In this document: positions 1 through 64,000 of the stretch, piece after piece | Layout: every line of letters begins with the position of its first letter | Numbering within the stretch: the first letter of the stretch is position 1 | NCBI RefSeq assembly: GCF_002563635.1 | Contig: NZ_PDIZ01000001.1 | Coordinates: forward strand, 2,232,001-2,296,000 | Origin: Bacillus sp. es.036 | GTDB lineage: Bacteria > Bacillota > Bacilli > Bacillales > Guptibacillaceae | Length of the DNA stretch: 64,000 nt | Direction of reading: 5' to 3' | Program-made: the position numbers and the translations under genes | The notes under the pieces: model-generated | Databases searched by the model: none | What the model was told of the DNA's origin: nothing | Seen by the model: the letters and a program-made list of their open reading frames with translations, nothing else

Positions 1-227
1 TGCTTTACAGTAGCAAGTGTTCCAATCTCATAAATATCCTTTACTTCAGGTGTTTCAATCTCTACCTCTTTTTGGGTAGATAGAAAAATCTTTTGATCAT
101 CCATCATGACCTTTTCAAGTGCTTGAACCGATTTATCCCGGCCTACATCGAGATGAAGAACCATTGAGGGATAAACAAGCAATCCTCTTAAAGGTAGCAA
201 TGGTAATGTTTTATGTTCATTTTTCAA
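1..227 (-). CDS. lonA: ATP-dependent protease LonA, N-terminal fragment
   Basis: The first 75 codons of the cytosolic Lon protease, running off the left edge of the window. The visible part is the start of the Lon substrate-binding domain: residues 8-22 read as the family opening LPLLPLRGLLVYPSM, followed by a V-G-R-D-K-S turn typical of LonA. The start is a TTG at 225-227, with GGAGG 8 nt upstream (236-240). An ATG a few bases further upstream lies in another frame and hits a stop after four codons, so it is not used. The gene sits downstream of lonB in the same direction, as in B. subtilis. Lon degrades misfolded and regulatory proteins using ATP. The AAA+ and protease domains are outside the window. 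Confidence 0.88.
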   Translation of the reverse strand, partial: MKNEHKTLPLLPLRGLLVYPSMVLHLDVGRDKSVQALEKVMMDDQKIFLSTQKEVEIETPEVKDIYEIGTLATVK

Positions 228-494
228 TCATGGCACCTCCAGACAACAAACTATAAAAACGTTATAAAAATTCGTTTTGATCCGAGCTTATACTATTGAT
301 AAGTTGTACTTCATTGTATCCTAAGTTTCTTCTACTTGTCTAATCATCCCTGCTTAAACTCTAAAAAAACTTACATCCATTAGAAAACTCACTTTGTAAA
401 AGTAGTAGCAAGTGCTTCCTAGAAATGAAAACCGTTTAGTCAATTCGATGTTCAACCGTTACATAGGAAACTGCATCAATCACTATTGCAAAAA

Positions 495-526
495 GAAAAA
501 CCCCGCCCGTTAACTTCCTGGCTGGG
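495..526 (-). terminator. Possible terminator after lonB
   Basis: A GC-rich stem with one mismatch (520-526 against 501-508), followed on the minus strand by GTTTTTC. It overlaps the lonB stop codon. The imperfect stem makes it weaker than the other terminators here. Confidence 0.45.
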
Positions 527-2177
527 ATTTTCCAATAACAATGGAAGGGAATTCTTGGGGTTTTCCAGTTTCAAACGCTGCATCAAACACTTCCGAGAGA
601 TGTGTAACGGCTACAACTTTAATACCTTTAATTATTTGCAACATTTCTTCATCGTTTTCTTTCGGAATAAGCGCTAGTTCAGCTCCGGCATCACGCGCAG
701 CCGTAACTTTTGCAAAAACACCGCCTACCGGCTTAACAAATCCATGAATACTAATTTCGCCCGTCATCGCAATTTTATTACTTACTGGAGTTCCTTTAAT
801 TGCTGAGTATATCCCTGTTGCAATGGCCACACCAGCTGATGGACCATCTACAGGCACTCCTCCAGGAAAATTAATATGTAACTGATAAGCGTCGACAGGA
901 ATGCCCATGGACTTTAATACAGTCATTACATTTTCTACGGAAGATTTGGCTAAACTTTTTCTTCGTATGGACTTTGATTGATTTCCGATGCTTTCTTCTT
1001 CTACTATTCCTGTAATGGTAACGGAACCTTCTTTATCTAATTTTCCTTTAACTGCCGTGACCTCAATCTCAAGTAACGCACCAGTATTAGGTCCATAAAC
1101 CGCTAGCCCGTTCACGACACCTACTGCCGGATAAAGCGGTACTTTTCTTTCAGGTCGAGGCGAAAGCCGACTCGCATGGACGACCCATTCCATGTCGGTA
1201 GCCGTTATCCTATCACGGTTTTCTGTAATGGCTAGTCCAGCTGCTATTTGCATTAAATTAACTGCTTCGCGCCCATTCCTTGCATATCGACTTACTCGTT
1301 CAATTCCATCTTCATCAAGAGTTAAATTTAGCTTTTTGGCTGCTCTGGTTGCAATTCGTGCGATTTCATCCTGGCTTAACTCACGAAAATATACTTCCAT
1401 ACATCTTGAACGAATAGCAGGAGGAATGTCGTCAGGTGTTCTTGTTGTAGCTCCGATCATCCTAAAATCTGCCGGTAGTCCGTTTTGAAAGATATCGTGT
1501 ATGTGATTCGGTATTGTTGTGTTTTCTTCATTATAATAAGCACTCTCAAGATACACTTTACGATCCTCAAGCACCTTCAATAACTTATTCATTTGGATCG
1601 AATGAAGCTCTCCTATTTCGTCAATAAAAAGAATACCGCCATGAGCATTCGTAACTGCTCCTTGCTTTGGCTGAGGGATACCCGCTTGTCCCATTGCTCC
1701 AGCACCTTGGTATATAGGATCATGAACAGAACCGATTAATGGATCCGCTATCCCTCTCTCATCAAACCTCGCCGTCGTTGCATCCAACTCTACAAAGACA
1801 GCAGACTGTTTAAAAGGCGTTCCCCGATTACGTTTCGCTTCTTCCAATACAAGTCTTGCTGCTGCCGTCTTTCCTACTCCAGGGGGGCCATAAATGATAA
1901 CGTGCTGTGGGTTTGGCCCGCAGATCGCCGCCCTTAACGTACGAATTCCTTCTTCCTGACCAACGATTTCTGAAAAGCCTGTAGGGCGAATACGCTCTGA
2001 TAACGGTTCGCTTAAAGAAATGCTTCTCAATCGACGTAAATGCTCCATTTCTTTTCGTGATTCTTTATCTATAGAAACCTTTTGAGTTCGCTGATTCCGA
2101 AGTAAATTCCAGAAATACAATCCTATGACAATCCCAAAAAACAATTGTATCGCTAGTGCTATCCCTGTCCAATTCAT
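510..2177 (-). CDS. lonB: ATP-dependent protease LonB (membrane-anchored Lon)
   Basis: Lon-family protease of 555 residues with an N-terminal membrane segment (about residues 4-24) in place of the large LonA substrate domain. In B. subtilis LonB localises to the forespore membrane. The AAA+ domain has Walker A GPPGVGKT (97-104) and Walker B GILFIDE (181-187), with sensor and arginine-finger sequences after it. The C-terminal protease domain shows the Ser-Lys dyad: Ser447 in GPSAGVA and Lys490 in FAKVTAARDAG. The start ATG is preceded by an AGGAGGTAGGAG region. It lies between clpX and lonA, as in B. subtilis, where lonB is transcribed during sporulation by sigma-F. I could not confirm a sigma-F promoter here. 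The family call is very secure and the sporulation role is by homology. Confidence 0.95.
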   Translation of the reverse strand: MNWTGIALAIQLFFGIVIGLYFWNLLRNQRTQKVSIDKESRKEMEHLRRLRSISLSEPLSERIRPTGFSEIVGQEEGIRTLRAAICGPNPQHVIIYGPPGVGKTAAARLVLEEAKRNRGTPFKQSAVFVELDATTARFDERGIADPLIGSVHDPIYQGAGAMGQAGIPQPKQGAVTNAHGGILFIDEIGELHSIQMNKLLKVLEDRKVYLESAYYNEENTTIPNHIHDIFQNGLPADFRMIGATTRTPDDIPPAIRSRCMEVYFRELSQDEIARIATRAAKKLNLTLDEDGIERVSRYARNGREAVNLMQIAAGLAITENRDRITATDMEWVVHASRLSPRPERKVPLYPAVGVVNGLAVYGPNTGALLEIEVTAVKGKLDKEGSVTITGIVEEESIGNQSKSIRRKSLAKSSVENVMTVLKSMGIPVDAYQLHINFPGGVPVDGPSAGVAIATGIYSAIKGTPVSNKIAMTGEISIHGFVKPVGGVFAKVTAARDAGAELALIPKENDEEMLQIIKGIKVVAVTHLSEVFDAAFETGKPQEFPSIVIGKSQPGS

Positions 2178-2337
2178 ACTCCTACCTCCTGATGATTGAT
2201 CAATAGCACTAGTATCTCCTCAGCATTGGTTCCATAAACCGGAAATCAACAAAATGACTAGCCGAAAGTTAGCATCCAATCCACTAAGTGTAAGACCGAG
2301 AAGGATATAGTGTTAGTTAGAGAGGAGCTATACATAC

Positions 2338-2371
2338 AAAAAACCAACCACACTTCAGTGGTTGGTTTTTA
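2338..2371 (-). terminator. Rho-independent terminator of clpX
   Basis: Perfect stem AACCAACCACT/AGTGGTTGGTT with a very short loop, followed by a long T-run on the minus strand, three bases after the clpX stop codon. Confidence 0.9.
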
Positions 2372-2373
2372 GA

Positions 2374-3648
2374 TTAAGCACTTTCTTTTGGCGATTTCTT
2401 GTCTTCATCGATGACTGAACCATCTTCAAGGATTAATTTAGGTGTCGTTTTTTCGCTTACTGTAGAAGCGGATAATACGCACTTTTTAATTTCATCACGT
2501 GAAGGAAGATCATACATGACATCAAGCATGATGCCCTCAATAATGGAACGAAGTCCACGCGCACCTGTTTTACGTTCAATTGCCTGTTTCGCAATTTCAA
2601 CAAGTGCATCATCTTCGAATTCAAGTTCAACATCATCAAGTTCAAGAAGCTTTTGATATTGTTTAACAAGCGCATTCTTAGGTTTAGTAAGAATTTCAAC
2701 AAGTGCTTCTTCATCAAGCGGCTCAAGGCTTCCAATAACAGGAAGGCGACCGATAAATTCAGGAATAAGTCCAAAGCGAAGTAAATCTTCTGGAAGAACT
2801 TTACCTAGATATTCACCCGGTTTAAGATCTTCTTGTTTCGCTTCACCACTAAATCCGATAATCTTCTTACCTAGACGACGCTTGATAATTTGCTCAATTC
2901 CGTCAAATGCCCCACCACAAATAAAGAGTATATTTGTTGTATCAATTTGAATAAATTCTTGATGCGGATGTTTTCGGCCACCCTGTGGAGGTACGCTAGC
3001 TGTTGTACCTTCAAGAATTTTAAGAAGTGCCTGTTGAACACCTTCACCAGAGACATCACGTGTGATCGACGGATTTTCCGACTTACGAGCTACCTTATCA
3101 ATTTCATCGATGTAGATAATTCCTTTTTCGGCCTTCTCCACATCGTAATCCGCAGCTTGGATTAGCTTAAGAAGAATGTTCTCAACATCCTCACCAACAT
3201 AACCAGCTTCTGTTAACGACGTAGCGTCTGCAATAGCAAAAGGTACGTTTAGAATTCTAGCAAGCGTTTGTGCAAGTAGTGTTTTACCACTACCGGTTGG
3301 TCCGATAAGAGCAATGTTACTTTTCGCCAACTCTACATCATCAGGTTTCGAAGATGCATTGATTCGCTTATAGTGATTGTAAACAGCTACTGATAATGAC
3401 TTTTTAGCCTTCTCTTGTCCAATGACATAGTCATCAAGAATCTGGCAAATTTCATGAGGTTTCGGTACTTCTTTGAAATCCACCTCTTCTTCAGTTCCAA
3501 GCTCTTCTTCAACGATTTCAGTGCAAAGTTCAATACACTCATCACAGATATAGACACCTGGTCCTGCAACTAACTTACGGACTTGATCCTGTGTTTTACC
3601 ACAGAAAGAACACTTAAGTTGTCCTTTTTCATCGTTAAATTTAAACAT
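2374..3648 (-). CDS. clpX: ClpX, ATP-dependent unfoldase of ClpXP
   Basis: AAA+ unfoldase that recognises, unfolds and threads substrates into the ClpP peptidase chamber. The 424 residues are the normal family length. The N-terminal zinc-binding domain has C13-C16 and C35-C38. Walker A GPTGSGKT is at 116-123 and Walker [10 protein letters not shown] follows, with the GYVGEDVE pore-loop region between them. The sequence [13 protein letters not shown] near the C terminus is the sensor-2 motif. Order tig-clpX-lonB-lonA matches B. subtilis. A 325-nt gap separates it from tig and holds a likely own promoter, so it is probably transcribed separately. No CtsR box or CIRCE element is visible upstream. 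Confidence 0.98.
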
Positions 3649-3798
3649 GAATTCACCCCTAACCTTTGATCTCGATGAAACCCGAGTAGGTCTATCTGGA
3701 AAAGGAACTCCGTCTGTTCATTTGAACTCCGATTACAAAAAGCAATCATAACGGTTATCCACCACTGGTTTCTCATCCTATTTATGTACTGAAATTGT

Positions 3799-3828
3799 AT
3801 CATATAACACAAAAGGATACGAAGTAAA
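3799..3828 (-). promoter_or_regulatory. Candidate sigma-A promoter of clpX
   Basis: TTTACT (3823-3828), 18-nt spacer and TATGAT (3799-3804) on the minus strand. The resulting leader would be about 140 nt. The rest of the 325-nt clpX-tig gap contains the tig terminator and nothing else I can recognise. Confidence 0.45.
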
Positions 3829-3912
3829 ACGACTCTTTATAGCTTATTATGTATCGAGTGATTGTCTTACTACTATGTTTAGCAACTTCGTGTCATTTCA
3901 TTACTACTTCTT

Positions 3913-3947
3913 TTTGTAAAAACAAGGCGCAATTAAGCGCCTTGTTC
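3913..3947 (-). terminator. Rho-independent terminator of tig
   Basis: Perfect stem AACAAGGCGC/GCGCCTTGTT with a 6-nt loop, followed by TTTTTAC on the minus strand. Confidence 0.9.
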
Positions 3948-3973
3948 AAAATAAGCCAGTCTATTAGCTTGAA

Positions 3974-5266
3974 TTATGCTTTTTTACTGTTATCTACAAG
4001 AACATCAATTGCTTTACGAATGCGTAGGTCACCTTTAAGTGCATCAGTGCCACCTTGCATCGTTAACATGGAACGAATTTGTTCTTCTTCCATGTTGTAC
4101 ATTGCAGCCATCTTAGAAAGTTCTTCGTTTACTTCTTCTTCAGAAACTTCCACGTTTTCAGCATCTGCAATCGCTTCAAGCGTTAAGTTTGTGCGTACGC
4201 GCTTTTCAGCGTCTTCTTGCATTTGTTCGCGAAGTGCTTTCTCATCTTGTCCAGAGAACTGGTAGTACATTTCAAGGTTCATACCTTGTTGCTGTAGACG
4301 CTGCTCAAATTCTTGAAGCATACGATCTACTTCTGCATCTACCATTGCAGATGGAAGATCAATTTCACTGTTTTCAGCAGCTTTTTCAATCAACGAGTCT
4401 TTCTTTTGAACGTCAGCATCTTCTGCTTTTTGTTTTTCAAGATTTTCTTTCGTTGTTTTCTTAAGCTCATCAAGCGTTTCAACTTCTTCATTTACGTCTT
4501 TAGCGAACTCATCATCAAGCTCTGGAAGCTCCTTACGCTTGATGTCATGAATCTTCACTTTAAAAGTAGCTTCTTGTCCAGCAAGATTTTCAGCATGGTA
4601 CTCTTCAGGGAAAGTTACTTTAACTTCCTTCTCAGCGCCAGCTTTCTCACCAATCAATTGCTCTTCAAAACCAGGGATGAAAGTGTTAGAGCCAACTTCT
4701 AATGAATAGTTATCGCCTTTTCCACCTTCAAATGGTTCTTCACCAAGGAAACCTTCGAAGTCGATTACAGCAGTATCGCCTTCTTTTAGCTCGCCATCTT
4801 CAACTACTACAAGTTCAGCTTGTTTTTCTTGAAGAGATTTAAGCTCTGCTTCTACTTCTTCATCTGTAACGTTTGTATCTTGTTCTTCAACTTCAAGACC
4901 TTTGTATTCGCCAAGTTTCACTTCAGGCTTAACGGTTACAGTTGCTTTAAAGATCAAGTTTTGACCTTTTTCCATTTGCTCAACGTCAACTTCAGGACGG
5001 TCAACTGGTTCGATACCAGATTCGTCAATTGCTTCTGAATAAGCTTTAGGAAGAATAATATCAAGAGCATCTTGATAAAGAGATTCTACACCAAAACGTT
5101 TTTCAAAAAGAGAACGTGGCATTTTTCCTTTACGGAATCCAGGAACGTTAACCTGTTTTACAACTTTTTTGAATGCTTCATCAAGCGCATTATTTACCTC
5201 AGCAGCGTCTACCTCAACAGTAAGGACGCCCTGGTTACCTTCAAGCTTTTCCCAATTTGCAGTCAT
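3974..5266 (-). CDS. tig: Trigger factor, ribosome-bound chaperone and prolyl isomerase
   Basis: Ribosome-associated chaperone that meets nascent chains at the exit tunnel. The 430 residues match the family. The N-terminal ribosome-binding domain carries the signature [19 protein letters not shown] (about 41-59), which docks on protein L23. The central FKBP-type isomerase domain runs from about 160 to 245 ([20 protein letters not shown] onward), and a helical, acidic C-terminal substrate cradle follows. GGAGGTAATGTGTAA precedes the ATG. It is flanked by ysoA and clpX, as in B. subtilis, and has its own promoter and terminator. Loss is usually tolerated because DnaK overlaps in function. Confidence 0.98.
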
Positions 5267-5403
5267 TTACACATTACCTCCAACAATAAATATATTTCCA
5301 CTAATCGAGCGTTTAAAAAAGATGACGCCTTTTGGAGTATAAAAGCGTCTACTGTCTTTTAAACGGTCTCTTTTACTAGTAAATATGGGTTTGCAACTAT
5401 TGT

Positions 5404-5431
5404 ATTATAACATAGAACAGCGAGTTTTCAA
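5404..5431 (-). promoter_or_regulatory. Likely sigma-A promoter of tig
   Basis: TTGAAA (5426-5431), 16-nt spacer and TATAAT (5404-5409) on the minus strand, about 140 nt before the tig start. Confidence 0.65.
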
Positions 5432-5525
5432 CACATACGGCGTGAATGAAAACCGTTTAGCCATAGTACAGCTTAACGATAATGACGCGTTAGCGCAAGC
5501 AAAACCATTTCGTTTCCATGTATTA

Positions 5526-6554
5526 CTATTCGAATGGCCGATAAAAGGGTTGATTCTCAATATTCATGATTCGATTCGCAGCCACTTCGAACTCGGAAGG
5601 CTTTACTTCGTAAAACATACGTAGTTCTTCATTTGTTACGTCTTCACCATTCATTTCAGATGCAACCTTATGGACAGCAGCAGCCCACACTGAACTATTT
5701 GGAGGCTCTGCTTCAAATGGAGAGATGGCAAATAAATAGTGCCACCAAATTTGCATGCACATTTCAAATAGTGCTGGATTTCCCTGCTCGACAACATCAG
5801 AGAGCTTGGATTTCACACTTAAGGAGAAATCTTGTAAAAAGATATCCTGTAATGTAGCTGGATTCACCTTGATCTCTCTTCCAAACTTATGTACGACCAC
5901 TTCTTGATCCAATTCCTTTTCTCTCAATACTTGTAAAACAAGACTTTTAAGAAGAGGATCCTTGTTTGTTGCATTTAAATATGTAAGATATACGGGGAGA
6001 GACTTTTGTTCATCTACAGTGCTTAATTTTTGAATGGCTAACCACTGTTTTTCCGTCTTATCGCTCTCCAAATAATCAATGAGCTTGTCAACATCTTCCT
6101 CGTGACCAGCATCATAATCAGCCTCAGAATCAAGGTCATAATTCGTCATTTGTCTGCTAAAATGTAGCAACTGGTAGAGCGACTCCGCAATGTTAGACGG
6201 AAGTTGATTTTCTTGTAATACTGCTTCGATCATCGTAACTACTTTCTGATACTTTCCAAGCTGAACTAAAATTGATATGTATACTTGAAAAATGTCGTAA
6301 TAGTCCCCGATCCCCTGCTGCATCATTGTTTCACAGCGTTCAGACGCTTCACTCAAATTGCCCATCTCCACCAGGCTTAAAACCATTCCAAAATGCCCCT
6401 GTGGATGTTCCGGCTCAATTTCAAGTAGCTGACTAAAATGTTCATGCGCTTTTGTTATTTCTTTAGCTTTTAGTGCTGCCATTCCTTTTTCGACAAGCTT
6501 ACCTGCCACGTTTGGAAAATAAACTATTTTCCTTTCATCCTTTTCTTTATCCAT
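5526..6554 (-). CDS. ysoA: TPR-repeat protein, YsoA family
   Basis: A cytoplasmic protein of 342 residues with tetratricopeptide-type helices in its first half: a stretch around 20-60 (KAHEHFSQLLEIEPEHPQGH) and another around 60-95 show the A-G-Y/F-A-P spacing of TPR hairpins. The middle is acidic (about 140-160) and the C-terminal half is helical with no known motif. It lies upstream of tig in the same orientation, matching ysoA of B. subtilis. It probably acts as a protein-protein scaffold, but its function and partners are unknown. The family call rests on repeat pattern and gene position. Confidence 0.8.
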   Translation of the reverse strand: MDKEKDERKIVYFPNVAGKLVEKGMAALKAKEITKAHEHFSQLLEIEPEHPQGHFGMVLSLVEMGNLSEASERCETMMQQGIGDYYDIFQVYISILVQLGKYQKVVTMIEAVLQENQLPSNIAESLYQLLHFSRQMTNYDLDSEADYDAGHEEDVDKLIDYLESDKTEKQWLAIQKLSTVDEQKSLPVYLTYLNATNKDPLLKSLVLQVLREKELDQEVVVHKFGREIKVNPATLQDIFLQDFSLSVKSKLSDVVEQGNPALFEMCMQIWWHYLFAISPFEAEPPNSSVWAAAVHKVASEMNGEDVTNEELRMFYEVKPSEFEVAANRIMNIENQPFYRPFE

Positions 6555-6798
6555 GACGTAATCGCTCCACTCTCTTATATTCTCTATTAAAAGAGTTTAC
6601 AGCAGGAAAGGCGCAGCTACGATTAGATATCAGTTTATCAGTATCCACCTGTAAACTCAAGCTGAAGCACGCTACCGGAATCTGAAATCCTTTTATCTGT
6701 TTATTCATGATTGCTGTAAAAGCTCATTAGCAACATCAGATATACAAAAAAAAGCCATTCTATCACAAAGGATAAATGCCTTTAAAGAAAACATATAA

Positions 6799-6875
6799 TG
6801 GTGTCCCAGGCAGGATTCGAACCTGCGACCCACAGCTTAGAAGGCTGTTGCTCTATCCTGCTGAGCTACTGGGAC
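6799..6875 (-). tRNA. tRNA-Arg (anticodon TCT)
   Basis: A complete 77-nt cloverleaf on the minus strand. The acceptor stem is GTCCCAG/CTGGGAC, the T-loop is GTTCGAATC, and the anticodon arm ACAGC-CTTCTAA-GCTGT has a TCT anticodon reading AGA. The discriminator is A and CCA is encoded at 6799-6801. It stands alone in a 437-nt gap between ysoA and ysnB. Nothing else recognisable is in that gap apart from the ysnB terminator. Confidence 0.97.
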
Positions 6876-6956
6876 ATTGTTAGTATAAAACGATTCAGTT
6901 TCTAGCGACATGTATTAATATATCGGATTACATTAGTAAAGTCAATAGGAAACAAT

Positions 6957-6989
6957 AGAAAAAAACACAGCATGCGCTGTGTTTTTTTC
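6957..6989 (-). terminator. Rho-independent terminator of the rph-rdgB-ysnB operon
   Basis: Perfect palindrome AACACAGCATGCGCTGTGTT (six-base loop at most), followed by T-rich sequence on both strands, immediately after ysnB. It sits between ysnB and the tRNA gene. Confidence 0.85.
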
Positions 6990-6991
6990 TA

Positions 6992-7507
6992 TTATGAAAG
7001 AGTAAACGTTGAGGAAATTTCCTCAATCACTTTTCCATTTTCATCATGGTATGTGACTTCAATTGCATCACTCGTCCACTCCACAATAGCGTAAGTTTGA
7101 ATAGCGGGTTTTCTCGGAAGTTTCACGCTGCCTGGATTAAGGAAAAGCGTACCTTCTTCGAATACTGTTAACACTTCATGCGAATGACCAAAGCAAACTA
7201 AATCTGCCTGGGCTTCTTTTGCTTTATAGTGCAATTTCATTAAGGTCATCTTTACATTATACAAGTGGCCGTGCGTAGCGAAAATAGTTTTATTTCCCAC
7301 CGTTTGCACTAACTCATCTGGATAGCGGTCATCAAAGTCACAATTCCCTCTGACTCTTACATGGAACGGAAGCATCTCCTCTGCATCATAATCAAATTCA
7401 GAGTCTCCACAGTGGATCATACATTCCACTTCGTGCTTATGTCGTTCTACCAGATGGTGTAATTCTTCATTAGAGCTATGATTATCACTTACAACTAGTA
7501 CTTTCAC
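6992..7507 (-). CDS. ysnB: YfcE/MJ0936-type metallophosphoesterase (YsnB)
   Basis: A small (171 residues) calcineurin-like phosphoesterase. All metal-ligand motifs are present: D8 and H10 in VSDNH, D35 in HCGDSEFD, N55 in VRGNCD, H79 in ATHGH, and H108/H110 in FGHSH. The family hydrolyses phosphodiesters such as bis-pNPP in vitro with Mn2+, but the natural substrate is unknown. It follows rdgB by 19 nt and is the last gene of rph-rdgB-ysnB, an order conserved in Bacillus. Catalytic class is secure and physiological role is not. Confidence 0.9.
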   Translation of the reverse strand: MKVLVVSDNHSSNEELHHLVERHKHEVECMIHCGDSEFDYDAEEMLPFHVRVRGNCDFDDRYPDELVQTVGNKTIFATHGHLYNVKMTLMKLHYKAKEAQADLVCFGHSHEVLTVFEEGTLFLNPGSVKLPRKPAIQTYAIVEWTSDAIEVTYHDENGKVIEEISSTFTLS

Positions 7508-7526
7508 ATCACGCCACCTCTTTTCA

Positions 7527-8120
7527 TTAAAATAATTCCTTAAATACCTCTTCTAAACGATCGAGTGCTTGTCCCCTATGAGAAATCGCATTTTTCTCTT
7601 CAGGAGAAAGTTCAGCCATCGTTTTATCATAGGAAGGAACGTAGAAAATCGGGTCATATCCAAAACCATAGCTTCCAGAACGTTCAAACGTAATCATGCC
7701 ACTGCACGTCCCCGAGAAAATTTCTGTGTTTTGACCCGGTATCGCTACTGCGAGGACACAATGAAAGGAGGCGTTTCGCTGTTCTTTAGGAACATCTTTC
7801 ATTTCCATTAATACTTTATCAATGTTTGCCTCATCATCTTTTTCAGGTCCTGAATAACGAGCAGAATACACGCCTGGGTCTCCATCAAGCGCATCGATAA
7901 CAAGCCCTGAGTCATCAGCAATAACAGGCTGGTTTGTTAGCTTCATGATTGCTTCCGCTTTTAACACTGCATTTTCAGCGAATGTACTGCCTGTTTCAGC
8001 TACATCCGGAGAGTTTTCAATGTCAAGTAAAGAAAGAACACTCAGCTCATCAGATTCAAACCTCCGCTTAAATTCTTTTACTTTGCCTTCATTTTGCGTC
8101 GCAATAAGCAGTTTACGCAT
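7527..8120 (-). CDS. rdgB: dITP/XTP pyrophosphatase (house-cleaning, HAM1 family)
   Basis: Hydrolyses non-canonical purine nucleotides (dITP, XTP) to monophosphates so they are not built into DNA or RNA. The 197-residue protein starts with the family's [11 protein letters not shown] substrate-binding motif (8-18). It also has [24 protein letters not shown] (about 68-91) with the catalytic aspartate, GFGYDPIF, and SHRGQAL near the C terminus. Its start overlaps the end of rph by 8 nt, which suggests translational coupling. It corresponds to ysnA of B. subtilis. Confidence 0.96.
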
Positions 8121-8871
8121 CTGCTGCTGATGCCTCCTTTATCTTAGTCGCAAAGTCTCCGATTACTTCAGCTTGTGTGTTAATTAATTCTTCCACACCA
8201 GTTTTTCCAAGTGCAAGCATTTCATTAAGTTGGTTCATATTAAACGTTGCTTCTTCACCTGTACCCTGAAGTTCAACAAATTCTCCGCTTCCTGTCATAA
8301 CAATATTCATGTCTACTTGAGCAGAAGCATCTTCTTTGTAGCATAAATCTAATAAAGCTGAACCATTACGGTCAATGCCAACAGAAGTAGCTGCAAGGAA
8401 GTTCGTTAATGGCATTTTCTTAATTTGCTTCCGATCCATTGCTTTTTCTACGGCAATTGCAAGAGCCACAAATGCTCCTGTAATGGAGGCTGTACGTGTT
8501 CCACCATCGGCTTGAATCACATCACAATCAATCCATATCGTGCGCTCACCAAGCGCTTCAAGATTTACCACGGTTCGCAGCGCCCTTCCGATTAACCGCT
8601 GAATTTCCATCGTACGACCAGCCACTTTCCCTTTACTTGATTCTCTTATATTTCTCTGCTCAGTCGCACGCGGTAACATGGCATATTCAGCAGCAATCCA
8701 CCCTTTGCCCTGTCCACGCATAAATGGAGGAACTCGATCTTCAATTGAGGCAGAGCAAATTACTTTTGTCTCGCCTACTGTAATTAAAACTGAACCCTCT
8801 GGATGTTTTATATAATCTCTTTCAATATGTACTTCTCTTAACTCATTTTTTTGACGCCCGTCAACTCTCAT
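8113..8871 (-). CDS. rph: RNase PH, tRNA 3'-end exoribonuclease
   Basis: Phosphorolytic 3'-to-5' exoribonuclease that trims tRNA precursors, using phosphate and releasing nucleoside diphosphates. The 252 residues are close to the usual length. The motif [15 protein letters not shown] (about 123-137) contributes the phosphate-binding site, [13 protein letters not shown] is near the start, and LDLCYKEDA-x-VDMN (about 184-198) matches the family. A strong AGGAGGACGAG ribosome site precedes the ATG. It is the first gene of rph-rdgB-ysnB. Confidence 0.97.
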
Positions 8872-8945
8872 ACTCGTCCTCCTATTAGCAAATCTTCCCT
8901 TTTCTCATCAACGATCATGTAGTCATTTACCTCTCTTAATAAACA

Positions 8946-8973
8946 TGAAAAGAGGCAGTATCCCTGCCTCTAC
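8946..8973 (-). terminator. Rho-independent terminator of gerM
   Basis: Stem AGAGGCAG/CTGCCTCT with a short loop, followed by TTTTCATG on the minus strand, about 20 nt after gerM. Confidence 0.8.
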
Positions 8974-8991
8974 ATCCTATCATATTCTATT

Positions 8992-10077
8992 TTAAAAACC
9001 CACTTTGTTAACGTCCTCCGGTCTTGAAACCGGCTCAGATAGTGCGTTTCCAGCTTCATCAATCACTTCAGAATGGCCATCTACGGTTATTGCCACTTCT
9101 TTAATGTCTGCTTGTTCAGTTAACGATAAAACAAGACTATTTAACATATCTTGCTGGAGCACCATTTCTTCAGATCCTGTTAAAATCGCCTCATTGAAAT
9201 CAAGTGTTAACAAACCATCCTCTTCATTAGCACCCAATAACTTAATATCTTTAGAAAACTGACTAAATAATCCAGATTGCACAGGTGGCCCTTCCATTAA
9301 ACCTTTCAATACTCCCCTTACATCATCAGAAACGCCTTCCATCCGCTTCGTTACTGGTACATAATAGGAGTAGTCTTCATTTTGAGCCATGAAGTAGACT
9401 GTAATGTCTTCACTATTGGAAACATCCACAACATTGCCCATCTCATGATTTATACCATTTGCTCTGCTAACATTTTCTCCAATCGGCGTGCCATTAACGG
9501 GCATTTCTGTTTGATCATAACCGTTGATTTGAATCTTCACGTTCTCTACACCATCAAATTGGGTAAGAGTCCATGTAACTGCTTCAAGAATTTGCTTCTC
9601 ATTTTCAGCAGCATAGTCTTTAAACTCATTTGAAAAATCGACTACTAACGTTTTATCCACCTGGTCAATTCCTTGAACAACCGTACCTGCAGGTAACACT
9701 GCTTTAAACCCGTTAGGTAGCATTTCGGTTACTGGACCGTCCACCACGAGATATTCAAGCGCCTGTTTTGCAGCGCTTTCCACTGCAGGGAGCTGAAAAC
9801 TTTGAGGCACTACCATCCCATTTGCATCAAGTAGATAAAGCTGACGAGTCGTCATTTCAGTCACTTCTTCAGAAGGTTCTTCACCAGTTGCTTCTTCTAC
9901 CTCTCCTTCCTTAGTTGCGCCAGTTTCATTATCCTCCATCTGCTCCCCTTCATTAACATAATCGACCTTTGGAGGATCAATTTCCTTAAGTGACTTTTCA
10001 AAACCAAATCCACAGCCAGATATCGTTAGTATACATGAAAGCAACAATAGCGCGAATCCAATCCCGCGTAAACGCAT
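8992..10077 (-). CDS. gerM: GerM, sporulation/germination lipoprotein with two GerMN domains
   Basis: Needed in Bacillus for spore formation and germination. It sits on the outer face of the membrane and helps place the SpoIIIA-IIQ complex. I start it at 10075-10077, where GGGGAGGG lies 6 nt upstream, rather than at an ATG 11 codons earlier without a good ribosome site. The 361-residue product has a lipoprotein signal ending in LTISGC (Cys22), an acidic low-complexity linker, then two GerMN domains: about 85-205 and 220-345. The repeats share V-D-F/L-D-F-N core strands and alternate around the element VENVKIQINGY/IKEVAITVDGH. Between racE and rph, as in B. subtilis. Confidence 0.93.
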   Translation of the reverse strand: MRLRGIGFALLLLSCILTISGCGFGFEKSLKEIDPPKVDYVNEGEQMEDNETGATKEGEVEEATGEEPSEEVTEMTTRQLYLLDANGMVVPQSFQLPAVESAAKQALEYLVVDGPVTEMLPNGFKAVLPAGTVVQGIDQVDKTLVVDFSNEFKDYAAENEKQILEAVTWTLTQFDGVENVKIQINGYDQTEMPVNGTPIGENVSRANGINHEMGNVVDVSNSEDITVYFMAQNEDYSYYVPVTKRMEGVSDDVRGVLKGLMEGPPVQSGLFSQFSKDIKLLGANEEDGLLTLDFNEAILTGSEEMVLQQDMLNSLVLSLTEQADIKEVAITVDGHSEVIDEAGNALSEPVSRPEDVNKVGF

Positions 10078-10260
10078 AGCTATCCCTCCCCGGATGGTTT
10101 GTACTACCATTTATACGAGTTATATTTCAATTTATACCTGACTGTTGATAATAAGTTGTGTATCCATTCTGAAAGGTAAAAGAATGAATGATTCGGATGT
10201 TCGTTATGAAGCTTAGTGATCAGTGATGTTTTATTAAAGAGCGTCATCCTAATTTTCTAT

Positions 10261-10290
10261 AAAAAAACTCTAATCCAAAGTGGATTAGAG
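10261..10290 (-). terminator. Rho-independent terminator of racE
   Basis: Stem CTCTAATCC/GGATTAGAG with a short loop and seven T on the minus strand. It begins within the last codons of racE. Confidence 0.88.
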
Positions 10291-11082
10291 CTCAATACGT
10301 TTCACATTTTTCACAGGATATTCTAGCCAGTGGCTCGCAATCCTTGTAAAATTATCTATCGATCCAGTTGTTAGAAATGTATGGGAAGGTCGGTTATCAC
10401 CAGTATATAGTAGCGAGCTATATTCTAAGATGCCACTTACTTCATAGGCAGTTTCATCACCTGAACAAATAATAGTCGTCTCTTCTCCCATCACTGATTG
10501 AATAACCGGTTCTAACAATGGATAATGAGTACACCCGAGAATCAATGTGTCAATCCCTTTATGAAGTAGGGGAGAAAGGGTATTACTAACAGTCTGGTAG
10601 GTTTCTTCACTGGATAGATTACCCGTTTCAACAAGTGGAACGAAAGGCGGGCATGCGAGGCTTTCCACCTTAACGTCGTCATCAATTGCTTTTAATGAAT
10701 ATTCATAGGCCCTACTTTTAATCGTGCCAGCTGTGCCGATAACCCCTATATACTTATTCGTTGTTTCTTTGATCGCACTTCTTGCTCCAGGATGAATTAC
10801 GCCCCTTACTGGTATGTTGAGCTCATCCTGAATTTCTTTTAGAACGACTGCTGTAGCGGTATTGCATGCAATAATTAACATTTTAATTTGATATTTCTCA
10901 AGAAGATAATTTGTCATTTCCCACGTAAACTGCTTTACTTCAGGCGCAGACCTAGGTCCGTATGGACACCTTGCCGTATCGCCTAAATAAACAATCTCTT
11001 CCTTTGGTAATTGACGCATTATCTCTCGAGCTACCGTTAAACCGCCAACTCCAGAATCGATAACCCCAATTGGTTTTTTCAA
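10285..11082 (-). CDS. racE: Glutamate racemase
   Basis: Makes D-glutamate for peptidoglycan from L-glutamate without a cofactor, using two cysteines. Both are visible: C73 in IIACNTATA and C184 in [10 protein letters not shown]9 in VIDSGVGGL is the conserved N-terminal acid. The 265 residues fit the family. It is preceded by ysmB (27-nt gap) and followed by gerM, so it matches racE of B. subtilis rather than yrpC. The 3' end overlaps its own terminator. Confidence 0.97.
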
Positions 11083-11109
11083 AACATTTCGCCTCTCTAC
11101 TTACCGGTC

Positions 11110-11562
11110 CTATTCGTTTTTTTTCATTTCGTCATAAAGCAAATGCAAACTTTCTTCCAATGCTTTGACTTGATCACCTGAAAATTTCCATGTAATCTTC
11201 TCCAAATAGACCTGTCTTTTATGAATAACTTTTTTGATAATGTCATTTCCCTTATCAAGTATATGAATTCGAACAACGCGACGATCATGTGGGTCTTTGA
11301 CTCGTTTTACTAGATCCGTCTTCTCCATTCGATCGACTAGATCCGTCGTAGTACTACAAGCAAGGTACATCTTATTTGATAGCTCACCAATGGTTAAATC
11401 TCCATATTCAGAAAGCCATTGGAGTGCCAGGAATTGAGGAGGTGTAATGGAGAATTCACTTAAAAGCTCACGTCCATTTTGCTTAATGATACCAGCCACC
11501 ATTCGAAGTGATTTCTCTATATCAACAATCGAAGCTGGTTCTCTCGTTAATTCTTCAGACAT
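11110..11562 (-). CDS. ysmB: MarR-family transcriptional regulator (YsmB)
   Basis: A 150-residue winged-helix regulator. The MarR signature is complete: the HTH around 50-75 (LTIGELSNKMYLACSTTTDLVDRME) and the wing around 80-100 (KDPHDRRVVRIHILDKG). It probably binds DNA as a dimer and may respond to a small ligand. It precedes racE by 27 nt and could be co-transcribed with it. Target genes and ligand are unknown, and no clear palindromic operator is visible in the 193-nt upstream gap. Confidence 0.88.
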   Translation of the reverse strand: MSEELTREPASIVDIEKSLRMVAGIIKQNGRELLSEFSITPPQFLALQWLSEYGDLTIGELSNKMYLACSTTTDLVDRMEKTDLVKRVKDPHDRRVVRIHILDKGNDIIKKVIHKRQVYLEKITWKFSGDQVKALEESLHLLYDEMKKNE

Positions 11563-11734
11563 TCAGTCTCCCCCTTATTTTATCCTATAGTCTATTTTGA
11601 TTGTAGGCGCCGTGAATTGCAAGAAGAGTGTGCTTTCAGCTTCGTTTACCCATTCAAATTGTGCTAACTCGATCTCACACGCTATGTGACACTTACCAAT
11701 AATTTTTTAGTCCCTTTAGAACACACATTAAAAC

Positions 11735-11767
11735 GAAAAAAAGAGCTATAGTTTCCTATAGCTCTTC
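11735..11767 (-). terminator. Rho-independent terminator of the pts operon
   Basis: Stem AAGAGCTATAG/CTATAGCTCTT with a short loop, followed by a run of seven T on the minus strand. It begins inside the last codons of ptsI. Confidence 0.9.
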
Positions 11768-13483
11768 CGTTGCGAAATGTTCTTGTACATAAGTAACCAC
11801 TTCTTCATTTGTTGCAAGTGAAAGAATGTGATCGATGTGCGAAGAAATTTCTTCTTTTGATAGCTTCGTCATTTGACTTCTAGCAGGCAAAATTGACGTT
11901 GCACTCATGCTGAATTCATCTAGGCCAAGACCAAGAAGAATCGGAATCGCAATTTGATCTCCAGCCATTTCACCACACATACCAGCCCATTTACCTTCTT
12001 TATGAGCTGCGTCAATAACCATCTTAACAAGTCTAAGAATCGCAGGGTTATATGGTTGGTACAGGTAAGAGACTTTTTGATTCATTCGGTCAGCAGCCAT
12101 CGTATATTGAATAAGATCATTCGTTCCAACACTAAAGAAGTCAACTTCTTTAGCAAAAACGTCTGCCATAGCAGCAGTTGCTGGAATTTCAACCATCATT
12201 CCAATTTCGATCTCCTCTGAAACTTGGATCCCTTCACCAATTAGCTCCTCTTTAACAGTAAGAAGCATTTCTTTCGCTTGACGGAATTCACCAACAGTGG
12301 CGATCATTGGGAACATCACTTTCAGATTTCCAAATACACTAGCACGAAGAAGTGCGCGAAGCTGCGTACGGAAAATCTCAGTCTCTTCCAAGCAAAGACG
12401 AATCGCACGGAACCCAAGGAAAGGATTCATTTCTTTTGGAAGATTTAAGTAAGGTAACTCTTTATCTCCACCAATATCAAGCGTACGAATGACAACGGGT
12501 TTGCCGTCCATTTTCTCAAGAACTTCTTTATAAGCATTGAACTGCTCTTCTTCTGAAGGCAATTCATTACGCCCCATATAAAGGAATTCAGTACGGTAAA
12601 GACCAACACCTTCGCCGCCATTTTCAAGAACTCCTTTAACGTCTTCAGGTGTTCCAATGTTCGCAGCTAGCTCAACATGTTTTTCATCTTTCGTAGTTGT
12701 AGGCTCATTAACAAGCTTAGCCCACTCTTGCTTTTTGGCTTCAAAGTGCTCTTTTTTCTTCGTATACTGTGCGATTTCTTCATCAGAAGGATCTACAATC
12801 ACGTTACCATCGATTCCATCAATGATAACCATCTTCCCTTCCACATCTTCAGAAGTAATCGTTTTCGTTCCAACGACAGCTGGAATTTCCATTGATCGAG
12901 CCATGATTGCAGAGTGAGATGTTCTGCCGCCAATATCAGTAGCAAATCCTTTAACAAACTGCTTATTTAGTTGAGCAGTGTCAGAAGGTGTTAAGTCTTC
13001 AGCAAGCACAATCACTTCATCTGTAATCGCTCCAGGGGAAGTAAACGTAACGCCTAGTAAATGAGCAAGCACACGTTTAGATACGTCACGAATATCAGCA
13101 GCACGTTCTTTCATGTACTCGTTATCCATGTTCTCAAACATGCTAATAAACATATTCGAAACGTCGCTCATTGCACTTTCAGCATTTACGTTCTCGTTAT
13201 TCACTTTATCTTTAACCGCATTCAACAACTCAGGATCAGATAAAACGAGAAGATGAGCAGCGAATATCGCTGCTTTATCTTCTCCGAGCTGTTCATTGGC
13301 GTGATTCTTAATAACTTCAAGTTCTTCTTTAGCGCGATGAACAGCTGCTTCAAAACGTTCGATTTCAGCTCCAGCATCAGTAATTGAAGTTTTTTCAATT
13401 TCTAGTGCTGGGTTTTCAAGTACGAATGCTTTCGCAATAGCTATTCCCGCAGAAGCGCCAATTCCAGTCAACTGATTTGACAT
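11756..13483 (-). CDS. ptsI: Phosphotransferase system enzyme I
   Basis: First enzyme of the sugar phosphotransferase system: takes phosphate from phosphoenolpyruvate onto His190 ([13 protein letters not shown]) and passes it to HPr. The 575 residues cover the HPr-binding and phosphohistidine domains in the N-terminal half and the PEP-binding TIM barrel in the C-terminal half, with [26 protein letters not shown] and GMCGEMAGD. The start overlaps the ptsH stop by one base, giving tight translational coupling. It is the last gene of ptsG-ptsH-ptsI. Confidence 0.98.
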
Positions 13484-13749
13484 TACTTGCCTAGACCTTC
13501 GTTTTCCATAACTTCTGTAAGTCCTGCAATCGCCTCGTCAGCATCTGATCCTTCTGCTTTGATAGTGATTTCAGAGTTTTGTTGAATGCCAAGGCTCATT
13601 ACGCCCATAATTGATTTAAGGTTTACAGACTTTCCATTATAATCAAGCGTTACGTCAGAGCTATATTGACCTGCTTTGTTTACTAGTGCTGTTGCTGGAC
13701 GTGCATGAATTCCTGATTCACTTGTTACTGTGAAATTTTTCTCTGCCAT
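13483..13749 (-). CDS. ptsH: HPr phosphocarrier protein
   Basis: Small (88 residues) carrier that moves phosphate from enzyme I to EIIA domains via His15 (SGIHARPAT). Ser46 in the [10 protein letters not shown] motif is the HPr kinase site used in Gram-positive catabolite repression, where HPr(Ser-P) activates CcpA. Both residues are intact, so catabolite control is expected to work normally. It lies 31 nt after ptsG and is coupled to ptsI. Confidence 0.98.
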
Positions 13750-13780
13750 TTTAAATTCCCTCTTTCAATTGTTATATTTT

Positions 13781-15817
13781 TTATTTTGATATTGTGATAA
13801 TATCTTTGTCTTCCCGAGAAACAGTACCTTCTTTTGAAAGGTCAATCGTTTCTCCCTCTTCAAGGTTTGTGAACACAATAGGCGTGATTGTTGAGGTTGC
13901 ATTTTCTTTAATATAAGCGAGATCAACTTTCATTAGCTTTTGGCCCTGTTTAATTTCATCACCTTCGCTAATAAATACTTCGAAACCTTCACCTTTGAGA
14001 TTAACCGTATCAATTCCAACGTGAATCAGAATTTCACGACCATTAACAGACTCAATACCAATTGCATGCTTCGTTGGGAACACATTCATTATTTTGCCAT
14101 CAACCGGTGCAACAATCAAGCCATCAGTTGGTTCAATCGCAAAACCGTCACCCATCATCTTACCAGAGAAGACCTGATCAGGCACTTCCGTAATTGGCAT
14201 GATTTTTCCTTCTAAAGGAGAGATGAGATGATCTTTTCCTTTAACACCAGAAGGTTTTTCAGACTCTTCTTCTTTCTTCTGATCCTGAAGTGGTTTTGGT
14301 GTTTTCCCACTAATAATGTCTCTAATCTGGCCTTTCAGCCCATCAGATTGTGTTCCAAAGATTGCCTGAATGTTATTTCCTACTTCCATAACACCTGAAG
14401 CACCAAGGCGTTTTAGACGTTTATTGTCAACTTCACCTTTATCTGCCACAGAAACACGTAGTCGCGTAATACAAGCATCCAAGTTCGTGATATTGCTTTC
14501 GCCACCAAGAGCTTGAAGCACATTGTAGGCTAGCGCAGTATTTTCTTGGCCGTCGTCTGCAATTTCATCTTCTTCATCTTCTTCACGTCCTGGCGTCATT
14601 AAGTTAAACTTACGAATCGCAAAACGGAAGCCGAAGTAGTAGATTAAAGCAAACACTAATCCTACTGGAATAACTAACCACCACGCTGTTCTACCTTGTA
14701 GAACTCCGAATAGAAGGAAGTCAATAACACCACCGGAGAAAGTCATACCAATTTTAACATCAAGTAATGCCATAGTCATAAAGGAAAGTCCTGCAAAAAT
14801 AGCATGAATACCGAAAAGAACTGGTGCAACGAATAAGAATGAGAACTCAAGTGGCTCAGTAATTCCTGTTAAGAAAGATGTCAGCGCAGCTGACCCCATA
14901 ATACCCGCTACAACCGCTTTCTTTTCAGGTCTAGCTTCATGGTACATTGCAAGTGCTGCTGCAGGAAGTCCAAACATCATAAACGGGAATTTACCGGTCA
15001 TGAACGTTCCAGCTGTAAGCTCAGCACCATCTTTTAATTGTTCAAAGAAAATCTTTTGATCTCCACGGATTATCTCACCAGCAGCATTTGTGTACTGTCC
15101 AAACTCAAACCAGAAAGGTGAGTAGAAAATGTGGTGAAGACCGAATGGAATCAATGAACGTTCAATGACACCGAATACAAATGCTGCAAGAGCAGGATTC
15201 GCATCAAGCATGTTGTGAGAAAATGCATTTAGTCCTGATTGAATTGGCGGCCAAACAAAAATCATGATGACGCCAAGTATCAAAGCTGAAACCGCCGTAG
15301 CGATTGGAACAAAACGTTTCCCAGCGAAGAAGCCAAGATATTGAGGAAGTTGAATATTATAATACCGTTTATACATATAGGAGGCAAGAATACCGACAAT
15401 TATTCCTCCAAATACCCCCGTTTGAAGAGTAGGTATTCCTAATACATTCGCATATGATGCGCTTTCAGCTACTTGATCAGCCGAAACGCCTTCAAGGACG
15501 CCCATCGTAATATTCATAACAAGGAAACCAACAATTGCGGCAATACCAGCAACTCCGTCTCCATCTGATAACCCAATCGCTACACCAACCGCAAATAGTA
15601 GAGCAAGGTTAGCGAATACAATCCCACCAGACTCTTCCATTACTGTAGCGAGAAGTTGAAACCATTCTGCGGACATGAATGGTAATTTTTCAAGCAATGT
15701 TGGATTTTGAAAAGCATTACCAAATCCAAGTAGAAGACCAGCAGCAGGTAATATCGCCACTGGCAGCATTAGTGCTTTACCAACGCGTTGTAAAACCCCG
15801 AAAGCTTGTTTAAACAT
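13781..15817 (-). CDS. ptsG: Glucose-specific PTS enzyme IICBA
   Basis: Glucose permease that phosphorylates glucose during import. I start it at 15815-15817, where the product begins [15 protein letters not shown] and GGAGG lies 7 nt upstream. An ORF extension of 25 codons upstream overlaps the leader and is not conserved in style. The 678 residues read EIIC (about ten membrane segments, residues 1-400, with the [12 protein letters not shown] motif), EIIB (about 425-500, phosphocysteine in [11 protein letters not shown]) and EIIA (about 530-678, phosphohistidine in [17 protein letters not shown]). Controlled by the GlcT target and terminator in the leader. Confidence 0.97.
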
Positions 15818-15857
15818 TTGTTTTCCTCCTTTTATTTTTCCCCTAAAGAATATAAAT

Positions 15858-15945
15858 ATAAAAAAGGCATGAGTGACGGTACGACAATTCAATCAGGATA
15901 TACTATACCCCAATCAATTTTTGTCATTCCGGTTTCACTCATGCC
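15858..15945 (-). terminator. Conditional terminator in the ptsG leader
   Basis: An 11-bp inverted repeat, GGCATGAGTGA (15866-15876) and TCACTCATGCC (15935-15945), followed by a run of six T on the minus strand. The loop is unusually long (58 nt) and contains further pairing potential. The upstream arm overlaps the GlcT RNA target, so binding by GlcT should block the terminator. This matches the ptsGHI leader of B. subtilis. Confidence 0.85.
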
Positions 15946-15964
15946 TGATCGTATCAGTAACACG
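15936..15964 (-). promoter_or_regulatory. Ribonucleic antiterminator target (RAT) for GlcT
   Basis: The minus-strand sequence, from CGTGTTACTGAT through ATCAGGCATGAGTG, is an imperfect hairpin of about 29 nt. It closely resembles, as I remember it, the ptsG RAT of B. subtilis. It overlaps the first arm of the terminator, which is the arrangement required for antitermination. glcT lies just upstream. Confidence 0.85.
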
Positions 15965-15982
15965 TTACCGTTAAGTATTTAG

Positions 15983-16828
15983 TTATTTAGGAGAAAGCCT
16001 TTGCAAGTGCATTGTTAAGTAAACTGCTTCTGCATCAGGAAAATTCGTACGAAGTTCCTTTTGCATTATCTTAATCAACTTCCATGACAGATTATAGCAC
16101 ACAGGATATTCTTCTTTCAATACTTTTTCTAAACGTTCGTGAGCTTCAACTGGCTGATTCAATTCACTTCGTTCAATCGCATGTCTCAGATGACGAACAA
16201 GTCGTAAATAATCAATACCAGTTCGATCAATGACAAGATGTAGTGAGTCTTCAATCACATTTACCAATTGATTGATTAAAGCTGAATATTTATTAAGCTT
16301 TCCAACACTACGATTTGTAATGGCGCTATGGATATGCAGTGCAACAAAGCCGATTTCTCCATCTGGAAGAGCGACATCTAGCTTATGGTTAATGTGCTGA
16401 ATCACTTCTTCAGCAACTGTATATTCTTTTGGATACATCGTTTGCGTTTCTACCAAAAAAGGATATTTTACATCTAGGCCTTGACGAAGACGTTTAATTG
16501 CAAAAGAAAGATGGTCTGTTAATGACACATGAATATGTTCATCAAGTTGAGAATCTAATTTATCTTCAATCAAAGATATCGAATCATTCATAATGGCAAT
16601 AAAAGATTCCGAAACATTCGGTACCAATAATTTGTATTGTTCTTGCTCATGCTTATCGATAAGAACAAAATACTTGTCTACTTTTGATTCATCGAGCCTT
16701 TCGCCCTGTTTCTGATTAAATCCGATACCTTTCCCAGTTAATACTACCTCAGTATTTTGGTCAGAAATAGCAATAACGACGTTGTTATTCAGAATTTTTT
16801 TAATTTCAAATCCACCATTCATGTTCAA
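15983..16828 (-). CDS. glcT: GlcT, BglG-family transcription antiterminator
   Basis: RNA-binding protein that prevents termination in the ptsG leader when glucose is present. The 281 residues show an N-terminal RNA-binding domain (about 1-60; IKKILNNNVVIAI and GKGIGFNQKQGE are typical CAT-domain sequences), then two PTS regulation domains, PRD1 (about 70-170, with histidines in DHLSFAIKRL and LHIHSAI) and PRD2 (about 175-281, with RHLRHAIER and LTMHLQR). Phosphorylation of PRD histidines by EIIB/HPr sets activity. It is upstream of ptsG in the same direction and has its own promoter. Confidence 0.95.
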   Translation of the reverse strand: MNMNGGFEIKKILNNNVVIAISDQNTEVVLTGKGIGFNQKQGERLDESKVDKYFVLIDKHEQEQYKLLVPNVSESFIAIMNDSISLIEDKLDSQLDEHIHVSLTDHLSFAIKRLRQGLDVKYPFLVETQTMYPKEYTVAEEVIQHINHKLDVALPDGEIGFVALHIHSAITNRSVGKLNKYSALINQLVNVIEDSLHLVIDRTGIDYLRLVRHLRHAIERSELNQPVEAHERLEKVLKEEYPVCYNLSWKLIKIMQKELRTNFPDAEAVYLTMHLQRLSPK

Positions 16829-16873
16829 GTTCCCCTCATTAAACCGGTTTCATTTGTGATTATGAACGTACTA

Positions 16874-16902
16874 ATGATAGTAAATTACAGGTATTTCGTC
16901 AA
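16874..16902 (-). promoter_or_regulatory. Likely sigma-A promoter of glcT
   Basis: TTGACG (16897-16902), 17-nt spacer and TATCAT (16874-16879) on the minus strand, about 45 nt before the glcT start. The rest of the 335-nt gap up to gerE holds only the gerE terminator as recognisable content. Confidence 0.7.
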
Positions 16903-17134
16903 TGAGAAAACGTTCCAATCGATCGTCTTCCCTCCATCATAAACGTTTTGGGAATATTTTTCACCTTTACGGATTATATTTCTTTTCTGTCGTTATTATT
17001 GCAGTCTCTATATTTACAAGTGCCTCTAAATCGATAAGCTACCTTTAGTTATTGAAAACGACCCACGAAAATTTATCTATACCGTTATCTTAGTATAGTT
17101 TAATAACAATCTAACAAATCTCTAAACTTAATAG

Positions 17135-17161
17135 GAAAAACCGGCTTTATTAAGCCGGTTC
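17135..17161 (-). terminator. Rho-independent terminator of gerE
   Basis: Perfect stem AACCGGCTT/AAGCCGGTT followed by TTTTCC on the minus strand, three bases after gerE. Confidence 0.88.
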
Positions 17162-17163
17162 AA

Positions 17164-17391
17164 CTAAATTTCTAACTCTCCCAGTCGAAGCAATTCAACA
17201 ACAGCCTGAGAACGCCCCTTTACTCCAAGCTTTTGCATCGTGTTCGAAATGTGGTTTCGAACTGTTTTTTCGCTAATAAACAGTTCTTCTGCAATTTCTC
17301 TTGTTGTTTTGTCTTGAACAAGTAGTTCGAAAACTTCTCTTTCTCTTTTGGTTAATAGTGGCTTTGGTCGGTAGTGGTTCCCTTTCAACAT
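17164..17391 (-). CDS. gerE: GerE, late mother-cell sporulation regulator
   Basis: A 75-residue protein consisting only of a LuxR-type helix-turn-helix (LTKREREVFELLVQ-x-TTREIAEELFISEKTVRNHISNTMQKLGVKGRSQAVVELL). It acts with sigma-K late in sporulation to turn on and repress spore-coat genes. Its length, lack of a receiver domain and position next to the sdh operon match GerE of B. subtilis (74 residues). A GGAGGGTGGAA ribosome site precedes the start. Sigma-K control is expected from the family. I did not identify the promoter with confidence. Confidence 0.95.
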   Translation of the reverse strand: MLKGNHYRPKPLLTKREREVFELLVQDKTTREIAEELFISEKTVRNHISNTMQKLGVKGRSQAVVELLRLGELEI

Positions 17392-17602
17392 TCCACCCTC
17401 CTCGATAGGGCAACAAAGCTACTTCAACTGAAATCATATAGTCCATACAATATATGAATTTCTATCATACGTGTTACATTTATTCACATTTTCAACCTGA
17501 TATCTTTAATAAAACCAATATGACAACCTTCGCTCTTGTTCATCATTTCCTGAGAAATATCGTAAGTAAAAGGAGATGCATACATCCACAACTATCTTCA
17601 TC

Positions 17603-17632
17603 AAAAAAGATCCCCAAAAGGGGATCTTTTTT
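17603..17632. terminator. Bidirectional terminator after sdhB
   Basis: Perfect stem AAAAAAGATCCCC/GGGGATCTTTTTT with a four-base loop. It overlaps the end of sdhB and can terminate in both directions. Confidence 0.9.
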
Positions 17633-18392
17633 AGTGATCACTTCCAAAGAAGTTTTTAAATGTTTGGAGTGAAGTCGCTCGATTCATTGCAGCAATAGAA
17701 GTTGTTAATGGAATGCCCTTCGGACAGGACTGCACACAGTTTTGCGAGTTACCGCAATTTGCGAGGCCCCCATCTCCCATTAAACCTTCAAGACGTTCCT
17801 CTTTGTTCATCGCACCTGTTGGGTGGGCGTTAAATAAGCGTACTTGAGATACAGCCGCCGGTCCAATAAATTCAGAACGGCTGTTTACGTTCGGACATGC
17901 TTCAAGGCAAACACCGCAAGTCATACATTTTGATAGCTCATAAGCCCACTGACGTTTGTTCTCTGGCATTCTTGGACCCGGACCAAGATCATAAGTTCCA
18001 TCGATCGGAATCCAGGCTTTTACTTTCTTAAGCGCATCAAACATTCTACTTCGGTCGACTGCCAAATCACGCACGACAGGGAATGTTGTCATTGGAGCCA
18101 AACGAATCGGCTGTTCAAGTTGATCTAAAAGAGCTGTACAAGATTGGCGTGGTTTACCGTTAATCACCATTGAACAAGCTCCACAAACTTCTTCAAGACA
18201 CCCCATTTCCCAAATAACTGGAGTTGTTTTCTCACCATTCGCATTAACAGGATTACGACGTATTTCCATTAAAGCAGAAATCACGTTCATGTTTTGACGA
18301 TATGGAATTGTAAACGTTTCTTCATACGACGCAGAATCAGGGCCATCCTGCCTTTTTATTTTAAGAGTAACGGTTTTCTTTTCACTCATCAT
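17631..18392 (-). CDS. sdhB: Succinate dehydrogenase iron-sulfur subunit
   Basis: Carries electrons from the SdhA flavin to the haem subunit. The 253 residues have an N-terminal 2Fe-2S ferredoxin domain (cysteines around 65-85 in MGCLEEVCGACSM plus SCTALL) and a C-terminal domain with CMTCGVCLEACP and NCVQSCPKGIP, which ligate the 4Fe-4S and 3Fe-4S clusters. Its start overlaps the sdhA stop by 4 nt (ATGA). Third gene of sdhC-sdhA-sdhB. Confidence 0.98.
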   Translation of the reverse strand: MMSEKKTVTLKIKRQDGPDSASYEETFTIPYRQNMNVISALMEIRRNPVNANGEKTTPVIWEMGCLEEVCGACSMVINGKPRQSCTALLDQLEQPIRLAPMTTFPVVRDLAVDRSRMFDALKKVKAWIPIDGTYDLGPGPRMPENKRQWAYELSKCMTCGVCLEACPNVNSRSEFIGPAAVSQVRLFNAHPTGAMNKEERLEGLMGDGGLANCGNSQNCVQSCPKGIPLTTSIAAMNRATSLQTFKNFFGSDH

Positions 18393-20152
18393 TTATTCCC
18401 CGCTTTCTTCTTAGAATAATCACGTTTACGAGGTGTAATTAATGATGTATCTACTTCTTCGTAGTAAAACTCTGGTTTGTTGTTAACTGCATCGTATTTC
18501 GCCATGGTTGTTTTCAACCACTCTTCATCATTACGTTCAGGGAAATCAGGCTTGTAATGTGCTCCACGACTTTCGTTACGATTTAAAGCACCGATTGTAA
18601 TCACTCGTGCTAACTGCAGCATGTTTGAAAGCTGTCGAGTGAACGAAGCCCCTTGATTACTCCATTTGGACGTATCATTAATATTGATATTCTCGTAACG
18701 CTCCATCAATTCTTGGATCTTTTCATCCGTTTCTTTCAACTTATCATTATTACGCACTACTGTAACGTTGGCAGTCATCCATTCGCCAAGCTCTTTATGA
18801 ATTTGATAAGCATTTTCTGTTCCATCCATCTTCATAATCGCATCTTGTTTAGCTTGCTCTTCTTGTTGGTGTTTCTCAAATAGAGAAGAAGAAAGATCTT
18901 CCACCGTTGATTCTAGTCCATTAATGTAATCAACTGCATTCGGACCTGCAACCATTCCACCATAAATAGATGATAGAAGAGAATTTGCTCCAAGACGATT
19001 ACCACCATGTTGAGAATAGTCACATTCCCCAGCTGCAAACAATCCTGGAATATTTGTCTGCTGATTAAAATCAACCCATAGTCCACCCATTGAATAGTGA
19101 ACAGCTGGGAATATTTTCATAGGTACTTTGCGTGGATCATCTCCCATGAATTTTTCATAGATTTCAATAATACCGCCAAGTTTAACATCTAGCTCTTTCG
19201 AATCTTTGTGAGAAAGATCAAGGTAAACCATGTTTTCCCCATTAATTCCAAGCTTTTGACTAACACAAACATCGAAGATTTCTCTTGTCGCAATATCTCG
19301 CGGAACAAGGTTACCATAAGCCGGGTACTTTTCTTCAAGGAAATACCATGGCTTCCCATCTTTATAAGTCCATACACGGCCACCTTCTCCACGTGCAGAC
19401 TCACTCATGAGACGAAGTTTATCATCACCTGGGATTGCAGTTGGATGAATTTGAATAAATTCACCATTTGAATAAATCGCTCCTTGCTGATAGAGCGCTC
19501 CAGCTGCAGATCCAGTATTAATTACTGAGTTTGTACTCTTACCGAAAATAATACCCGGTCCACCTGTCGCCATAATAACCGCATCAGCTTCAAAGCTTCG
19601 GATTTCCGAAGTCGTTAAATTTTCACCAACCACACCGCGACAAACACCATCATCGTCGAGAATAGCTGATAAGAACTCCCATCCTTCATACTTCGTAACA
19701 AGTCCTGCTACTTCATGACGACGCACTTGTTCATCTAGCGCATAAAGAAGCTGCTGACCAGTCGTAGCACCCGCAAACGCAGTACGGTGATGCTGTGTAC
19801 CACCAAAGCGGCGGAAATCAAGAAGACCTTCAGGTGTACGGTTGAACATAACACCCATTCGATCCATTAAATGAATAATACCTGGTGCCGCATCACACAT
19901 TGCTTTTACAGGAGGCTGATTTGCAAGAAAGTCTCCTCCATAGACAGTGTCGTCAAAATGTTCCCAGGGAGAGTCACCTTCCCCTTTTGTATTAACAGCC
20001 CCATTTATCCCCCCCTGTGCACATACAGAGTGAGATCGTTTAACTGGAACGATGGAAAGTAGATCCACGTTCATTCCTGCTTCAGCAGCTTTGATGGTTG
20101 CCATTAATCCTGCTAGGCCGCCTCCAACTATCACTAATTTACCTTTACTCAT
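18389..20152 (-). CDS. sdhA: Succinate dehydrogenase flavoprotein subunit
   Basis: Oxidises succinate to fumarate with covalently bound FAD. The 587-residue protein opens with the Rossmann motif GGGLAGLMATIKAAEAG (8-24). The FAD-linking histidine is in HSVCAQGGINGA (about 41-52). Substrate and proton-relay residues lie in FIQIHPTAIPGDDKL and RGEGGRVW, with RDIATREI and the C-terminal SRGAHYKPDFP also present. It is separated from sdhC by 75 nt and overlaps sdhB. Membrane-associated, cytoplasmic face, part of complex II and the TCA cycle. Confidence 0.98.
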   Translation of the reverse strand: MSKGKLVIVGGGLAGLMATIKAAEAGMNVDLLSIVPVKRSHSVCAQGGINGAVNTKGEGDSPWEHFDDTVYGGDFLANQPPVKAMCDAAPGIIHLMDRMGVMFNRTPEGLLDFRRFGGTQHHRTAFAGATTGQQLLYALDEQVRRHEVAGLVTKYEGWEFLSAILDDDGVCRGVVGENLTTSEIRSFEADAVIMATGGPGIIFGKSTNSVINTGSAAGALYQQGAIYSNGEFIQIHPTAIPGDDKLRLMSESARGEGGRVWTYKDGKPWYFLEEKYPAYGNLVPRDIATREIFDVCVSQKLGINGENMVYLDLSHKDSKELDVKLGGIIEIYEKFMGDDPRKVPMKIFPAVHYSMGGLWVDFNQQTNIPGLFAAGECDYSQHGGNRLGANSLLSSIYGGMVAGPNAVDYINGLESTVEDLSSSLFEKHQQEEQAKQDAIMKMDGTENAYQIHKELGEWMTANVTVVRNNDKLKETDEKIQELMERYENININDTSKWSNQGASFTRQLSNMLQLARVITIGALNRNESRGAHYKPDFPERNDEEWLKTTMAKYDAVNNKPEFYYEEVDTSLITPRKRDYSKKKAGNK

Positions 20153-20227
20153 AAGAACGGTTCCCCCTTAAATGCTGGCTCTGTCTGAAAAATTATGTAT
20201 CAGACGTGGTGAAGACAGTTCACTTTC

Positions 20228-20836
20228 TTACACAAATGCAAACAATGCGCGCATGCCTACTACTGAAAGTGCAACGAAAATAATCATTGTGACATAAGTC
20301 ATCACACGCTGTGATTTAGGTGTTACTGTAAAGCCCCAGCTTACGAAGAATGACCATAAGCCATTGGCGAAGTGGAATACTGTACCAAGTACACCGATAA
20401 TATAAAAGATCATCATGGCTGGATTTGATAAGATATCAACCATCATTTGGTAGTTCACTTCAGCTCCCATTGCGGCCTGTAATCTCGTTTGCCAGACGTG
20501 CCATGTTACAAAGATTAATACGACCACGCCTGAGATCCGCTGCAAGTAAAACATCCAGTTACGTAGATAGCCGTAGCGACTAACGTTATTTTTGGATTGA
20601 AATGCGATATAAACACCGTAAATCGCATGAAATAAGAGCGGTAAGAAAATGACAAAAATTTCGAGCACATACCTGTATGGAAGACTCTCCATAAAGTGAG
20701 CTGCGTCATTAAATGCTTCGGGCCCTCTTGTTGCAAAATAGTTAACTGTTAAATGCTGAATAACGAAGAGTCCGAGTGGAATTACTCCTAGAAGCGAATG
20801 CAATTTTCGGCTTACAAAGTCTCGACTTGCGGCCAT
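20228..20836 (-). CDS. sdhC: Succinate dehydrogenase cytochrome b558 subunit
   Basis: Five-helix membrane anchor of 202 residues that binds two haems b and reduces menaquinone. Membrane segments are visible from about 12-30, 60-78, 95-115, 140-160 and 180-200, with candidate haem-ligand histidines H13, H28, H71, H114 and H156. This is the single-subunit type C anchor of Bacillus, without a separate SdhD. First gene of sdhCAB, with its own strong promoter. Confidence 0.96.
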   Translation of the reverse strand: MAASRDFVSRKLHSLLGVIPLGLFVIQHLTVNYFATRGPEAFNDAAHFMESLPYRYVLEIFVIFLPLLFHAIYGVYIAFQSKNNVSRYGYLRNWMFYLQRISGVVVLIFVTWHVWQTRLQAAMGAEVNYQMMVDILSNPAMMIFYIIGVLGTVFHFANGLWSFFVSWGFTVTPKSQRVMTYVTMIIFVALSVVGMRALFAFV

Positions 20837-20956
20837 GTTTTGTGTGTCCCCCTTTTAAGTTGTTAAGCTACCATCTGCCAGTGCATTTTTTCTATTAAAG
20901 AAGTCTTTGCATGCACAGAAATCATCGCTTTCTGTCGATTATATTGTGACATACCC

Positions 20957-20985
20957 ATTGTACTCCCATCATTTAGGACCGTCAA
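20957..20985 (-). promoter_or_regulatory. Sigma-A promoter of sdhCAB
   Basis: TTGACG (20980-20985), 17-nt spacer and TACAAT (20957-20962) on the minus strand, about 120 nt before sdhC. It lies in the 306-nt divergent gap to yslB. I see no clear CcpA site. Confidence 0.7.
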
Positions 20986-21142
20986 GAAAACGCGTACATT
21001 TTGAGTTTTCAAAATTGCTTTGCAAGACTTTTATTTCTATCTATTGAATACGCTTCCTTTGTTGTAAATTCTATCGTTTATGCTATGGAGGATTTTACTA
21101 TTAAACGTTATAATAATTTAGTAGAAAAGCTGGGAGGAATTT

Positions 21143-21583
21143 ATGTTTAAGAAGCGTACAAACTCGATTGATTACAGCCATGAACTAGAAACAACTGCTT
21201 TTGGGTATGAATTCTACCGAGAAATTCTTATTCCTGAACTTCTTGGAAGTGAGCAGCCTGCTGTTTTATATTGGACTGGAAAAGAAATGGCCAGACAGTT
21301 CCCTCTCTCCACACGAGAAGAGATTGAAGAGTTTTTTCAGCGTGCTGGTTGGGGGCGATTATCAATTGTACAAGAAAAAAAGAATGAAATAACGTTCGAT
21401 CTTCATTCAGAACTCATCACAGAACGAAAAAAAACAAGTCGTATTGCCTGTTATCAACTAGAGGCAGGCTTTCTTGCTGAACAATATCAAAACATGCTCC
21501 ATTGCATTGCTGAGGCCTATGAAATTGATAAAAAGAATGACATTCAATTCACAGTAAAATGGGACCCGAAAGATCAGATTTGA
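21143..21583 (+). CDS. yslB: YslB family protein (DUF2507)
   Basis: A 146-residue cytoplasmic protein of a family conserved in Bacillaceae with an alpha/beta V4R-like fold: it starts with a YSHELETTAFGYEFYREILIPELLG stretch (9-33) and continues LYWTGKEMARQF. GGGAGGAATTT precedes the ATG by a short spacer. It is divergent from sdhC and convergent with lysC, as in B. subtilis, where it lies between sdhC and lysC. Function is unknown. V4R-related proteins often bind small hydrophobic ligands, but nothing here shows that directly. Confidence 0.88.
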   Translation: MFKKRTNSIDYSHELETTAFGYEFYREILIPELLGSEQPAVLYWTGKEMARQFPLSTREEIEEFFQRAGWGRLSIVQEKKNEITFDLHSELITERKKTSRIACYQLEAGFLAEQYQNMLHCIAEAYEIDKKNDIQFTVKWDPKDQI

Positions 21584-21587
21584 TTGA

Positions 21588-21619
21588 TAAAAAGGAGACC
21601 ACGGCGTGGTCTCCTTTTC
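21588..21619. terminator. Bidirectional terminator between yslB and lysC
   Basis: Stem AAAAGGAGACCACG/CGTGGTCTCCTTTT with almost no loop, lying between convergent genes and serving both. Confidence 0.92.
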
Positions 21620-21621
21620 GA

Positions 21622-22122
21622 TTACATTTGATTAACAGGTGTTCTCTCATCTAACTGGAATTTGTCATGTAGTGACTCAATTGCATAAATCATTTTTTCT
21701 TCTGGGACGATCGTTGATACTTTGATTTCTGATGTGCTTACCATCTTCATTTCAATTCCATGTTCAGCAAGCACCTCAAACATCTGTGCGGCAACGCCTG
21801 GATTTGAAATCATACCAGATCCGACTATTGATACTTTAGCTAGATCTGATTCATGATAAATATGTTCATAAGGAAGTTTCACTTTGATACGACGAAGGAC
21901 ATCTAGCGTTAACTCGAGAGAAGCAGTTTCAATTGAAAACGAGATGCTCGTTGTATTTTTCTCTCCTGTGCTTTGAATGATCACATCTACGTTAATGCCA
22001 TTTGAAGCAAGGGATGAAAATAGAGATGGGAGCGTTGTAAGCTCATTCGGTAAACCTGAAATTGTTATTTTTGTAACATTACTTTCAAAAGCAAGACCTC
22101 TAACCACCAAATTTTGTTCCAT
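21622..22122 (-). CDS. lysC: Aspartokinase II beta subunit from an internal in-frame start
   Basis: The ATG at 22120-22122 in the lysC frame is preceded by GAGGAGG with 8-nt spacing, an ideal ribosome site inside the gene. The product (166 residues) starts MEQNLVVRGLAFE and holds only the two ACT domains. In B. subtilis the LysC beta subunit starts at the same Met-Glu-Gln-Asn and joins the alpha chain in the regulatory complex, so the same overlap is expected here. Confidence 0.8.
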   Translation of the reverse strand: MEQNLVVRGLAFESNVTKITISGLPNELTTLPSLFSSLASNGINVDVIIQSTGEKNTTSISFSIETASLELTLDVLRRIKVKLPYEHIYHESDLAKVSIVGSGMISNPGVAAQMFEVLAEHGIEMKMVSTSEIKVSTIVPEEKMIYAIESLHDKFQLDERTPVNQM

Positions 22123-22857
22123 TGATACGACCTCCTCAATTAGCGTTCCAGGTTCATTTGTAAAACTCGAGCGTACCTCGAGCAGAATATTGTAGTTTTT
22201 TGCGAATTCTACCGCTCTCGGATGCAGAACACCAGCTCCAAGATTGGCTAGCTCAAGCATTTCATCGTATGAAATGGTAGAAAGCTTTCTTGCACCTTTT
22301 ACGTAGCGAGGATCGGTCGTATATACGCCATCTACATCCGTATAGATTTCACAACGATCTGCCTTAAGAGCGGCTGCAATTGCGACAGCTGTTGTATCAG
22401 AACCACCGCGGCCAAGCGTTGCAATGTCAGATGTATCTGTTAGTCCTTGGAATCCTGCAACAATCACGATTTTCCCTTCAGCAAGGTGTTGATTCATCCG
22501 GGAAGCATCTATATCAAGAATTCTTGCATTACCATGAAACGTTTCGGTTTTAATTCCAGCCTGCCAGCCTGTTAGTGAAATAGCATCGTATCCTTCTTCA
22601 TTTAAGGCCATTGAAAGAAGTGCTGTTGTCACCTGTTCACCAGTCGTGAGGAGCATATCAAGCTCTCTTGGAGATGGTTTAGAAGTAATTCCTTTTGATA
22701 ACCCCACAAGTTCATCCGTTGTTTTCCCCATCGCGGAAACAACTGCTACAACCTCGTCTCCATTGTTTACAGCTTCCATTAGTCTTTTGGAAACATTTTT
22801 AATTTTGTCTACATCTCCAACAGACGTACCTCCGAATTTCAATACACGTAGTCCCAC
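21622..22857 (-). CDS. lysC: Aspartokinase II, lysine-sensitive, alpha subunit reading frame
   Basis: Phosphorylates aspartate at the head of the lysine, methionine and threonine pathways. I take the GTG at 22855-22857 as start, giving MGLRVLKFGGTSVG as in B. subtilis (411 residues); AAAGGA lies 8 nt upstream. An ATG 7 codons earlier is possible. The kinase domain has KFGGTSVG (6-13), GRGGSDTTAVAIA and TDVDGVYTTDP. Two ACT domains follow from about 265, with SIVGSGMISNPGVAAQMFEVL and STSEIKVSTIV. An internal start at 22122 should give the small beta subunit. Controlled by a lysine riboswitch. Confidence 0.95.
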   Translation of the reverse strand: MGLRVLKFGGTSVGDVDKIKNVSKRLMEAVNNGDEVVAVVSAMGKTTDELVGLSKGITSKPSPRELDMLLTTGEQVTTALLSMALNEEGYDAISLTGWQAGIKTETFHGNARILDIDASRMNQHLAEGKIVIVAGFQGLTDTSDIATLGRGGSDTTAVAIAAALKADRCEIYTDVDGVYTTDPRYVKGARKLSTISYDEMLELANLGAGVLHPRAVEFAKNYNILLEVRSSFTNEPGTLIEEVVSMEQNLVVRGLAFESNVTKITISGLPNELTTLPSLFSSLASNGINVDVIIQSTGEKNTTSISFSIETASLELTLDVLRRIKVKLPYEHIYHESDLAKVSIVGSGMISNPGVAAQMFEVLAEHGIEMKMVSTSEIKVSTIVPEEKMIYAIESLHDKFQLDERTPVNQM

Positions 22858-22987
22858 TCTCTCCATCCTTTCTTTCATACAGCTTGGTTATCCCTATGCG
22901 TTTTACTCGCATCTTACTCATACTCACGAATTTAAGAGTCGAAATGGATAAATTGCTTCGCCAATAAAAAGCGATGCCTCTGTTTTT

Positions 22988-23028
22988 TTATATACTTTAA
23001 TGTTTCTTTTCGCTATTAAAGTATAAAA
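22988..23028 (-). other. AT-rich hairpin between the lysine riboswitch terminator and lysC
   Basis: A perfect 11-bp inverted repeat TATACTTTAAT/ATTAAAGTATA with a 14-nt loop. It immediately follows the riboswitch terminator on the transcribed strand. The A-run after it is on the wrong strand for a terminator in the lysC direction, so it looks more like an mRNA-stabilising or processing structure, or a terminator for the opposite strand. Confidence 0.6.
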
Positions 23029-23062
23029 AAACAACAATGAGAAAAACCTCACTGTTGTTTTC
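23022..23062 (-). terminator. Lysine riboswitch terminator
   Basis: Stem AAACAACAGTGAG/CTCATTGTTGTTT with one G-T pair and a five-base loop, then seven T on the minus strand, just after the L-box aptamer. Confidence 0.9.
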
Positions 23063-23064
23063 AT

Positions 23065-23295
23065 AACAAATCCAAGAAAACGTCCCTATGTGAGATAGTT
23101 CTCCATCCAATTCCCGGGTAGGTATTGGATGACAGCTCTGCATTTATTCAATACAGATCCAGTTTCAGACGGATAAGCGCCTTTCCACTTCGGCAAATTC
23201 CCCTTTCAACTACGATCAACGAGTCTTAACACTCTCCCGTAAGCTTACTAATGGTTTTTGCGCCTCTACCATCACTTCAACTTTCGAAGTGTGGA
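23065..23295 (-). promoter_or_regulatory. Lysine riboswitch (L-box)
   Basis: The minus strand carries the conserved L-box blocks in order: GATGGTAGAGGCGC, AGTA, GGGAGAG, GAAAGGGGAA, TGCCGAAG and GCAGAGCTGTCATCC, with the closing pairs. When lysine binds, the terminator downstream forms and lysC is off. It occupies most of the 498-nt gap between uvrC and lysC. Confidence 0.95.
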
Positions 23296-23312
23296 ACTAT
23301 TAAATTTCACTC

Positions 23313-23341
23313 ATTATAACGAACTTACGTGAATGCCGCAA
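23313..23341 (-). promoter_or_regulatory. Sigma-A promoter of lysC
   Basis: TTGCGG (23336-23341), 17-nt spacer and a perfect TATAAT (23313-23318) on the minus strand, about 20 nt before the L-box and just after uvrC ends. Confidence 0.75.
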
Positions 23342-23355
23342 GATGTTCTTGAAAA

Positions 23356-25137
23356 TTAATTTGATTGATTTTCAAATCGAGCCACAACTTCCTCCGCTAC
23401 ATTCATTGGTAATCCGGCATTATGAAGATCTTCTGCAGTTGCTTCTTTCATCCTTTTAATGGATCCAAAATGATTCAACAACTTCTTTTTTCTTTTCTCG
23501 CCTATACCTGGGATGTCATCAAGGCTTGATTTAAGCATTGATTTACCTCGAAGCTGCCGATGAAATGTAATAGCAAACCGATGCACTTCATCCTGAATTC
23601 GCTGTAAAAGATAGAATTCTTGGCTATTTCTTGGCAAGAATACACCCTGTGGAGGATCACCAATAAGAAGGTGAGACGTTTTATGTTTCTCATCTTTAGT
23701 AAGAGAGCAAACCGGAATTTCAAGACTAAGCTCATTCTCAAGGACGTCTTTTGCTGCTTGTATTTGAGCAATACCGCCATCAATGATAATTAAATCAGGG
23801 AGTGGTCCACTTTCCTTTAACACTCTCGAATATCTTCTTCTAACAACTTCCTTCATTGATCCTACATCATTTGGACCATCAACCGTTCTTATTTTATACT
23901 TTCGATATTCATTTTTCTTTGGTTTTCCATCAATAAACACCACCATCGCTGAGACGGGGTTGGTTCCCTGGATATTTGAGTTATCAAAAGCTTCAATTCG
24001 AAGAGGTGCGTCTATACCGAGCTGATCGCCCAAATTTTCAATAGCATCAATCGTTCTCTTTTCATCCCGTTCGATTAATGAGAATTTCTCATTAAGTGCA
24101 ATGGTTGCATTTTTCATCGTAAGCTCTACAAGCTCTTTTTTCTTTCCGCGCTTAGGTTGAAGAACAGGAATTTGAAGAAGTTCTTCAACCATCTGAGCAT
24201 TTACCTGCTGAGGAAGTAAAACCTCTTTCGGTTTAGGATGATTTTGCTGAAGGTAGAACTGACCGATATAGGTTAAGAAATCTTCTTCAGCGTCATTATA
24301 GAAAGGAAAAAGCGAAACATCTCTTTCAATTAATTTCCCCTGTCGTACAAAGAAAACTTGGACACACATCCATCCTTTGTCAAAGCTATAGCCGAATATA
24401 TCTCGATCGATGCCATCATTGGATTGGATTTTTTGAACTTCCATTACTTTATCGATATGAAACATTAAATCTCGGAACTCTTTTGCTCGCTCGAAATCCA
24501 TGTTTTCTGAAGCAGTCATCATTTTTCGTTCGATATCTTCTTTTACTTCTTGATGACCACCGTTTAAAAAGCGGGTAATGCCTTCAATCATTTCTTTGTT
24601 TTGTTCCTTCGTAATGTCGTTAACGCAAGGTGCAAGACATTGTCCGATATGATAGTAAAGGCAGACCCGATCGGGCATCTTTCGACACTTCCGCAACGGA
24701 TAGAGACGGTCCAATAATTTCTTTGTTGCACTAGCTGCATATGCGTTTGGATATGGACCAAAATATTTTCCTTTATCTTTTTTGATTTTGCGTGTAGTAA
24801 TTAAGCGGGGCTGCTCTTCAGCCGTTATTTTAATATAAGGATAACTTTTGTCATCTTTAAGCATGACGTTATATTTTGGATCATGTTTTTTGATTAAATT
24901 AAGCTCTAAAATAAGAGCTTCAAGGTTTGTAGATGTAACGATATATTCAAAATCGCGTATTTCGCCTACTAGACGCTGTGTTTTCCCATCGTGTGATCCG
25001 CTAAAATACGAACGAACTCTATTTTTTAACACTTTCGCTTTCCCGACATAAATGATCGTTCCCTGGCGATCTTTCATCAAGTAACACCCGGGTTGGTCAG
25101 GAAGAATCGCTAGCTTATTTTTAAGATGTTGTTCCAT
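23356..25137 (-). CDS. uvrC: Excinuclease ABC subunit C
   Basis: Makes both incisions around DNA lesions once UvrB is loaded. The 593-residue protein has an N-terminal GIY-YIG nuclease domain for the 3' cut ([24 protein letters not shown], 18-41), then a cysteine cluster (RKCRK[14 protein letters not shown]). The UvrB-binding UVR domain is around 200-235, the RNase H-like nuclease for the 5' cut contains [19 protein letters not shown] and IIDGG, and a C-terminal double helix-hairpin-helix (about 535-590) contains [18 protein letters not shown]. Near lysC and upstream-linked to trxA in B. subtilis, but here a 9-kb accessory block separates uvrC and trxA. Confidence 0.97.
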
Positions 25138-25214
25138 ACTGACTCACCTCTTTACTCCCTTTCAAGGCGTATCTATGTTCCCCTTTTATTGTATCATAGT
25201 CACTCTTCAACCGA

Positions 25215-26714
25215 TTACTTTAGAAACTCATAAAACACAATGTCATGATAGACAGGGTCATATAGCTTTGAAGAATGAAATGTTTGGATTCGTTTCACTT
25301 GATCTTCAATCGGTATCCCTTGTTTTGCAAACCCTTCAACTACTTGCTCTGTTAAATATACACGATGATTTTCATAATAACGAAGATCTGCGAGAAAAGT
25401 TGAATAGGTGTAAATTTGTTCATGTTCAAATGAAACACGATTAAAAGACATTACCCTTGTTTCTTCCCAAGTATACACAATAAGCGGTTCACTCTCGTCT
25501 TCTAAGTAATCAATTAATTGATAAACAGCCGCTGGATCGTTTGCTTCCTTCATGGTTATATAAGAAACCGCTGACTGCACGCTAATAATGACGGCTAACA
25601 ATAGCAACATTCTTTTCGACCCATCACATTGTTTTTTTAATCCAAACCATAGAAATCCAAGCAATACCATTCCTGGAAGCGGGAGAATATGTCGAGGCTT
25701 ATCTATATTCTGTGCAAATAAAGCCCAAAGAAAATAACTAAAGATCATACTGGCAAACGCCCATCCAAACCAAGAGACTTCCGTAATCCTTATTGGTTTC
25801 TTCACTCGAACCATTGTTAAGTATACGAAGAGTGCTACGAGTAATAACAATACGAAAAGGTTTTGCCCACCAATCCCTGTCCATACAATATTATTTAGAA
25901 AAAGATGAGATAGACGCTCAATAAAAGAACTCGATGCGGAAACAGCTGTTCCTCCCCATTCTTCAAAGTGACCTTGAGAGAAGCCTAATGCTAGCTGAAG
26001 AAAAGCAGCGACCCCTCCTTCAGAAACAGCAAGGCCACCAACCCAAATGAACTGAAAAGCTGCAGCTACTAGCACTTGCATCATTAAAAAAGAGAGATAT
26101 TCTTTAGCTGTGAATTTGTTTTTTCGATGAATTAATAGCAACACGAAACCAATTCCGAACGGTAAATACGATAATCGCACTCCTAGTAATAAACTAAAGA
26201 AAAATGAAGATATTACGATCCAAACAGTTGAATGTTTAGTAAAGGCATGTTGTAAACTCCACAAATACCACCAGAGCATTGCAACCGCTGAAGCTTCACT
26301 CATCGGTTGAACAGTTAGCACATTTATAAACACCATAGATTGAATAAGAGCAACTGCTACAATGCTAAACGTCTTTGAGAGAAACGATCGACTTATTATA
26401 TACATTGGATATATGGCAAGTAGCATAAGAAGAGAATTCCAGGATGCAAGTGCCTCAGCTGGATTAGAAATCCATTTATTCAGCCAAATGCCTCCAAGAA
26501 TAAAATAAGGATACCCTGGAAAATGTGGCTGCATTGCAAATAAATCAAAACGATCGAGGGCTAAAGTAAAATCAACCTGATCCCAGGAACGTGGTGACTC
26601 GATTGCATAGATAAATCTCCACCATACGAGTAATATAAGACTAATGAGTGACAAAACCCATACCAGGGTATGAATGGCATACCGTTCCTTTCGATTTCTA
26701 AAAGCTCGATTCAT
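25215..26714 (-). CDS. Polytopic membrane protein resembling GT-C glycosyltransferases
   Basis: A 499-residue protein with about ten to twelve membrane segments, then a soluble C-terminal domain of about 120 residues. The first outside loop carries acidic SPRSWDQVDFTLALDRFDL (about 40-58), which fits the catalytic-acid loop of GT-C enzymes using lipid-linked sugars. The following PHFPGYPYFILGGIW and the motif NIDKPRHILPLPGM also resemble the mannosyltransferase/PMT-like superfamily. AAAGGATGATACAAA precedes the start. It follows the iron genes after a terminator and is 77 nt from uvrC. The donor and acceptor are unknown. Function inferred only from topology and sequence style; related nearby genes suggest a polyprenyl-phosphate sugar donor. 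Confidence 0.55.
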   Translation of the reverse strand: MNRAFRNRKERYAIHTLVWVLSLISLILLVWWRFIYAIESPRSWDQVDFTLALDRFDLFAMQPHFPGYPYFILGGIWLNKWISNPAEALASWNSLLMLLAIYPMYIISRSFLSKTFSIVAVALIQSMVFINVLTVQPMSEASAVAMLWWYLWSLQHAFTKHSTVWIVISSFFFSLLLGVRLSYLPFGIGFVLLLIHRKNKFTAKEYLSFLMMQVLVAAAFQFIWVGGLAVSEGGVAAFLQLALGFSQGHFEEWGGTAVSASSSFIERLSHLFLNNIVWTGIGGQNLFVLLLLVALFVYLTMVRVKKPIRITEVSWFGWAFASMIFSYFLWALFAQNIDKPRHILPLPGMVLLGFLWFGLKKQCDGSKRMLLLLAVIISVQSAVSYITMKEANDPAAVYQLIDYLEDESEPLIVYTWEETRVMSFNRVSFEHEQIYTYSTFLADLRYYENHRVYLTEQVVEGFAKQGIPIEDQVKRIQTFHSSKLYDPVYHDIVFYEFLK

Positions 26715-26782
26715 TTTGTATCATCCTTTTCAGTTTCAAACAGAGGCGCAAAGCTATCTAAACATCGTTTGCGGTACTAATG

Positions 26783-26824
26783 ATGAAAAAAAGCACAAGA
26801 CGATTTATTCCGCCTTGTACTTAG
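26783..26824 (-). terminator. Rho-independent terminator after the iron permease gene
   Basis: Stem AAGTACAAGGCG/CGTCTTGTGCTT (with a few G-T and mismatched pairs) and a run of seven T on the minus strand, shortly after the 26830 stop. Confidence 0.8.
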
Positions 26825-26829
26825 TGAGT

Positions 26830-27771
26830 TTATTTTACTGCAGATTCATTCATCTCGTTCGTTGTTTTAAAAACAGCTTTATTATTAGGTTCTTTTACTT
26901 CTGTTTTTACTGGCTCTTTCTGGTGATTGACGAGCAAGTAAATCACGGTAAAGTAACCGACATACGCTATAATTTCTTCAATGGAAGGCATTGAGGAATA
27001 ACCAAACAATGCTTTAAAGAAGATACCGATATCACCAGAGAGTAACGGAGCTACCCCTTGATCTCGCACGTAATGGGCATAGTCAATTGGATGCTCAGGT
27101 AAAAACCATGTTAAGTCATACACATGAGGCATAACACTGCCAATTAATTTAATATCTTGCATCATTGATATTCCCTGTACAAATAACCCACCTGCAATGA
27201 GTACAATAAAAATACCAGTGATTTTAAAGAAGGATTTAAGTGGAATACGCATCGTACCTTTAAAGAAAAAGTATGAAACGGCTGAAGCAATTAAGACTCC
27301 AGTAATCGCTCCCCATCCTTCAAATCCTTTACCGATGTCTCCTCCAGTAATAGCTGCAAAGAAGAAAACAGTTTCGACACCTTCTCGTAGAACAACTAAG
27401 AAAGAGTGAATTACCATGCCAATAACATTACCTGTCGTAATGTATTCCGTCATCTTCCCCTCGGTTTTACTTTTAAGGTTACGGCTATGCGAAGCCATCC
27501 AGAATACCATTTGAGTTAATAAAACAGCTGAGATAAGCATAATGGAAATCTTCAGGTAGATCTCGCTTCCCATTGCAGCGAATCCTGTGAAAACAACCTG
27601 AAATAGCATGGCAACGCCAATACTTGCTACTACGGCAAGACCGGCTCCTAACCAGACAAACTTGTTATACTGGCACTGTCCCATTCGTTTCATATAAGTC
27701 GTTATGATTCCAATAATGAGAAGCGCTTCAAGTACTTCTCTGAACATGATCAGTAATGCCTGAATTTCCAT
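26830..27771 (-). CDS. efeU: FTR1/EfeU-family iron permease
   Basis: Membrane permease of 313 residues with seven predicted membrane segments. Both signature iron-binding motifs are intact: REVLE (11-15) and REGVE (129-133). The family moves ferrous or ferric iron inward in partnership with an oxidising or binding protein. The usual Bacillus partners EfeO and EfeB are not adjacent; instead a membrane-anchored protein lies 30 nt upstream, the first gene of this operon. The C-terminal tail is hydrophilic. Fur control is expected from the operator upstream of the partner gene. Confidence 0.9.
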   Translation of the reverse strand: MEIQALLIMFREVLEALLIIGIITTYMKRMGQCQYNKFVWLGAGLAVVASIGVAMLFQVVFTGFAAMGSEIYLKISIMLISAVLLTQMVFWMASHSRNLKSKTEGKMTEYITTGNVIGMVIHSFLVVLREGVETVFFFAAITGGDIGKGFEGWGAITGVLIASAVSYFFFKGTMRIPLKSFFKITGIFIVLIAGGLFVQGISMMQDIKLIGSVMPHVYDLTWFLPEHPIDYAHYVRDQGVAPLLSGDIGIFFKALFGYSSMPSIEEIIAYVGYFTVIYLLVNHQKEPVKTEVKEPNNKAVFKTTNEMNESAVK

Positions 27772-27801
27772 TAAACTTTCCCCTTTCTACAAACAAATAC
27801 T

Positions 27802-28566
27802 TTACGAGCGACGACGCTTTCTAGTTGTATAAATGACAACTCCAACAATTATTGCTACAAGAATGATGAGCGGGATCCAATTCGAGAGTTGACCTAAATC
27901 AGTCCAATCTGTTTTCCCACTCGACGTTTCTTCTTCAGTCGCACTTTCACCAAAGTGACCGATCTCAACCGATTTCATTTCAAAATGATCTTGTAATCCA
28001 TCAAGAATAACTTTCTTGCTTTCAGCAAACTGTTCTTCATTCGATTCTTTCTCACCAACCCCAAACAAACCAGGATTACCGAGAGAATCAAGTATAACTT
28101 CAAACTCATTTTTTATTTTTTCGTCAAGTTCAGGATTTGTATCTTTCACTACTGGAGAGAGCGTTTTATATGTAGCATCTGCTTTTCCAACCAATTTTCT
28201 TGTCGTATCATACTCTTCAAAATCTTTCTCTACATTTTCAAGTCTTCTAGAGATATTAAGCACAAGAATTTGCTGCATATTTGTCATCACAGCTTCTTCA
28301 TTCTCATTGTCTAATTCAGTTTGAACAGCCTGAACCGCATCATCACCCATATGTAATTGTATTTCTTCTTTTACAGAAGAAAATATTTCGTTGGCTTGAT
28401 TAAAATTAGGAGGAGATTCATTTAATTTAGCAGACATTTCACTATAGGCTTCAGCTACTTTTTCTTCAGTAGGATCACCATAGGAATAAGCTTGAGCAAG
28501 ATCTGGTACAGCAAGAGTACAAATTAGTGTTAGTAAAAAGAATGATGATAGAATGCGTTTTTTCAT
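27802..28566 (-). CDS. Extracytoplasmic membrane-anchored protein partnered with the iron permease
   Basis: 254 residues: signal peptide (1-26, cleavage after AQA), a helical acidic ectodomain, and one C-terminal membrane helix (about 232-250) followed by a basic TRKRRRS tail. The ectodomain is rich in Glu, Asp and Gln, and has a YSEMSAKLNE start and an FNQANEIFSSVKEEI stretch. The same kind of helical domain occurs fused to FTR1 permeases in other bacteria, so it may present iron to the permease. No copper-oxidase or imelysin motif is visible. It is the first gene of a two-gene operon under a near-perfect Fur box. Role in iron uptake is inference from context. Confidence 0.7.
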   Translation of the reverse strand: MKKRILSSFFLLTLICTLAVPDLAQAYSYGDPTEEKVAEAYSEMSAKLNESPPNFNQANEIFSSVKEEIQLHMGDDAVQAVQTELDNENEEAVMTNMQQILVLNISRRLENVEKDFEEYDTTRKLVGKADATYKTLSPVVKDTNPELDEKIKNEFEVILDSLGNPGLFGVGEKESNEEQFAESKKVILDGLQDHFEMKSVEIGHFGESATEEETSSGKTDWTDLGQLSNWIPLIILVAIIVGVVIYTTRKRRRS

Positions 28567-28583
28567 TAGAAATCCTCCTCATT

Positions 28584-28603
28584 GATAATGATAATGATTA
28601 TCA
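28584..28603 (-). promoter_or_regulatory. Fur box upstream of the iron-uptake operon
   Basis: The 15-base palindrome TGATAATGATTATCA (28589-28603) matches the Bacillus 7-1-7 Fur operator fully, and the 19-base window at 28584-28602 agrees with the classic Fur consensus at 18 of 19 positions. It covers the promoter -10 region and part of its spacer, so Fur-Fe2+ should block transcription. Confidence 0.95.
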
Positions 28604-28616
28604 TCATTGAAGTCAA
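28588..28616 (-). promoter_or_regulatory. Promoter of the iron-uptake operon
   Basis: TTGACT (28611-28616), 17-nt spacer and TATCAT (28588-28593) on the minus strand. It would give a leader of about 15 nt ending in AATGAGGAGG. Overlaps the Fur box. Confidence 0.65.
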
Positions 28617-28630
28617 TAACAGATCGGTAA

Positions 28631-29404
28631 TTAGTGTGACTTTTCTGCCATGATTGCTTCCATCTTGTTAAGATCGAGATCATGGGCATGATAGTTGATC
28701 GCTACCTTCTGAACGGGGCGAGTCATTTCCTTAAAGATCGCTGGTAAAACGGAAGTTAAATACGCTTTAAATTTAATATAGGATTCACCAGTCGAGCGTA
28801 CTTGATAAGTGATTGGCACTTCCTTAACTCTAAATCCTTTTCTAACAAGATTTAATGTTAATACCTGAGCATAGTTGTAATCATGAATAATTTCACTGTG
28901 CTCCATCGCCTGTCTTGAAAAAACCCTCATTCCTGATTGGCCATCATAGATCCACTTTTGCAAAAGGAGTGATTGAAGAAACGTAAAACAATAATTGCCC
29001 AGTCGCCGATGTAATCGCATGCCATCAATCGTTCCTTTAAACCGAGATCCCATCACATAGTCTGCTTCGCCATTAAAAACAGGTTCGAGTAGGTCTGGTA
29101 ATTGCCATGCCGGGTATTCATTATCAGCATCAAGCATAACGCCAATGTCTGCGCCAAGTTCGACTGAGTGAGAAATTCCTTTTCGAACCGCGGCACCAAG
29201 TCCTTGATTTGTTTTAAAAGAATAAATGTAGTCTGCACCCGCTGATTTTGAAACTTCTACAGTTCGGTCCGTAGATCCATCGTCTATCACTAATACACTT
29301 ACGCGAACGGTAGGATGAATATCTCTTGGGATTTGTTTGATTACTTCCCCAATGGAATCCTCTTCGTTGTGTGCAGGTAAAAAAACAATGACGTGTTGCT
29401 TCAT
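28631..29404 (-). CDS. Family 2 glycosyltransferase, polyprenyl-phosphate sugar synthase type
   Basis: A 257-residue GT-A enzyme without membrane helices. Motifs are clear: PAHNEEDSIGEVI (10-22), DDGSTD (41-46), DAD at 92-94 for metal and nucleotide sugar, GSRF (about 122-125), and DGQSGMRVFSRQ further on. It resembles DPM1-like enzymes that load a sugar onto a polyprenyl phosphate. Its start overlaps the stop of the upstream phosphatase-superfamily gene by 4 nt. Last gene of the four-gene operon 32722-28631. The sugar and lipid are not known. Confidence 0.85.
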   Translation of the reverse strand: MKQHVIVFLPAHNEEDSIGEVIKQIPRDIHPTVRVSVLVIDDGSTDRTVEVSKSAGADYIYSFKTNQGLGAAVRKGISHSVELGADIGVMLDADNEYPAWQLPDLLEPVFNGEADYVMGSRFKGTIDGMRLHRRLGNYCFTFLQSLLLQKWIYDGQSGMRVFSRQAMEHSEIIHDYNYAQVLTLNLVRKGFRVKEVPITYQVRSTGESYIKFKAYLTSVLPAIFKEMTRPVQKVAINYHAHDLDLNKMEAIMAEKSH

Positions 29405-30864
29405 TTTATTACTTCTTCCTTCCTATCTTGAAAAGCTTCCTCTAAAATTGCTCCCCTACTATGCGATGGAATTGGAGCTCCAAGTAAATGTGCCACAGTC
29501 GGTGCAACAGACGTAAGGCTATGTTTTTCTTCGACAATTTTTCCTTTAGCAATCGATGGGCCATTTAAGAAAAATGGCACGAACCGTTCCCCTTCATCAA
29601 GATGGCCATGTCCCCCGATTCCATCTGCCTGTCCATGATCCGCGCACACAATCAAAGTTGTGTTTTCCATAAATCCATTTTCATGTAAGAAGTGAACATA
29701 ATCTTCTACTAATTTATCCGCTTCTTCAATTTTTTGAATGTAATCATCATACAGTACACCTCTTGCATGTCCTGTTTGATCAGTACCAATTAGCTGTACC
29801 GTAAAGAAGTCAGGGTTTTTATCTAGCATAATTTGACGAGCACCCTCCATAATTTTCGTATCCGCCACATCATTGTTCATAACAGCCGTTACAGTATCAA
29901 CATCATCACCCATCGCATCAACAAGGTGAGCAATTCCGAGAAGCCTTCCTGTCTTTCCAACCTTTCGTAGTGAATCAAAAATCGTTTCTACTTTTACACC
30001 TAGATTCCAAACCATATTGGACTTGATACCGTGCTCAAGTGGATATGTACCTGTCATCATAGAAGAAAAGCAAACAACAGTACGAGCTGGATAAACAGTT
30101 TCCATTTGACTGTATTCTGTCCCATTTTTCTTTAAAGAATCAAGGAATGGCGTGTTCGCTTCCTGAAATCGTTCTTTCCGCATCCCATCAATCACGATCA
30201 TAATGACTCGCTCGTTTGTAGGAGTAAATTTCACTGGTTTTGTGTAATCCGATTTCACCGCTGGTTTCCAGTCAAACAGGTAATGATGAAGAATAAAGCT
30301 AAACAACCATATTCCTGCATAAAAGAAAGCAAGTGTTGTCCAATCAAACGTACCTCTATTCGTGAGAGAAGTTTCAACAACCGCGATCCAGATCGATAAA
30401 ATTAACAAAAATTTAGGGAGCTGTTCTTGTGCGTTACCGCTCGTGGAATCACTATTCTTAAGTACCAACTTCCAGAAGCGAGTGAAGTTCAGCCAAGTTG
30501 TCCCAATACGAAGATGATAGTAGAACGTGCCCCAAAAAAAGACAGTAAAGAAAAAATAAAGACCGATCCCGAGCATAGCCGCTGATAAGGAGAACTGATC
30601 AAAAATCAATAAATATCCTACGAGAGGAATCCACAAATAATTTCGTAAAAATAAAGGATAATCATAAACATAATAAAGTACGAGAAGTGGTAAGACAGCA
30701 ACGAATCCTAGAAAAAACGCTCCCCAAAACGCGCCCGAAGTCCACTGCGTAATAAATAATAACAACATCGTCCCCGTTACAAAAATAGGGGTAAATGGTT
30801 TACCTTCATTTAGAAGATTCCAGCATCTAGCTGCTATCTTTTCAAATCCTGAAGCTTGTTTCAT
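29401..30864 (-). CDS. Membrane enzyme of the alkaline phosphatase superfamily
   Basis: 487 residues: about five to six membrane segments (25-195) and a large C-terminal catalytic domain. In that domain D226 (MIVIDGMRKERF) is the first metal ligand, T262 in the YPARTVVCFSSMMTG stretch is the likely nucleophile, and VCADHGQADGIGGHGH near residue 410 carries the other metal ligands. This is the nucleotide pyrophosphatase/phosphodiesterase-like architecture. It may hydrolyse or transfer a phosphate group on a lipid-linked or envelope substrate. The catalytic domain could face outward. Start overlaps the upstream flippase-like gene by 4 nt. Confidence 0.75.
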   Translation of the reverse strand: MKQASGFEKIAARCWNLLNEGKPFTPIFVTGTMLLLFITQWTSGAFWGAFFLGFVAVLPLLVLYYVYDYPLFLRNYLWIPLVGYLLIFDQFSLSAAMLGIGLYFFFTVFFWGTFYYHLRIGTTWLNFTRFWKLVLKNSDSTSGNAQEQLPKFLLILSIWIAVVETSLTNRGTFDWTTLAFFYAGIWLFSFILHHYLFDWKPAVKSDYTKPVKFTPTNERVIMIVIDGMRKERFQEANTPFLDSLKKNGTEYSQMETVYPARTVVCFSSMMTGTYPLEHGIKSNMVWNLGVKVETIFDSLRKVGKTGRLLGIAHLVDAMGDDVDTVTAVMNNDVADTKIMEGARQIMLDKNPDFFTVQLIGTDQTGHARGVLYDDYIQKIEEADKLVEDYVHFLHENGFMENTTLIVCADHGQADGIGGHGHLDEGERFVPFFLNGPSIAKGKIVEEKHSLTSVAPTVAHLLGAPIPSHSRGAILEEAFQDRKEEVIK

Positions 30865-31802
30865 GATGTTTCTCCTTTCTTTTTCATAAACGACCTCAAC
30901 TCCTGAAATCGAAGAGGGTAAAGATAAAAAGCAACTAAACCGGCGACAAAAGAATAAGCATATTTAAAAGCATGAGTAACAAGCGCAATTGAAAAGGCCT
31001 CTTCCCATCCAATACCAACCTGATGAAGTGAGAAGCTCATCACACTTTCATAAGTGGCAAAACCACCAGGAGCAAGCTGGAACACCCCTGATCCAACTGA
31101 TAAAGCGGTTACCCACATAGCGTCCAAATAGGCAAAGTGATGGTTAAAGCCAGCAACGGAATAAACGACGATTCCTTCAGCTATCCAGCTGAGACATGAA
31201 ATGAGGAAGATAAGAACCATGTAAGGCGAGTATACTAGTTTCTTCATCATAGCGAACTGTTTGTACAAAAAACCCGCATTAGCTTTCTTTCTTACATACA
31301 GGATAAGAATTAATACGCTCACTAAACAGAGAGTTATCATTCCTAATAAAAACGTTGTACTAACCGTAATCCCAAAAAGTTCTGCACCAATCATGGCAAA
31401 AATACCAAGCCAGAAAAGATCAATCGCACGTAGGATGACGACAGATTGAATAGAAGTTGTCCACTGTCCTTTTTGTTTATGCGCAAGAACCCCCATTCGT
31501 ACAGCTTCTCCTCCCTTAAACGGTAAAAGGTGGTTAAAAAACAAGCTGTAAAAGATTCCTGCCAAATAAACTCTCATGGAAATGGTCCTGTCAACAAGTA
31601 TTCTCCAACATAAACCCCGTAATAAAAAAGAGCACGTATACCCGATAACCATTGCAAACAACAAGCCCGGGTTGCTGATTAACTCTTTAGTAAGGGTGGT
31701 TAGCGTAGTAACATTAAATTCATTTAACAGTAGAAATGCAAAGAGAGAAAGTAGTAACAAGCCAAATACCCATTTTATAATTCGTGATAGCTTTTTGCCC
31801 AT
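30861..31802 (-). CDS. LPG-synthase-like integral membrane protein (possible flippase)
   Basis: 313 residues with eight or so membrane helices, of the lysylphosphatidylglycerol synthase membrane-domain family (as in MprF and AglD). Typical motifs are FFNHLLPFKGGEAVRMGVL (about 88-106) and QLAPGGFATYESVMSF. It lacks the cytoplasmic aminoacyl-transferase domain of MprF. Members of this family flip or transfer lipid-linked substrates. The start lies 28 nt inside the epimerase gene, with AAGGA 7 nt before ATG. Product and role are inferred from family and neighbours. Confidence 0.75.
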   Translation of the reverse strand: MGKKLSRIIKWVFGLLLLSLFAFLLLNEFNVTTLTTLTKELISNPGLLFAMVIGYTCSFLLRGLCWRILVDRTISMRVYLAGIFYSLFFNHLLPFKGGEAVRMGVLAHKQKGQWTTSIQSVVILRAIDLFWLGIFAMIGAELFGITVSTTFLLGMITLCLVSVLILILYVRKKANAGFLYKQFAMMKKLVYSPYMVLIFLISCLSWIAEGIVVYSVAGFNHHFAYLDAMWVTALSVGSGVFQLAPGGFATYESVMSFSLHQVGIGWEEAFSIALVTHAFKYAYSFVAGLVAFYLYPLRFQELRSFMKKKGETS

Positions 31803-32722
31803 TCAATTGTCCTTCTTATCCCTTCTTCAAAGGTTACTTCAGGAGAATATCCCAGTTCATTTCGTGCCTTACTAATATCTCCCCACGTATGTCGAACATC
31901 TCCTCGCCGAAACGTATCTTCTCTCACCTTCGCACTTGGAAAATACTGAGTAAGCAATTGGATCAACTTTGTGAGATGCACAGGTGATCCCGAACCTAAA
32001 TTATAAACTTCAGATAAACCGTCCTGCTTAAAGGCTAACGTTATGCCCTGAATAATATCATCAATATAAGTGAAATCTCTTGATTGCTCACGATCATACA
32101 CGGTGATCTCCTCGCCTTTTATCAACTTCTCAATAAAGAGAGGAATCGCCATGTCTGGACGCCCCCACGGTCCATATACGGTAAAGAATCGCAGTATCGT
32201 TAACTTAAAGCCATAGAGCGATTGATAAGCATGACAAAACGATTCTGCTCCTGCCTTCGCCGCTGCATAAGGTGATTTCACCTTCCCACTTGCATGCTCT
32301 TCCTTCACTGGACCCTCTTCTCGACTTCCATATACAGAAGAAGATGATCCGAACAAAACATGAGGTATACCAGTTTCACCCGCTGCACTTAAAACATTAA
32401 CGACTACTTTGATATCCTGATCGATATAATCTAATGGATTTTTTAATGAATATTGTACTCCAGGAAGGGCAGCAAGATGAATCACTTTATCATAAGTGTA
32501 GGCTTTGAAATGAGCCAATGTTTGATCAGCATCTAACAAATCAAACCTATGTACACTTATAGGTCCATTTTTCTTAATTTCCTCTAAATGTTCTACCTTT
32601 CGCTCTACATGATAATATGATGAAAAATGATCAATTAGCGACACGTCATGACCAGCTTTTAAGAGCGTTTTTGCAAGACTACTACCTATAAATCCTGCCC
32701 CTCCAGTAATTAATACCTTCAT
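31775..32722 (-). CDS. NAD-dependent sugar-nucleotide epimerase/dehydratase
   Basis: An extended short-chain dehydrogenase of 315 residues, probably acting on a UDP-sugar. The Rossmann motif GGAGFIGSSLAKTLL is at residues 7-21, SSSSVYG contains the catalytic serine, and YAAAK the YxxxK pair. The remaining sequence resembles UDP-glucose or UDP-glucuronate 4-epimerases. I start it at 32720-32722, with GGGAG 8 nt upstream; an upstream 21-codon extension lacks that site and opens with a hydrophobic stretch unlike the family. First gene of the operon; no clear own promoter, so it may be read from upstream through the 32773-32799 hairpin. Confidence 0.85.
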   Translation of the reverse strand: MKVLITGGAGFIGSSLAKTLLKAGHDVSLIDHFSSYYHVERKVEHLEEIKKNGPISVHRFDLLDADQTLAHFKAYTYDKVIHLAALPGVQYSLKNPLDYIDQDIKVVVNVLSAAGETGIPHVLFGSSSSVYGSREEGPVKEEHASGKVKSPYAAAKAGAESFCHAYQSLYGFKLTILRFFTVYGPWGRPDMAIPLFIEKLIKGEEITVYDREQSRDFTYIDDIIQGITLAFKQDGLSEVYNLGSGSPVHLTKLIQLLTQYFPSAKVREDTFRRGDVRHTWGDISKARNELGYSPEVTFEEGIRRTIEWAKSYHEL

Positions 32723-32772
32723 ACTATGCACTCCCGCTATACACTTCAATCTATAAAAACTTAATAACAAGA

Positions 32773-32799
32773 GAAATGGCCGCAATTAGCGGCCATTTC
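32773..32799 (-). terminator. Rho-independent terminator of the lipoprotein gene
   Basis: Perfect stem GAAATGGCCGC/GCGGCCATTTC with a five-base loop. The T-run after it on the minus strand is short (CTCTTGTT), so some read-through into the epimerase operon is plausible. Confidence 0.75.
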
Positions 32800-32808
32800 A
32801 ATCTAAAA

Positions 32809-34011
32809 CTATTCTACTACACTTTCTAGTGTGGTCAAAATTTGTTCACTTAGTTTATTTGCCTCTTCAGCATCGTTATTTGACACAGCATCAAACCAAC
32901 TTTGTGCATCTTCGTACACGGCATTTGTCTCATCTTCACCTAGTGCTTCCATTAACGGCATTTCGATAGCTTTTAAGAAAACGTTGGCTTCCATTGCAGC
33001 CTCTTTTCCTTCAGAAAGATTGTTTTCATCTAATTCAGCTACTTTTTCATGATAGCCTTTAATTTTTCCAGCAAACGCTTTTTCGAACAAGTTAGATACT
33101 TCATCCGCTTTAATGGCCTCCGGATCATTGCTAATATCGAATAGCTCGCTTAGCTTCTGTGCAGCTTCTTCATCTCCGCCTGAGAGAGATCCTTTAATAG
33201 CTTGATAAAATCCAAGTGCTTCCGTTTGCATAATTTGAAGCTCTTCTGTTTCACCAGAGCTTACGGCTTCTTCAATTTTCTCAGCATAAGAATTCGCTGC
33301 CAAGTAGTAGCTCTTATAAATTGATTTATCAGTTACCTGCTTTGTAACAGCAAAGTTTTCCATATCTCCTTCAGAAAGAGCGTCTTCCTGTGCTGAAAGA
33401 CCATTATTGATGTTTTCTACAAGACTAGAATCTCCTTCAAGTTCATAATAGGAGTCGCGTTTTTCTGCAGTAGGAACGAATACTTTCTCAGTAAGTAATT
33501 TTACTTCTTCAAAATGAAGCATCGCTTCTTCATCTTTTTTCGCGTCCTTCGCATCAATTACCGCTTGTTGAAGAGACTTTTGTTTCTGATAAAAGTATGA
33601 CTGTGTGCCTTTATCAATCATTTGTCGCGCAACGTTTTGATCAAGCTCACCTGATTTACCCGCTTGTATACCCGTCGTGATAAAGGTATCAAATTCATTA
33701 TCGATTTCATTCACAGCGCTTTTCAATTCGCTTGAGTAGGTAGATTCAATAAGGTCCCAGTCCACTTCTTCGTTTTCTTTCATTTTGTTCAGCTCATCCA
33801 ACATCTTTTGATACGCTTCCACTTGCTTTGTAGTAACAGCGTTTTCAATCGTCATATCATTTGATTGAGTTTCAGATGATTGTGAAGCGGAATTTGTTTG
33901 TTCCTGAGAATTGCTACCTGTATTTGCAGCATTTTCAGAATCATTACCACATGCAGCGAGAACCGTAGCTGCAAGCGTAATAGAAGTAAATAGCATAGTT
34001 GATTTTTTCAT
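32809..34011 (-). CDS. Putative iron-regulated lipoprotein, all-helical
   Basis: A secreted lipoprotein: I start it at 34009-34011 (400 residues), where AAGGAG precedes the ATG; a 31-codon upstream extension covers the promoter and is not coding. The signal ends in LAAC (Cys21), followed by a Ser/Asn/Gln-rich linker (about 22-52) and a mainly helical, very acidic domain. It may comprise two related halves (around 60-215 and 215-400), each helical and rich in Glu/Asp. I recognise no catalytic motif, and it is not clearly an EfeO-type imelysin protein. The promoter carries a Fur-like site. Possibly an iron-binding partner of the permease nearby, but that is inference. Confidence 0.65.
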   Translation of the reverse strand: MKKSTMLFTSITLAATVLAACGNDSENAANTGSNSQEQTNSASQSSETQSNDMTIENAVTTKQVEAYQKMLDELNKMKENEEVDWDLIESTYSSELKSAVNEIDNEFDTFITTGIQAGKSGELDQNVARQMIDKGTQSYFYQKQKSLQQAVIDAKDAKKDEEAMLHFEEVKLLTEKVFVPTAEKRDSYYELEGDSSLVENINNGLSAQEDALSEGDMENFAVTKQVTDKSIYKSYYLAANSYAEKIEEAVSSGETEELQIMQTEALGFYQAIKGSLSGGDEEAAQKLSELFDISNDPEAIKADEVSNLFEKAFAGKIKGYHEKVAELDENNLSEGKEAAMEANVFLKAIEMPLMEALGEDETNAVYEDAQSWFDAVSNNDAEEANKLSEQILTTLESVVE

Positions 34012-34051
34012 TATGTAAAACTCCTTTTCGTCAGGTCGTTTATCCAAGATG

Positions 34052-34080
34052 ATTATATCGAGAACGATTATCAGTGTCAA
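34052..34080 (-). promoter_or_regulatory. Consensus sigma-A promoter with Fur-like site in the spacer
   Basis: TTGACA (34075-34080), 17-nt spacer and TATAAT (34052-34057) on the minus strand, a fully consensus promoter. The spacer holds CGAGAACGATTATCA (34059-34073), with a perfect right half of the 7-1-7 Fur operator; the window 34060-34078 agrees with the 19-base Fur consensus at 14 positions. A strong promoter with a repressor site exactly between its hexamers. Confidence 0.75.
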
Positions 34081-34103
34081 TAGCATTTCTTTTGAAGACC
34101 CCA

Positions 34104-34145
34104 CAAAAAAAGCATTCGAATCTGATTTACAGATTCGAATGCTTT
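34104..34145. terminator. Bidirectional terminator downstream of trxA
   Basis: Stem AAAGCATTCGAATCTG/CAGATTCGAATGCTTT with a six-base loop, T-rich outside. It ends trxA on the minus strand. Confidence 0.88.
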
Positions 34146-34157
34146 GATCATTTTTCC

Positions 34158-34469
34158 TTATTGATGCTTAGAAAGTGTTTGTGCAAGTGCTTCTTTTGGT
34201 TGGAAGCCGACAACCTGGTCAACAACCTCACCATTTTTGAAAACGAGAAGCGTTGGGATGCTCATTACACCAAATTTGCTTGCTGTTTCCTGATTTTCAT
34301 CAACGTCAAGTTTTACTACTTTCACGTCGCTCATTTCAGCGTCAAGCTCTTCTAGTACAGGAGCGATCATTTTACAAGGGCCACACCATGGTGCCCAGAA
34401 GTCTGCAAGAACGAGACCTTCACTTGTTTCTTGTGCAAAACTTTGATCTGTTGCGTGTACGATAGCCAT
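34158..34469 (-). CDS. trxA: Thioredoxin
   Basis: Cytoplasmic disulfide reductant of 103 residues. The active site is WCGPC (C29, C32), and the cis-proline region SIPTLLVF, the conserved D25 and the C-terminal helix are present. It follows a strong ribosome site (AAGGAGGAAGATACAGT). The gene is near etfA on one side and the iron/envelope block on the other. Standard essential or near-essential protein; no unusual feature. Confidence 0.98.
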
Positions 34470-34686
34470 ACTGTATCTTCCTCCTTAAACATTTATCACT
34501 TGAGAATACCAGGTTAAGGCCGGTTGCCTCAGTGTGCTCTGCCATCTTGATATTTCATCAACTGGCACAAAATGAGTATATCATTAATCGTCTTTCTGAT
34601 TCCATTGTTTTGACTTACATTCATTCTTCCCTATCTTTTAGAGAATAAAACGCTCCCACTAAAAACACGATTCTTAATTAACTTCA

Positions 34687-34718
34687 TCAAAAAAGCGAGC
34701 TGTATTAGCTCGCTTTTA
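34687..34718 (-). terminator. Rho-independent terminator of the lcfA-etfA operon
   Basis: Stem AAAAGCGAGCT/AGCTCGCTTTT with a six-base loop, T-run on the minus strand, just after etfA. Confidence 0.9.
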
Positions 34719-34720
34719 TC

Positions 34721-35698
34721 TTAGCTTGTTTGTAAAACTTTTTTGAATTCCTGTGTCAGAAGTGGCACCACTTCAAACAAATCTCCAACAATTCCATAGT
34801 CCGCTACACTGAAAATGCTTGCTTCAGGATCTTTATTAATCGCTACAATTACTTTTGAGTTAGACATACCTGCTAAGTGTTGGATCGCCCCAGAAATTCC
34901 ACAAGCAATGTAAAGATCTGGCGTTACCACTTTACCTGTTTGCCCAATTTGAAGCGAGTAATCACAATAATCAGCATCACAAGCGCCGCGAGATGCTCCT
35001 ACAGCAGCACCGAGAAGATCTGCAAGTTCCTGTAGCGGTTCAAATCCTTCTTCACTTTTAACACCTCGACCGCCAGCTACAATTACTTTGGCTTCTGAGA
35101 GGTCGACACCAGAAGTCGACTTACGAACGACTTCCTTCACAATCGTACGGAGGTCTTTGATCTCTACGCTTTCTTCAAAAACTTCTCCGGAACGTGATTC
35201 ATCGATCTCAAGAGCAGCAATATTATTCGGACGAATTGTAGCAAGAACAATGCCTTCTTTTACTTTTTTCTTTTCGAATGCTTTACCCGAATAAATTGGT
35301 CGTGTAAAGACGACTGCTTCTCCATCAAGTTCAATACCAGTAGCATCTGAGATAAGACCAGCATCAAGCTTACTTGCAAGTCGTGGCGCTAAATCTTTCC
35401 CCATTGATGTATGTGGCATTAAAATAGCATCAGGATCGATGCTCTCAACGATCTGCAAAAATGCTTGACCATAACCATCACTTGTATAATTTTTTAGTTT
35501 TTCATCTTCCACTTTAATGACACGATCGGCTCCGTAATGAAAAAGTTGATCTGTTAAAGAGCTCACATTTTCTCCAGCAATGGCTGCAATTACTTCTCCA
35601 CCGGCTGCAATTTCTTTCCCTGCACCAATTGCTTCAAATGAAACATTTCGTAATTCATTGTCACGCGCTTCTGCAAATACGAGAACTTTTTTGGCCAT
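34721..35698 (-). CDS. etfA: Electron transfer flavoprotein alpha subunit
   Basis: FAD-binding half of the ETF dimer that takes electrons from acyl-CoA dehydrogenases. The 325-residue protein has an N-terminal nucleotide-fold domain and the C-terminal FAD motif VIVAGGRGVKSEEGFEPL, VGASRGACD, IGQTGKVVTPDLYIACGISGAIQHLAGM and INKDPEASIFSVADYGIVGDL. It follows etfB by 13 nt and is the last gene of the FadR-type operon, as in B. subtilis. Confidence 0.97.
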   Translation of the reverse strand: MAKKVLVFAEARDNELRNVSFEAIGAGKEIAAGGEVIAAIAGENVSSLTDQLFHYGADRVIKVEDEKLKNYTSDGYGQAFLQIVESIDPDAILMPHTSMGKDLAPRLASKLDAGLISDATGIELDGEAVVFTRPIYSGKAFEKKKVKEGIVLATIRPNNIAALEIDESRSGEVFEESVEIKDLRTIVKEVVRKSTSGVDLSEAKVIVAGGRGVKSEEGFEPLQELADLLGAAVGASRGACDADYCDYSLQIGQTGKVVTPDLYIACGISGAIQHLAGMSNSKVIVAINKDPEASIFSVADYGIVGDLFEVVPLLTQEFKKVLQTS

Positions 35699-35711
35699 GG
35701 TTGATCCCCTC

Positions 35712-36482
35712 CTATATAACTTTCGCTTCCTGGCGAAGTAATTTCACTAATTCTTCCACTTGATCTCCAATTTCACCTTCAAGTACTTTTCCAGCTTCTT
35801 TTTTAGGTGGCAAATAGACTTCGATTGTTTCTGTTTTAGCTTCAATTTCATCCTCATCGACATCAAGATCATCATAATCAATTTCTTCTAGAGGCTTTTT
35901 CTTTGCTTTCATGATCCCTGGGAGCGATGGATAACGCGGTTCGTTTAGCCCCTGCTGAGCTGTAACAAGCAATGGGAGTTGCGCTTCAACAACTTCCATG
36001 TCCCCTTCTACATCACGTTCCATTGTAGCCGTTGTTCCATCAATATCGAGCTTCGTAATCGTGGTTACGTAAGCGATTCCAAGTTTTTCAGCAAGGCGTG
36101 GACCGATTTGACCGGTGCTGTTATCGTTTGATACATTTCCGCCAAGAATAATATCGTATTCTTTATCCTCGAAATAAGCTGCAAGAAGGGCGGTCGTCGT
36201 ATACTGATCACTTTCATCAAGATCTTCATTGTTAATGAGGACGGCTTTATCTGCGCCCATTGCTAGAGCTGTACGTAGCTCTTTTTCAACTTCTTCATCC
36301 CCAATGCTAACCACTGTTACTTCTCCACCATGATCGTCGCGTAGTTGAATCGCTTCTTCTATCGCATACTCATCATATGGATTGATGATAAATTCAACGC
36401 CTTCTTCACTAATTTTCCCATTTTCAATAACGATTTTTTCCTCTGTATCAAATGTTCTTTTCATAATGACATAAATGTTCAT
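35712..36482 (-). CDS. etfB: Electron transfer flavoprotein beta subunit
   Basis: Partner of EtfA; binds AMP and the recognition loop that docks on acyl-CoA dehydrogenases. The 256-residue sequence has ALAMGADKAVLI and GGNVSNDNSTGQIGPRLAEKLGIAYVT, and EPRYPSLPGIMKAKKKP from about 190. It is the fourth gene of the operon lcfA-fadR-fadB-etfB-etfA. Confidence 0.97.
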   Translation of the reverse strand: MNIYVIMKRTFDTEEKIVIENGKISEEGVEFIINPYDEYAIEEAIQLRDDHGGEVTVVSIGDEEVEKELRTALAMGADKAVLINNEDLDESDQYTTTALLAAYFEDKEYDIILGGNVSNDNSTGQIGPRLAEKLGIAYVTTITKLDIDGTTATMERDVEGDMEVVEAQLPLLVTAQQGLNEPRYPSLPGIMKAKKKPLEEIDYDDLDVDEDEIEAKTETIEVYLPPKKEAGKVLEGEIGDQVEELVKLLRQEAKVI

Positions 36483-36511
36483 ATCTTTATCCCTCCCTGA
36501 AATAATTCACC

Positions 36512-37285
36512 TTATTTATCTTGAAAGTTTGGCTGACGCTTCTCGATGAACGCTTGAATTCCTTCTTGTCCATCTTCTGAAGCGAATGCTTTTCCAAAAT
36601 ACTCTCGTTCTTTTTGAACGCCTTCATCAAATTTTTCTGTTTTTGAATAAGTAAGTAGTTTAAGAGCATAGCTCACAGCTACAGCGCTTTTCTTAGCAAT
36701 TTTTTCAGCGAATTCTTTCGCTTTTGGTAAAAGGTCTTCCTCGCTATATACCTGATTCGCTAAGCCCAGTTCTAATGCCTCGCGTCCTGAGATGGGTTCA
36801 CTGGTTAGCAGCATTTCAGTTGCTTTTGCTTTTCCAACTAACGCGGGCAGCCGTTGTGTACCTGCAAATCCAGGGACTAAACCTAGCTGCAGCTCAGGTA
36901 GACCTAGCTTGGCATCTTCTGTTACGAAGCGAATATGACATGCCATTGCTAGTTCTAGCCCTCCTCCAAGCGCAGCACCATGAATAGCAGCGACAATCGG
37001 TTTTGAGAACGCTTCCATTTTGTCGAATAATTGTTGCCCATAGCTACCTAGATCCGCAAAGCCTTCTTCAGTGCTAACCGTTGTAAATTCTTTAATATCA
37101 GCACCTGCTGAGAAAAATCTTCCTTCACCAGAAATCAAAATCACCTTTGTCTTAGGGTCGTCTTCAATTAGAGTGAACGCCTCCGACAATTCTCGCAAAA
37201 CGTCCGAAGCCACAGCGTTAGCTGGAGGACGATTCAACGTAATATGTGCTACTTTGTTTTCATTCGAAATGTTAATGAACTCCAC
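36512..37285 (-). CDS. fadB: Enoyl-CoA hydratase of beta-oxidation
   Basis: Crotonase-family protein of 257 residues that hydrates trans-2-enoyl-CoA. The oxyanion-hole elements are in FSAGADIKEF (about 58-67) and AIHGAALGGGLELAMACH (about 99-116), and the catalytic glutamates correspond to GLPELQLGLVPGFAGTQRL (about 127-145). It lies downstream of fadR and upstream of etfB, as in the B. subtilis lcfA operon (called fadB or ysiB). Confidence 0.93.
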   Translation of the reverse strand: MEFINISNENKVAHITLNRPPANAVASDVLRELSEAFTLIEDDPKTKVILISGEGRFFSAGADIKEFTTVSTEEGFADLGSYGQQLFDKMEAFSKPIVAAIHGAALGGGLELAMACHIRFVTEDAKLGLPELQLGLVPGFAGTQRLPALVGKAKATEMLLTSEPISGREALELGLANQVYSEEDLLPKAKEFAEKIAKKSAVAVSYALKLLTYSKTEKFDEGVQKEREYFGKAFASEDGQEGIQAFIEKRQPNFQDK

Positions 37286-37310
37286 TTCTCCACTCCTCTC
37301 AGAACTTTAC

Positions 37311-37332
37311 TATCCCGGTCAAAGCCGGGATA
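37311..37332 (-). other. Stem-loop between fadR and fadB
   Basis: Perfect 8-bp stem TATCCCGG/CCGGGATA with a six-base loop, with no T-run after it. Likely an mRNA stabiliser or processing site rather than a terminator. Confidence 0.55.
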
Positions 37333-37337
37333 TCTAT

Positions 37338-37931
37338 TTATTTGCTTAAGCCGTTAATCAAAAGGTGATGAAGCGGCTTAGCAAGTGGTTCCAATTCGAA
37401 CTTGTGGTCTTTCATGACCCAGTTTGTGACGGTTTCATCAAGTGTTCCAAAGATCATTTGTCTAGCGAGGCGAATATCTAATTCCTCTATAAATAATCCT
37501 GACTTAATCCCCTCATGCAAGATGTGATCCACAAGCGTTAAGTATTTTTTTAATACTTCGCCGATTTGTGCGCGAAGAGCTTTGTTCGTCTGTCTTAATT
37601 CTAACTGAGTTACAATTGCAAGTTCATAGTCAGAACCAAGATGTTTGAAATGCATATCGATCAGCGTAAACAATTTATCCATTGCATTCTCTTTTTTCGC
37701 AATTTGTTCTTCTGTCTTATCGATAAAGCTTCCCATTTTTTTCTGAAATAACGAAATGAGCAGATCTTCTTTATTTTTAAAATAAAGATAAATCGTACCG
37801 TCTGCCACTCCAGCTTCACGCGCTATTTTAGATACCTGCGCCTGGTGATACCCATTCTGGGCAATGACTACAACGGCTGCATCAATAATCTTATCGTATT
37901 TCGGACCCCTTTTTTTCCCCTTTTCTACCAT
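37338..37931 (-). CDS. fadR: FadR, TetR-family repressor of fatty-acid degradation
   Basis: A 197-residue regulator. I start it at 37929-37931 with AAAGGAG 8 nt upstream; a longer ORF start lies over the operator. The N-terminal HTH (YDKIIDAAVVVIAQNGYHQAQVSKIAREAGVADGTIYLYFKNKEDL, residues 12-56) is the standard TetR pattern, followed by a helical acyl-CoA-binding domain. Long-chain acyl-CoA releases it from DNA. It sits between lcfA and fadB as in B. subtilis. The operator lies in front of this gene and overlaps its promoter region, so it represses itself and the genes after it. Confidence 0.95.
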   Translation of the reverse strand: MVEKGKKRGPKYDKIIDAAVVVIAQNGYHQAQVSKIAREAGVADGTIYLYFKNKEDLLISLFQKKMGSFIDKTEEQIAKKENAMDKLFTLIDMHFKHLGSDYELAIVTQLELRQTNKALRAQIGEVLKKYLTLVDHILHEGIKSGLFIEELDIRLARQMIFGTLDETVTNWVMKDHKFELEPLAKPLHHLLINGLSK

Positions 37932-37972
37932 ATGAAGTTCTCCTTTATTCTTTATCCGGCACTCACATAAAA

Positions 37973-37992
37973 ATGAATGAGTGTTCATTCAT
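37973..37992. promoter_or_regulatory. FadR operator
   Basis: ATGAATGA-GTGT-TCATTCAT, a perfect palindrome matching the Bacillus FadR consensus ATGAATGA-N4-TCATTCAT. It starts 7 nt downstream of the -10 box, over the transcription start. Confidence 0.92.
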
Positions 37993-37998
37993 AATCTT

Positions 37999-38028
37999 AT
38001 TGTAGCGATATGATCACAACATTGTCAA
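37999..38028 (-). promoter_or_regulatory. Sigma-A promoter of fadR-fadB-etfBA
   Basis: TTGACA (38023-38028), 18-nt spacer and TACAAT (37999-38004) on the minus strand, next to the FadR operator. It shows that the genes from fadR onwards can be transcribed apart from lcfA. Confidence 0.8.
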
Positions 38029-38158
38029 CATTAGATTTCTGAACGAGCGCTCGGTTGGAATCAGGAGCTTTTTCGCAAGTCAATCATACCACAAAAAAGC
38101 AGAAATGTGCGAATTTTTCCAGAATAATCGTAACTTTTTCTATCATTCTAAGGATATA

Positions 38159-38193
38159 AAAGAAAACCAACCGCTAAAGCGATTGGTTTTCTT
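38159..38193 (-). terminator. Rho-independent terminator of lcfA
   Basis: Stem AGAAAACCAACCGC/GCGATTGGTTTTCT (one G-T pair) with a short loop, T-rich on the minus strand, overlapping the end of lcfA. Confidence 0.85.
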
Positions 38194-39865
38194 TTGCTCT
38201 CTCTTCATCGACAAGCACTCGTCGCAAAATCTTCCCAACTGTCGTTTTAGGAAGCTCCTCCCTAAATTCATACAATCTTGGCACTTTATAAGCCGCTAAA
38301 TAGCGACGGCAATGCTGATTTAACTCATCCTCTGTTACATGTGCAGTGTTCTTTAACACGACAAACGCTTTTACCGTTTCACCGCGATAAGCATCCGGTA
38401 CACCAATAATCACAGCTTCTTGAACAGCAGGGTGCTCATATAAAATTTCTTCAACTTCTCTAGGATATATATTATAACCGCCAGCAATGATCATGTCTTT
38501 TTTTCGGTCCACGACATAGAAGTAACCTTTTTCATCTCGATAAGCCATATCTCCAGTGTATAGCCAACCATCTTTTAACACAGCTGATGTTTCATCTGGT
38601 CGATTCCAATAGCCCTTCATCACTTGAGGACCTTTTACAATAAGTTCTCCTATTTCCTTTATCTCAGCCTCTTCATCAGCTGCATTGACAATCTTCGCAT
38701 CCGTATCAGGCCACGGAAGCCCTATGCTCCCAACGACTGTACCATCCAAAGGGTTGGAATGAGTAACAGGTGAGGATTCTGTTAACCCATAGCCCTCAAC
38801 AAGGCGACCGCTTATTTTTTCTTGAAAATTTTGTTGAACTTCAATTGGAAGCGGAGCTGATCCACTTATACAAGCCTTGATTGATGATAAATCATATCGA
38901 TCAATATCAGGATCATTCAGTAAAGATATATAGATAGTGGGGGCGCCGGGGAAAAGAGTCGGTTTTTGTTTTTGGATTGTTTTCAACGTATCCTTTGGCT
39001 CAAATTTAGGAAGAATGATCATTTTTGCCGCATACATAATTGATAAATTCATTACGCAAGTCATTCCATACACGTGGAAAAATGGGAGAATTCCTAGCAC
39101 ACGTTCTTCACCATACTTCGCATCATGAATCCAGTGCTTACATTGCATTGTATTAACCACAAGATTGAAGTGAGTGAGCATTACCCCTTTTGCAAGACCC
39201 GTTGTACCGCCGGTATATTGAAGAAGAGCAAGGTCTTCTTTTACATTAACATCTATCTCTATCTCTTCATCCTTACCAGATGCTACCCATTCTTGAAACG
39301 TATGAATTTGATTTGTAGAAGGCATTTCCACAAGCAATCCTTGTTTCTTCTGTTTTTGTACTAAAGGATAAAGCATATTCTTAGGAAATGGTAAGTAATC
39401 TTGGATTTTTGTTACAATAATATGCTGCAATACCGTTTGATCTTTTACCTTCAAAACCTTAGGTAAGACGAGGTCAAGGCATATCATCATATCTGCTTGA
39501 GAATCTTTTAGCTGATGTTCAAGCTCTCTTTCCATATAAAGAGGATTCGTTTGGACAACGACCCCTCCAGCCATCAGAACAGCATAATAACTAATAACTG
39601 CCTGAGGACAGTTTGGCAGCATAATCGAAACTCTACCACCCTTTTTGAGACCATTTTCACGCAATGAATTTGCGAGACGTCTTGAGCGCGTATGAAGTTC
39701 TTGATAAGTTAGTTCTTTTCCAAGGAAATGAACGGCTTTTTTGTTAGGATGCTTTGAAGCTGCATCAACAAGATAAGCATGAAGAGGCTTTTCCTCATAT
39801 TCAATTGAGGTCGGTACTCCTTCTTGATAAAAATTAAACCACTCTTTTTCGGGCATGTTCATCAT
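38174..39865 (-). CDS. lcfA: Long-chain fatty-acid-CoA ligase
   Basis: Activates fatty acids to acyl-CoA with ATP. I start at 39863-39865 (563 residues); GGGAGG lies 11 nt upstream, and a 26-codon upstream ORF extension is not conserved in type. AMP-binding motifs: LLQYTGGTTGLAKGVMLTH (about 218-236), EGYGLTESSPVTH (about 365-377), YTGDMAYRDEKGYFYVVDRKKDMIIAGGYNIYP (about 450-482), and KTTVGKILRR near the C terminus. First gene of the fatty-acid block, followed by fadR. Confidence 0.95.
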   Translation of the reverse strand: MMNMPEKEWFNFYQEGVPTSIEYEEKPLHAYLVDAASKHPNKKAVHFLGKELTYQELHTRSRRLANSLRENGLKKGGRVSIMLPNCPQAVISYYAVLMAGGVVVQTNPLYMERELEHQLKDSQADMMICLDLVLPKVLKVKDQTVLQHIIVTKIQDYLPFPKNMLYPLVQKQKKQGLLVEMPSTNQIHTFQEWVASGKDEEIEIDVNVKEDLALLQYTGGTTGLAKGVMLTHFNLVVNTMQCKHWIHDAKYGEERVLGILPFFHVYGMTCVMNLSIMYAAKMIILPKFEPKDTLKTIQKQKPTLFPGAPTIYISLLNDPDIDRYDLSSIKACISGSAPLPIEVQQNFQEKISGRLVEGYGLTESSPVTHSNPLDGTVVGSIGLPWPDTDAKIVNAADEEAEIKEIGELIVKGPQVMKGYWNRPDETSAVLKDGWLYTGDMAYRDEKGYFYVVDRKKDMIIAGGYNIYPREVEEILYEHPAVQEAVIIGVPDAYRGETVKAFVVLKNTAHVTEDELNQHCRRYLAAYKVPRLYEFREELPKTTVGKILRRVLVDEERAKENQSL

Positions 39866-40099
39866 TTTTTCATCAACCTCCCTTTCACGTCTCCTTCCAA
39901 CCAAAAATCTCTCTATATGATAATTATAATGAAAACGCTTCAATTATCCTATCTTTTTTTGATTTTTTTGAATACAATGGCATTTTCCGTCGTAAAAGGG
40001 AGACAAGTTTAGTAAAATAGTTTGGTTTCATACAAAGCGTTTCATAGCTTTAATCAAAAAGGATGATCTGTCCCAAGCCTCTTAATTGATCTATATCTA

Positions 40100-40137
40100 A
40101 AGAAAAGAAGAACAGGACCGGCCTGTTCTTCTTTTCA
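40100..40137 (-). terminator. Rho-independent terminator after the yshE-coupled peptide
   Basis: Stem AAAAGAAGAACAGG/CCTGTTCTTCTTTT with a four-base GC loop, then T-rich sequence on the minus strand. It ends the cvpA-polX-mutS2-yshE group. Confidence 0.88.
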
Positions 40138-40138
40138 A

Positions 40139-40222
40139 TCAAACAAAATAAATCAAATATATAATTCCCGCAATAAAAAAGATCCCTGATACGACCATTA
40201 GAACTTTCCATAATGTTTCCAT
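40139..40222 (-). CDS. Small membrane peptide coupled to yshE
   Basis: A 27-codon ORF not large enough for routine calling. GAGGAG begins right after the yshE stop codon and lies 6 nt before its ATG, so it is likely translated by coupling. The product is METLWKV followed by an uninterrupted hydrophobic stretch to the C terminus, consistent with one membrane helix (about residues 7-27). A terminator comes two nt after the stop codon. I do not know a described homologue. The ribosome site, coupling and terminator placement all argue that it is real. Confidence 0.65.
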   Translation of the reverse strand: METLWKVLMVVSGIFFIAGIIYLIYFV

Positions 40223-40234
40223 AATGTGCTCCTC

Positions 40235-40642
40235 TTACGAAATCCCTGCACCAATGACAAAGGACAGTCCAATCGAAATAACCATTGATATAAATCCTAC
40301 TGCCCGATTATCCGCTGCAATTTCTTTATCGATTCGAAATTTAGGTGTCAAAAATTCAAAAGTAAAATACCCAATTAACAATAAAACAAAACCAAAAACG
40401 CCCCATCCCATCATTGTGACGAGAGAATCGTTGTGCTCAATCGAAAAGCGAAAAATGTTGGCGATTCCAAAGATTTTCCCGCCTGTAGCCATAGATACGG
40501 CGAGGTTTCCTCTTTGGATTTCTTCCCAGTTACGATAAGATGTCACAAATTCAAAGACTGATAAAAACACGATCATGCAAACAATGACAACACTATAATT
40601 TGCTGCGGTTTGAAATGCTACACTATCCCAAAGTTGTTCCAT
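40235..40642 (-). CDS. yshE: YshE, DUF350 membrane protein
   Basis: 135 residues with four predicted membrane segments (about 14-34, 44-62, 77-100 and 112-132), of the DUF350 family. It contains GNLAVSMATGGKIFGIANIFRF. Located between mutS2 and lcfA as in B. subtilis. The function of DUF350 is unknown. It lies 17 nt downstream of mutS2 and is followed by a coupled small membrane peptide. Confidence 0.88.
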   Translation of the reverse strand: MEQLWDSVAFQTAANYSVVIVCMIVFLSVFEFVTSYRNWEEIQRGNLAVSMATGGKIFGIANIFRFSIEHNDSLVTMMGWGVFGFVLLLIGYFTFEFLTPKFRIDKEIAADNRAVGFISMVISIGLSFVIGAGIS

Positions 40643-40659
40643 CGTGTAAAATCCTTTCT

Positions 40660-43005
40660 CTACTTCAGTTCAACGACGGTCACACCACCGCCACCTTCAT
40701 TCATACCACCCATACGAAGGTTTTTTACTCTCGAATGACGTTTCAACCATTCATGAACACCTTTTCTTAGGGCTCCAGTGCCTTTTCCGTGAATGATTGA
40801 AACCTGATGATATCCAGCAAGTAAGGCATCATCAATGTAGCGCTCTACTTCCATTTGTGCATCTTCGTATCTTTTGCCTCTTAAATCGAGCTCCGTTTTA
40901 ACCTGGCTATTATTTCCTCGCACCGTAACGAACGGTTTTCGTTCTACTGCTGGCTTGGATTTAATTGCTTCAAGATCATTTGCTTTTACCGTCATTTTCA
41001 TAATTCCTAGTTGAACCTGGTATTCGTTCTTTCCTACTTTTTCGACGATATGTCCTTTTTGATTAAAACTAATTACTTTTACTTCATCACCAGGTTCATA
41101 AGTTTTTGCCTGCGCTTTTTTCGGTTTCGGCTTTGAAGACCTCAATTCAGGCTTTGCATCCTCAAGCTGTTTCTGGGCATCAATTAACTGATGCTCTTTT
41201 ACCGCGCCTTTTTGGAAAGTACGAAGATCGTGAATAATTCTCTTGGCCTGCTCCTGTGCTTTCTCTACTTCTTCGGCGGCTTTCTGTTCCGCTTCTTCAA
41301 AGAGTCGTTCACGCTGCTTTTCAAATTTCTCAAGCTGTGATTCCAGATCTTTTTTTAGTGATTCTGCTTCTTTTCTTAGATCAGACGCTCCCTGTCGATC
41401 CAATTCGGCCTGTTTCTGGCTATCTTCAAGGGAGGAAATCATTCGATCCACCTTATTGCTTTCGCTAGAAATTTGCGACTTAGCATCATCGATAATATCA
41501 TCCATTAGGCCAAGGCGTCTTGAAATTTCAAATGCATTGCTTCGACCAGGTACGCCAATTAATAGTCGATAGGTAGGGCGTAACGTCTCTACATCAAATT
41601 CTACACTCGCATTCATAACACCTTCACGATTGTAAGCATACGCTTTTAATTCGCTATAATGGGTCGTTGCAATCACTCTCGATCCACGGTTATACACATA
41701 ATCAAGGATTGAGATCGCTAGTGCAGCACCTTCCTGTGGATCAGTTCCCGCACCAAGCTCATCAAAAAGAACGAGACTATTGTGATCAATATTTTTTAAA
41801 ATCTGAACAATGTTCGTCATGTGAGAAGAGAATGTGCTCAAGCTCTGTTCAATAGACTGTTCATCACCAATGTCTGCAAAGATATTCTGAAAAACTGCCA
41901 TCGTGGAGCCTTCATCAGCCGGAATATGTAATCCGGATTGAGCCATAAGTGTAAGAAGACCAGCAGTTTTAAGCGTTACGGTTTTCCCTCCCGTGTTTGG
42001 CCCTGTGATGACGAGTGAAGAGTAATCTTTGCCAAGGTAAAGGGAAGAAGGTACAACTTGATCTTGAGGTAGAAGCGGATGACGGCCCTGCCTAATTTCA
42101 AGTTCGCCTTCATCATTCATCGAAGGGTTTGTTGCTTTTAATTCATTTGCATATAGAGCACGTGCAAATATAAAGTCAATATCGGCTAACACCTCGACAT
42201 TGTGTCGAAGCGTATGAGAAGCTTCTGATACGCTTCCTGTTAGCTGAGTTAAGATCCGCTCGATTTCAAGCTTTTCTTTCACTTTTACTTCTTTCAACTG
42301 ATTATTGATTGAAACAACCGATTGAGGTTCAATAAATAATGTTGCACCCGAAGATGATTGATCGTGAACCATTCCACCAAATGAACCTCTGTACTCCTGC
42401 TTCACTGGAATCACGTAGCGTTCATTTCGAATCGTAACGAGCGCATCAGAAAGCATTTTTCTTGTGCTTGACGAGCGAATGAGACTTTCTAACTTCTCTC
42501 GGACGCGTGACTCAAAACTTCGCAGCTGCGTTCTTAAGCGTCGTAATGCATCGCTCGCTGAATCGAGCACTTCTCCATCCTGATCGATACAGGCGTTAAT
42601 TTCTTTTTCAAGATCCGTCTCTGGTATAATTTGGTGAACTAAACCTCCTAGAAGAGGTAGCTCAACACCATCATCAATCATATTTTCAAGAAAGGTTTTA
42701 AAACGACGTCCTCCATAAATAGTGCTGGAAATATCGAGTAATTCAGAAGGATTTAACGTGCCACCAATCTCAGCGCGCTTCACACTTTGTCTAATGTCAC
42801 GTATTCCTCCTAGCGGAGCCTGTCCGCGAAGGCGAATCACTTTTCTTCCTTCTTCTGTCCCTTCCAACTGATGATTCACATCTTCAAGTGAAAATAAAGG
42901 CGTCAATTGTTCAACTTTCTGCTTACCTAATGAGGATGAAACGTGTTTCCCTAATCGTTCTTTTACTTTATCGTATTCAAGTAGCCGTAATACTCTTTTC
43001 TGCAA
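40660..43005 (-). CDS. mutS2: MutS2, ribosome-rescue and DNA-binding ATPase
   Basis: 781 residues, the normal MutS2 length. The core has [17 protein letters not shown] (Walker A, about 334-350), [21 protein letters not shown], and [17 protein letters not shown], with the ABC-type ATPase features. A long coiled coil is at about 515-615. The C-terminal Smr endonuclease domain is at about 705-781, with [10 protein letters not shown] and [16 protein letters not shown]. In B. subtilis MutS2 senses collided ribosomes; older work links it to recombination control. Part of the cvpA-polX-mutS2-yshE group, lying 30 nt after polX. Confidence 0.97.
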
Positions 43006-43035
43006 TGGTCGTTCCTCCTAAAAAACGGAATATAA

Positions 43036-44751
43036 TTAGTGATGCCGATGAAAGAAAGCTTCCAGATCTTTTGGCGTATACGTATTTAAGACGCTCTCTT
43101 TACGCAGCCATCCTCTTCTTCCAGCTGCTACACCAATTTCCATATGTTCAAGCATGTCCATATGATGGGCATCTGTATTTATCATTATTTTAACATGATT
43201 GTCTTGTGCTTTTTGAAGCCATTCAGCTGCAAGATCTAAACGGTTTGGATTCGCATTTAACTCAAGTGCAGTTCCCGTCTCTTTTGCAAGTTTAATTAGC
43301 TTATCATGATCCAGAGCATACCCGTTTCTTCTTCCAAGTAATCTCCCAGATGGGTGTGCGATAAGATCTACATGGTGGCTTCTGAGCGCTGTTTCAAGCC
43401 GCTTCATAATCGTATCTTCGTCTTGAGAAAAGGACGAATGAATTGAAGCGATGACGAAATCCATTTCAGCAAGCAGCTGATCGTCATAATCTAGTGTACC
43501 ATCTGGCAAAATATCCATTTCGACTCCAGCAAATATTTTGAAGTCTGTCCATTTTTTGTTCAGTCGGTTAATTTCTTCTCTTTGTTCACGTAACCTCTCT
43601 GGTGTTAATCCATTTGCAACTTTTAAATACTGTGAATGATCCGTAATTGCGATATAAGAATAGCCCTTATCCCTAGCACGTTCAGCCATATCTTCTATCG
43701 TATATGCCCCATCGCTCCAGGTAGAGTGCATATGTAGGTCACCTTTAATATCTTGTAATTGCACGAGATCAATCTTGTTTTTCTCTGCTTCTTCAATTTC
43801 GCCACGATCTTCACGAATTTCTGGGGGAATATAAGCGAGCCCAAAATGACCATAAAATTCTTTCTCATTTTCAAACGTGATGACTTCGCCTGTTTCAACA
43901 GACTCTACTCCATATTCACTAATTTTCTCGCCTTTCTTCTTAGCAATTTGTCTCATCTTCACATTATGAGCTTGTGAACCAGTAAAATGGTGTAGGGTTG
44001 AAGCGAATTCTTCTGGCTTTACAAGTCTAAAATCTACCGAGACACCATATTCATCATCTAGCTCAAGCGTGATTTTCGTATCTCCTTTGACGATGATTTT
44101 TGAAATCCCTTCTAGTTCAAGGAGTTTTTCTGATACATCAGCAGAAGCAGTCGTAGCAATAATAAAGTCGAGGTCTTTAATGGTTTCCCTCACACGACGC
44201 AAACTGCCTGCCCGTGCAAACTTTTCGATTTGCTCCAATTCACTTAGTTGTCGTTCAATCTTTTCTGCAAGTGGAAGCATGTAAGCAATTGAAAGTCGCT
44301 CAGGTCGTTTTCCTGCTTCTTCGATCGCCTCTAAGATCTTCTCCTCACTTTTCTTTCCAAACCCAGGAAGTTCTTGAATTTGTTGCGCTTCACATGCGTT
44401 TTTTAATGTAGCCATATCAATAACACCAAGTTCTTTGTAGAGCTTAGCCAGTTTTTTTCCACCAAGACCTGGTAATTTCAATAAAGGTACAAGACCAGAC
44501 GGCACTTCATTTTTCAAAGTCTCAAGCGTTTCTGACTCGCCATTTTCAAGAATCTCGTTTATGACCGCTGCCGTCCCTTTTCCAATTCCATTAAGCTCAG
44601 CCGGATCTTCAATTTGTTCCATGCTCCGATCATCCGTTTCCAGCGCACGTGCCGCCTTACGAAAAGCTGATATTTTAAAAGGATTTTCTCCTTTAAGTTC
44701 CATATAAACCGCAATATCTTCTAAAAAACGAATCACATTCTTCTTATTCAT
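43036..44751 (-). CDS. polX: DNA polymerase/3'-5' exonuclease PolX
   Basis: Family X polymerase of 571 residues for base-excision and gap-filling repair. N-terminal HhH-containing 8-kDa-like region (GIGKGTAAVINEILENG, about 55-71, and LPGLGGKKLAKLYKEL), the nucleotidyltransferase domain (GSLRRVRETIKDLDFIIAT, about 182-200), then the PHP exonuclease domain (LKGDLHMHSTWSDGAYTIEDMAERA; HPSGRLLGRRNG; INTDAHHMDMLEHMEIG). The catalytic histidines and aspartates of PHP are intact. Separated from cvpA by repeats rather than tightly linked. Confidence 0.96.
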   Translation of the reverse strand: MNKKNVIRFLEDIAVYMELKGENPFKISAFRKAARALETDDRSMEQIEDPAELNGIGKGTAAVINEILENGESETLETLKNEVPSGLVPLLKLPGLGGKKLAKLYKELGVIDMATLKNACEAQQIQELPGFGKKSEEKILEAIEEAGKRPERLSIAYMLPLAEKIERQLSELEQIEKFARAGSLRRVRETIKDLDFIIATTASADVSEKLLELEGISKIIVKGDTKITLELDDEYGVSVDFRLVKPEEFASTLHHFTGSQAHNVKMRQIAKKKGEKISEYGVESVETGEVITFENEKEFYGHFGLAYIPPEIREDRGEIEEAEKNKIDLVQLQDIKGDLHMHSTWSDGAYTIEDMAERARDKGYSYIAITDHSQYLKVANGLTPERLREQREEINRLNKKWTDFKIFAGVEMDILPDGTLDYDDQLLAEMDFVIASIHSSFSQDEDTIMKRLETALRSHHVDLIAHPSGRLLGRRNGYALDHDKLIKLAKETGTALELNANPNRLDLAAEWLQKAQDNHVKIMINTDAHHMDMLEHMEIGVAAGRRGWLRKESVLNTYTPKDLEAFFHRHH

Positions 44752-44827
44752 CCCATACTTACCTCCATAAAAAGATCATTACTACTATCGTATCCATAAA
44801 CCCAAACAAATCCAATTATTTTTACTT

Positions 44828-44944
44828 GAAAAGCGGAAGCGCCTTGCTTATCCCCGACAAGCATAAGACGAGCCTATATGTGGCGCTCTTTGCCACAATT
44901 AGGATTGGCTTATGACCTCGAGGGGATAGGCGCTGCAGCTAGAC
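44828..44944. repeat. REP-like palindromic element, copy 1
   Basis: About 117 nt beginning GAAAAGCGGAAGCGCC and ending GGCGCTGCAGCTAGAC. The ends are an inverted repeat, and the middle differs from copy 2. Elements of this kind are scattered in intergenic regions of Bacillaceae genomes. Confidence 0.75.
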
Positions 44945-44946
44945 AT

Positions 44947-45065
44947 GAAAAGCGGAAGCGCCCCGTTTAGGTCCGACAAGCGCTGGAACCATTCGATTTG
45001 AACACGCTCTTTGTGTTCAGAGCGAAAGGTGAAGCGACTCGAGGACCTGGGCGCTGCAGCTAGAC
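44947..45065. repeat. REP-like palindromic element, copy 2
   Basis: About 119 nt in direct tandem with copy 1, sharing both ends and differing inside. The 44 bases at 44947-44990 are identical to copy 3. Confidence 0.75.
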
Positions 45066-45068
45066 ATT

Positions 45069-45112
45069 GAAAAGCGGAAGCGCCCCGTTTAGGTCCGACA
45101 AGCGCTGGAACC
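45069..45112. repeat. REP-like element, truncated copy 3
   Basis: 44 nt exactly equal to the left end of copy 2, then the sequence changes. The right half is missing, so this copy lost its 3' part or was interrupted at its insertion point near the cvpA terminator. Together the three copies fill most of the 399-nt gap between polX and cvpA. Confidence 0.75.
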
Positions 45113-45128
45113 TTTGTATTTACAAACA

Positions 45129-45155
45129 AATAACCCTTCTAGTTGAAGGGTTATG
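45129..45155 (-). terminator. Weak terminator-like hairpin after cvpA
   Basis: Stem AACCCTTC/GAAGGGTT with a short loop, followed by ATTTGTTTG on the minus strand. The T-run is broken, so termination is probably partial. Confidence 0.5.
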
Positions 45156-45693
45156 CGACATGGGTACTCCATAAATCTTTTATTTGTTCCGTTAACACCG
45201 GGGTATGTTTAACGATGCTTTCTGCAAGAAACGAATTTGAAATAGCTGTTTGGACCGTTTCATTTGGTACAAGTGCTGCAATAAATAGAAACAAGAACAC
45301 GACAATATATACTTCTACAAACCCTAGCACTCCTCCGAGCCAGCCGTTCACTGTTCTTAAGATAGGAAGATCAGCAAGAAAGTCGAGCATCGATCCGATA
45401 ATTTGCATGAGGATTTTGGTACCAAAGAACAATAGCGCAAACGCAATACCACTATAATAGGTGGCTTCTAAATTAATCGCTTCAAATACCATCGCAGTTG
45501 AAGAAGCTTCGTTTCCAAAGGATGGATATGGGATCCACAGCTTCAGATGAGGCGCAAGATCTTTAAAATACAGATAGGCCACTATAAACGAAACGATGAA
45601 TCCAACTAAATGAACAACTTGTAGGATCAGCCCTCTACGAAGACCAATAAGAAAACCTCCTACCAACACTATAAAAAGAATGAGATCAACCAT
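45151..45693 (-). CDS. cvpA: CvpA family membrane protein
   Basis: 180 residues with four predicted membrane segments (about 3-20, 27-45, 75-98 and 112-135), of the CvpA family. It shows the family opening VDLILFIVLVGGFLIGLRRGLI and central GIAFALLFFGTKI. It corresponds to yshB of B. subtilis. Immediately follows zapA by 6 nt. The molecular role is unknown. Confidence 0.88.
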   Translation of the reverse strand: MVDLILFIVLVGGFLIGLRRGLILQVVHLVGFIVSFIVAYLYFKDLAPHLKLWIPYPSFGNEASSTAMVFEAINLEATYYSGIAFALLFFGTKILMQIIGSMLDFLADLPILRTVNGWLGGVLGFVEVYIVVFLFLFIAALVPNETVQTAISNSFLAESIVKHTPVLTEQIKDLWSTHVA

Positions 45694-45699
45694 CTATCG

Positions 45700-45960
45700 T
45701 TATTCCTCTTCTCTCAGTTTTTTCTTTAAATCTTCAAGCTCTTTCTTAATCATGACGTAATCATTCACAATATTCACCGCTGTTAATACAGCAAGTCGCT
45801 TTGTATCTAAATAAGTATTTATTCCTTTAATCTCATTCATCTTCTCATCGACTAATTTCGAGACTTCAAGGATATGTTGATGACTTTTATCACCGACGAT
45901 TGTATATTGTTCACCATAGATTTCCACAGTTGTACGAACTTTACCACGACTGTCTGTCAC
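45700..45960 (-). CDS. zapA: ZapA, cell-division protein promoting FtsZ bundling
   Basis: 86 residues: an N-terminal beta-alpha globular head (VRTTVEIYGEQYTIVG) and a C-terminal coiled coil (about 55-86). The length matches B. subtilis ZapA, which is a little shorter than the E. coli form. It stabilises and aligns FtsZ filaments at the Z ring. GGAGG precedes the start at good spacing. Divergent from rnhC, whose start is 152 nt away. Confidence 0.93.
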   Translation of the reverse strand: MTDSRGKVRTTVEIYGEQYTIVGDKSHQHILEVSKLVDEKMNEIKGINTYLDTKRLAVLTAVNIVNDYVMIKKELEDLKKKLREEE

Positions 45961-46111
45961 CCCATAAGCCTCCTATCACGAGAAAGAATCCTAACTTGTA
46001 TCATAGCACGAAAATAAGTGTTTTTGAAATACAGCGCTCCCCAACCATTCTTCTTGGTTAACAGATTCTGATATAATAGGATGCAAGCATAGTTCACAAA
46101 GGAGTTTTGTT

Positions 46112-47062
46112 ATGTCACAGGTTGTATTAACTGTATCACCTACCATTATGAATGAAATTAAAAAGAAATACAACAGTCACTTAAGCGATAAACAACCGCC
46201 AGGGAGCGTCTTCGTAGCGAAAACGTCAGCCTGTACTATTACAGGCTATAAATCTGGAAAAGTCATGTTTCAAGGGGCAGCTGCAGAGCAAGAAGCCAAA
46301 CAATGGCAATCGAGCGGAACAGTGAACCCCAAAAAGCCTACTGGATCAAAAAAGAAAACAGTTGGTGACCACCAATATGCCCCTCCGCCCACTATCTCAA
46401 CACTATCAGCAATCGGAAGTGATGAAGTTGGTACAGGAGATTTCTTTGGTCCAATGACCGTCGTTGCAGCTTATGTTGATCAAAACCAAATTCCGCTTTT
46501 AAGAGAACTTGGTGTAAGAGATTCTAAGGGGATGAAAGATCCAGAAATTATAGAGATTGCACGAAATCTAATAAAAACGATCCCATATAGCCTTCTTATT
46601 CTTCCGAACGAAAAGTACAACAACATGCAAAGAAAAGGAATGAACCAGGGTAAGATGAAGGCTCTTCTACATAATCAGGCCATTCAGAATGTAATACGGA
46701 AAGTAGACGGCTACGATGCGATTTTAATCGATCAGTTTGCAAAACCAGAGATTTATTTTAATTACTTAAAAGGTCAATCAACGGTCATAAAAGAAAACGT
46801 CTATTTCGCCACAAAAGCAGAGGAAATCCATTTAGCTGTTGCAGCTGCTTCAATCATTGCTAGATACTCCTTTGTGATGGAAATCGATCGGCTTGGGAAA
46901 GAAAACAATGTGAAACTTCCGAAAGGAGCCGGACCGGCGGTAGACCTTGCAGCTGCTAAATTAATTCAAAAGAACGGCGATCAAGTACTTGAAAAAATAG
47001 CCAAGATGCATTTTGCCAATAGCTTAAAAGCGAAGAAAATCGCAGATCAAGCTCGGCATTAG
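46112..47062 (+). CDS. rnhC: Ribonuclease HIII
   Basis: Cleaves RNA in RNA-DNA hybrids. 316 residues: an N-terminal TBP-like substrate domain (about 1-85, DUF3378) followed by the RNase H fold. Its metal-binding motif GSDEVGTGDFFGPMTVVAAYV (about 97-117) contains the acidic residues of HII/HIII, with a further acid in IDQFAKP and the VAAASIIARYSF element. GGAG precedes the ATG in the AAAGGAGTTTTGTTATG context. It is divergent from zapA. The name rnhC is used for RNase HIII in B. subtilis. Confidence 0.97.
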   Translation: MSQVVLTVSPTIMNEIKKKYNSHLSDKQPPGSVFVAKTSACTITGYKSGKVMFQGAAAEQEAKQWQSSGTVNPKKPTGSKKKTVGDHQYAPPPTISTLSAIGSDEVGTGDFFGPMTVVAAYVDQNQIPLLRELGVRDSKGMKDPEIIEIARNLIKTIPYSLLILPNEKYNNMQRKGMNQGKMKALLHNQAIQNVIRKVDGYDAILIDQFAKPEIYFNYLKGQSTVIKENVYFATKAEEIHLAVAAASIIARYSFVMEIDRLGKENNVKLPKGAGPAVDLAAAKLIQKNGDQVLEKIAKMHFANSLKAKKIADQARH

Positions 47063-47069
47063 AATATCC

Positions 47070-47106
47070 ACAAAAAAGAGCTGGCTCAAAGTGAGCCAGC
47101 TCTTTC
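47070..47106. terminator. Bidirectional terminator between rnhC and the nucleoside hydrolase
   Basis: Stem AAGAGCTGGCTC/GAGCCAGCTCTT with a very short loop, T-rich on both flanks, between convergent genes. Confidence 0.9.
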
Positions 47107-47109
47107 ATA

Positions 47110-48084
47110 TTACAAATAGAGTTGTGGTGCTTCTAACCCATCCTCAGCTAGGAGCATGACAGAAGTGAAATATTGAAAGAAAAGATCACGGTCTACATCG
47201 TCGACAACGATAACTTCACGGCCTGTTTTATCAAGTACCGTTCTCCCCTGGCTTACGCCGTCCTTTTCAACACGACAGTTTACTTTTCTCGAGTGAATGA
47301 AAGACTGAGGTGTGACAGAAACAGTTGTAAGCACGTCCCATAAGTAGTATGTCGAATTGGTTTCAACATGAACAAGCGGGGGACACATCGCATAACATTG
47401 CCCGATAAAATCGACCCCTATTTCTTTTCGCTGTGCTGCCCACATGTTTCTAATATCATTTGTTAATGGAACCTGATTCGTACTTTCAAGCGCCACCATT
47501 TCAATCGTAATTAACGTATCAAAGACAGTCGCAACAGCTTCTGGATCCCAGAACGCATTCCACTCTGCCGTCCCATCGTGCTCAGGTTCTTCCACATTTC
47601 CTGCTCCTAAAAATGTGCCACCCATCCACACTAACTTTTCAATTTTTTGTTCAATCGCTGGTGCTACTTCTAACGCTCTAGCAAGATCAGTTAAAGGACC
47701 AGTAAAAAGAAGCGTTATCGGGTCTGAACTGCTCTCAAGTACATCAATCAGATGCAGATGAGCAGTTCTTTCTGACATTGGCGTATTTACTTGATTTGAT
47801 TCATTAAGAATCGGTAGTGCATCAACGTAGAAAGCATGCATACGCCACTCCTTAGGAAATGGGTTAATCCCTCTAGAGTTTGAAGCTGAAACATTTAAAT
47901 CAATACCCTTTCCGAAACGGTCAATGATTTTTCTACTCGCTGAAACAGCCGGTTCTAAATAGCAATCAGCTGGAATAACTGAAACGCCTACAAGTTCAAC
48001 CTCATCCATGTTCAGCAATAAAAAGAGTGATGCTAAGTCATCCACGCCACCGTCATGGTTAAAGTACACCTTTGTTTTCTCCAT
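47110..48084 (-). CDS. Inosine-uridine preferring nucleoside hydrolase family protein
   Basis: 324 residues. The Ca2+-binding N-terminal motif reads NHDGGVDDLASLFLLL (8-23); the family pattern DxDxxxDD is altered at its first two positions (N-H-D-G-G-V-D-D). The central FTGPLTDLARALE, WMGGTFLGAGNV and AEWNAFWDPEAVATVF stretches, plus a VDDVDRDLFFQYF histidine-less C-terminal region, follow the family plan. It cleaves the N-glycosidic bond of nucleosides to base and ribose. It faces nupG convergently across the 541-nt gap, forming a salvage pair. Confidence 0.88.
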   Translation of the reverse strand: MEKTKVYFNHDGGVDDLASLFLLLNMDEVELVGVSVIPADCYLEPAVSASRKIIDRFGKGIDLNVSASNSRGINPFPKEWRMHAFYVDALPILNESNQVNTPMSERTAHLHLIDVLESSSDPITLLFTGPLTDLARALEVAPAIEQKIEKLVWMGGTFLGAGNVEEPEHDGTAEWNAFWDPEAVATVFDTLITIEMVALESTNQVPLTNDIRNMWAAQRKEIGVDFIGQCYAMCPPLVHVETNSTYYLWDVLTTVSVTPQSFIHSRKVNCRVEKDGVSQGRTVLDKTGREVIVVDDVDRDLFFQYFTSVMLLAEDGLEAPQLYL

Positions 48085-48401
48085 TTATATCCTCCTGTAC
48101 CAAACTCTCATGTCCTTTACTACCGTCTCTACCAAACGCCATTTTTATGAAAATTCATTCACTCGTAGTCCTATTATTTCAGGTAACAGGGTAGAAACGT
48201 GCAGGCCAATTCCCGACATATATGAGTTTCCATTATTTAATCACTTTGTACTCTAACAGAGCGCGAATAAGGAAGCAACATGTATTATTTTGTCGAACGC
48301 TTACATATAGGAAGGGAATATTCAAAACATTGTTACTTTACTAATAGGTCTTGCTACCTATGAAATCTTCTGATAGATTGATGAATACAACTTCACATTT
48401 A

Positions 48402-48474
48402 TCTCTATATAATTTTGGAAATAGGGTCCAAAGAGTATCTACCCGGCGACCGAGAATTGCTGGACTATAGGGAA
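48402..48474 (+). promoter_or_regulatory. Purine riboswitch, guanine type, upstream of nupG
   Basis: P1 arms are near 48402-48409 and 48465-48472. The conserved blocks ATATAAT (48406-48412), AGT-TCTACC (48434-48443) and GACTATAG (48463-48470) follow in order. The C in GACTATAG marks a guanine-type ligand pocket (an adenine type has GATTATAG). Downstream, a T-run at 48565-48572 could belong to the expression platform. The rest of the gap back to 48085 shows no other recognisable feature. Confidence 0.85.
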
Positions 48475-48625
48475 AGTATGGCATCGTCGATTAGACAAGT
48501 ATGTTTTGTTTTTTCGTGCCGGACTTCTTCCTGTAAACTCGGACTTTTCTATAAAGGACGGGTTTTTTATTTACCCAATTTTTATTTGTGAAGCAACAAT
48601 TCTTTTTCAGGGGGAATCAGACATC

Positions 48626-49816
48626 ATGAGTATTTTAACAGGACTACTCTCTATTATCGGCGTCCTTGCAATTGCATGGTTAATGAGTAACAAGAAAAAA
48701 TCAGTAAAGTGGAGAACGATCGGGGTCGGTATTCTTATTGAAGGTCTTTTCGTTCTATTCGTATTAAAAGTTAATGCCGGGAAGGTTATGCTAGAAAAGG
48801 CTTCCGCTGCTGTACAAAACGTTATCAATTATAGTAACGAAGGGATTCAATTTGTATTTGGAGGATTATATGAACAAACAGATTTAACGTTTGTTTTTGC
48901 GATCAATGTCCTCGCCGTGATTATCTTCATTTCAGCTCTAGTATCAGCACTTTATTATATGCGCATCATTCCTTTAATCGTTCAAGTTATTGGTGTAACA
49001 ATTGGGAAATTAATGGGTACAACAAAAGTTGAAACGTTCAATGCTGTCGGAAATTCGTTTCTAGGCCTAGCAGAAGCACCTTTACTTGTAAAACCTTATT
49101 TGAAGATGCTTACGAGATCAGAGATCTTTGCCATAATGGTAGGTGGTACAGCTTCTGCAAGTGGAGCCATTCTCGTCGGCTATTCGCTTATGGGAATTGA
49201 GCTAAAATATTTATTAATCTCCGTCTTTAGTGTTCCTTTCGTCTCGCTTGTTATCTCTAAAGTGATGGAACCTGAGACTGAAGTATCACAAACAAACGAT
49301 AAAGTTAAAATGAAAAGATCTGAACACGCAAACGTTTTTGAAGCGATTGCGGAAGGTACGGTAAGTGGAGTCATGCTTGCCCTTAACATCGGTGGCCTTC
49401 TGATCGCTTTTATAAGTATCCTAGCTGTAGTTAACGGCATGTTAGGTGTAGTAGGAACAGACCTTAGCACCATATTAGGTTATATTTTCTATCCATTCTC
49501 ACTACTTGTCGGTATTCCAGCAGATGAAGCCTTTCGCGCTGCCTCCATTATCGGCACAAAAATGTCGATTAATGAATTTGTTGCCTTTCAAAATTTAACG
49601 GCAATTCAAGATCAGCTCTCTGATAAAACAGTCGCCATTCTTTCTGTAGCGCTATGTAACTTTGCCAACTTCTCATCCATTGGTCAATTAATCATTGGGC
49701 TTGGCTCACTTGAACCTTCAAAGCGTTCACAAGTATCAAAGCTTGGATTAAAAGCGATCATTGGCGGAACTCTTGCCTCCTTTATTACTGCTATATTTGT
49801 TGGAATGTTTATGTAA
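48626..49816 (+). CDS. nupG: Concentrative nucleoside transporter, NupG/NupC family
   Basis: Proton- or sodium-coupled nucleoside importer. I start at 48626 (396 residues, GGGGGAATCAG upstream); a longer ORF start at 48506 overlaps the riboswitch region and is not conserved in type. It has ten or so membrane helices, the GNSFLGLAEAPLLVKPYL (about 129-146), the GGTASASGAILVGYSLMGIEL motif, and a C-terminal DEAFRAASIIGTKM-x-NEF stretch, all typical of CNT proteins. A guanine-type riboswitch upstream suggests it is NupG-like (guanosine and inosine) rather than NupC. Confidence 0.88.
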   Translation: MSILTGLLSIIGVLAIAWLMSNKKKSVKWRTIGVGILIEGLFVLFVLKVNAGKVMLEKASAAVQNVINYSNEGIQFVFGGLYEQTDLTFVFAINVLAVIIFISALVSALYYMRIIPLIVQVIGVTIGKLMGTTKVETFNAVGNSFLGLAEAPLLVKPYLKMLTRSEIFAIMVGGTASASGAILVGYSLMGIELKYLLISVFSVPFVSLVISKVMEPETEVSQTNDKVKMKRSEHANVFEAIAEGTVSGVMLALNIGGLLIAFISILAVVNGMLGVVGTDLSTILGYIFYPFSLLVGIPADEAFRAASIIGTKMSINEFVAFQNLTAIQDQLSDKTVAILSVALCNFANFSSIGQLIIGLGSLEPSKRSQVSKLGLKAIIGGTLASFITAIFVGMFM

Positions 49817-49824
49817 AACATGCA

Positions 49825-49858
49825 TTAGAAAAGCCTCCCTGTTAGGGAGGCTTTTCTT
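49825..49858. terminator. Bidirectional terminator between nupG and pheT
   Basis: Stem AGAAAAGCCTCCC/GGGAGGCTTTTCT with a five-base loop between the two convergent genes. Confidence 0.92.
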
Positions 49859-49859
49859 A

Positions 49860-52268
49860 CTATTGACGAAGTGCAGCTCCAAACTGTTCTTCTACTGCTT
49901 TAAGAACACGGTCATGCGCTTTCTTTACTTCTTCTTCCGTTAACGTTTGTTCAGGATTGTAATATCTGAGAGAGAAAGCTAGTGATTTTTTCCCTTCATC
50001 AAGATGTTCCCCCTGATAGACATCAAACAATTGAATCTCAACAAGCTTGGATCCACCCGCTTCTTTAATGACGCGCTTCACTTCACCTGCTTCAAGTGAC
50101 TCGTTTACAACGAGCGCAACATCTCTTGTAACCGATGGGAAACGAGGAAGCTTCTTGTATTTAAGATGAGTAACATCAGCTTTAAGTAATTTCTCAAGAT
50201 TGATTTCAAAGACGTATGTTTCACTTAAATCAAGTTCTTTCTCTACTTCAGGATGTAGCTGGCCAATATATCCGATAAGCTCTTCATCGAGATAGACAGC
50301 TGCTGTGCGACCCGGATGAAGCTTAGGCTCTTCTGCACGTGCGAAGGTGAGACGATCTTCCACACCAAATTCTACAGCAAGTTCTTCAAGAATTCCCTTT
50401 ACAACAAAGAAATCTGCCGCTTTCTTTTCTTTTTGCCACAGATGCTCTTGCCATAGTCCTGACACGACACCAGCAAGATGTTCTTGTTCAACCGGTAGCT
50501 CATCACCTGGTAAGAATACAGAAGCTGTTTCATAGAAAGCAATATTCTCTAACTGACGGTTTCGGTTATATTGAGCAACCTCTAATAAGTGAGGGATTAA
50601 ACTCGTTCTAAGTTCACTTCTTTCTTCACTCATTGGCATCGCCAGACGAACAGCTTCTACTGACTCATCAGAGAAGAAATGGCGCTTTGATGGTGAAGTA
50701 AGTGAATACGTTACCGTTTGGTATAGACCTGCACCTTCAAGCGTACGTCGAACATGGCGGCGTTTCCCCTGATATTCTGACAACTGACCAGGTGTACTTT
50801 CTGTGAGGGGTAACGTTGCAGGAACATTATCATATCCGTAAAGACGTCCTACCTCTTCGATTAAGTCCTCTGAAATTGTAATATCCGGGCGACGTGGTGG
50901 TACTTGAACCGTAAACGTGCCACCAAAATTTTGATAAGAGAATTGCAAACGCTCAAAGATTGCAGCAACTTCTGTTTCAGTAATTTCCGTTCCTAGAACT
51001 TGATTAATTCGATTTACTTCAATGCTAACGTCAAGAGCTTCAATTGTACGAGCACCTTGCTCAGCAATGCCTTTTAGAACTGTACCTCCAGCAATTTCTT
51101 GAATAAGCTGAGCAGCACGTTCGCTTGCGCCAACAACGCGATTTCGGTCAATCCCTTTTTCGAAACGAGCACTTGAATCACTTCTGAGTCCGAGGTCTTT
51201 CGATGACTTTCTGACAAGCTTACTATTAAAATAAGCGGCTTCAAGTAGGATCGTTGTCGTATCCTCTTGCACTTCAGAGTCAGCCCCACCCATTACACCA
51301 GCAACGGCAACAGGTTTTGAACCATTTGTTATCACAAGATGTTCACTTGAAAGCGAACGTTCCACATCATCCAGAGTGACAATTTTTTCACCTTCAGTTG
51401 CTCGGCGGATAACGACTTCCTTTGATCCAAAGCGATCATAATCAAACGCATGAAGCGGCTGGCCATATTCAAGTAAAACGTAGTTTGTAATATCAACAAC
51501 GTTATTAATTGGACGAATACCAGCAGAAACAAGACGGTTCACAAGCCACTGTGGCGAAGGTTTTATCGTTACGTCTTTCATAACGGTAGCCCCGTAATAA
51601 GGATTATCTCCTTCATTTTCTACACGAACTGACACATAGCCTTCTACGTCTTCATCCGAGCGAACAAGCTCTGGTGACGGAAGTTCAATCGAACGATTCA
51701 ATACCGCACCCACTTCATAAGCGACACCAATCATGTTCATCGCATCCGCTCTGTTCGGTGTAAGACCCAGCTCAAGAACTTCATCATGAAGGTTTAAATA
51801 TTCAAGGGCATCTTCCCCAGGTGTCACATCTTCACTAAACACAAAGATCCCATCAGCATATTCCTTCGAAACAAGTTTACTTTCAATTCCAAGTTCTTGT
51901 AATGAACAAATCATACCATGTGAGGCTTCACCGCGTAATTTTGCTTTTTTAATTTTAAAATTTCCCGGAAGGACTGCGCCAACCGTTGCAACAGCCACAT
52001 ATTGACCTTGCGCAATATTTGGTGCGCCGCAAATAATTTGGACTGGTTCTTCCTCACCAATCTCAACCTTACAAATATTCAGCTTATCAGCATCAGGATG
52101 TTGCTGACATTCAAGAACGTGACCAATCACCACTCCGCTAATTCCTTTATTAAGCTGTTCAACTGTCTCAACCTCTATACCACCTTTAGTGATCAGGTCT
52201 GCCAGTTCATCAGCTGAGTAACTATCTAAATCTACATACTGCTGTAGCCAATTCATTGATACAAGCAT
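49860..52268 (-). CDS. pheT: Phenylalanine-tRNA ligase beta subunit
   Basis: Partner of PheS in charging tRNA-Phe. 802 residues: N-terminal tRNA-binding EMAP-like domain (about 40-150, [14 protein letters not shown]), B3/B4 editing region (about 215-400), B5 domain, then a catalytic-like core and a C-terminal FDX-ACB anticodon-binding domain (about 710-802, [13 protein letters not shown]). The length is the bacterial standard. Separated from pheS by 28 nt and under the same T-box. Confidence 0.97.
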
Positions 52269-52296
52269 TTATTCTCCTCCTAACCTTCAAATCGTT

Positions 52297-53331
52297 CTAT
52301 AGTGAGTTAAATTGTTTAATAAATCTACTGTCATTTGTATAGAAGTGACGGATATCATCAATGCCATATTTCAGCATTGCAATTCGCTCTGGACCCATTC
52401 CAAATGCAAAACCAGTCACTTTCTCCGGATCAAATCCCGACATACGTAGTACGTTAGGGTGCACCATGCCTCCACCAAGAATTTCAATCCATCCAGTTCC
52501 CTTACAGACAGAACAGCCGTTACCACCACAATTAAAGCAGGAAATATCCATCTCTACAGATGGTTCTGTAAATGGGAAGAAACTAGGACGAAGGCGAATT
52601 TCACGTTCTTCTCCGAACATTTTCTTCGCAAAGGATTGAAGAACACCCTTTAGGTCACTCATTCGAACATTTTCGCCAACCATTAACCCTTCAATCTGCA
52701 TAAATTGGTGAGAATGAGTTGCGTCATCCGTATCACGTCGGTAAACTTTCCCCGGCACGATGATCTTTACTGGGCCTTCACCATTTAACTTCTCCATTGT
52801 TCTTGCTTGCATTGGTGATGTATGCGTACGTAGTAACGTTTCTTCAGTAATATAGAAGGAATCCTGCATATCACGAGCAGGATGATCTTTTGGAAGATTT
52901 AGCGCTTCAAAATTGTAATAGTCTGTTTCAACTTCTGGTCCCTCTGCAATTGAGAAGCCCATACCAAGAAACAAGTCTTCAATTTCTTCAATTACCCTTG
53001 TTAATGGATGATGGTTTCCTCTTTTCACTGGACGACCTGGAAGAGAAACATCGATCGTTTCCTTCTTTAATCTTTCTTCTACGGCTGCTTTTTCTAAACG
53101 AGCAATTTTCTCCTCAAGTTGATCCGAAATCGCATTTCGTATTTCATTAACGAGCTGCCCCATTTTAGGACGCTCTTCTTTTGACAATTTCCCCATACCT
53201 TTGGAAATTTCGGTAATCGGTCCTTTTTTCCCAAGAAACTTCACTTTGATATCCTGTACTTCCTTCATGGAAGAAGCTTGCTGTATTTCCGACAGCGCTT
53301 CTTCTTTTAACGCTTGTAAACGTTCTTGCAT
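52297..53331 (-). CDS. pheS: Phenylalanine-tRNA ligase alpha subunit
   Basis: Catalytic subunit that joins phenylalanine to tRNA-Phe. I start at 53329-53331 (344 residues), with GGAGG 8 nt upstream; a start 5 codons earlier lacks that support. N-terminal coiled coil (about 1-85), then class II core: [12 protein letters not shown] (about 172-183), [27 protein letters not shown], and [12 protein letters not shown] with [14 protein letters not shown] (motif 3). First gene of pheST, T-box controlled. Confidence 0.97.
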
Positions 53332-53371
53332 CGTTTCAACCTCCACTTCATATTCGTGTTACTCTCTTTTG

Positions 53372-53612
53372 ACAATAAAAAAATCCTCGCTCCCCAGAAA
53401 GGGGCGAAGATTTGATTTCGCGGTACCACCCTAATTCACCGATAGGTTTCAACTATCAGCCTTAAGCAAAGAATAACGGCTTGTAAACCGATCCGCTTTC
53501 GAACGAACAAAGCGGCAACTCCAGAGTGAATTCGGCAACGTCCCTATAGAAATGCTTCCAGTCACGGCATTTCCTCCCTAAATAGGCAGTGGCAGCTTAC
53601 TACTCTCTATCA
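53372..53612 (-). promoter_or_regulatory. T-box leader responding to uncharged tRNA-Phe
   Basis: The T-box AGGGTGGTACCGCG is at 53420-53433, a stem I begins near 53612, and the specifier trinucleotide in the GAA-TTC-ACTCTGG context is TTC (53528-53530), that is phenylalanine. The terminator is at 53375-53413 with a run of seven T on the minus strand. Uncharged tRNA-Phe binding favours the antiterminator and turns on pheST. Confidence 0.95.
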
Positions 53613-53641
53613 TTGTTTTTATCATATATAAGTTGCTTTTA

Positions 53642-53670
53642 ATTATAGAAAAAAAATGCTATATCTGCAA
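53642..53670 (-). promoter_or_regulatory. Promoter of pheST
   Basis: TTGCAG (53665-53670), 17-nt spacer and a perfect TATAAT (53642-53647) on the minus strand, about 30 nt before the T-box leader. Confidence 0.75.
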
Positions 53671-53676
53671 GTGCAA

Positions 53677-54426
53677 TTATGAAGGAAGTAGCCCATACAT
53701 CAGAATTCCAGCAGCAACAGCAACATTAAGCGACTCCGCTTTTCCATAAATCGGGATATACACGTTCTCATCAGCAAGATTTTGAAGCTCTTCCGATACG
53801 CCATTTGCTTCATTCCCTAGAATAACTGCAAACTGAGAACGTCCTTTTAAATCATCATAAGGAGTTCCCCCACTCACTTCTGTGGCATAGATCGGCATGT
53901 TAAGCTCTTTGAACTTTTGCACTTCTTCTACAAGATCTGCTTTTTTTACAGGGAGGTGATAGATAGACCCCTGAGTAGAACGGAGCACTTTACTATTATA
54001 AGCATCTACTGTTCCATGCCCAAGTAGAATGCCGTCGTAGCCAGCACTATCCGCTGTACGGATCATTGTTCCTAAATTACCTGGATCCTGTATAGCATCA
54101 AGGAGTAAGAATCTCCCTGCACTTGGGAAATGAGGTTCCACCATTTCACATACAGCCATGATTCCCTGCGGCGTTTCGGTATCCGTTAATTCTTGCATCA
54201 CTTTCTCAGTTACAGTATACACAACAGGACGTTCTTTAAACGGATAGATAGATACATCATTGCCTTCCGTTACAATCACTTCAATAATTGGCGCTTCAAA
54301 CTTCGCCGCCTCTTCAACGATATGCGGTCCTTCAATGAGATAGCTTTGAGCTTTCTCTCTCCCCTTACGCGTTTGGAGCTTTTTCCAATCTTTCACTTTT
54401 TGATTTTTTGCGGATTCAATAATCAT
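53677..54426 (-). CDS. ysgA: SpoU-family RNA 2'-O-methyltransferase (YsgA)
   Basis: 249 residues of the TrmH/SpoU family with a knotted SAM-binding site. An N-terminal substrate-binding domain (about 1-85) is followed by LLDAIQDPGNLGTMIRTADSAG (motif 1, about 108-129), AVILGNEANGVSEEL (motif 2) and IPIYGKAESLNVAVAAGILMYG (motif 3, about 222-243). The target RNA is unknown; the position near pheS matches ysgA of B. subtilis. Confidence 0.92.
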   Translation of the reverse strand: MIIESAKNQKVKDWKKLQTRKGREKAQSYLIEGPHIVEEAAKFEAPIIEVIVTEGNDVSIYPFKERPVVYTVTEKVMQELTDTETPQGIMAVCEMVEPHFPSAGRFLLLDAIQDPGNLGTMIRTADSAGYDGILLGHGTVDAYNSKVLRSTQGSIYHLPVKKADLVEEVQKFKELNMPIYATEVSGGTPYDDLKGRSQFAVILGNEANGVSEELQNLADENVYIPIYGKAESLNVAVAAGILMYGLLPS

Positions 54427-54514
54427 TATGCTCTCCTTCAGTTTTCAATGTTTCTATTATAAAGGGTTAAATGGGAAGATTCCAATAGTACTCATGAAAT
54501 TTATTGCATTCGCT

Positions 54515-54521
54515 CATACTA
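54515..54521 (+). promoter_or_regulatory. Possible sigma-G/F -10 element for sspI
   Basis: CATACTA exactly fits the CATAMTA type of -10 used by forespore sigma factors. A -35 is only weakly matched at 54493-54499. It lies 47 nt before the sspI start. Confidence 0.45.
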
Positions 54522-54567
54522 ATGATGCTTGATCCAACAAGCGAATGAGAAAGGTGAGGTGGAAAGC

Positions 54568-54774
54568 ATGGACCTTAACTTACGAAAAGCAATTCTCGCC
54601 AATATTAATGGCAACAACGAGGAACAGATTGAAGCGACGATCCTCGATGCCATCCAAAGTGGCGAAGAGAAAATGCTCCCTGGACTAGGTGTTCTTTTTG
54701 AAATCCTATGGAAAGAAGCACCTGAAAATGAACGAGAGCAGATGCTCTCTTACATGGCTCAGGGTGTAAATTAA
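54568..54774 (+). CDS. sspI: Small acid-soluble spore protein SspI
   Basis: 68 residues (start 54568, AGGTGAGGTGG upstream; a start 13 codons earlier is spurious). It begins [20 protein letters not shown], carries [15 protein letters not shown] in the middle, and is acidic, as expected for the minor spore protein SspI. It lies between ysgA and the M42 peptidase gene in the opposite direction. Expressed in the forespore by sigma-G in B. subtilis. It is not an alpha/beta-type DNA-coating SASP. Confidence 0.93.
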
Positions 54775-54776
54775 CG

Positions 54777-54812
54777 AGCAAAATCCGGTGGCCAAGGCCA
54801 CCGGATTTTGTG
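54777..54812. terminator. Bidirectional terminator between sspI and ysdC
   Basis: Stem AAAATCCGGTGGCC/GGCCACCGGATTTT with a two-base loop, between convergent genes. Confidence 0.93.
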
Positions 54813-54813
54813 T

Positions 54814-55899
54814 TTAATTGAAAATAATTTCTTTTACTTTATCAGCGTCAAGTTTTTTAATCACTTCAACAATTAAATTAACCGCATTTTCAAAATCATC
54901 ACGGTGGAGAATCGCTGCGTGTGTATGAATGTAGCGTGTTGCAATCGTGATCGAAAGAGCGGGTACACCGTTTGCTGTTAAGTGAATTTTCCCTGAATCC
55001 GTACCTCCACCTGCAATGGAGTCAAACTGATAAGGGATGTTATTCTCATCAGCAGTATCTGTAACAAAATCACGAAGTCCCTTATGACCAACCATTGAAG
55101 CATCGTACATAATAATTTGAGGACCTTTCCCCATTTTCGATTGAGCGTCTTTATCGCTCACGCCAGGAGTATCACCAGCAATACCAACGTCAACAGCAAA
55201 ACCGATATCTGGCTTAATCATGTTTGTTGCGGTTGTTGCTCCACGAAGACCGACTTCCTCTTGGACTGTACCAACACCATATACCGTATTTGGATGTGCT
55301 TCACCTTTTAGTTTACGAAGTACTTCAATCGCAATTGCACAGCCAATACGATTGTCCCATGCTTTTGCCATAAGCATTTTTTCATTATTCATGACAGTGA
55401 ATTCACAAATCGGAACAACGGAATCTCCTGGCTTTACGCCCCATTCCATTGCTTCTTCTCTGCTTGATGCACCGATATCAATAAACATATCTTTCTTATC
55501 AACTGATTTCTTACGCTGCTCAGCCGGCAGAATATGTGGTGGTTTCGAACCGATCACGCCCATAATATTGCCATTACGAGTCATCACATTCACACGTTGA
55601 GCAAGCATCACCTGTTCCCACCATCCGCCAACAGTTTGGAAATAAAGGAATCCTTTATCGTCGATGCGGGTAACCATAAAGCCAATTTCATCGAGATGTC
55701 CTGCAACCATGATTTTAGGACCTTCTGCATTACCTTTTTTAACAGCAATTAAACTGCCGAGGTTGTCATACATGATTTCATCAGAAAGAGATTCAATATG
55801 CTTCTTCATTACGTCGCGAGGTTCACGCTCGTTACCAGGTACACCATTCGCATCCGTAAGTTCTTTAAGCATCTGTAACGTTTCGTCTAGCTTTGCCAT
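54814..55899 (-). CDS. ysdC: M42-family metallo-aminopeptidase (YsdC)
   Basis: 361 residues of the glutamyl-aminopeptidase/DNPEP superfamily, which assembles into dodecameric or tetrahedral particles. Zinc site residues fall in [10 protein letters not shown] (H and D), [23 protein letters not shown] (catalytic EE) and [17 protein letters not shown]. The conserved [10 protein letters not shown] start and [20 protein letters not shown] are also present. It probably trims peptides, and the substrate range is unknown. YsdC is the B. subtilis orthologue by position near sspI. Confidence 0.9.
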
Positions 55900-55979
55900 A
55901 TGTATTGCCCCCTTAATATGTATTCACTGTTCATTATAACGGTTTCCGAAATATTTAACAATTCAGAGCAGTCTTGAAC

Positions 55980-56462
55980 TTAATATCCCTGGTCCTGGCG
56001 ATTATGATTCACTTTATTTTTTTTCAAATACGCCTCACCAATTTCTTTATACTCAAGTCCAATCGTTTGTCCCAAAGTTAGGTAACTCTCCATTAAATTG
56101 TAATAAGGTTCTTCTTTCTTACTTGCAAGTCGATCAATCGCGCGATAGACATCATGAAAGGCCTGAACTTCTGATGACGCCGTTTTTTCTGGCAGGCCTT
56201 CAAACGCAGTGATGCCTAACTCTAGTCCTAATGATAAAATAAAATGAATCCCATCAACATACTCCTCTAAAATCGTTTCTTTCGGTGAAGGTGCTTTTTT
56301 ACTCCAATATTTAAAGCAGCGCGTTTCATTCGCAAGTTCTCCTAATTCAACTTTAAGAGCAAGAAGCTTATTTTCAAACAAATCAACATCATCTAGCCCG
56401 TGTTCTTGTACAATTCGATCATCTAATTGTTTTTGTAATGTAAATAATAACTCAAAATTCAT
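55980..56462 (-). CDS. Dimeric dUTPase (all-alpha NTP pyrophosphatase)
   Basis: 160 residues of the dimeric dUTPase/MazG-like superfamily, hydrolysing dUTP to dUMP so uracil stays out of DNA. The metal-binding pattern is visible as KVELGELANE (35-44) and EEYVDGIHFIL (about 66-76). The flanking segments FKYWSKK and AFHDVYRAIDRLAS belong to the same fold. This is unrelated to the trimeric dUTPase found in many bacilli. It could act on dUDP as well. A few bases upstream of it lie the divergent ysdB. Confidence 0.87.
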   Translation of the reverse strand: MNFELLFTLQKQLDDRIVQEHGLDDVDLFENKLLALKVELGELANETRCFKYWSKKAPSPKETILEEYVDGIHFILSLGLELGITAFEGLPEKTASSEVQAFHDVYRAIDRLASKKEEPYYNLMESYLTLGQTIGLEYKEIGEAYLKKNKVNHNRQDQGY

Positions 56463-56558
56463 TGAAATCGTCCCTTCAAAATCTTTTCATTTTATGAAAC
56501 CTTTCTTTATCATATACGTATAGAGAATAGAAGCATAGTGAAAATGAGGTGCTGACTA

Positions 56559-56954
56559 ATGATACTTATCCTATTTCGTCTTGTCATTCTCGTAGCCATG
56601 GTTTTGATTGCTTATTCTGTCATTCGCTTTTTTATGGATCCAAAACGCAAGCTCGAAAAAGCTCACGATCATAAAGAATACTATTTTTTCGATGACTCGT
56701 CCAATGTTCGAAAGAATTTTCTTGTCACTTACAAAGGAGCTCTCTTTGAAGGTGAAAAATACCTTGGAACAACCGAAAAGTCCTTTGATATTATTACGCT
56801 TTCTATAGGCGTAAAAAACGCTTCAGAACTTTATTTACTTGAGAAAGAAGATTTCTATTTTCTAGAGAAGGAAATGGACATCAGGTATCCAAGCGCTAAA
56901 ATTGAATGGAAAAGCCCTGTGAAAGAATTTCTGCGTCACCGTGAAGATTCATAA
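56559..56954 (+). CDS. ysdB: YsdB, membrane protein of the sigma-W regulatory pathway
   Basis: 131 residues with one N-terminal membrane helix (about 4-22), then a cytoplasmic domain with DPKRKLEKAHDHKEYYFFDDSSNVRKNFLVTYKGALFEGEKY. In B. subtilis YsdB affects sigma-W activation, and this protein matches it in length, topology and sequence style. AAATGAGGTGCTGACTA precedes the ATG. It faces the TVP38 gene across a terminator. Confidence 0.83.
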   Translation: MILILFRLVILVAMVLIAYSVIRFFMDPKRKLEKAHDHKEYYFFDDSSNVRKNFLVTYKGALFEGEKYLGTTEKSFDIITLSIGVKNASELYLLEKEDFYFLEKEMDIRYPSAKIEWKSPVKEFLRHREDS

Positions 56955-56955
56955 T

Positions 56956-56990
56956 GTCAAAAGCCCCCTCCTAGTTGGTGGGGGCTTTTA
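56956..56990. terminator. Terminator between ysdB and the TVP38 gene
   Basis: Stem AAAAGCCCCC/GGGGGCTTTT with a 10-base loop and T-rich flanks; serves ysdB. Confidence 0.88.
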
Positions 56991-57015
56991 TCTATCATCC
57001 TATTTTGAAATCGAT

Positions 57016-57588
57016 TTACCTTGCAGGTTGAAAAAAATCCTCCCATTTCATAACCCATTCCTTTCTTTTAAGTAAAAAGAAAAGAATAACAAGGCCTAAC
57101 AGCATTAATAGAATAAGTACCGGGTCAAAACCACTAATCGCTGTTCCAAAGAAGGAATAAAACAGTGCAAGAGGCAAGTTTGATATAAGAGACGAGCGAA
57201 GATAATCTGGAAAATCTTTTGACACCTCAATTAAGCAAAGCGAAATAAAATGAAAATGAACAAAGGGTACCAATCTTAGAATTGCAATCTGCCCAACTGA
57301 CATAGGCATATGCTTTCGCGTCCATCTTTCCTTCATTCGAATGATTTTCTTGAACAAACCCGGTGTTTGTTTCACGACCAGATAAAAAACCGAACTTACA
57401 ACGGTAATTCCAATCACCGAATAGATAGTTCCATATATAGCTCCAAACAATACACCGCCTGCCACACAGACCACACTAACTGGTACAAAAACAAACTGAC
57501 GAATAAAATGAAAAATAATGAAATAGAACGGGGCGTAAATTCCGCTGTTCGACACAACCTCAACAAGCGGCAGGACGAGCTCATTCAT
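57016..57588 (-). CDS. TVP38/TMEM64 family (DedA-like VTT) membrane protein
   Basis: 190 residues with five to six membrane segments. The VTT-domain features are VAGGVLFGAIYGTIYSVIGITVVSSVFYLV (about 42-71), a basic amphipathic loop (KKIIRMKERWTRKH), and a re-entrant ILRLVPFVHFHFISL (about 103-117). Many members are lipid scramblases or flippases, and DedA-like proteins in Firmicutes recycle undecaprenyl phosphate. The transported lipid is unknown here. Its start is followed by a GGGGGGAACA-type ribosome site. Divergent from the cytochrome genes. Confidence 0.82.
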   Translation of the reverse strand: MNELVLPLVEVVSNSGIYAPFYFIIFHFIRQFVFVPVSVVCVAGGVLFGAIYGTIYSVIGITVVSSVFYLVVKQTPGLFKKIIRMKERWTRKHMPMSVGQIAILRLVPFVHFHFISLCLIEVSKDFPDYLRSSLISNLPLALFYSFFGTAISGFDPVLILLMLLGLVILFFLLKRKEWVMKWEDFFQPAR

Positions 57589-57728
57589 GATGTTCCCCCC
57601 TTCCTTTTACCTTTATGACAAGAGACGAGCTGTTATGTCAAAAAGTGAAGCTCAAAGAGAATATTTTCTGGCAATACGTGGACAATAAGGGGAGATTTGA
57701 TGAGAACGGTAATTGGAGGGGATATTAG

Positions 57729-59051
57729 ATGGATGAACTCGTTATTGCTCGTTCATTGTTTGGCATGACAATGGGCGTACATATTATTTACGCTACTCTC
57801 GGAGTAGGGCTACCCTTAATGGTGCTTGTAGCTGAACTCATGTATCAAAAAACAAAAGATAAAGATTATGCACTCATGGCGAACAGGTGGACAAAAGGGT
57901 TTGCCGTATTACTCGGAGTCGCTATTCCAACAGGAACGATTGCAGGCGTGCAGCTTTCTCTGTTATGGCCAGGATTTATGGAGGTTGTAGGACGAGTCAT
58001 TGCCCTACCATTCCAAATTGAAATTTATGCCTTTTTCCTCGAAGCACTCTTTATGTCGATTTATGTTTATGCCGCAGATCGACTTTCTCCGATTATGCGG
58101 ATTGTTAGTGTTACACTCGTTGCCTTTGGCGCAAGTGCTTCAGCGATTTTAATTACGAATGTCCACGCTTTTGAAGGCACACCAGCTGGATTTGAAATAG
58201 TAGATGGGAAATTTGTTAATGTGGATCCGTGGGAAGCATTTTTTAATCCTTCCTTCATCGTTACAGCAGGACATGTCACAGTATCTGCTCTTATGACAGG
58301 TGCTTTTGTCATTGCTTCTATTGCTGCATATAAAATGATTCGTCAACGAGGGAATACGCGTGAATATAAATTTCATCACAAAGCTTTAATGATGGGACTC
58401 GTTATTGGAGGGATTTTTTCAATTTTAACGGCGTTAAATGGGCATGAATCCGCTCAGCAATTGTATCAATACCAGCCTGAAAAGCTGGCAGCTGCAGAGG
58501 GATTGTTTGAAACACAAACATACGCCCCGCTTGCCATAGGTGGCTACACAGATAAAGAGGAACGAGAAGTAAAGTGGGCGATCGAAGTTCCTTGGGCGCT
58601 CAGCTTTCTAGCTGACGATGCTTTTGATACAGAAGTGTTAGGACTTGAGGAATGGCCAGAAGATGAGTGGCCTCCCTTGTTTGTCCATACTCTATTTAAT
58701 GCAATGGTTGGGATAGGCTCTTTATTGATGCTCCTATCCATCGTGGGGTTTACCTGGTACAAAATTCTGAAACGAAAAGAATTCCCACGCTGGCTGATGT
58801 GGGCGTTTATTGCCGCTGGTCCTCTTGCCATCACTGCAATTGAATTCGGATGGATCTTCGCTTGTACCGGAAGACAGCCATGGGTTATTTATCACGTGAT
58901 GAAAACAGAAGAAGCGGTGACAACTTCTGGAAACATTGGACTGCTATTTGTTCTATTTCTCATTGTTTATATCATTCTTATGATTTCAACAGTGCTCGTG
59001 CTGCGTTATTATTTCAACCGTAATCCAATTAGTAAAGAACTTGATCAATAA
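57729..59051 (+). CDS. cydA: Cytochrome bd-type quinol oxidase subunit I (YthA-like)
   Basis: 440 residues with nine membrane helices. It oxidises quinol and reduces oxygen, without proton pumping, and carries the haems. The sequence opens IARSLFGMTMGVHIIYATLGVGLPLMVLVAE (haem ligand H18), has TGTIAGVQLSLLWPGF, and ends with the diagnostic GRQPWVIYHVMKTEEAVT (about 386-403). The Q-loop is short, as in the CIO/YthA type of Bacillus oxidases rather than the E. coli CydA type. GGAGGGG precedes the start. Paired with subunit II 42 nt downstream. Confidence 0.92.
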   Translation: MDELVIARSLFGMTMGVHIIYATLGVGLPLMVLVAELMYQKTKDKDYALMANRWTKGFAVLLGVAIPTGTIAGVQLSLLWPGFMEVVGRVIALPFQIEIYAFFLEALFMSIYVYAADRLSPIMRIVSVTLVAFGASASAILITNVHAFEGTPAGFEIVDGKFVNVDPWEAFFNPSFIVTAGHVTVSALMTGAFVIASIAAYKMIRQRGNTREYKFHHKALMMGLVIGGIFSILTALNGHESAQQLYQYQPEKLAAAEGLFETQTYAPLAIGGYTDKEEREVKWAIEVPWALSFLADDAFDTEVLGLEEWPEDEWPPLFVHTLFNAMVGIGSLLMLLSIVGFTWYKILKRKEFPRWLMWAFIAAGPLAITAIEFGWIFACTGRQPWVIYHVMKTEEAVTTSGNIGLLFVLFLIVYIILMISTVLVLRYYFNRNPISKELDQ

Positions 59052-59093
59052 TCCAATGAATCGTACGTCTATTAAAAATAAGAGGTGAACAAC

Positions 59094-60125
59094 ATGTCAG
59101 AAGCATTCTACGCCATCACATTAATTTGGGGACTTGTTTTCATTTATGCGGTTATGGCGACAATCGATTTCGGTGCTGGATTTTGGTCGATGATTTATTT
59201 AAATCGAAATAACACGAAAGCAACGAACATAGCAAACCGCTACCTTTCTCCTTCCTGGGAAGTAACGAATGTTTTCATTGTAGCTATCGTTGTAGCGCTC
59301 TTTAGTTTCTTTCCTGGAGCGACATTTACTTTAGGGACAGTGCTACTTATTCCTGGCAGTTTGATTATTTTATTACTTGCGCTACGCAGTGCCTTTCTCG
59401 TATTTTCCCATTCAGCATCGGAGAATTACAAACGGATCTTAACACTCATTTCGGGAATTACTGGTTTCCTAATTCCAGCCCTTCTGATTTGTGTGTTACC
59501 GATTACGCACGGTGGGTTTATCAAAACGACAAACGGAGTAGAACGCTTGTTATTGAGTGAATTGTTTACAAGTCCAAGTGTCTACGCGTTTATGGCTTTT
59601 GCTATCTCAAGCACACTTTTTCTGTCATCACTTTTACTCTCTGATTATTCAAACGTATCAGCAGATCAAGAAGCTTATCAAACGTATAGAAGAGATGCCA
59701 TACTCGTTGGGCCAATCTCACTTGCGATGGCAGGTTTGCTCGTTCTCACCATTCGAACAGAAGCACCATGGCTTTATGAAAGGCTTATGGACTATGTGCC
59801 ATGGCTGATTGGTTCAATGATCACTTTTGCGATCGGGTATCTCGCTCTCTTTATTCCAAGAAAAACTGGAGTCGGCATACCAAGACTTGCTATGATTAGT
59901 ATTGTCATTCAGTATTTACTCGCGAGCTATGCTTATGGATCAGCGCATCTGCCTTACATCGTTTATCCAAATGTTACGATTGAAACAGGCTTTACAGATC
60001 CCGCTACCTTTCGCGCACTAATTGTCACGTATATTGTCGCTTTCTTTATCTTAACACCAGGATTTATTTATTTCTGGCGCCTCTTCTTAAAAGATAAACG
60101 GTACCTTAAACAAAATGAATCTTAA
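59094..60125 (+). CDS. cydB: Cytochrome bd-type quinol oxidase subunit II (YthB-like)
   Basis: 343 residues (start 59094, AGAGGTG 6 nt upstream; a GTG 3 codons earlier overlaps that site). Eight or nine membrane segments, opening EAFYAITLIWGLVFIYAVMATIDFGAGFWSM, the quinol oxidase subunit II pattern. Directly follows subunit I and shares its transcript. No CydC/CydD or CydX-like gene is adjacent, although the oxidase requires a small subunit in some bacteria. Confidence 0.9.
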   Translation: MSEAFYAITLIWGLVFIYAVMATIDFGAGFWSMIYLNRNNTKATNIANRYLSPSWEVTNVFIVAIVVALFSFFPGATFTLGTVLLIPGSLIILLLALRSAFLVFSHSASENYKRILTLISGITGFLIPALLICVLPITHGGFIKTTNGVERLLLSELFTSPSVYAFMAFAISSTLFLSSLLLSDYSNVSADQEAYQTYRRDAILVGPISLAMAGLLVLTIRTEAPWLYERLMDYVPWLIGSMITFAIGYLALFIPRKTGVGIPRLAMISIVIQYLLASYAYGSAHLPYIVYPNVTIETGFTDPATFRALIVTYIVAFFILTPGFIYFWRLFLKDKRYLKQNES

Positions 60126-60126
60126 A

Positions 60127-60160
60127 CGCAAAAAAAAACGCAGCATATGCTGCGTTTTAT
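60127..60160. terminator. Bidirectional terminator after cydB
   Basis: Stem AAAACGCAGCAT/ATGCTGCGTTTT with essentially no loop and T-rich flanks, between convergent genes. Confidence 0.92.
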
Positions 60161-60164
60161 CATT

Positions 60165-60443
60165 TTACTTATTCAAGTAAATAGAACCGCTTATCAAAAG
60201 GATATGTACAATGATAACTGCAGGAATACCGTAAATAAATTGAGAATGCTTCGTTTTATGTCTAAATCGTTTCATACCAAGATACCCTCCGATACTCCCT
60301 CCAATTACAATAAAAAGCCACAACGTCTTCTCTGAAATCCTTCGCGCACTCTTTTTCGCTCTTCGTTTGTCTACTCCCATTATAATAAAACTTCCACTAT
60401 TAATAAGAACCAAATAAATAAAAAATATAATAAGACCGTTCAC
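60165..60443 (-). CDS. ysdA: YsdA, DUF1294 membrane protein
   Basis: 92 residues with two or three predicted membrane helices (about 5-23, 42-60 and 74-92) and a basic middle loop with DKRRAKKSARRISEKTLW (about 26-43). The family is DUF1294. It lies just downstream of rplT as in B. subtilis. The function is unknown. Confidence 0.88.
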   Translation of the reverse strand: MNGLIIFFIYLVLINSGSFIIMGVDKRRAKKSARRISEKTLWLFIVIGGSIGGYLGMKRFRHKTKHSQFIYGIPAVIIVHILLISGSIYLNK

Positions 60444-60474
60444 TTTTCATTTCCTCCTTACTTAAAGCTTTCTA

Positions 60475-60512
60475 CAAAAAAACCATCCTCAACGTGTGAG
60501 AATGGTTTTTGA
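60475..60512 (-). terminator. Rho-independent terminator after rplT
   Basis: Stem AAAACCATTCTCA/TGAGGATGGTTTT with one G-T pair and a run of seven T on the minus strand. Confidence 0.88.
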
Positions 60513-60516
60513 GAAC

Positions 60517-60873
60517 TTATTTCAAGTTTTCTTTTGCTTTTGATGCTAGTTCAGCGAACGCTTTTTCGTCGTTAACTGCTAGCTCAGCAAGCATTTTACG
60601 GTTGATGTCGATACCAGCTGTTTTAAGACCAAACATCAAACGGCTGTAAGAAAGTCCGTTCAAACGAGCTGCCGCGTTGATACGAGTGATCCAAAGCTTA
60701 CGGAAGTCGCGTTTTTTCTGACGACGGTCACGGTAAGCGTACATGTTTGATTTCATAACTTGCTGATTAGCAACTTTGAAAAGCAAAGACTTCGATCCGT
60801 AATATCCTTTTGCGAGTTTTAACGTTCTTTTACGTCTGCGACGTGTTACGTAGCCACCTTTTACTCTTGGCAT
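60517..60873 (-). CDS. rplT: 50S ribosomal protein L20
   Basis: 118 residues, very basic, with the family sequence [35 protein letters not shown] and [32 protein letters not shown]. Assembles early into the large subunit, and in Bacillus also binds the leader of its own operon to shut it down. Third gene of infC-rpmI-rplT. Confidence 0.99.
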
Positions 60874-60918
60874 ACTAAACCCCTCCTAATTTCTGTGTCT
60901 AAATAATATGAAAACCGA

Positions 60919-61119
60919 TTACTTCTTGTTGTAGATTAAAGTCTTAATGCGCTTGAAGTCACCTGCGGAAACAAGAGAAGCTTTACGAAGCTTACGCTTC
61001 TGCTTTTGAGACTTGTTACCGAACATATGGCTAGTGTAAGCACGGCTGCGCTTAAGTTTACCTGATCCAGTTTTCTTAAACCGTTTTGAAGCTCCACGGT
61101 GAGATTTCATTTTTGGCAT
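60919..61119 (-). CDS. rpmI: 50S ribosomal protein L35
   Basis: 66 residues: [48 protein letters not shown], the standard L35 pattern. It lies 22 nt after infC and 45 nt before rplT. Confidence 0.99.
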
Positions 61120-61141
61120 GAGTGAGTTCCTCCTTCAAGAA

Positions 61142-61660
61142 TTACTTTTCTGCGATAGGTGCCAAGATTAGGAACATGCTGCGTCCTTCCATTTTTGGTT
61201 TGGACTCAACAGTTGCAATATCTTTGCAATCTTCTGCTAGGTGCTCAAGCACCTTTTTACCGATATCAGAGTGTGTAATCATACGTCCGCGGAAACGGAT
61301 CGATGCTTTCACTTTGTCGCCTTTTTCAAGAAACTTACGTGCATTACGAAGCTTCGTATTGAAGTCGTGTTCTTCAATATTCGGGCTCAAGCGAACTTCT
61401 TTAACGGTAACGATCTTTTGATTCTTACGCGCTTCTTTCTCTTTCTTCTGCTGCTCATAGCGGAACTTTCCGTAGTCCATAATGCGACAAACAGGAGGTT
61501 TCGCGTTTGGAGCAACCATCACAAGATCAAGATTTGCATTACGAGCCATATCTAATGCCTCAGTTTTGGATTTCACACCAATTTGGTTTCCGTCTGCACC
61601 AACTAGACGTACTTCCCGAGCACGAATGCCCTCATTGACGTTCATATCTCTACTAATAAT
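61142..61660 (-). CDS. infC: Translation initiation factor IF-3 with an AUU start
   Basis: Prevents premature subunit joining and checks start codons. ATG at 61643-61645 gives 167 residues, but no ribosome site is near it. Five codons upstream, ATT at 61658-61660 has GGAGG (61667-61671) at 6 nt spacing, giving 172 residues; the second ATT at 61655-61657 (9 nt) is also possible. An AUU start is the known autoregulatory feature of infC. The N-domain has [21 protein letters not shown] and the C-domain [44 protein letters not shown]. Confidence 0.9.
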
Positions 61661-61737
61661 CAGCCACCTCCATGGTTATTGTTCGATGATGATCATCTCA
61701 CATGATGTCATTAAATGGTTTATATCCGGTTCAAAGC

Positions 61738-61868
61738 ATAAAAAAAGCGTCGGCGCATACGACACCCACACATTACACAATTATAAAAACAGTGTACCTG
61801 CAAACTACCAATTACGGCGTCAATCAGGTGAGAAGCGGGCGCTTCTGCTTGCTTTGTTTCCGATATTT
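61738..61868 (-). promoter_or_regulatory. L20 leader of infC-rpmI-rplT
   Basis: The minus strand shows the AAGCAGAAGCGCCCGCTTC hairpin, CACCTGATTGACGCC, the L20-binding element and a terminator stem TCGTATGCGCCGACGC with a run of seven T at 61740-61766. L20 binding favours termination. The 373-nt gap downstream to thrS also holds the operon promoter and the thrS terminator. Confidence 0.88.
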
Positions 61869-61881
61869 AATTACCTAAGAC

Positions 61882-61911
61882 AGTATACCATGCTGACCAA
61901 ATTTATGTCAA
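61882..61911 (-). promoter_or_regulatory. Sigma-A promoter of infC-rpmI-rplT
   Basis: TTGACA (61906-61911), 18-nt spacer and TATACT (61882-61887) on the minus strand, just upstream of the L20 leader. Confidence 0.82.
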
Positions 61912-62002
61912 GGTGATAAGATTCGTTCGAAGTGCACTTGATTATCATAACGAATCTTTCCCTTTGTGACAAGTGTTTTTTGTGAATTTGTTTCATCTTA
62001 AA

Positions 62003-62034
62003 TAAAAAAGCCGGCATCTACGCCGACTTTTCGT
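62003..62034 (-). terminator. Rho-independent terminator after thrS
   Basis: Stem AAAGTCGGC/GCCGGCTTT with one G-T pair and a six-base loop, T-run on the minus strand, overlapping the thrS stop codon region. Confidence 0.82.
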
Positions 62035-63971
62035 TACTTCTTGTCTTTAATTTCTTCTTCAATTCTAGCAGTAAATTCGTTTAGAGAAACAGTCTCTGAA
62101 TTCTGCTGGCTGTAGCGACGAACATTAACCGCTTCACCTTCAACCTCTTTATCCCCTACTACGAGCATATAAGGGATTTTCTGCATTTGTGCTTCACGAA
62201 TTTTGTACCCAATCTTTTCGTTGCGCTCGTCTACTTCAACTCGAATTCCAGCGCGTTGAAGTTTTTTCTGAACACTCTTCGCATATTCCAGGTGTACTTC
62301 CGAAACAGGAATAATTTCTGCCTGAATTGGAGCAAGCCATGTTGGAAACGCCCCTTTATATTCTTCAATCAAGAATGCCACAAAGCGTTCCATTGTAGAA
62401 ACGACACCTCGGTGAATGACGACTGGACGATGATGGTTACCATCTTCACCGATGTAAGAAAGATCAAATCGCTCTGGAAGTAGGAAGTCAAGTTGAACAG
62501 TCGAAAGAGTTTCCTCTTTACCTAGAGCTGTTTTCACCTGAACATCCAATTTCGGACCATAAAATGCCGCTTCGCCTTCTGCTTCTACATATTCGACGTT
62601 AAGGTCATCCATGGCTTCTTTTAGCATTTTTTGTGCTTTTTCCCACATTTCGTCATTGTCGATATACTTTTTCTTATCTGCTGGGTCACGATAAGAAAGA
62701 CGGAATGAGTAGTCACTAATATTGAAGTCTTTATAAACTTCCTGAATCAGCTCGACAACTTCAATAAATTCTTGCTTAATCTGATCCGGACGACAGAAAA
62801 TGTGAGCATCATTTAGGGTCATTGAACGTACGCGCTGAAGTCCTGCTAGCGCACCAGACATTTCATAGCGGTGCATTGTTCCTAGCTCAGCCACACGGTA
62901 CGGAAGACTGCGGTAGCTTTTCAGATCATTTTTGTAAATCATCATATGGTGCGGACAGTTCATCGGACGAAGAACCAATTCTTCTGTTTCATCCATTTTC
63001 ATTGGCGGATACATATCGTCTTGATAGTGATCCCAATGACCACTTGTTTTATAAAGCTCTACGTTCGCGAGGTGAGGCGTATAAACATGGTTGTAACCAA
63101 GACGTTCCTCGAGGTCAACAATGTATCGTTCAATCGTACGGCGAATCGTCGCTCCTCTTGGCAACCAGATTGGAAGCCCTTGTCCAACTTCTTGAGAAAT
63201 CGTAAATAGCTTTAGCTCTTTACCAAGTTTACGGTGATCTCGCTCTTTCGCTTCTTCTAAAAGGTGAAGGTACTCTTCTACCTGGGATTGCTTCGGAAAT
63301 GCTGTACCATAAATGCGTTGTAGCATTTGATTTTCGCTATCTCCACGCCAGTAAGCACCTGCAATCGATAGTAGTTTAAAGGCTTTGATCTTACTAGTTG
63401 AAGGAACATGTGGTCCACGGCAAAGATCGAAGAATTCGCCTTGTTCATAAATTGTCACTTGTTCATCGTCAGGTATCGCTTCAAGCAATTCTAACTTAAG
63501 ATCATCGCCAATTTCCTTAAACATTTTCTCTGCTTCAGCACGACTGACAACAATGCGCTTCACTTCAAGATTTTCATTAATAATTTTCTTCATTTCTTTT
63601 TCGATCTTCGGAAGATCTTCAGGTGTAATTGATACAGGGCAATCAATATCGTAGTAGAATCCACTATCAATGACTGGGCCAACGCCAAGTTTCACATCAC
63701 TATAGAGACGTTTAATCGCCTGAGCCATTAAATGAGCCGTACTATGGCGAAGAACTTCAAGTCCGTCTTCACTTTCTGGTGTTACGATTTCAATCGATGC
63801 ATCTTCTTCAATTTCCCGACGCAAATCGAAAAGAACGCCATTCACCTTTCCTGCAAGAGCTTTTTTCTTTAAGCCCGGACTAATTGAGCTTGCAATCTCT
63901 TCAGTTGTTGTTCCTTTATTAAATTCTTTCACAGAACCATCTGGGAACGTAATCTTTACCATTTCAGCCAT
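62034..63971 (-). CDS. thrS: Threonine-tRNA ligase
   Basis: Charges tRNA-Thr and edits mischarged serine. 645 residues: N-terminal TGS domain (about 1-64), editing domain with [15 protein letters not shown] (about 76-90) and the zinc/catalytic region [28 protein letters not shown] (about 186-213), then the class II core with [12 protein letters not shown] (about 337-348), the zinc Cys and His ligands, [20 protein letters not shown], and a C-terminal anticodon domain. AAGGAG precedes the start. Its own T-box, if present, lies beyond the right edge of the window. Confidence 0.98.
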
Positions 63972-64000
63972 GCTTCTTCACTCCTTTTTGCATATAAAAA

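Follow-up and report, generated by a model that had tools for sequence, protein, structure and literature searches.

A candidate Fur-controlled FTR1 iron-uptake module with a uronate envelope-glycan branch in Bacillus sp. es.036 and its relatives

The window analyzed here, a 64,000-nucleotide stretch of Bacillus sp. es.036 DNA, contains eight genes between trxA and uvrC that are best read as an FTR1 iron-uptake module under Fur control, to which a dedicated branch for a uronate envelope glycan is joined. This reading is based on the gene set, its co-inheritance among relatives, Fur boxes in the iron arm, conserved catalytic residues and the residue signature of an epimerase (EPI). A functional link between the iron and glycan arms is well supported.

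Organization of the trxA–uvrC interval

The eight genes are all encoded on the minus strand, as are the flanking trxA (34469–34158) and uvrC (25137–23356), and a preliminary description of this DNA was right to place genes outside the B. subtilis order between the two. Nearest trxA is LIPO (32809–34011), a 400-residue lipoprotein with an all-helical predicted model and distant kinship to the NCBIfam FEA1-related lipoproteins; it had gone unnamed in that description. LIPO is followed by EPI (31775–32722), an NAD-dependent epimerase bearing a UDP-glucuronate 4-epimerase signature; FLIP (30861–31802), an LPG_synthase_TM or flippase-like protein of the membrane that lacks a synthetase domain; PDE (29401–30864), a membrane protein with an NPP-type alkaline-phosphatase-superfamily domain in which all seven ligands are invariant; and GT2 (28631–29404), a glycosyltransferase resembling AglJ and dolichyl-phosphate-hexose synthases. 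These four genes form the overlapping operon proposed earlier, with overlaps of 28 (EPI/FLIP), 4 (FLIP/PDE) and 4 (PDE/GT2) bases. The interval is completed by P3tm (27802–28566), which combines a signal peptide, an extracellular domain and a C-terminal transmembrane anchor, FTR1 (26830–27771), an FTR1/EfeU-family iron permease with two RExxE motifs, and GTC (25215–26714), a putative GT-C (PMT_2-like) membrane glycosyltransferase.

Two Fur-type operators had been described as framing the block. Both sites exist, but the perfect palindromic box (14/14; 28589–28603, plus strand) lies in the middle of the block, 5' of P3tm–FTR1, and only the weaker site (11/14; 34059–34073, minus strand), 5' of LIPO, lies at an edge, that of trxA. 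Terminator-like hairpins on the minus strand separate LIPO from EPI (32774–32798) and FTR1 from GTC (26790–26825). The first of these has its T-run shifted by some 14 bases and may be leaky for that reason.

Co-inheritance and predicted regulation

An order-wide search covering PDE, FTR1, P3tm, GTC and LIPO found PDE, the orthologous FTR1 and P3tm in an identical set of 67 of the 249 genomes sampled from the order. GTC is found in those 67 and as broken remnants in two others, and LIPO in the same 67 and one other (G226), where PDE, the FTR1 orthologue, P3tm and GTC are absent. For these five genes, the one-part genomes among the 249 are G226, with an intact LIPO alone, and the two with a broken GTC. 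The module is both present and absent within nine of the sampled genera. In one genome of the window's own genus (G007), only decayed pieces of FTR1 and GTC are left between trxA and uvrC. In another genome (G116), PDE is interrupted by stop codons, FLIP occupies two frames and EPI was not found, while the FTR1, P3tm, LIPO and GTC frames are open; the broken PDE and FLIP are possibly an assembly error (6% contamination).

Gene neighborhoods were taken from 17.5–18 kb around PDE in 40 of the 67 positive genomes, a long stretch each for G084 and G116, short loci for ten genomes of the family, and 80 loci that are the best 80 of 192 relatives (the best-80 set). The 40 PDE-centered regions and the 80 loci share some genomes, so their counts were kept apart and never summed. 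In the best-80 set, the module lies between trxA and uvrC at 42 loci, and neither gene is present in the fetched flanks at 37. Gene order also varies: ten Paenibacillus loci begin with FLIP, G136 has a third arrangement and Tepidibacillus a fourth, and in one Fictibacillus genome (G201) the module is split in two, the parts lying 377 kb from each other and each bearing Fur boxes. EPI is absent at 14 of the 80 loci in this set, a group that includes the ten Paenibacillus loci with altered gene order. A nucleotide-sugar dehydrogenase gene lies directly 3' of GTC in G136, but such genes occur in 239 of the 249 genomes and do not discriminate module carriers.

The proposal that the block travels as a unit is strongly borne out by co-occurrence in 67 of 249 genomes and by persistence through rearrangement, relocation and splitting. 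The genes are not scattered separately in relatives, FTR1 lying in the PDE flank at 78 of the best 80 loci; of the two exceptions (L074 and L098), L074 has LIPO–P3tm–FTR1–GTC together at another site, away from PDE. The description of the block as inserted gains no support from its residence between trxA and uvrC at 42 of these loci and its decay at that position in the same-genus genome.

Fur boxes were scored against the 7-1-7 sequence TGATAATNATTATCA, which we take to be the Fur consensus. A box matching at least 12 of 14 positions is found 5' of P3tm at 76 of 78 loci of the best-80 set (56 of them perfect) and 5' of LIPO at 55 of 74, with nine more scoring 11. No such box was found at the control genes etfB (0/39), trxA (0/42), uvrC (0/43) and lysC (0/36). 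In the same set, GTC has none (0/78), and EPI has one at 2 of 66 loci, both from Fictibacillus with EPI as the first gene, and is otherwise at chance. Within the window, the pattern barely exceeds chance: allowing up to two mismatches, the 64 kb contain three matches (two overlapping) against a mean expectation of 0.72, and 6 of 100 shuffles reach three; the weight of the Fur boxes comes from their conservation across loci. Terminator-like hairpins are likewise frequent, both between LIPO and EPI (55/60 loci versus 30/300 shuffled sequences) and between FTR1 and GTC (58/64 versus 35/320).

By their conserved upstream 7-1-7 boxes, LIPO and P3tm–FTR1 are predicted to form a Fur regulon; the glycan operon and GTC, in the layout seen in the window, lack this feature. 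The suggestion that iron supply and envelope genes are controlled together is supported only in part, by the conserved Fur boxes of LIPO and P3tm–FTR1. For EPI–FLIP–PDE–GT2 and GTC it is unsupported in the window layout, where no Fur box precedes the glycan operon and hairpins intervene. Other layouts differ in this respect: in G136 the glycan operon lies downstream of Fur boxes within one rearranged gene run.

Components of the iron and glycan arms

The proteins were compared in stored alignments of 40 PDE, 38 LIPO, 41 P3tm and 38 GTC sequences, and in a second set of 33 EPI, 39 GT2, 36 FLIP and 41 FTR1 sequences from which members beyond the length limits were left out. FTR1 matches the Pfam FTR1 family at 131.8 bits (cut-off 25.3) and NCBIfam EfeU at 184 bits, under its cut-off of 255, and two RExxE motifs are present in 41 of 41 members. 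LIPO matches the FEA1-related lipoprotein family NF038033 in 33 of 38 members; the window protein is the best of these, at 51.2 bits against a curated cut-off of 250. Neither LIPO nor P3tm reaches any Pfam family at its cut-off, and metal binding by the two is presumed. The M75 domain of EfeO/EfeM has no match in the window LIPO or P3tm, nor among the 25 families listed for the 38 LIPO members.

Known EfeUOB, YwbLMN and FepABC members are under Fur control. These systems resemble the block in pairing an FTR1/EfeU permease bearing RExxE motifs with extracytoplasmic partner proteins, the known partners described in the relevant part of PMC9174327 being oxidases, peroxidases or M75 binding proteins. 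The block differs in that its eight proteins include no M75 or cupredoxin EfeO and no match to the DyP-type haem peroxidase EfeB, the partners LIPO and P3tm fall below Pfam cut-offs, and five glycan genes are attached.

On the glycan side, EPI was compared with PDB entry 6zl6, which we take to be the Bacillus cereus UDP-glucuronate 4-epimerase. EPI keeps the equivalents of Arg185 (33/33 members), Thr280 (33/33) and Pro85 (31/33) and the catalytic Tyr and Lys (33/33), and by this residue signature is a predicted UDP-glucuronate 4-epimerase. It differs at the Gln211 equivalent, which is Gln in 5 of 33 members and mostly Thr or Ser elsewhere. The six EPI-less genomes examined each encode another epimerase elsewhere with the Thr/Arg/Thr pattern, five of them also with Pro and G085 with Ala; the window genome has a second epimerase of this kind too, which weakens any argument for substitution. 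A different entry, 6Z73, is cited in PMC12338863.

GT2 resembles dolichol-phosphate-mannose synthase and ArnC, matching structure 5mlz at 66.4 bits and ArnC entries at 36.7–40.1 bits, and its highest-scoring family is AglJ (105 bits, cut-off 325). Asp42, Asp92 and Asp94 are invariant in 39 of 39 members. By fold, catalytic acids and similarity, GT2 is a putative polyprenyl-phosphate glycosyltransferase of the DPM1/AglJ/ArnC/RgtE type. FLIP was considered as an MprF-type lysylphosphatidylglycerol synthase and rejected: at 313 residues it matches the transmembrane region PF03706 alone and has no C-terminal synthetase domain. GTC in the window scores 21.1 bits against PMT_2 (cut-off 26.1).

PDE has an NPP-type fold with seven invariant metal and nucleophile residues, the metal-ligand roles being presumed, and falls in the alkaline phosphatase superfamily. 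Five or six membrane spans are predicted. Cysteines are rare outside Gram-positive cells, and Cys265 and Cys407 are invariant in PDE; together with the ambiguous span number, this makes its sidedness uncertain, and the catalytic domain may not face outward.

Proposed mechanism and alternatives

We give slightly under an even chance to the reading that all eight genes work together as a single module for acquiring iron, with the glycan arm supporting FTR1 uptake. Under iron shortage, Fur would release LIPO and P3tm–FTR1, and LIPO and P3tm would gather iron outside the membrane and pass it to the permease. EPI would convert UDP-glucuronate to UDP-galacturonate, GT2 would place the uronic acid on polyprenyl phosphate, FLIP would aid passage of the lipid-linked uronate across the membrane and GTC would move it to an outer-surface acceptor; both sugar and acceptor are assigned provisionally. 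PDE might form or cleave a phosphodiester in the product. The anionic glycan would most likely concentrate or position iron near the iron-binding proteins, and FTR1 uptake would thereby depend on it.

A more specific version, possible though unlikely, has the uronic-acid glycan, perhaps phosphorylated, acting as a fixed iron-capturing matrix. Such a cell-bound glycan siderophore would be built in GPI-like fashion by GT2, the flippase, GT-C and an NPP-fold transferase and emptied by the lipoprotein, the membrane-anchored receptor and FTR1. GPI assembly employs a Dol-P-Man synthase, GT-C mannosyltransferases and PIG-N-type transferases, a logic that the block, by analogy, may share in its GT2, GT-C and PF01663-type membrane enzyme. 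The block is bacterial, however, and the broad family PF01663 is the sole overlap between PDE and the PIG-N type.

Rhizobia use the galacturonate transferases RgtA–D alongside RgtE and RgtF. To our knowledge, no PDE, FTR1 or Fur link exists in the Rgt system, which, unlike the block, modifies Gram-negative lipopolysaccharide. Its likeness to the block lies in lipid-linked galacturonate transfer, RgtE being described in the section concerned of PMC5644692 as a putative bactoprenyl-phosphate galacturonate transferase adjoining RgtF. The Haloferax AglD–AglR–AglS branch offers a similar division into GT2, membrane delivery protein and outside transferase: in the portion of PMC3871713 that covers it, a GT2 charges polyprenyl phosphate on the cytoplasmic side, a membrane protein takes part in delivery across the membrane and, outside, the lipid-linked sugar serves as substrate for a further transferase. 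That branch serves an archaeal N-glycan and carries mannose, whereas a uronate is predicted for the block, and the same portion mentions no iron genes (PMC3871713).

Among the alternatives, it is rather unlikely that the glycan arm glycosylates LIPO and/or P3tm, a PMT-like GTC performing protein O-glycosylation that stabilizes or localizes them. GTC does loosely match PMT_2, with 21 members out of 38 reaching E 0.01, and the predicted LIPO model shows no structure over residues 1–50 (pLDDT <50), which comprise signal and linker; but among the 33 LIPO members (of 38) whose lipobox was recognized, the linker is acidic (median D/E 34%) and not rich in Ser/Thr (median S/T 17%), and LIPO lies at another genomic site in 4 of 14 module-bearing genomes of the family. 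Envelope remodeling under iron starvation, in which the glycan alters the wall alongside iron uptake and is dispensable for transport, is improbable. It would fit the glycan operon's own Fur box at three Fictibacillus loci and at 2 of 10 Paenibacillus loci with FLIP first, but most loci have no such box, making an iron response less than obvious, and PDE is still strictly co-inherited with the iron arm.

We consider it highly improbable that PDE is itself the key iron enzyme, freeing iron from phosphate-containing ligands or recycling a lipid-phosphate intermediate, with the transferases serving it. Its NPP-type fold and its mean column identity of 73%, far above those of LIPO (39%), P3tm (37%) and GTC (44%), are in keeping with a central role, yet EPI, GT2, FLIP and GTC would be left unexplained and PDE may not face outward. 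Hitchhiking of two unrelated operons in one stable neighborhood is scarcely credible, since the shared trxA–uvrC position (42/80 of the best-80 set) is offset by 37 loci elsewhere, several gene orders, co-retention of halves 377 kb apart and the keeping or loss of five searched genes by the same genomes.

The preferred reading thus remains the iron-uptake module with its uronate glycan branch. The literature searched contained no description of the eight-gene module and no strict order-wide tie of an FTR1 subgroup to a lipid-linked-sugar pathway. If the reading is correct, many Bacillaceae and Paenibacillaceae would need a dedicated envelope sugar to take up iron, the uncharacterized LIPO, P3tm and PDE families of the block would gain a function at once, and what surface uronates do in iron capture would be open to direct test.

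Organization of the block in the window and in related genomes

The interval between trxA and uvrC in this 4.34-Mb genome contains eight minus-strand genes, confirming the block noted in the preliminary description. In order, these encode a lipoprotein (LIPO; ATG at 34011), a UDP-glucuronate 4-epimerase-like protein (EPI; ATG at 32722), a flippase-like protein (FLIP), a membrane phosphodiesterase (PDE; 29401–30864), a polyprenyl-phosphate sugar transferase-like protein (GT2), a membrane-anchored extracellular protein (P3tm), an iron permease (FTR1) and a GT-C transferase-like protein (GTC). Residue numbering for LIPO and EPI follows translated stretches that start one codon before the ATG. The four genes of the glycan operon overlap by 28 (EPI/FLIP), 4 (FLIP/PDE) and 4 (PDE/GT2) bases, and P3tm and FTR1 are separated by 30 bases. 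Hairpins with T-runs lie 3′ of trxA, LIPO and FTR1; the T-run after LIPO is offset by ~14 bases, and this hairpin may be leaky. The uvrC–aspartokinase gap contains a lysine riboswitch (Rfam RF00168, 101.9 bits; 23088–23276, minus strand).

Scanning the PDE alignment against 84,980 species genomes identified 192 relatives, of which the best 80 (the named loci) were used; the scan patterns require peptides that are invariant in the alignment, so more distant relatives would escape. Every title among these 80 belongs to Bacilli, including Anoxybacillus, Peribacillus, Neobacillus, Rossellomorea, Halobacillus, Tepidibacillus, Chengkuizengella and Paenibacillus, and, at 98% PDE identity, a strain of Pseudalkalibacillus hwajinpoensis is the nearest named relative among the matches listed. 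A loop between PDE membrane spans (residues ~126–151), NFTRFWK...NSDSTSGNAQEQ.PK, is near-invariant in 40 homologues.

The module genes occupy a single strand in all 80 named loci, and 58 retain the full order LIPO-EPI-FLIP-PDE-GT2-P3tm-FTR1-GTC. The fetched stretch includes both trxA and uvrC in 42, neither in 37 and one alone in 1. Ten Paenibacillus loci have the order FLIP-PDE-GT2-GTC-P3tm-LIPO-FTR1; a further record with a Paenibacillus title (L081) keeps the common arrangement. GTC precedes FTR1 in Tepidibacillus. In genome G136 (L027) the order is LIPO-P3tm-FTR1-EPI-FLIP-PDE-GT2-GTC, followed by a nucleotide-sugar dehydrogenase, and a single 811-codon frame encodes LIPO as a tandem protein. 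Two Fictibacillus genomes, G201 and G096 (L074), have only EPI-FLIP-PDE-GT2 at trxA–uvrC, with LIPO-P3tm-FTR1-GTC grouped ~377 kb and ~470 kb away, respectively.

Co-inheritance of module genes

We searched 249 genomes of the order with PDE, FTR1 and profiles of P3tm, GTC and LIPO. PDE is present in 67, with at least 64% identity save for a broken copy in G116, and at E 1e-40 none was found in the remaining sampled genomes. FTR1 matches at E 1e-20 occur in 74 genomes, 67 with at least 48% identity and seven with only 29–32%; G143 has one of each kind. By set comparison, PDE, orthologous FTR1 and P3tm occupy the identical 67 of 249 genomes. GTC is found in these 67 and, as a broken gene, in G059 and G183; LIPO is found in these 67 and in G226. 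The proposal that the block travels as a unit is therefore borne out, with linkage much stronger than had been supposed, and there is good support for reading the eight genes as a single functional module. Literature searches turned up no earlier account of a module of this kind.

Because carriers and non-carriers mix within nine genera (g23, g28, g37, g41, g45, g47, g62, g68 and g76), the all-or-none pattern probably reflects several separate gains or losses, kinship being treated by the count of mixed genera alone, with no tree. PDE is found in 14 of 15 genomes of the window's family, and LIPO in the same 14. In the one remaining family member, G007, which is of the window's genus, FTR1 and GTC persist only as decayed pieces between intact trxA and uvrC (L143 6864–7770), which is a loss of the module. 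At the corresponding place in G183 (L178 9966–14365), five other same-strand frames run from trxA to the broken GTC beside uvrC.

Several exceptions were counted against the module reading. GT2 is present in all 80 named loci, EPI in 66 (missing from 14) and FLIP in 77 (missing from 3); LIPO is missing at the block in six, although within the window's family it was then found elsewhere in the genome, and L071 has only a short LIPO piece. In G116, 14 counted stops interrupt PDE and FLIP is spread over two frames, beside open frames for FTR1, P3tm, LIPO and GTC; G060 has one stop near the end of the PDE frame. Other FTR1 proteins manage without the module, as seven genomes carry the low-identity FTR1 only.

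The LIPO of G226 (L186 5579–11667), the sole LIPO among the 249 genomes without PDE, an FTR1 orthologue, P3tm or GTC, lies upstream of UDP-GlcNAc 2-epimerase, GT2 and sulfatase-family genes, a different glycan and alkaline-phosphatase-superfamily set. The window's own genome encodes a second LIPO-family member (393 aa; L174, G000:C1:3204000–3216000, 5801–6982), with no other module genes and no Fur box of at least 12/14 in the 12 kb fetched.

Fur boxes and terminators

The Fur consensus, TGATAATNATTATCA, was scored up to 150 bases upstream of predicted gene starts in the 80 named loci. Boxes of at least 12/14 precede P3tm in 76 of 78 loci (56 perfect) and LIPO in 55 of 74, but are absent from PDE (0/80), GT2 (0/80), GTC (0/78) and the control genes etfB (0/39), trxA (0/42), uvrC (0/43) and lysC (0/36); shuffled sequences gave 0 to 0.8%. 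The 19 LIPO misses comprise ten rearranged Paenibacillus loci, with LIPO inside the P3tm operon, and nine loci scoring 11, as does the window's LIPO site. The few remaining hits are EPI in two of 66 loci (Fictibacillus L074 and L098, where EPI is the first gene), FLIP in two of 77 (both among the ten Paenibacillus loci with FLIP first) and FTR1 in one of 78 (Tepidibacillus, where FTR1 is split off). EPI is likewise first in L021 (G201), with a 13/14 box; in the other named loci its best score is at chance level.

Terminator-like hairpins, called by a simple rule, occur in the trxA/LIPO gap in 35/35 loci (shuffled 37/175), LIPO/EPI in 55/60 (30/300), FTR1/GTC in 58/64 (35/320) and GT2/P3tm in 22/68 (7/340). 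Judged from these counts, the iron genes (LIPO and P3tm-FTR1) of the window layout look like Fur targets, and the glycan operon and GTC probably use other promoters or rely on readthrough. The idea of common iron control finds sequence support only in lineages such as the three Fictibacillus loci and the two of the ten Paenibacillus loci with a box before the glycan operon, not in the window layout.

Proposed function of the module

Both FTR1 and P3tm occur as two divergent kinds in the fetched regions, with 71–91% or 45–51% (FTR1) and 45–77% or 28–37% (P3tm) identity to the window's proteins. The kinds change together in the 39 of 40 fetched regions that have both genes, while PDE identity stays at 63–85%, which suggests that P3tm and FTR1 function as a pair.

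For the biochemistry, we propose a scheme that experiments can test. In its simplest form, EPI would convert UDP-GlcA to UDP-GalA, GT2 would load the uronate onto polyprenyl phosphate, FLIP would move the lipid-linked uronate across the membrane, GTC would transfer it outside, and PDE would add or remove a phosphodiester. AglD, AglR and AglS, as presented in an excerpt of PMC3871713, follow the same logic of a lipid-linked sugar, and an excerpt of PMC5644692 gives putative rgtE as the gene for a putative bactoprenyl-phosphate GalA transferase. Strict linkage with FTR1, P3tm and LIPO suggests that the glycan product serves iron capture. Alternatively, the glycan arm may glycosylate LIPO or P3tm, envelope remodelling may run parallel to iron uptake, or PDE itself may have a direct iron role.
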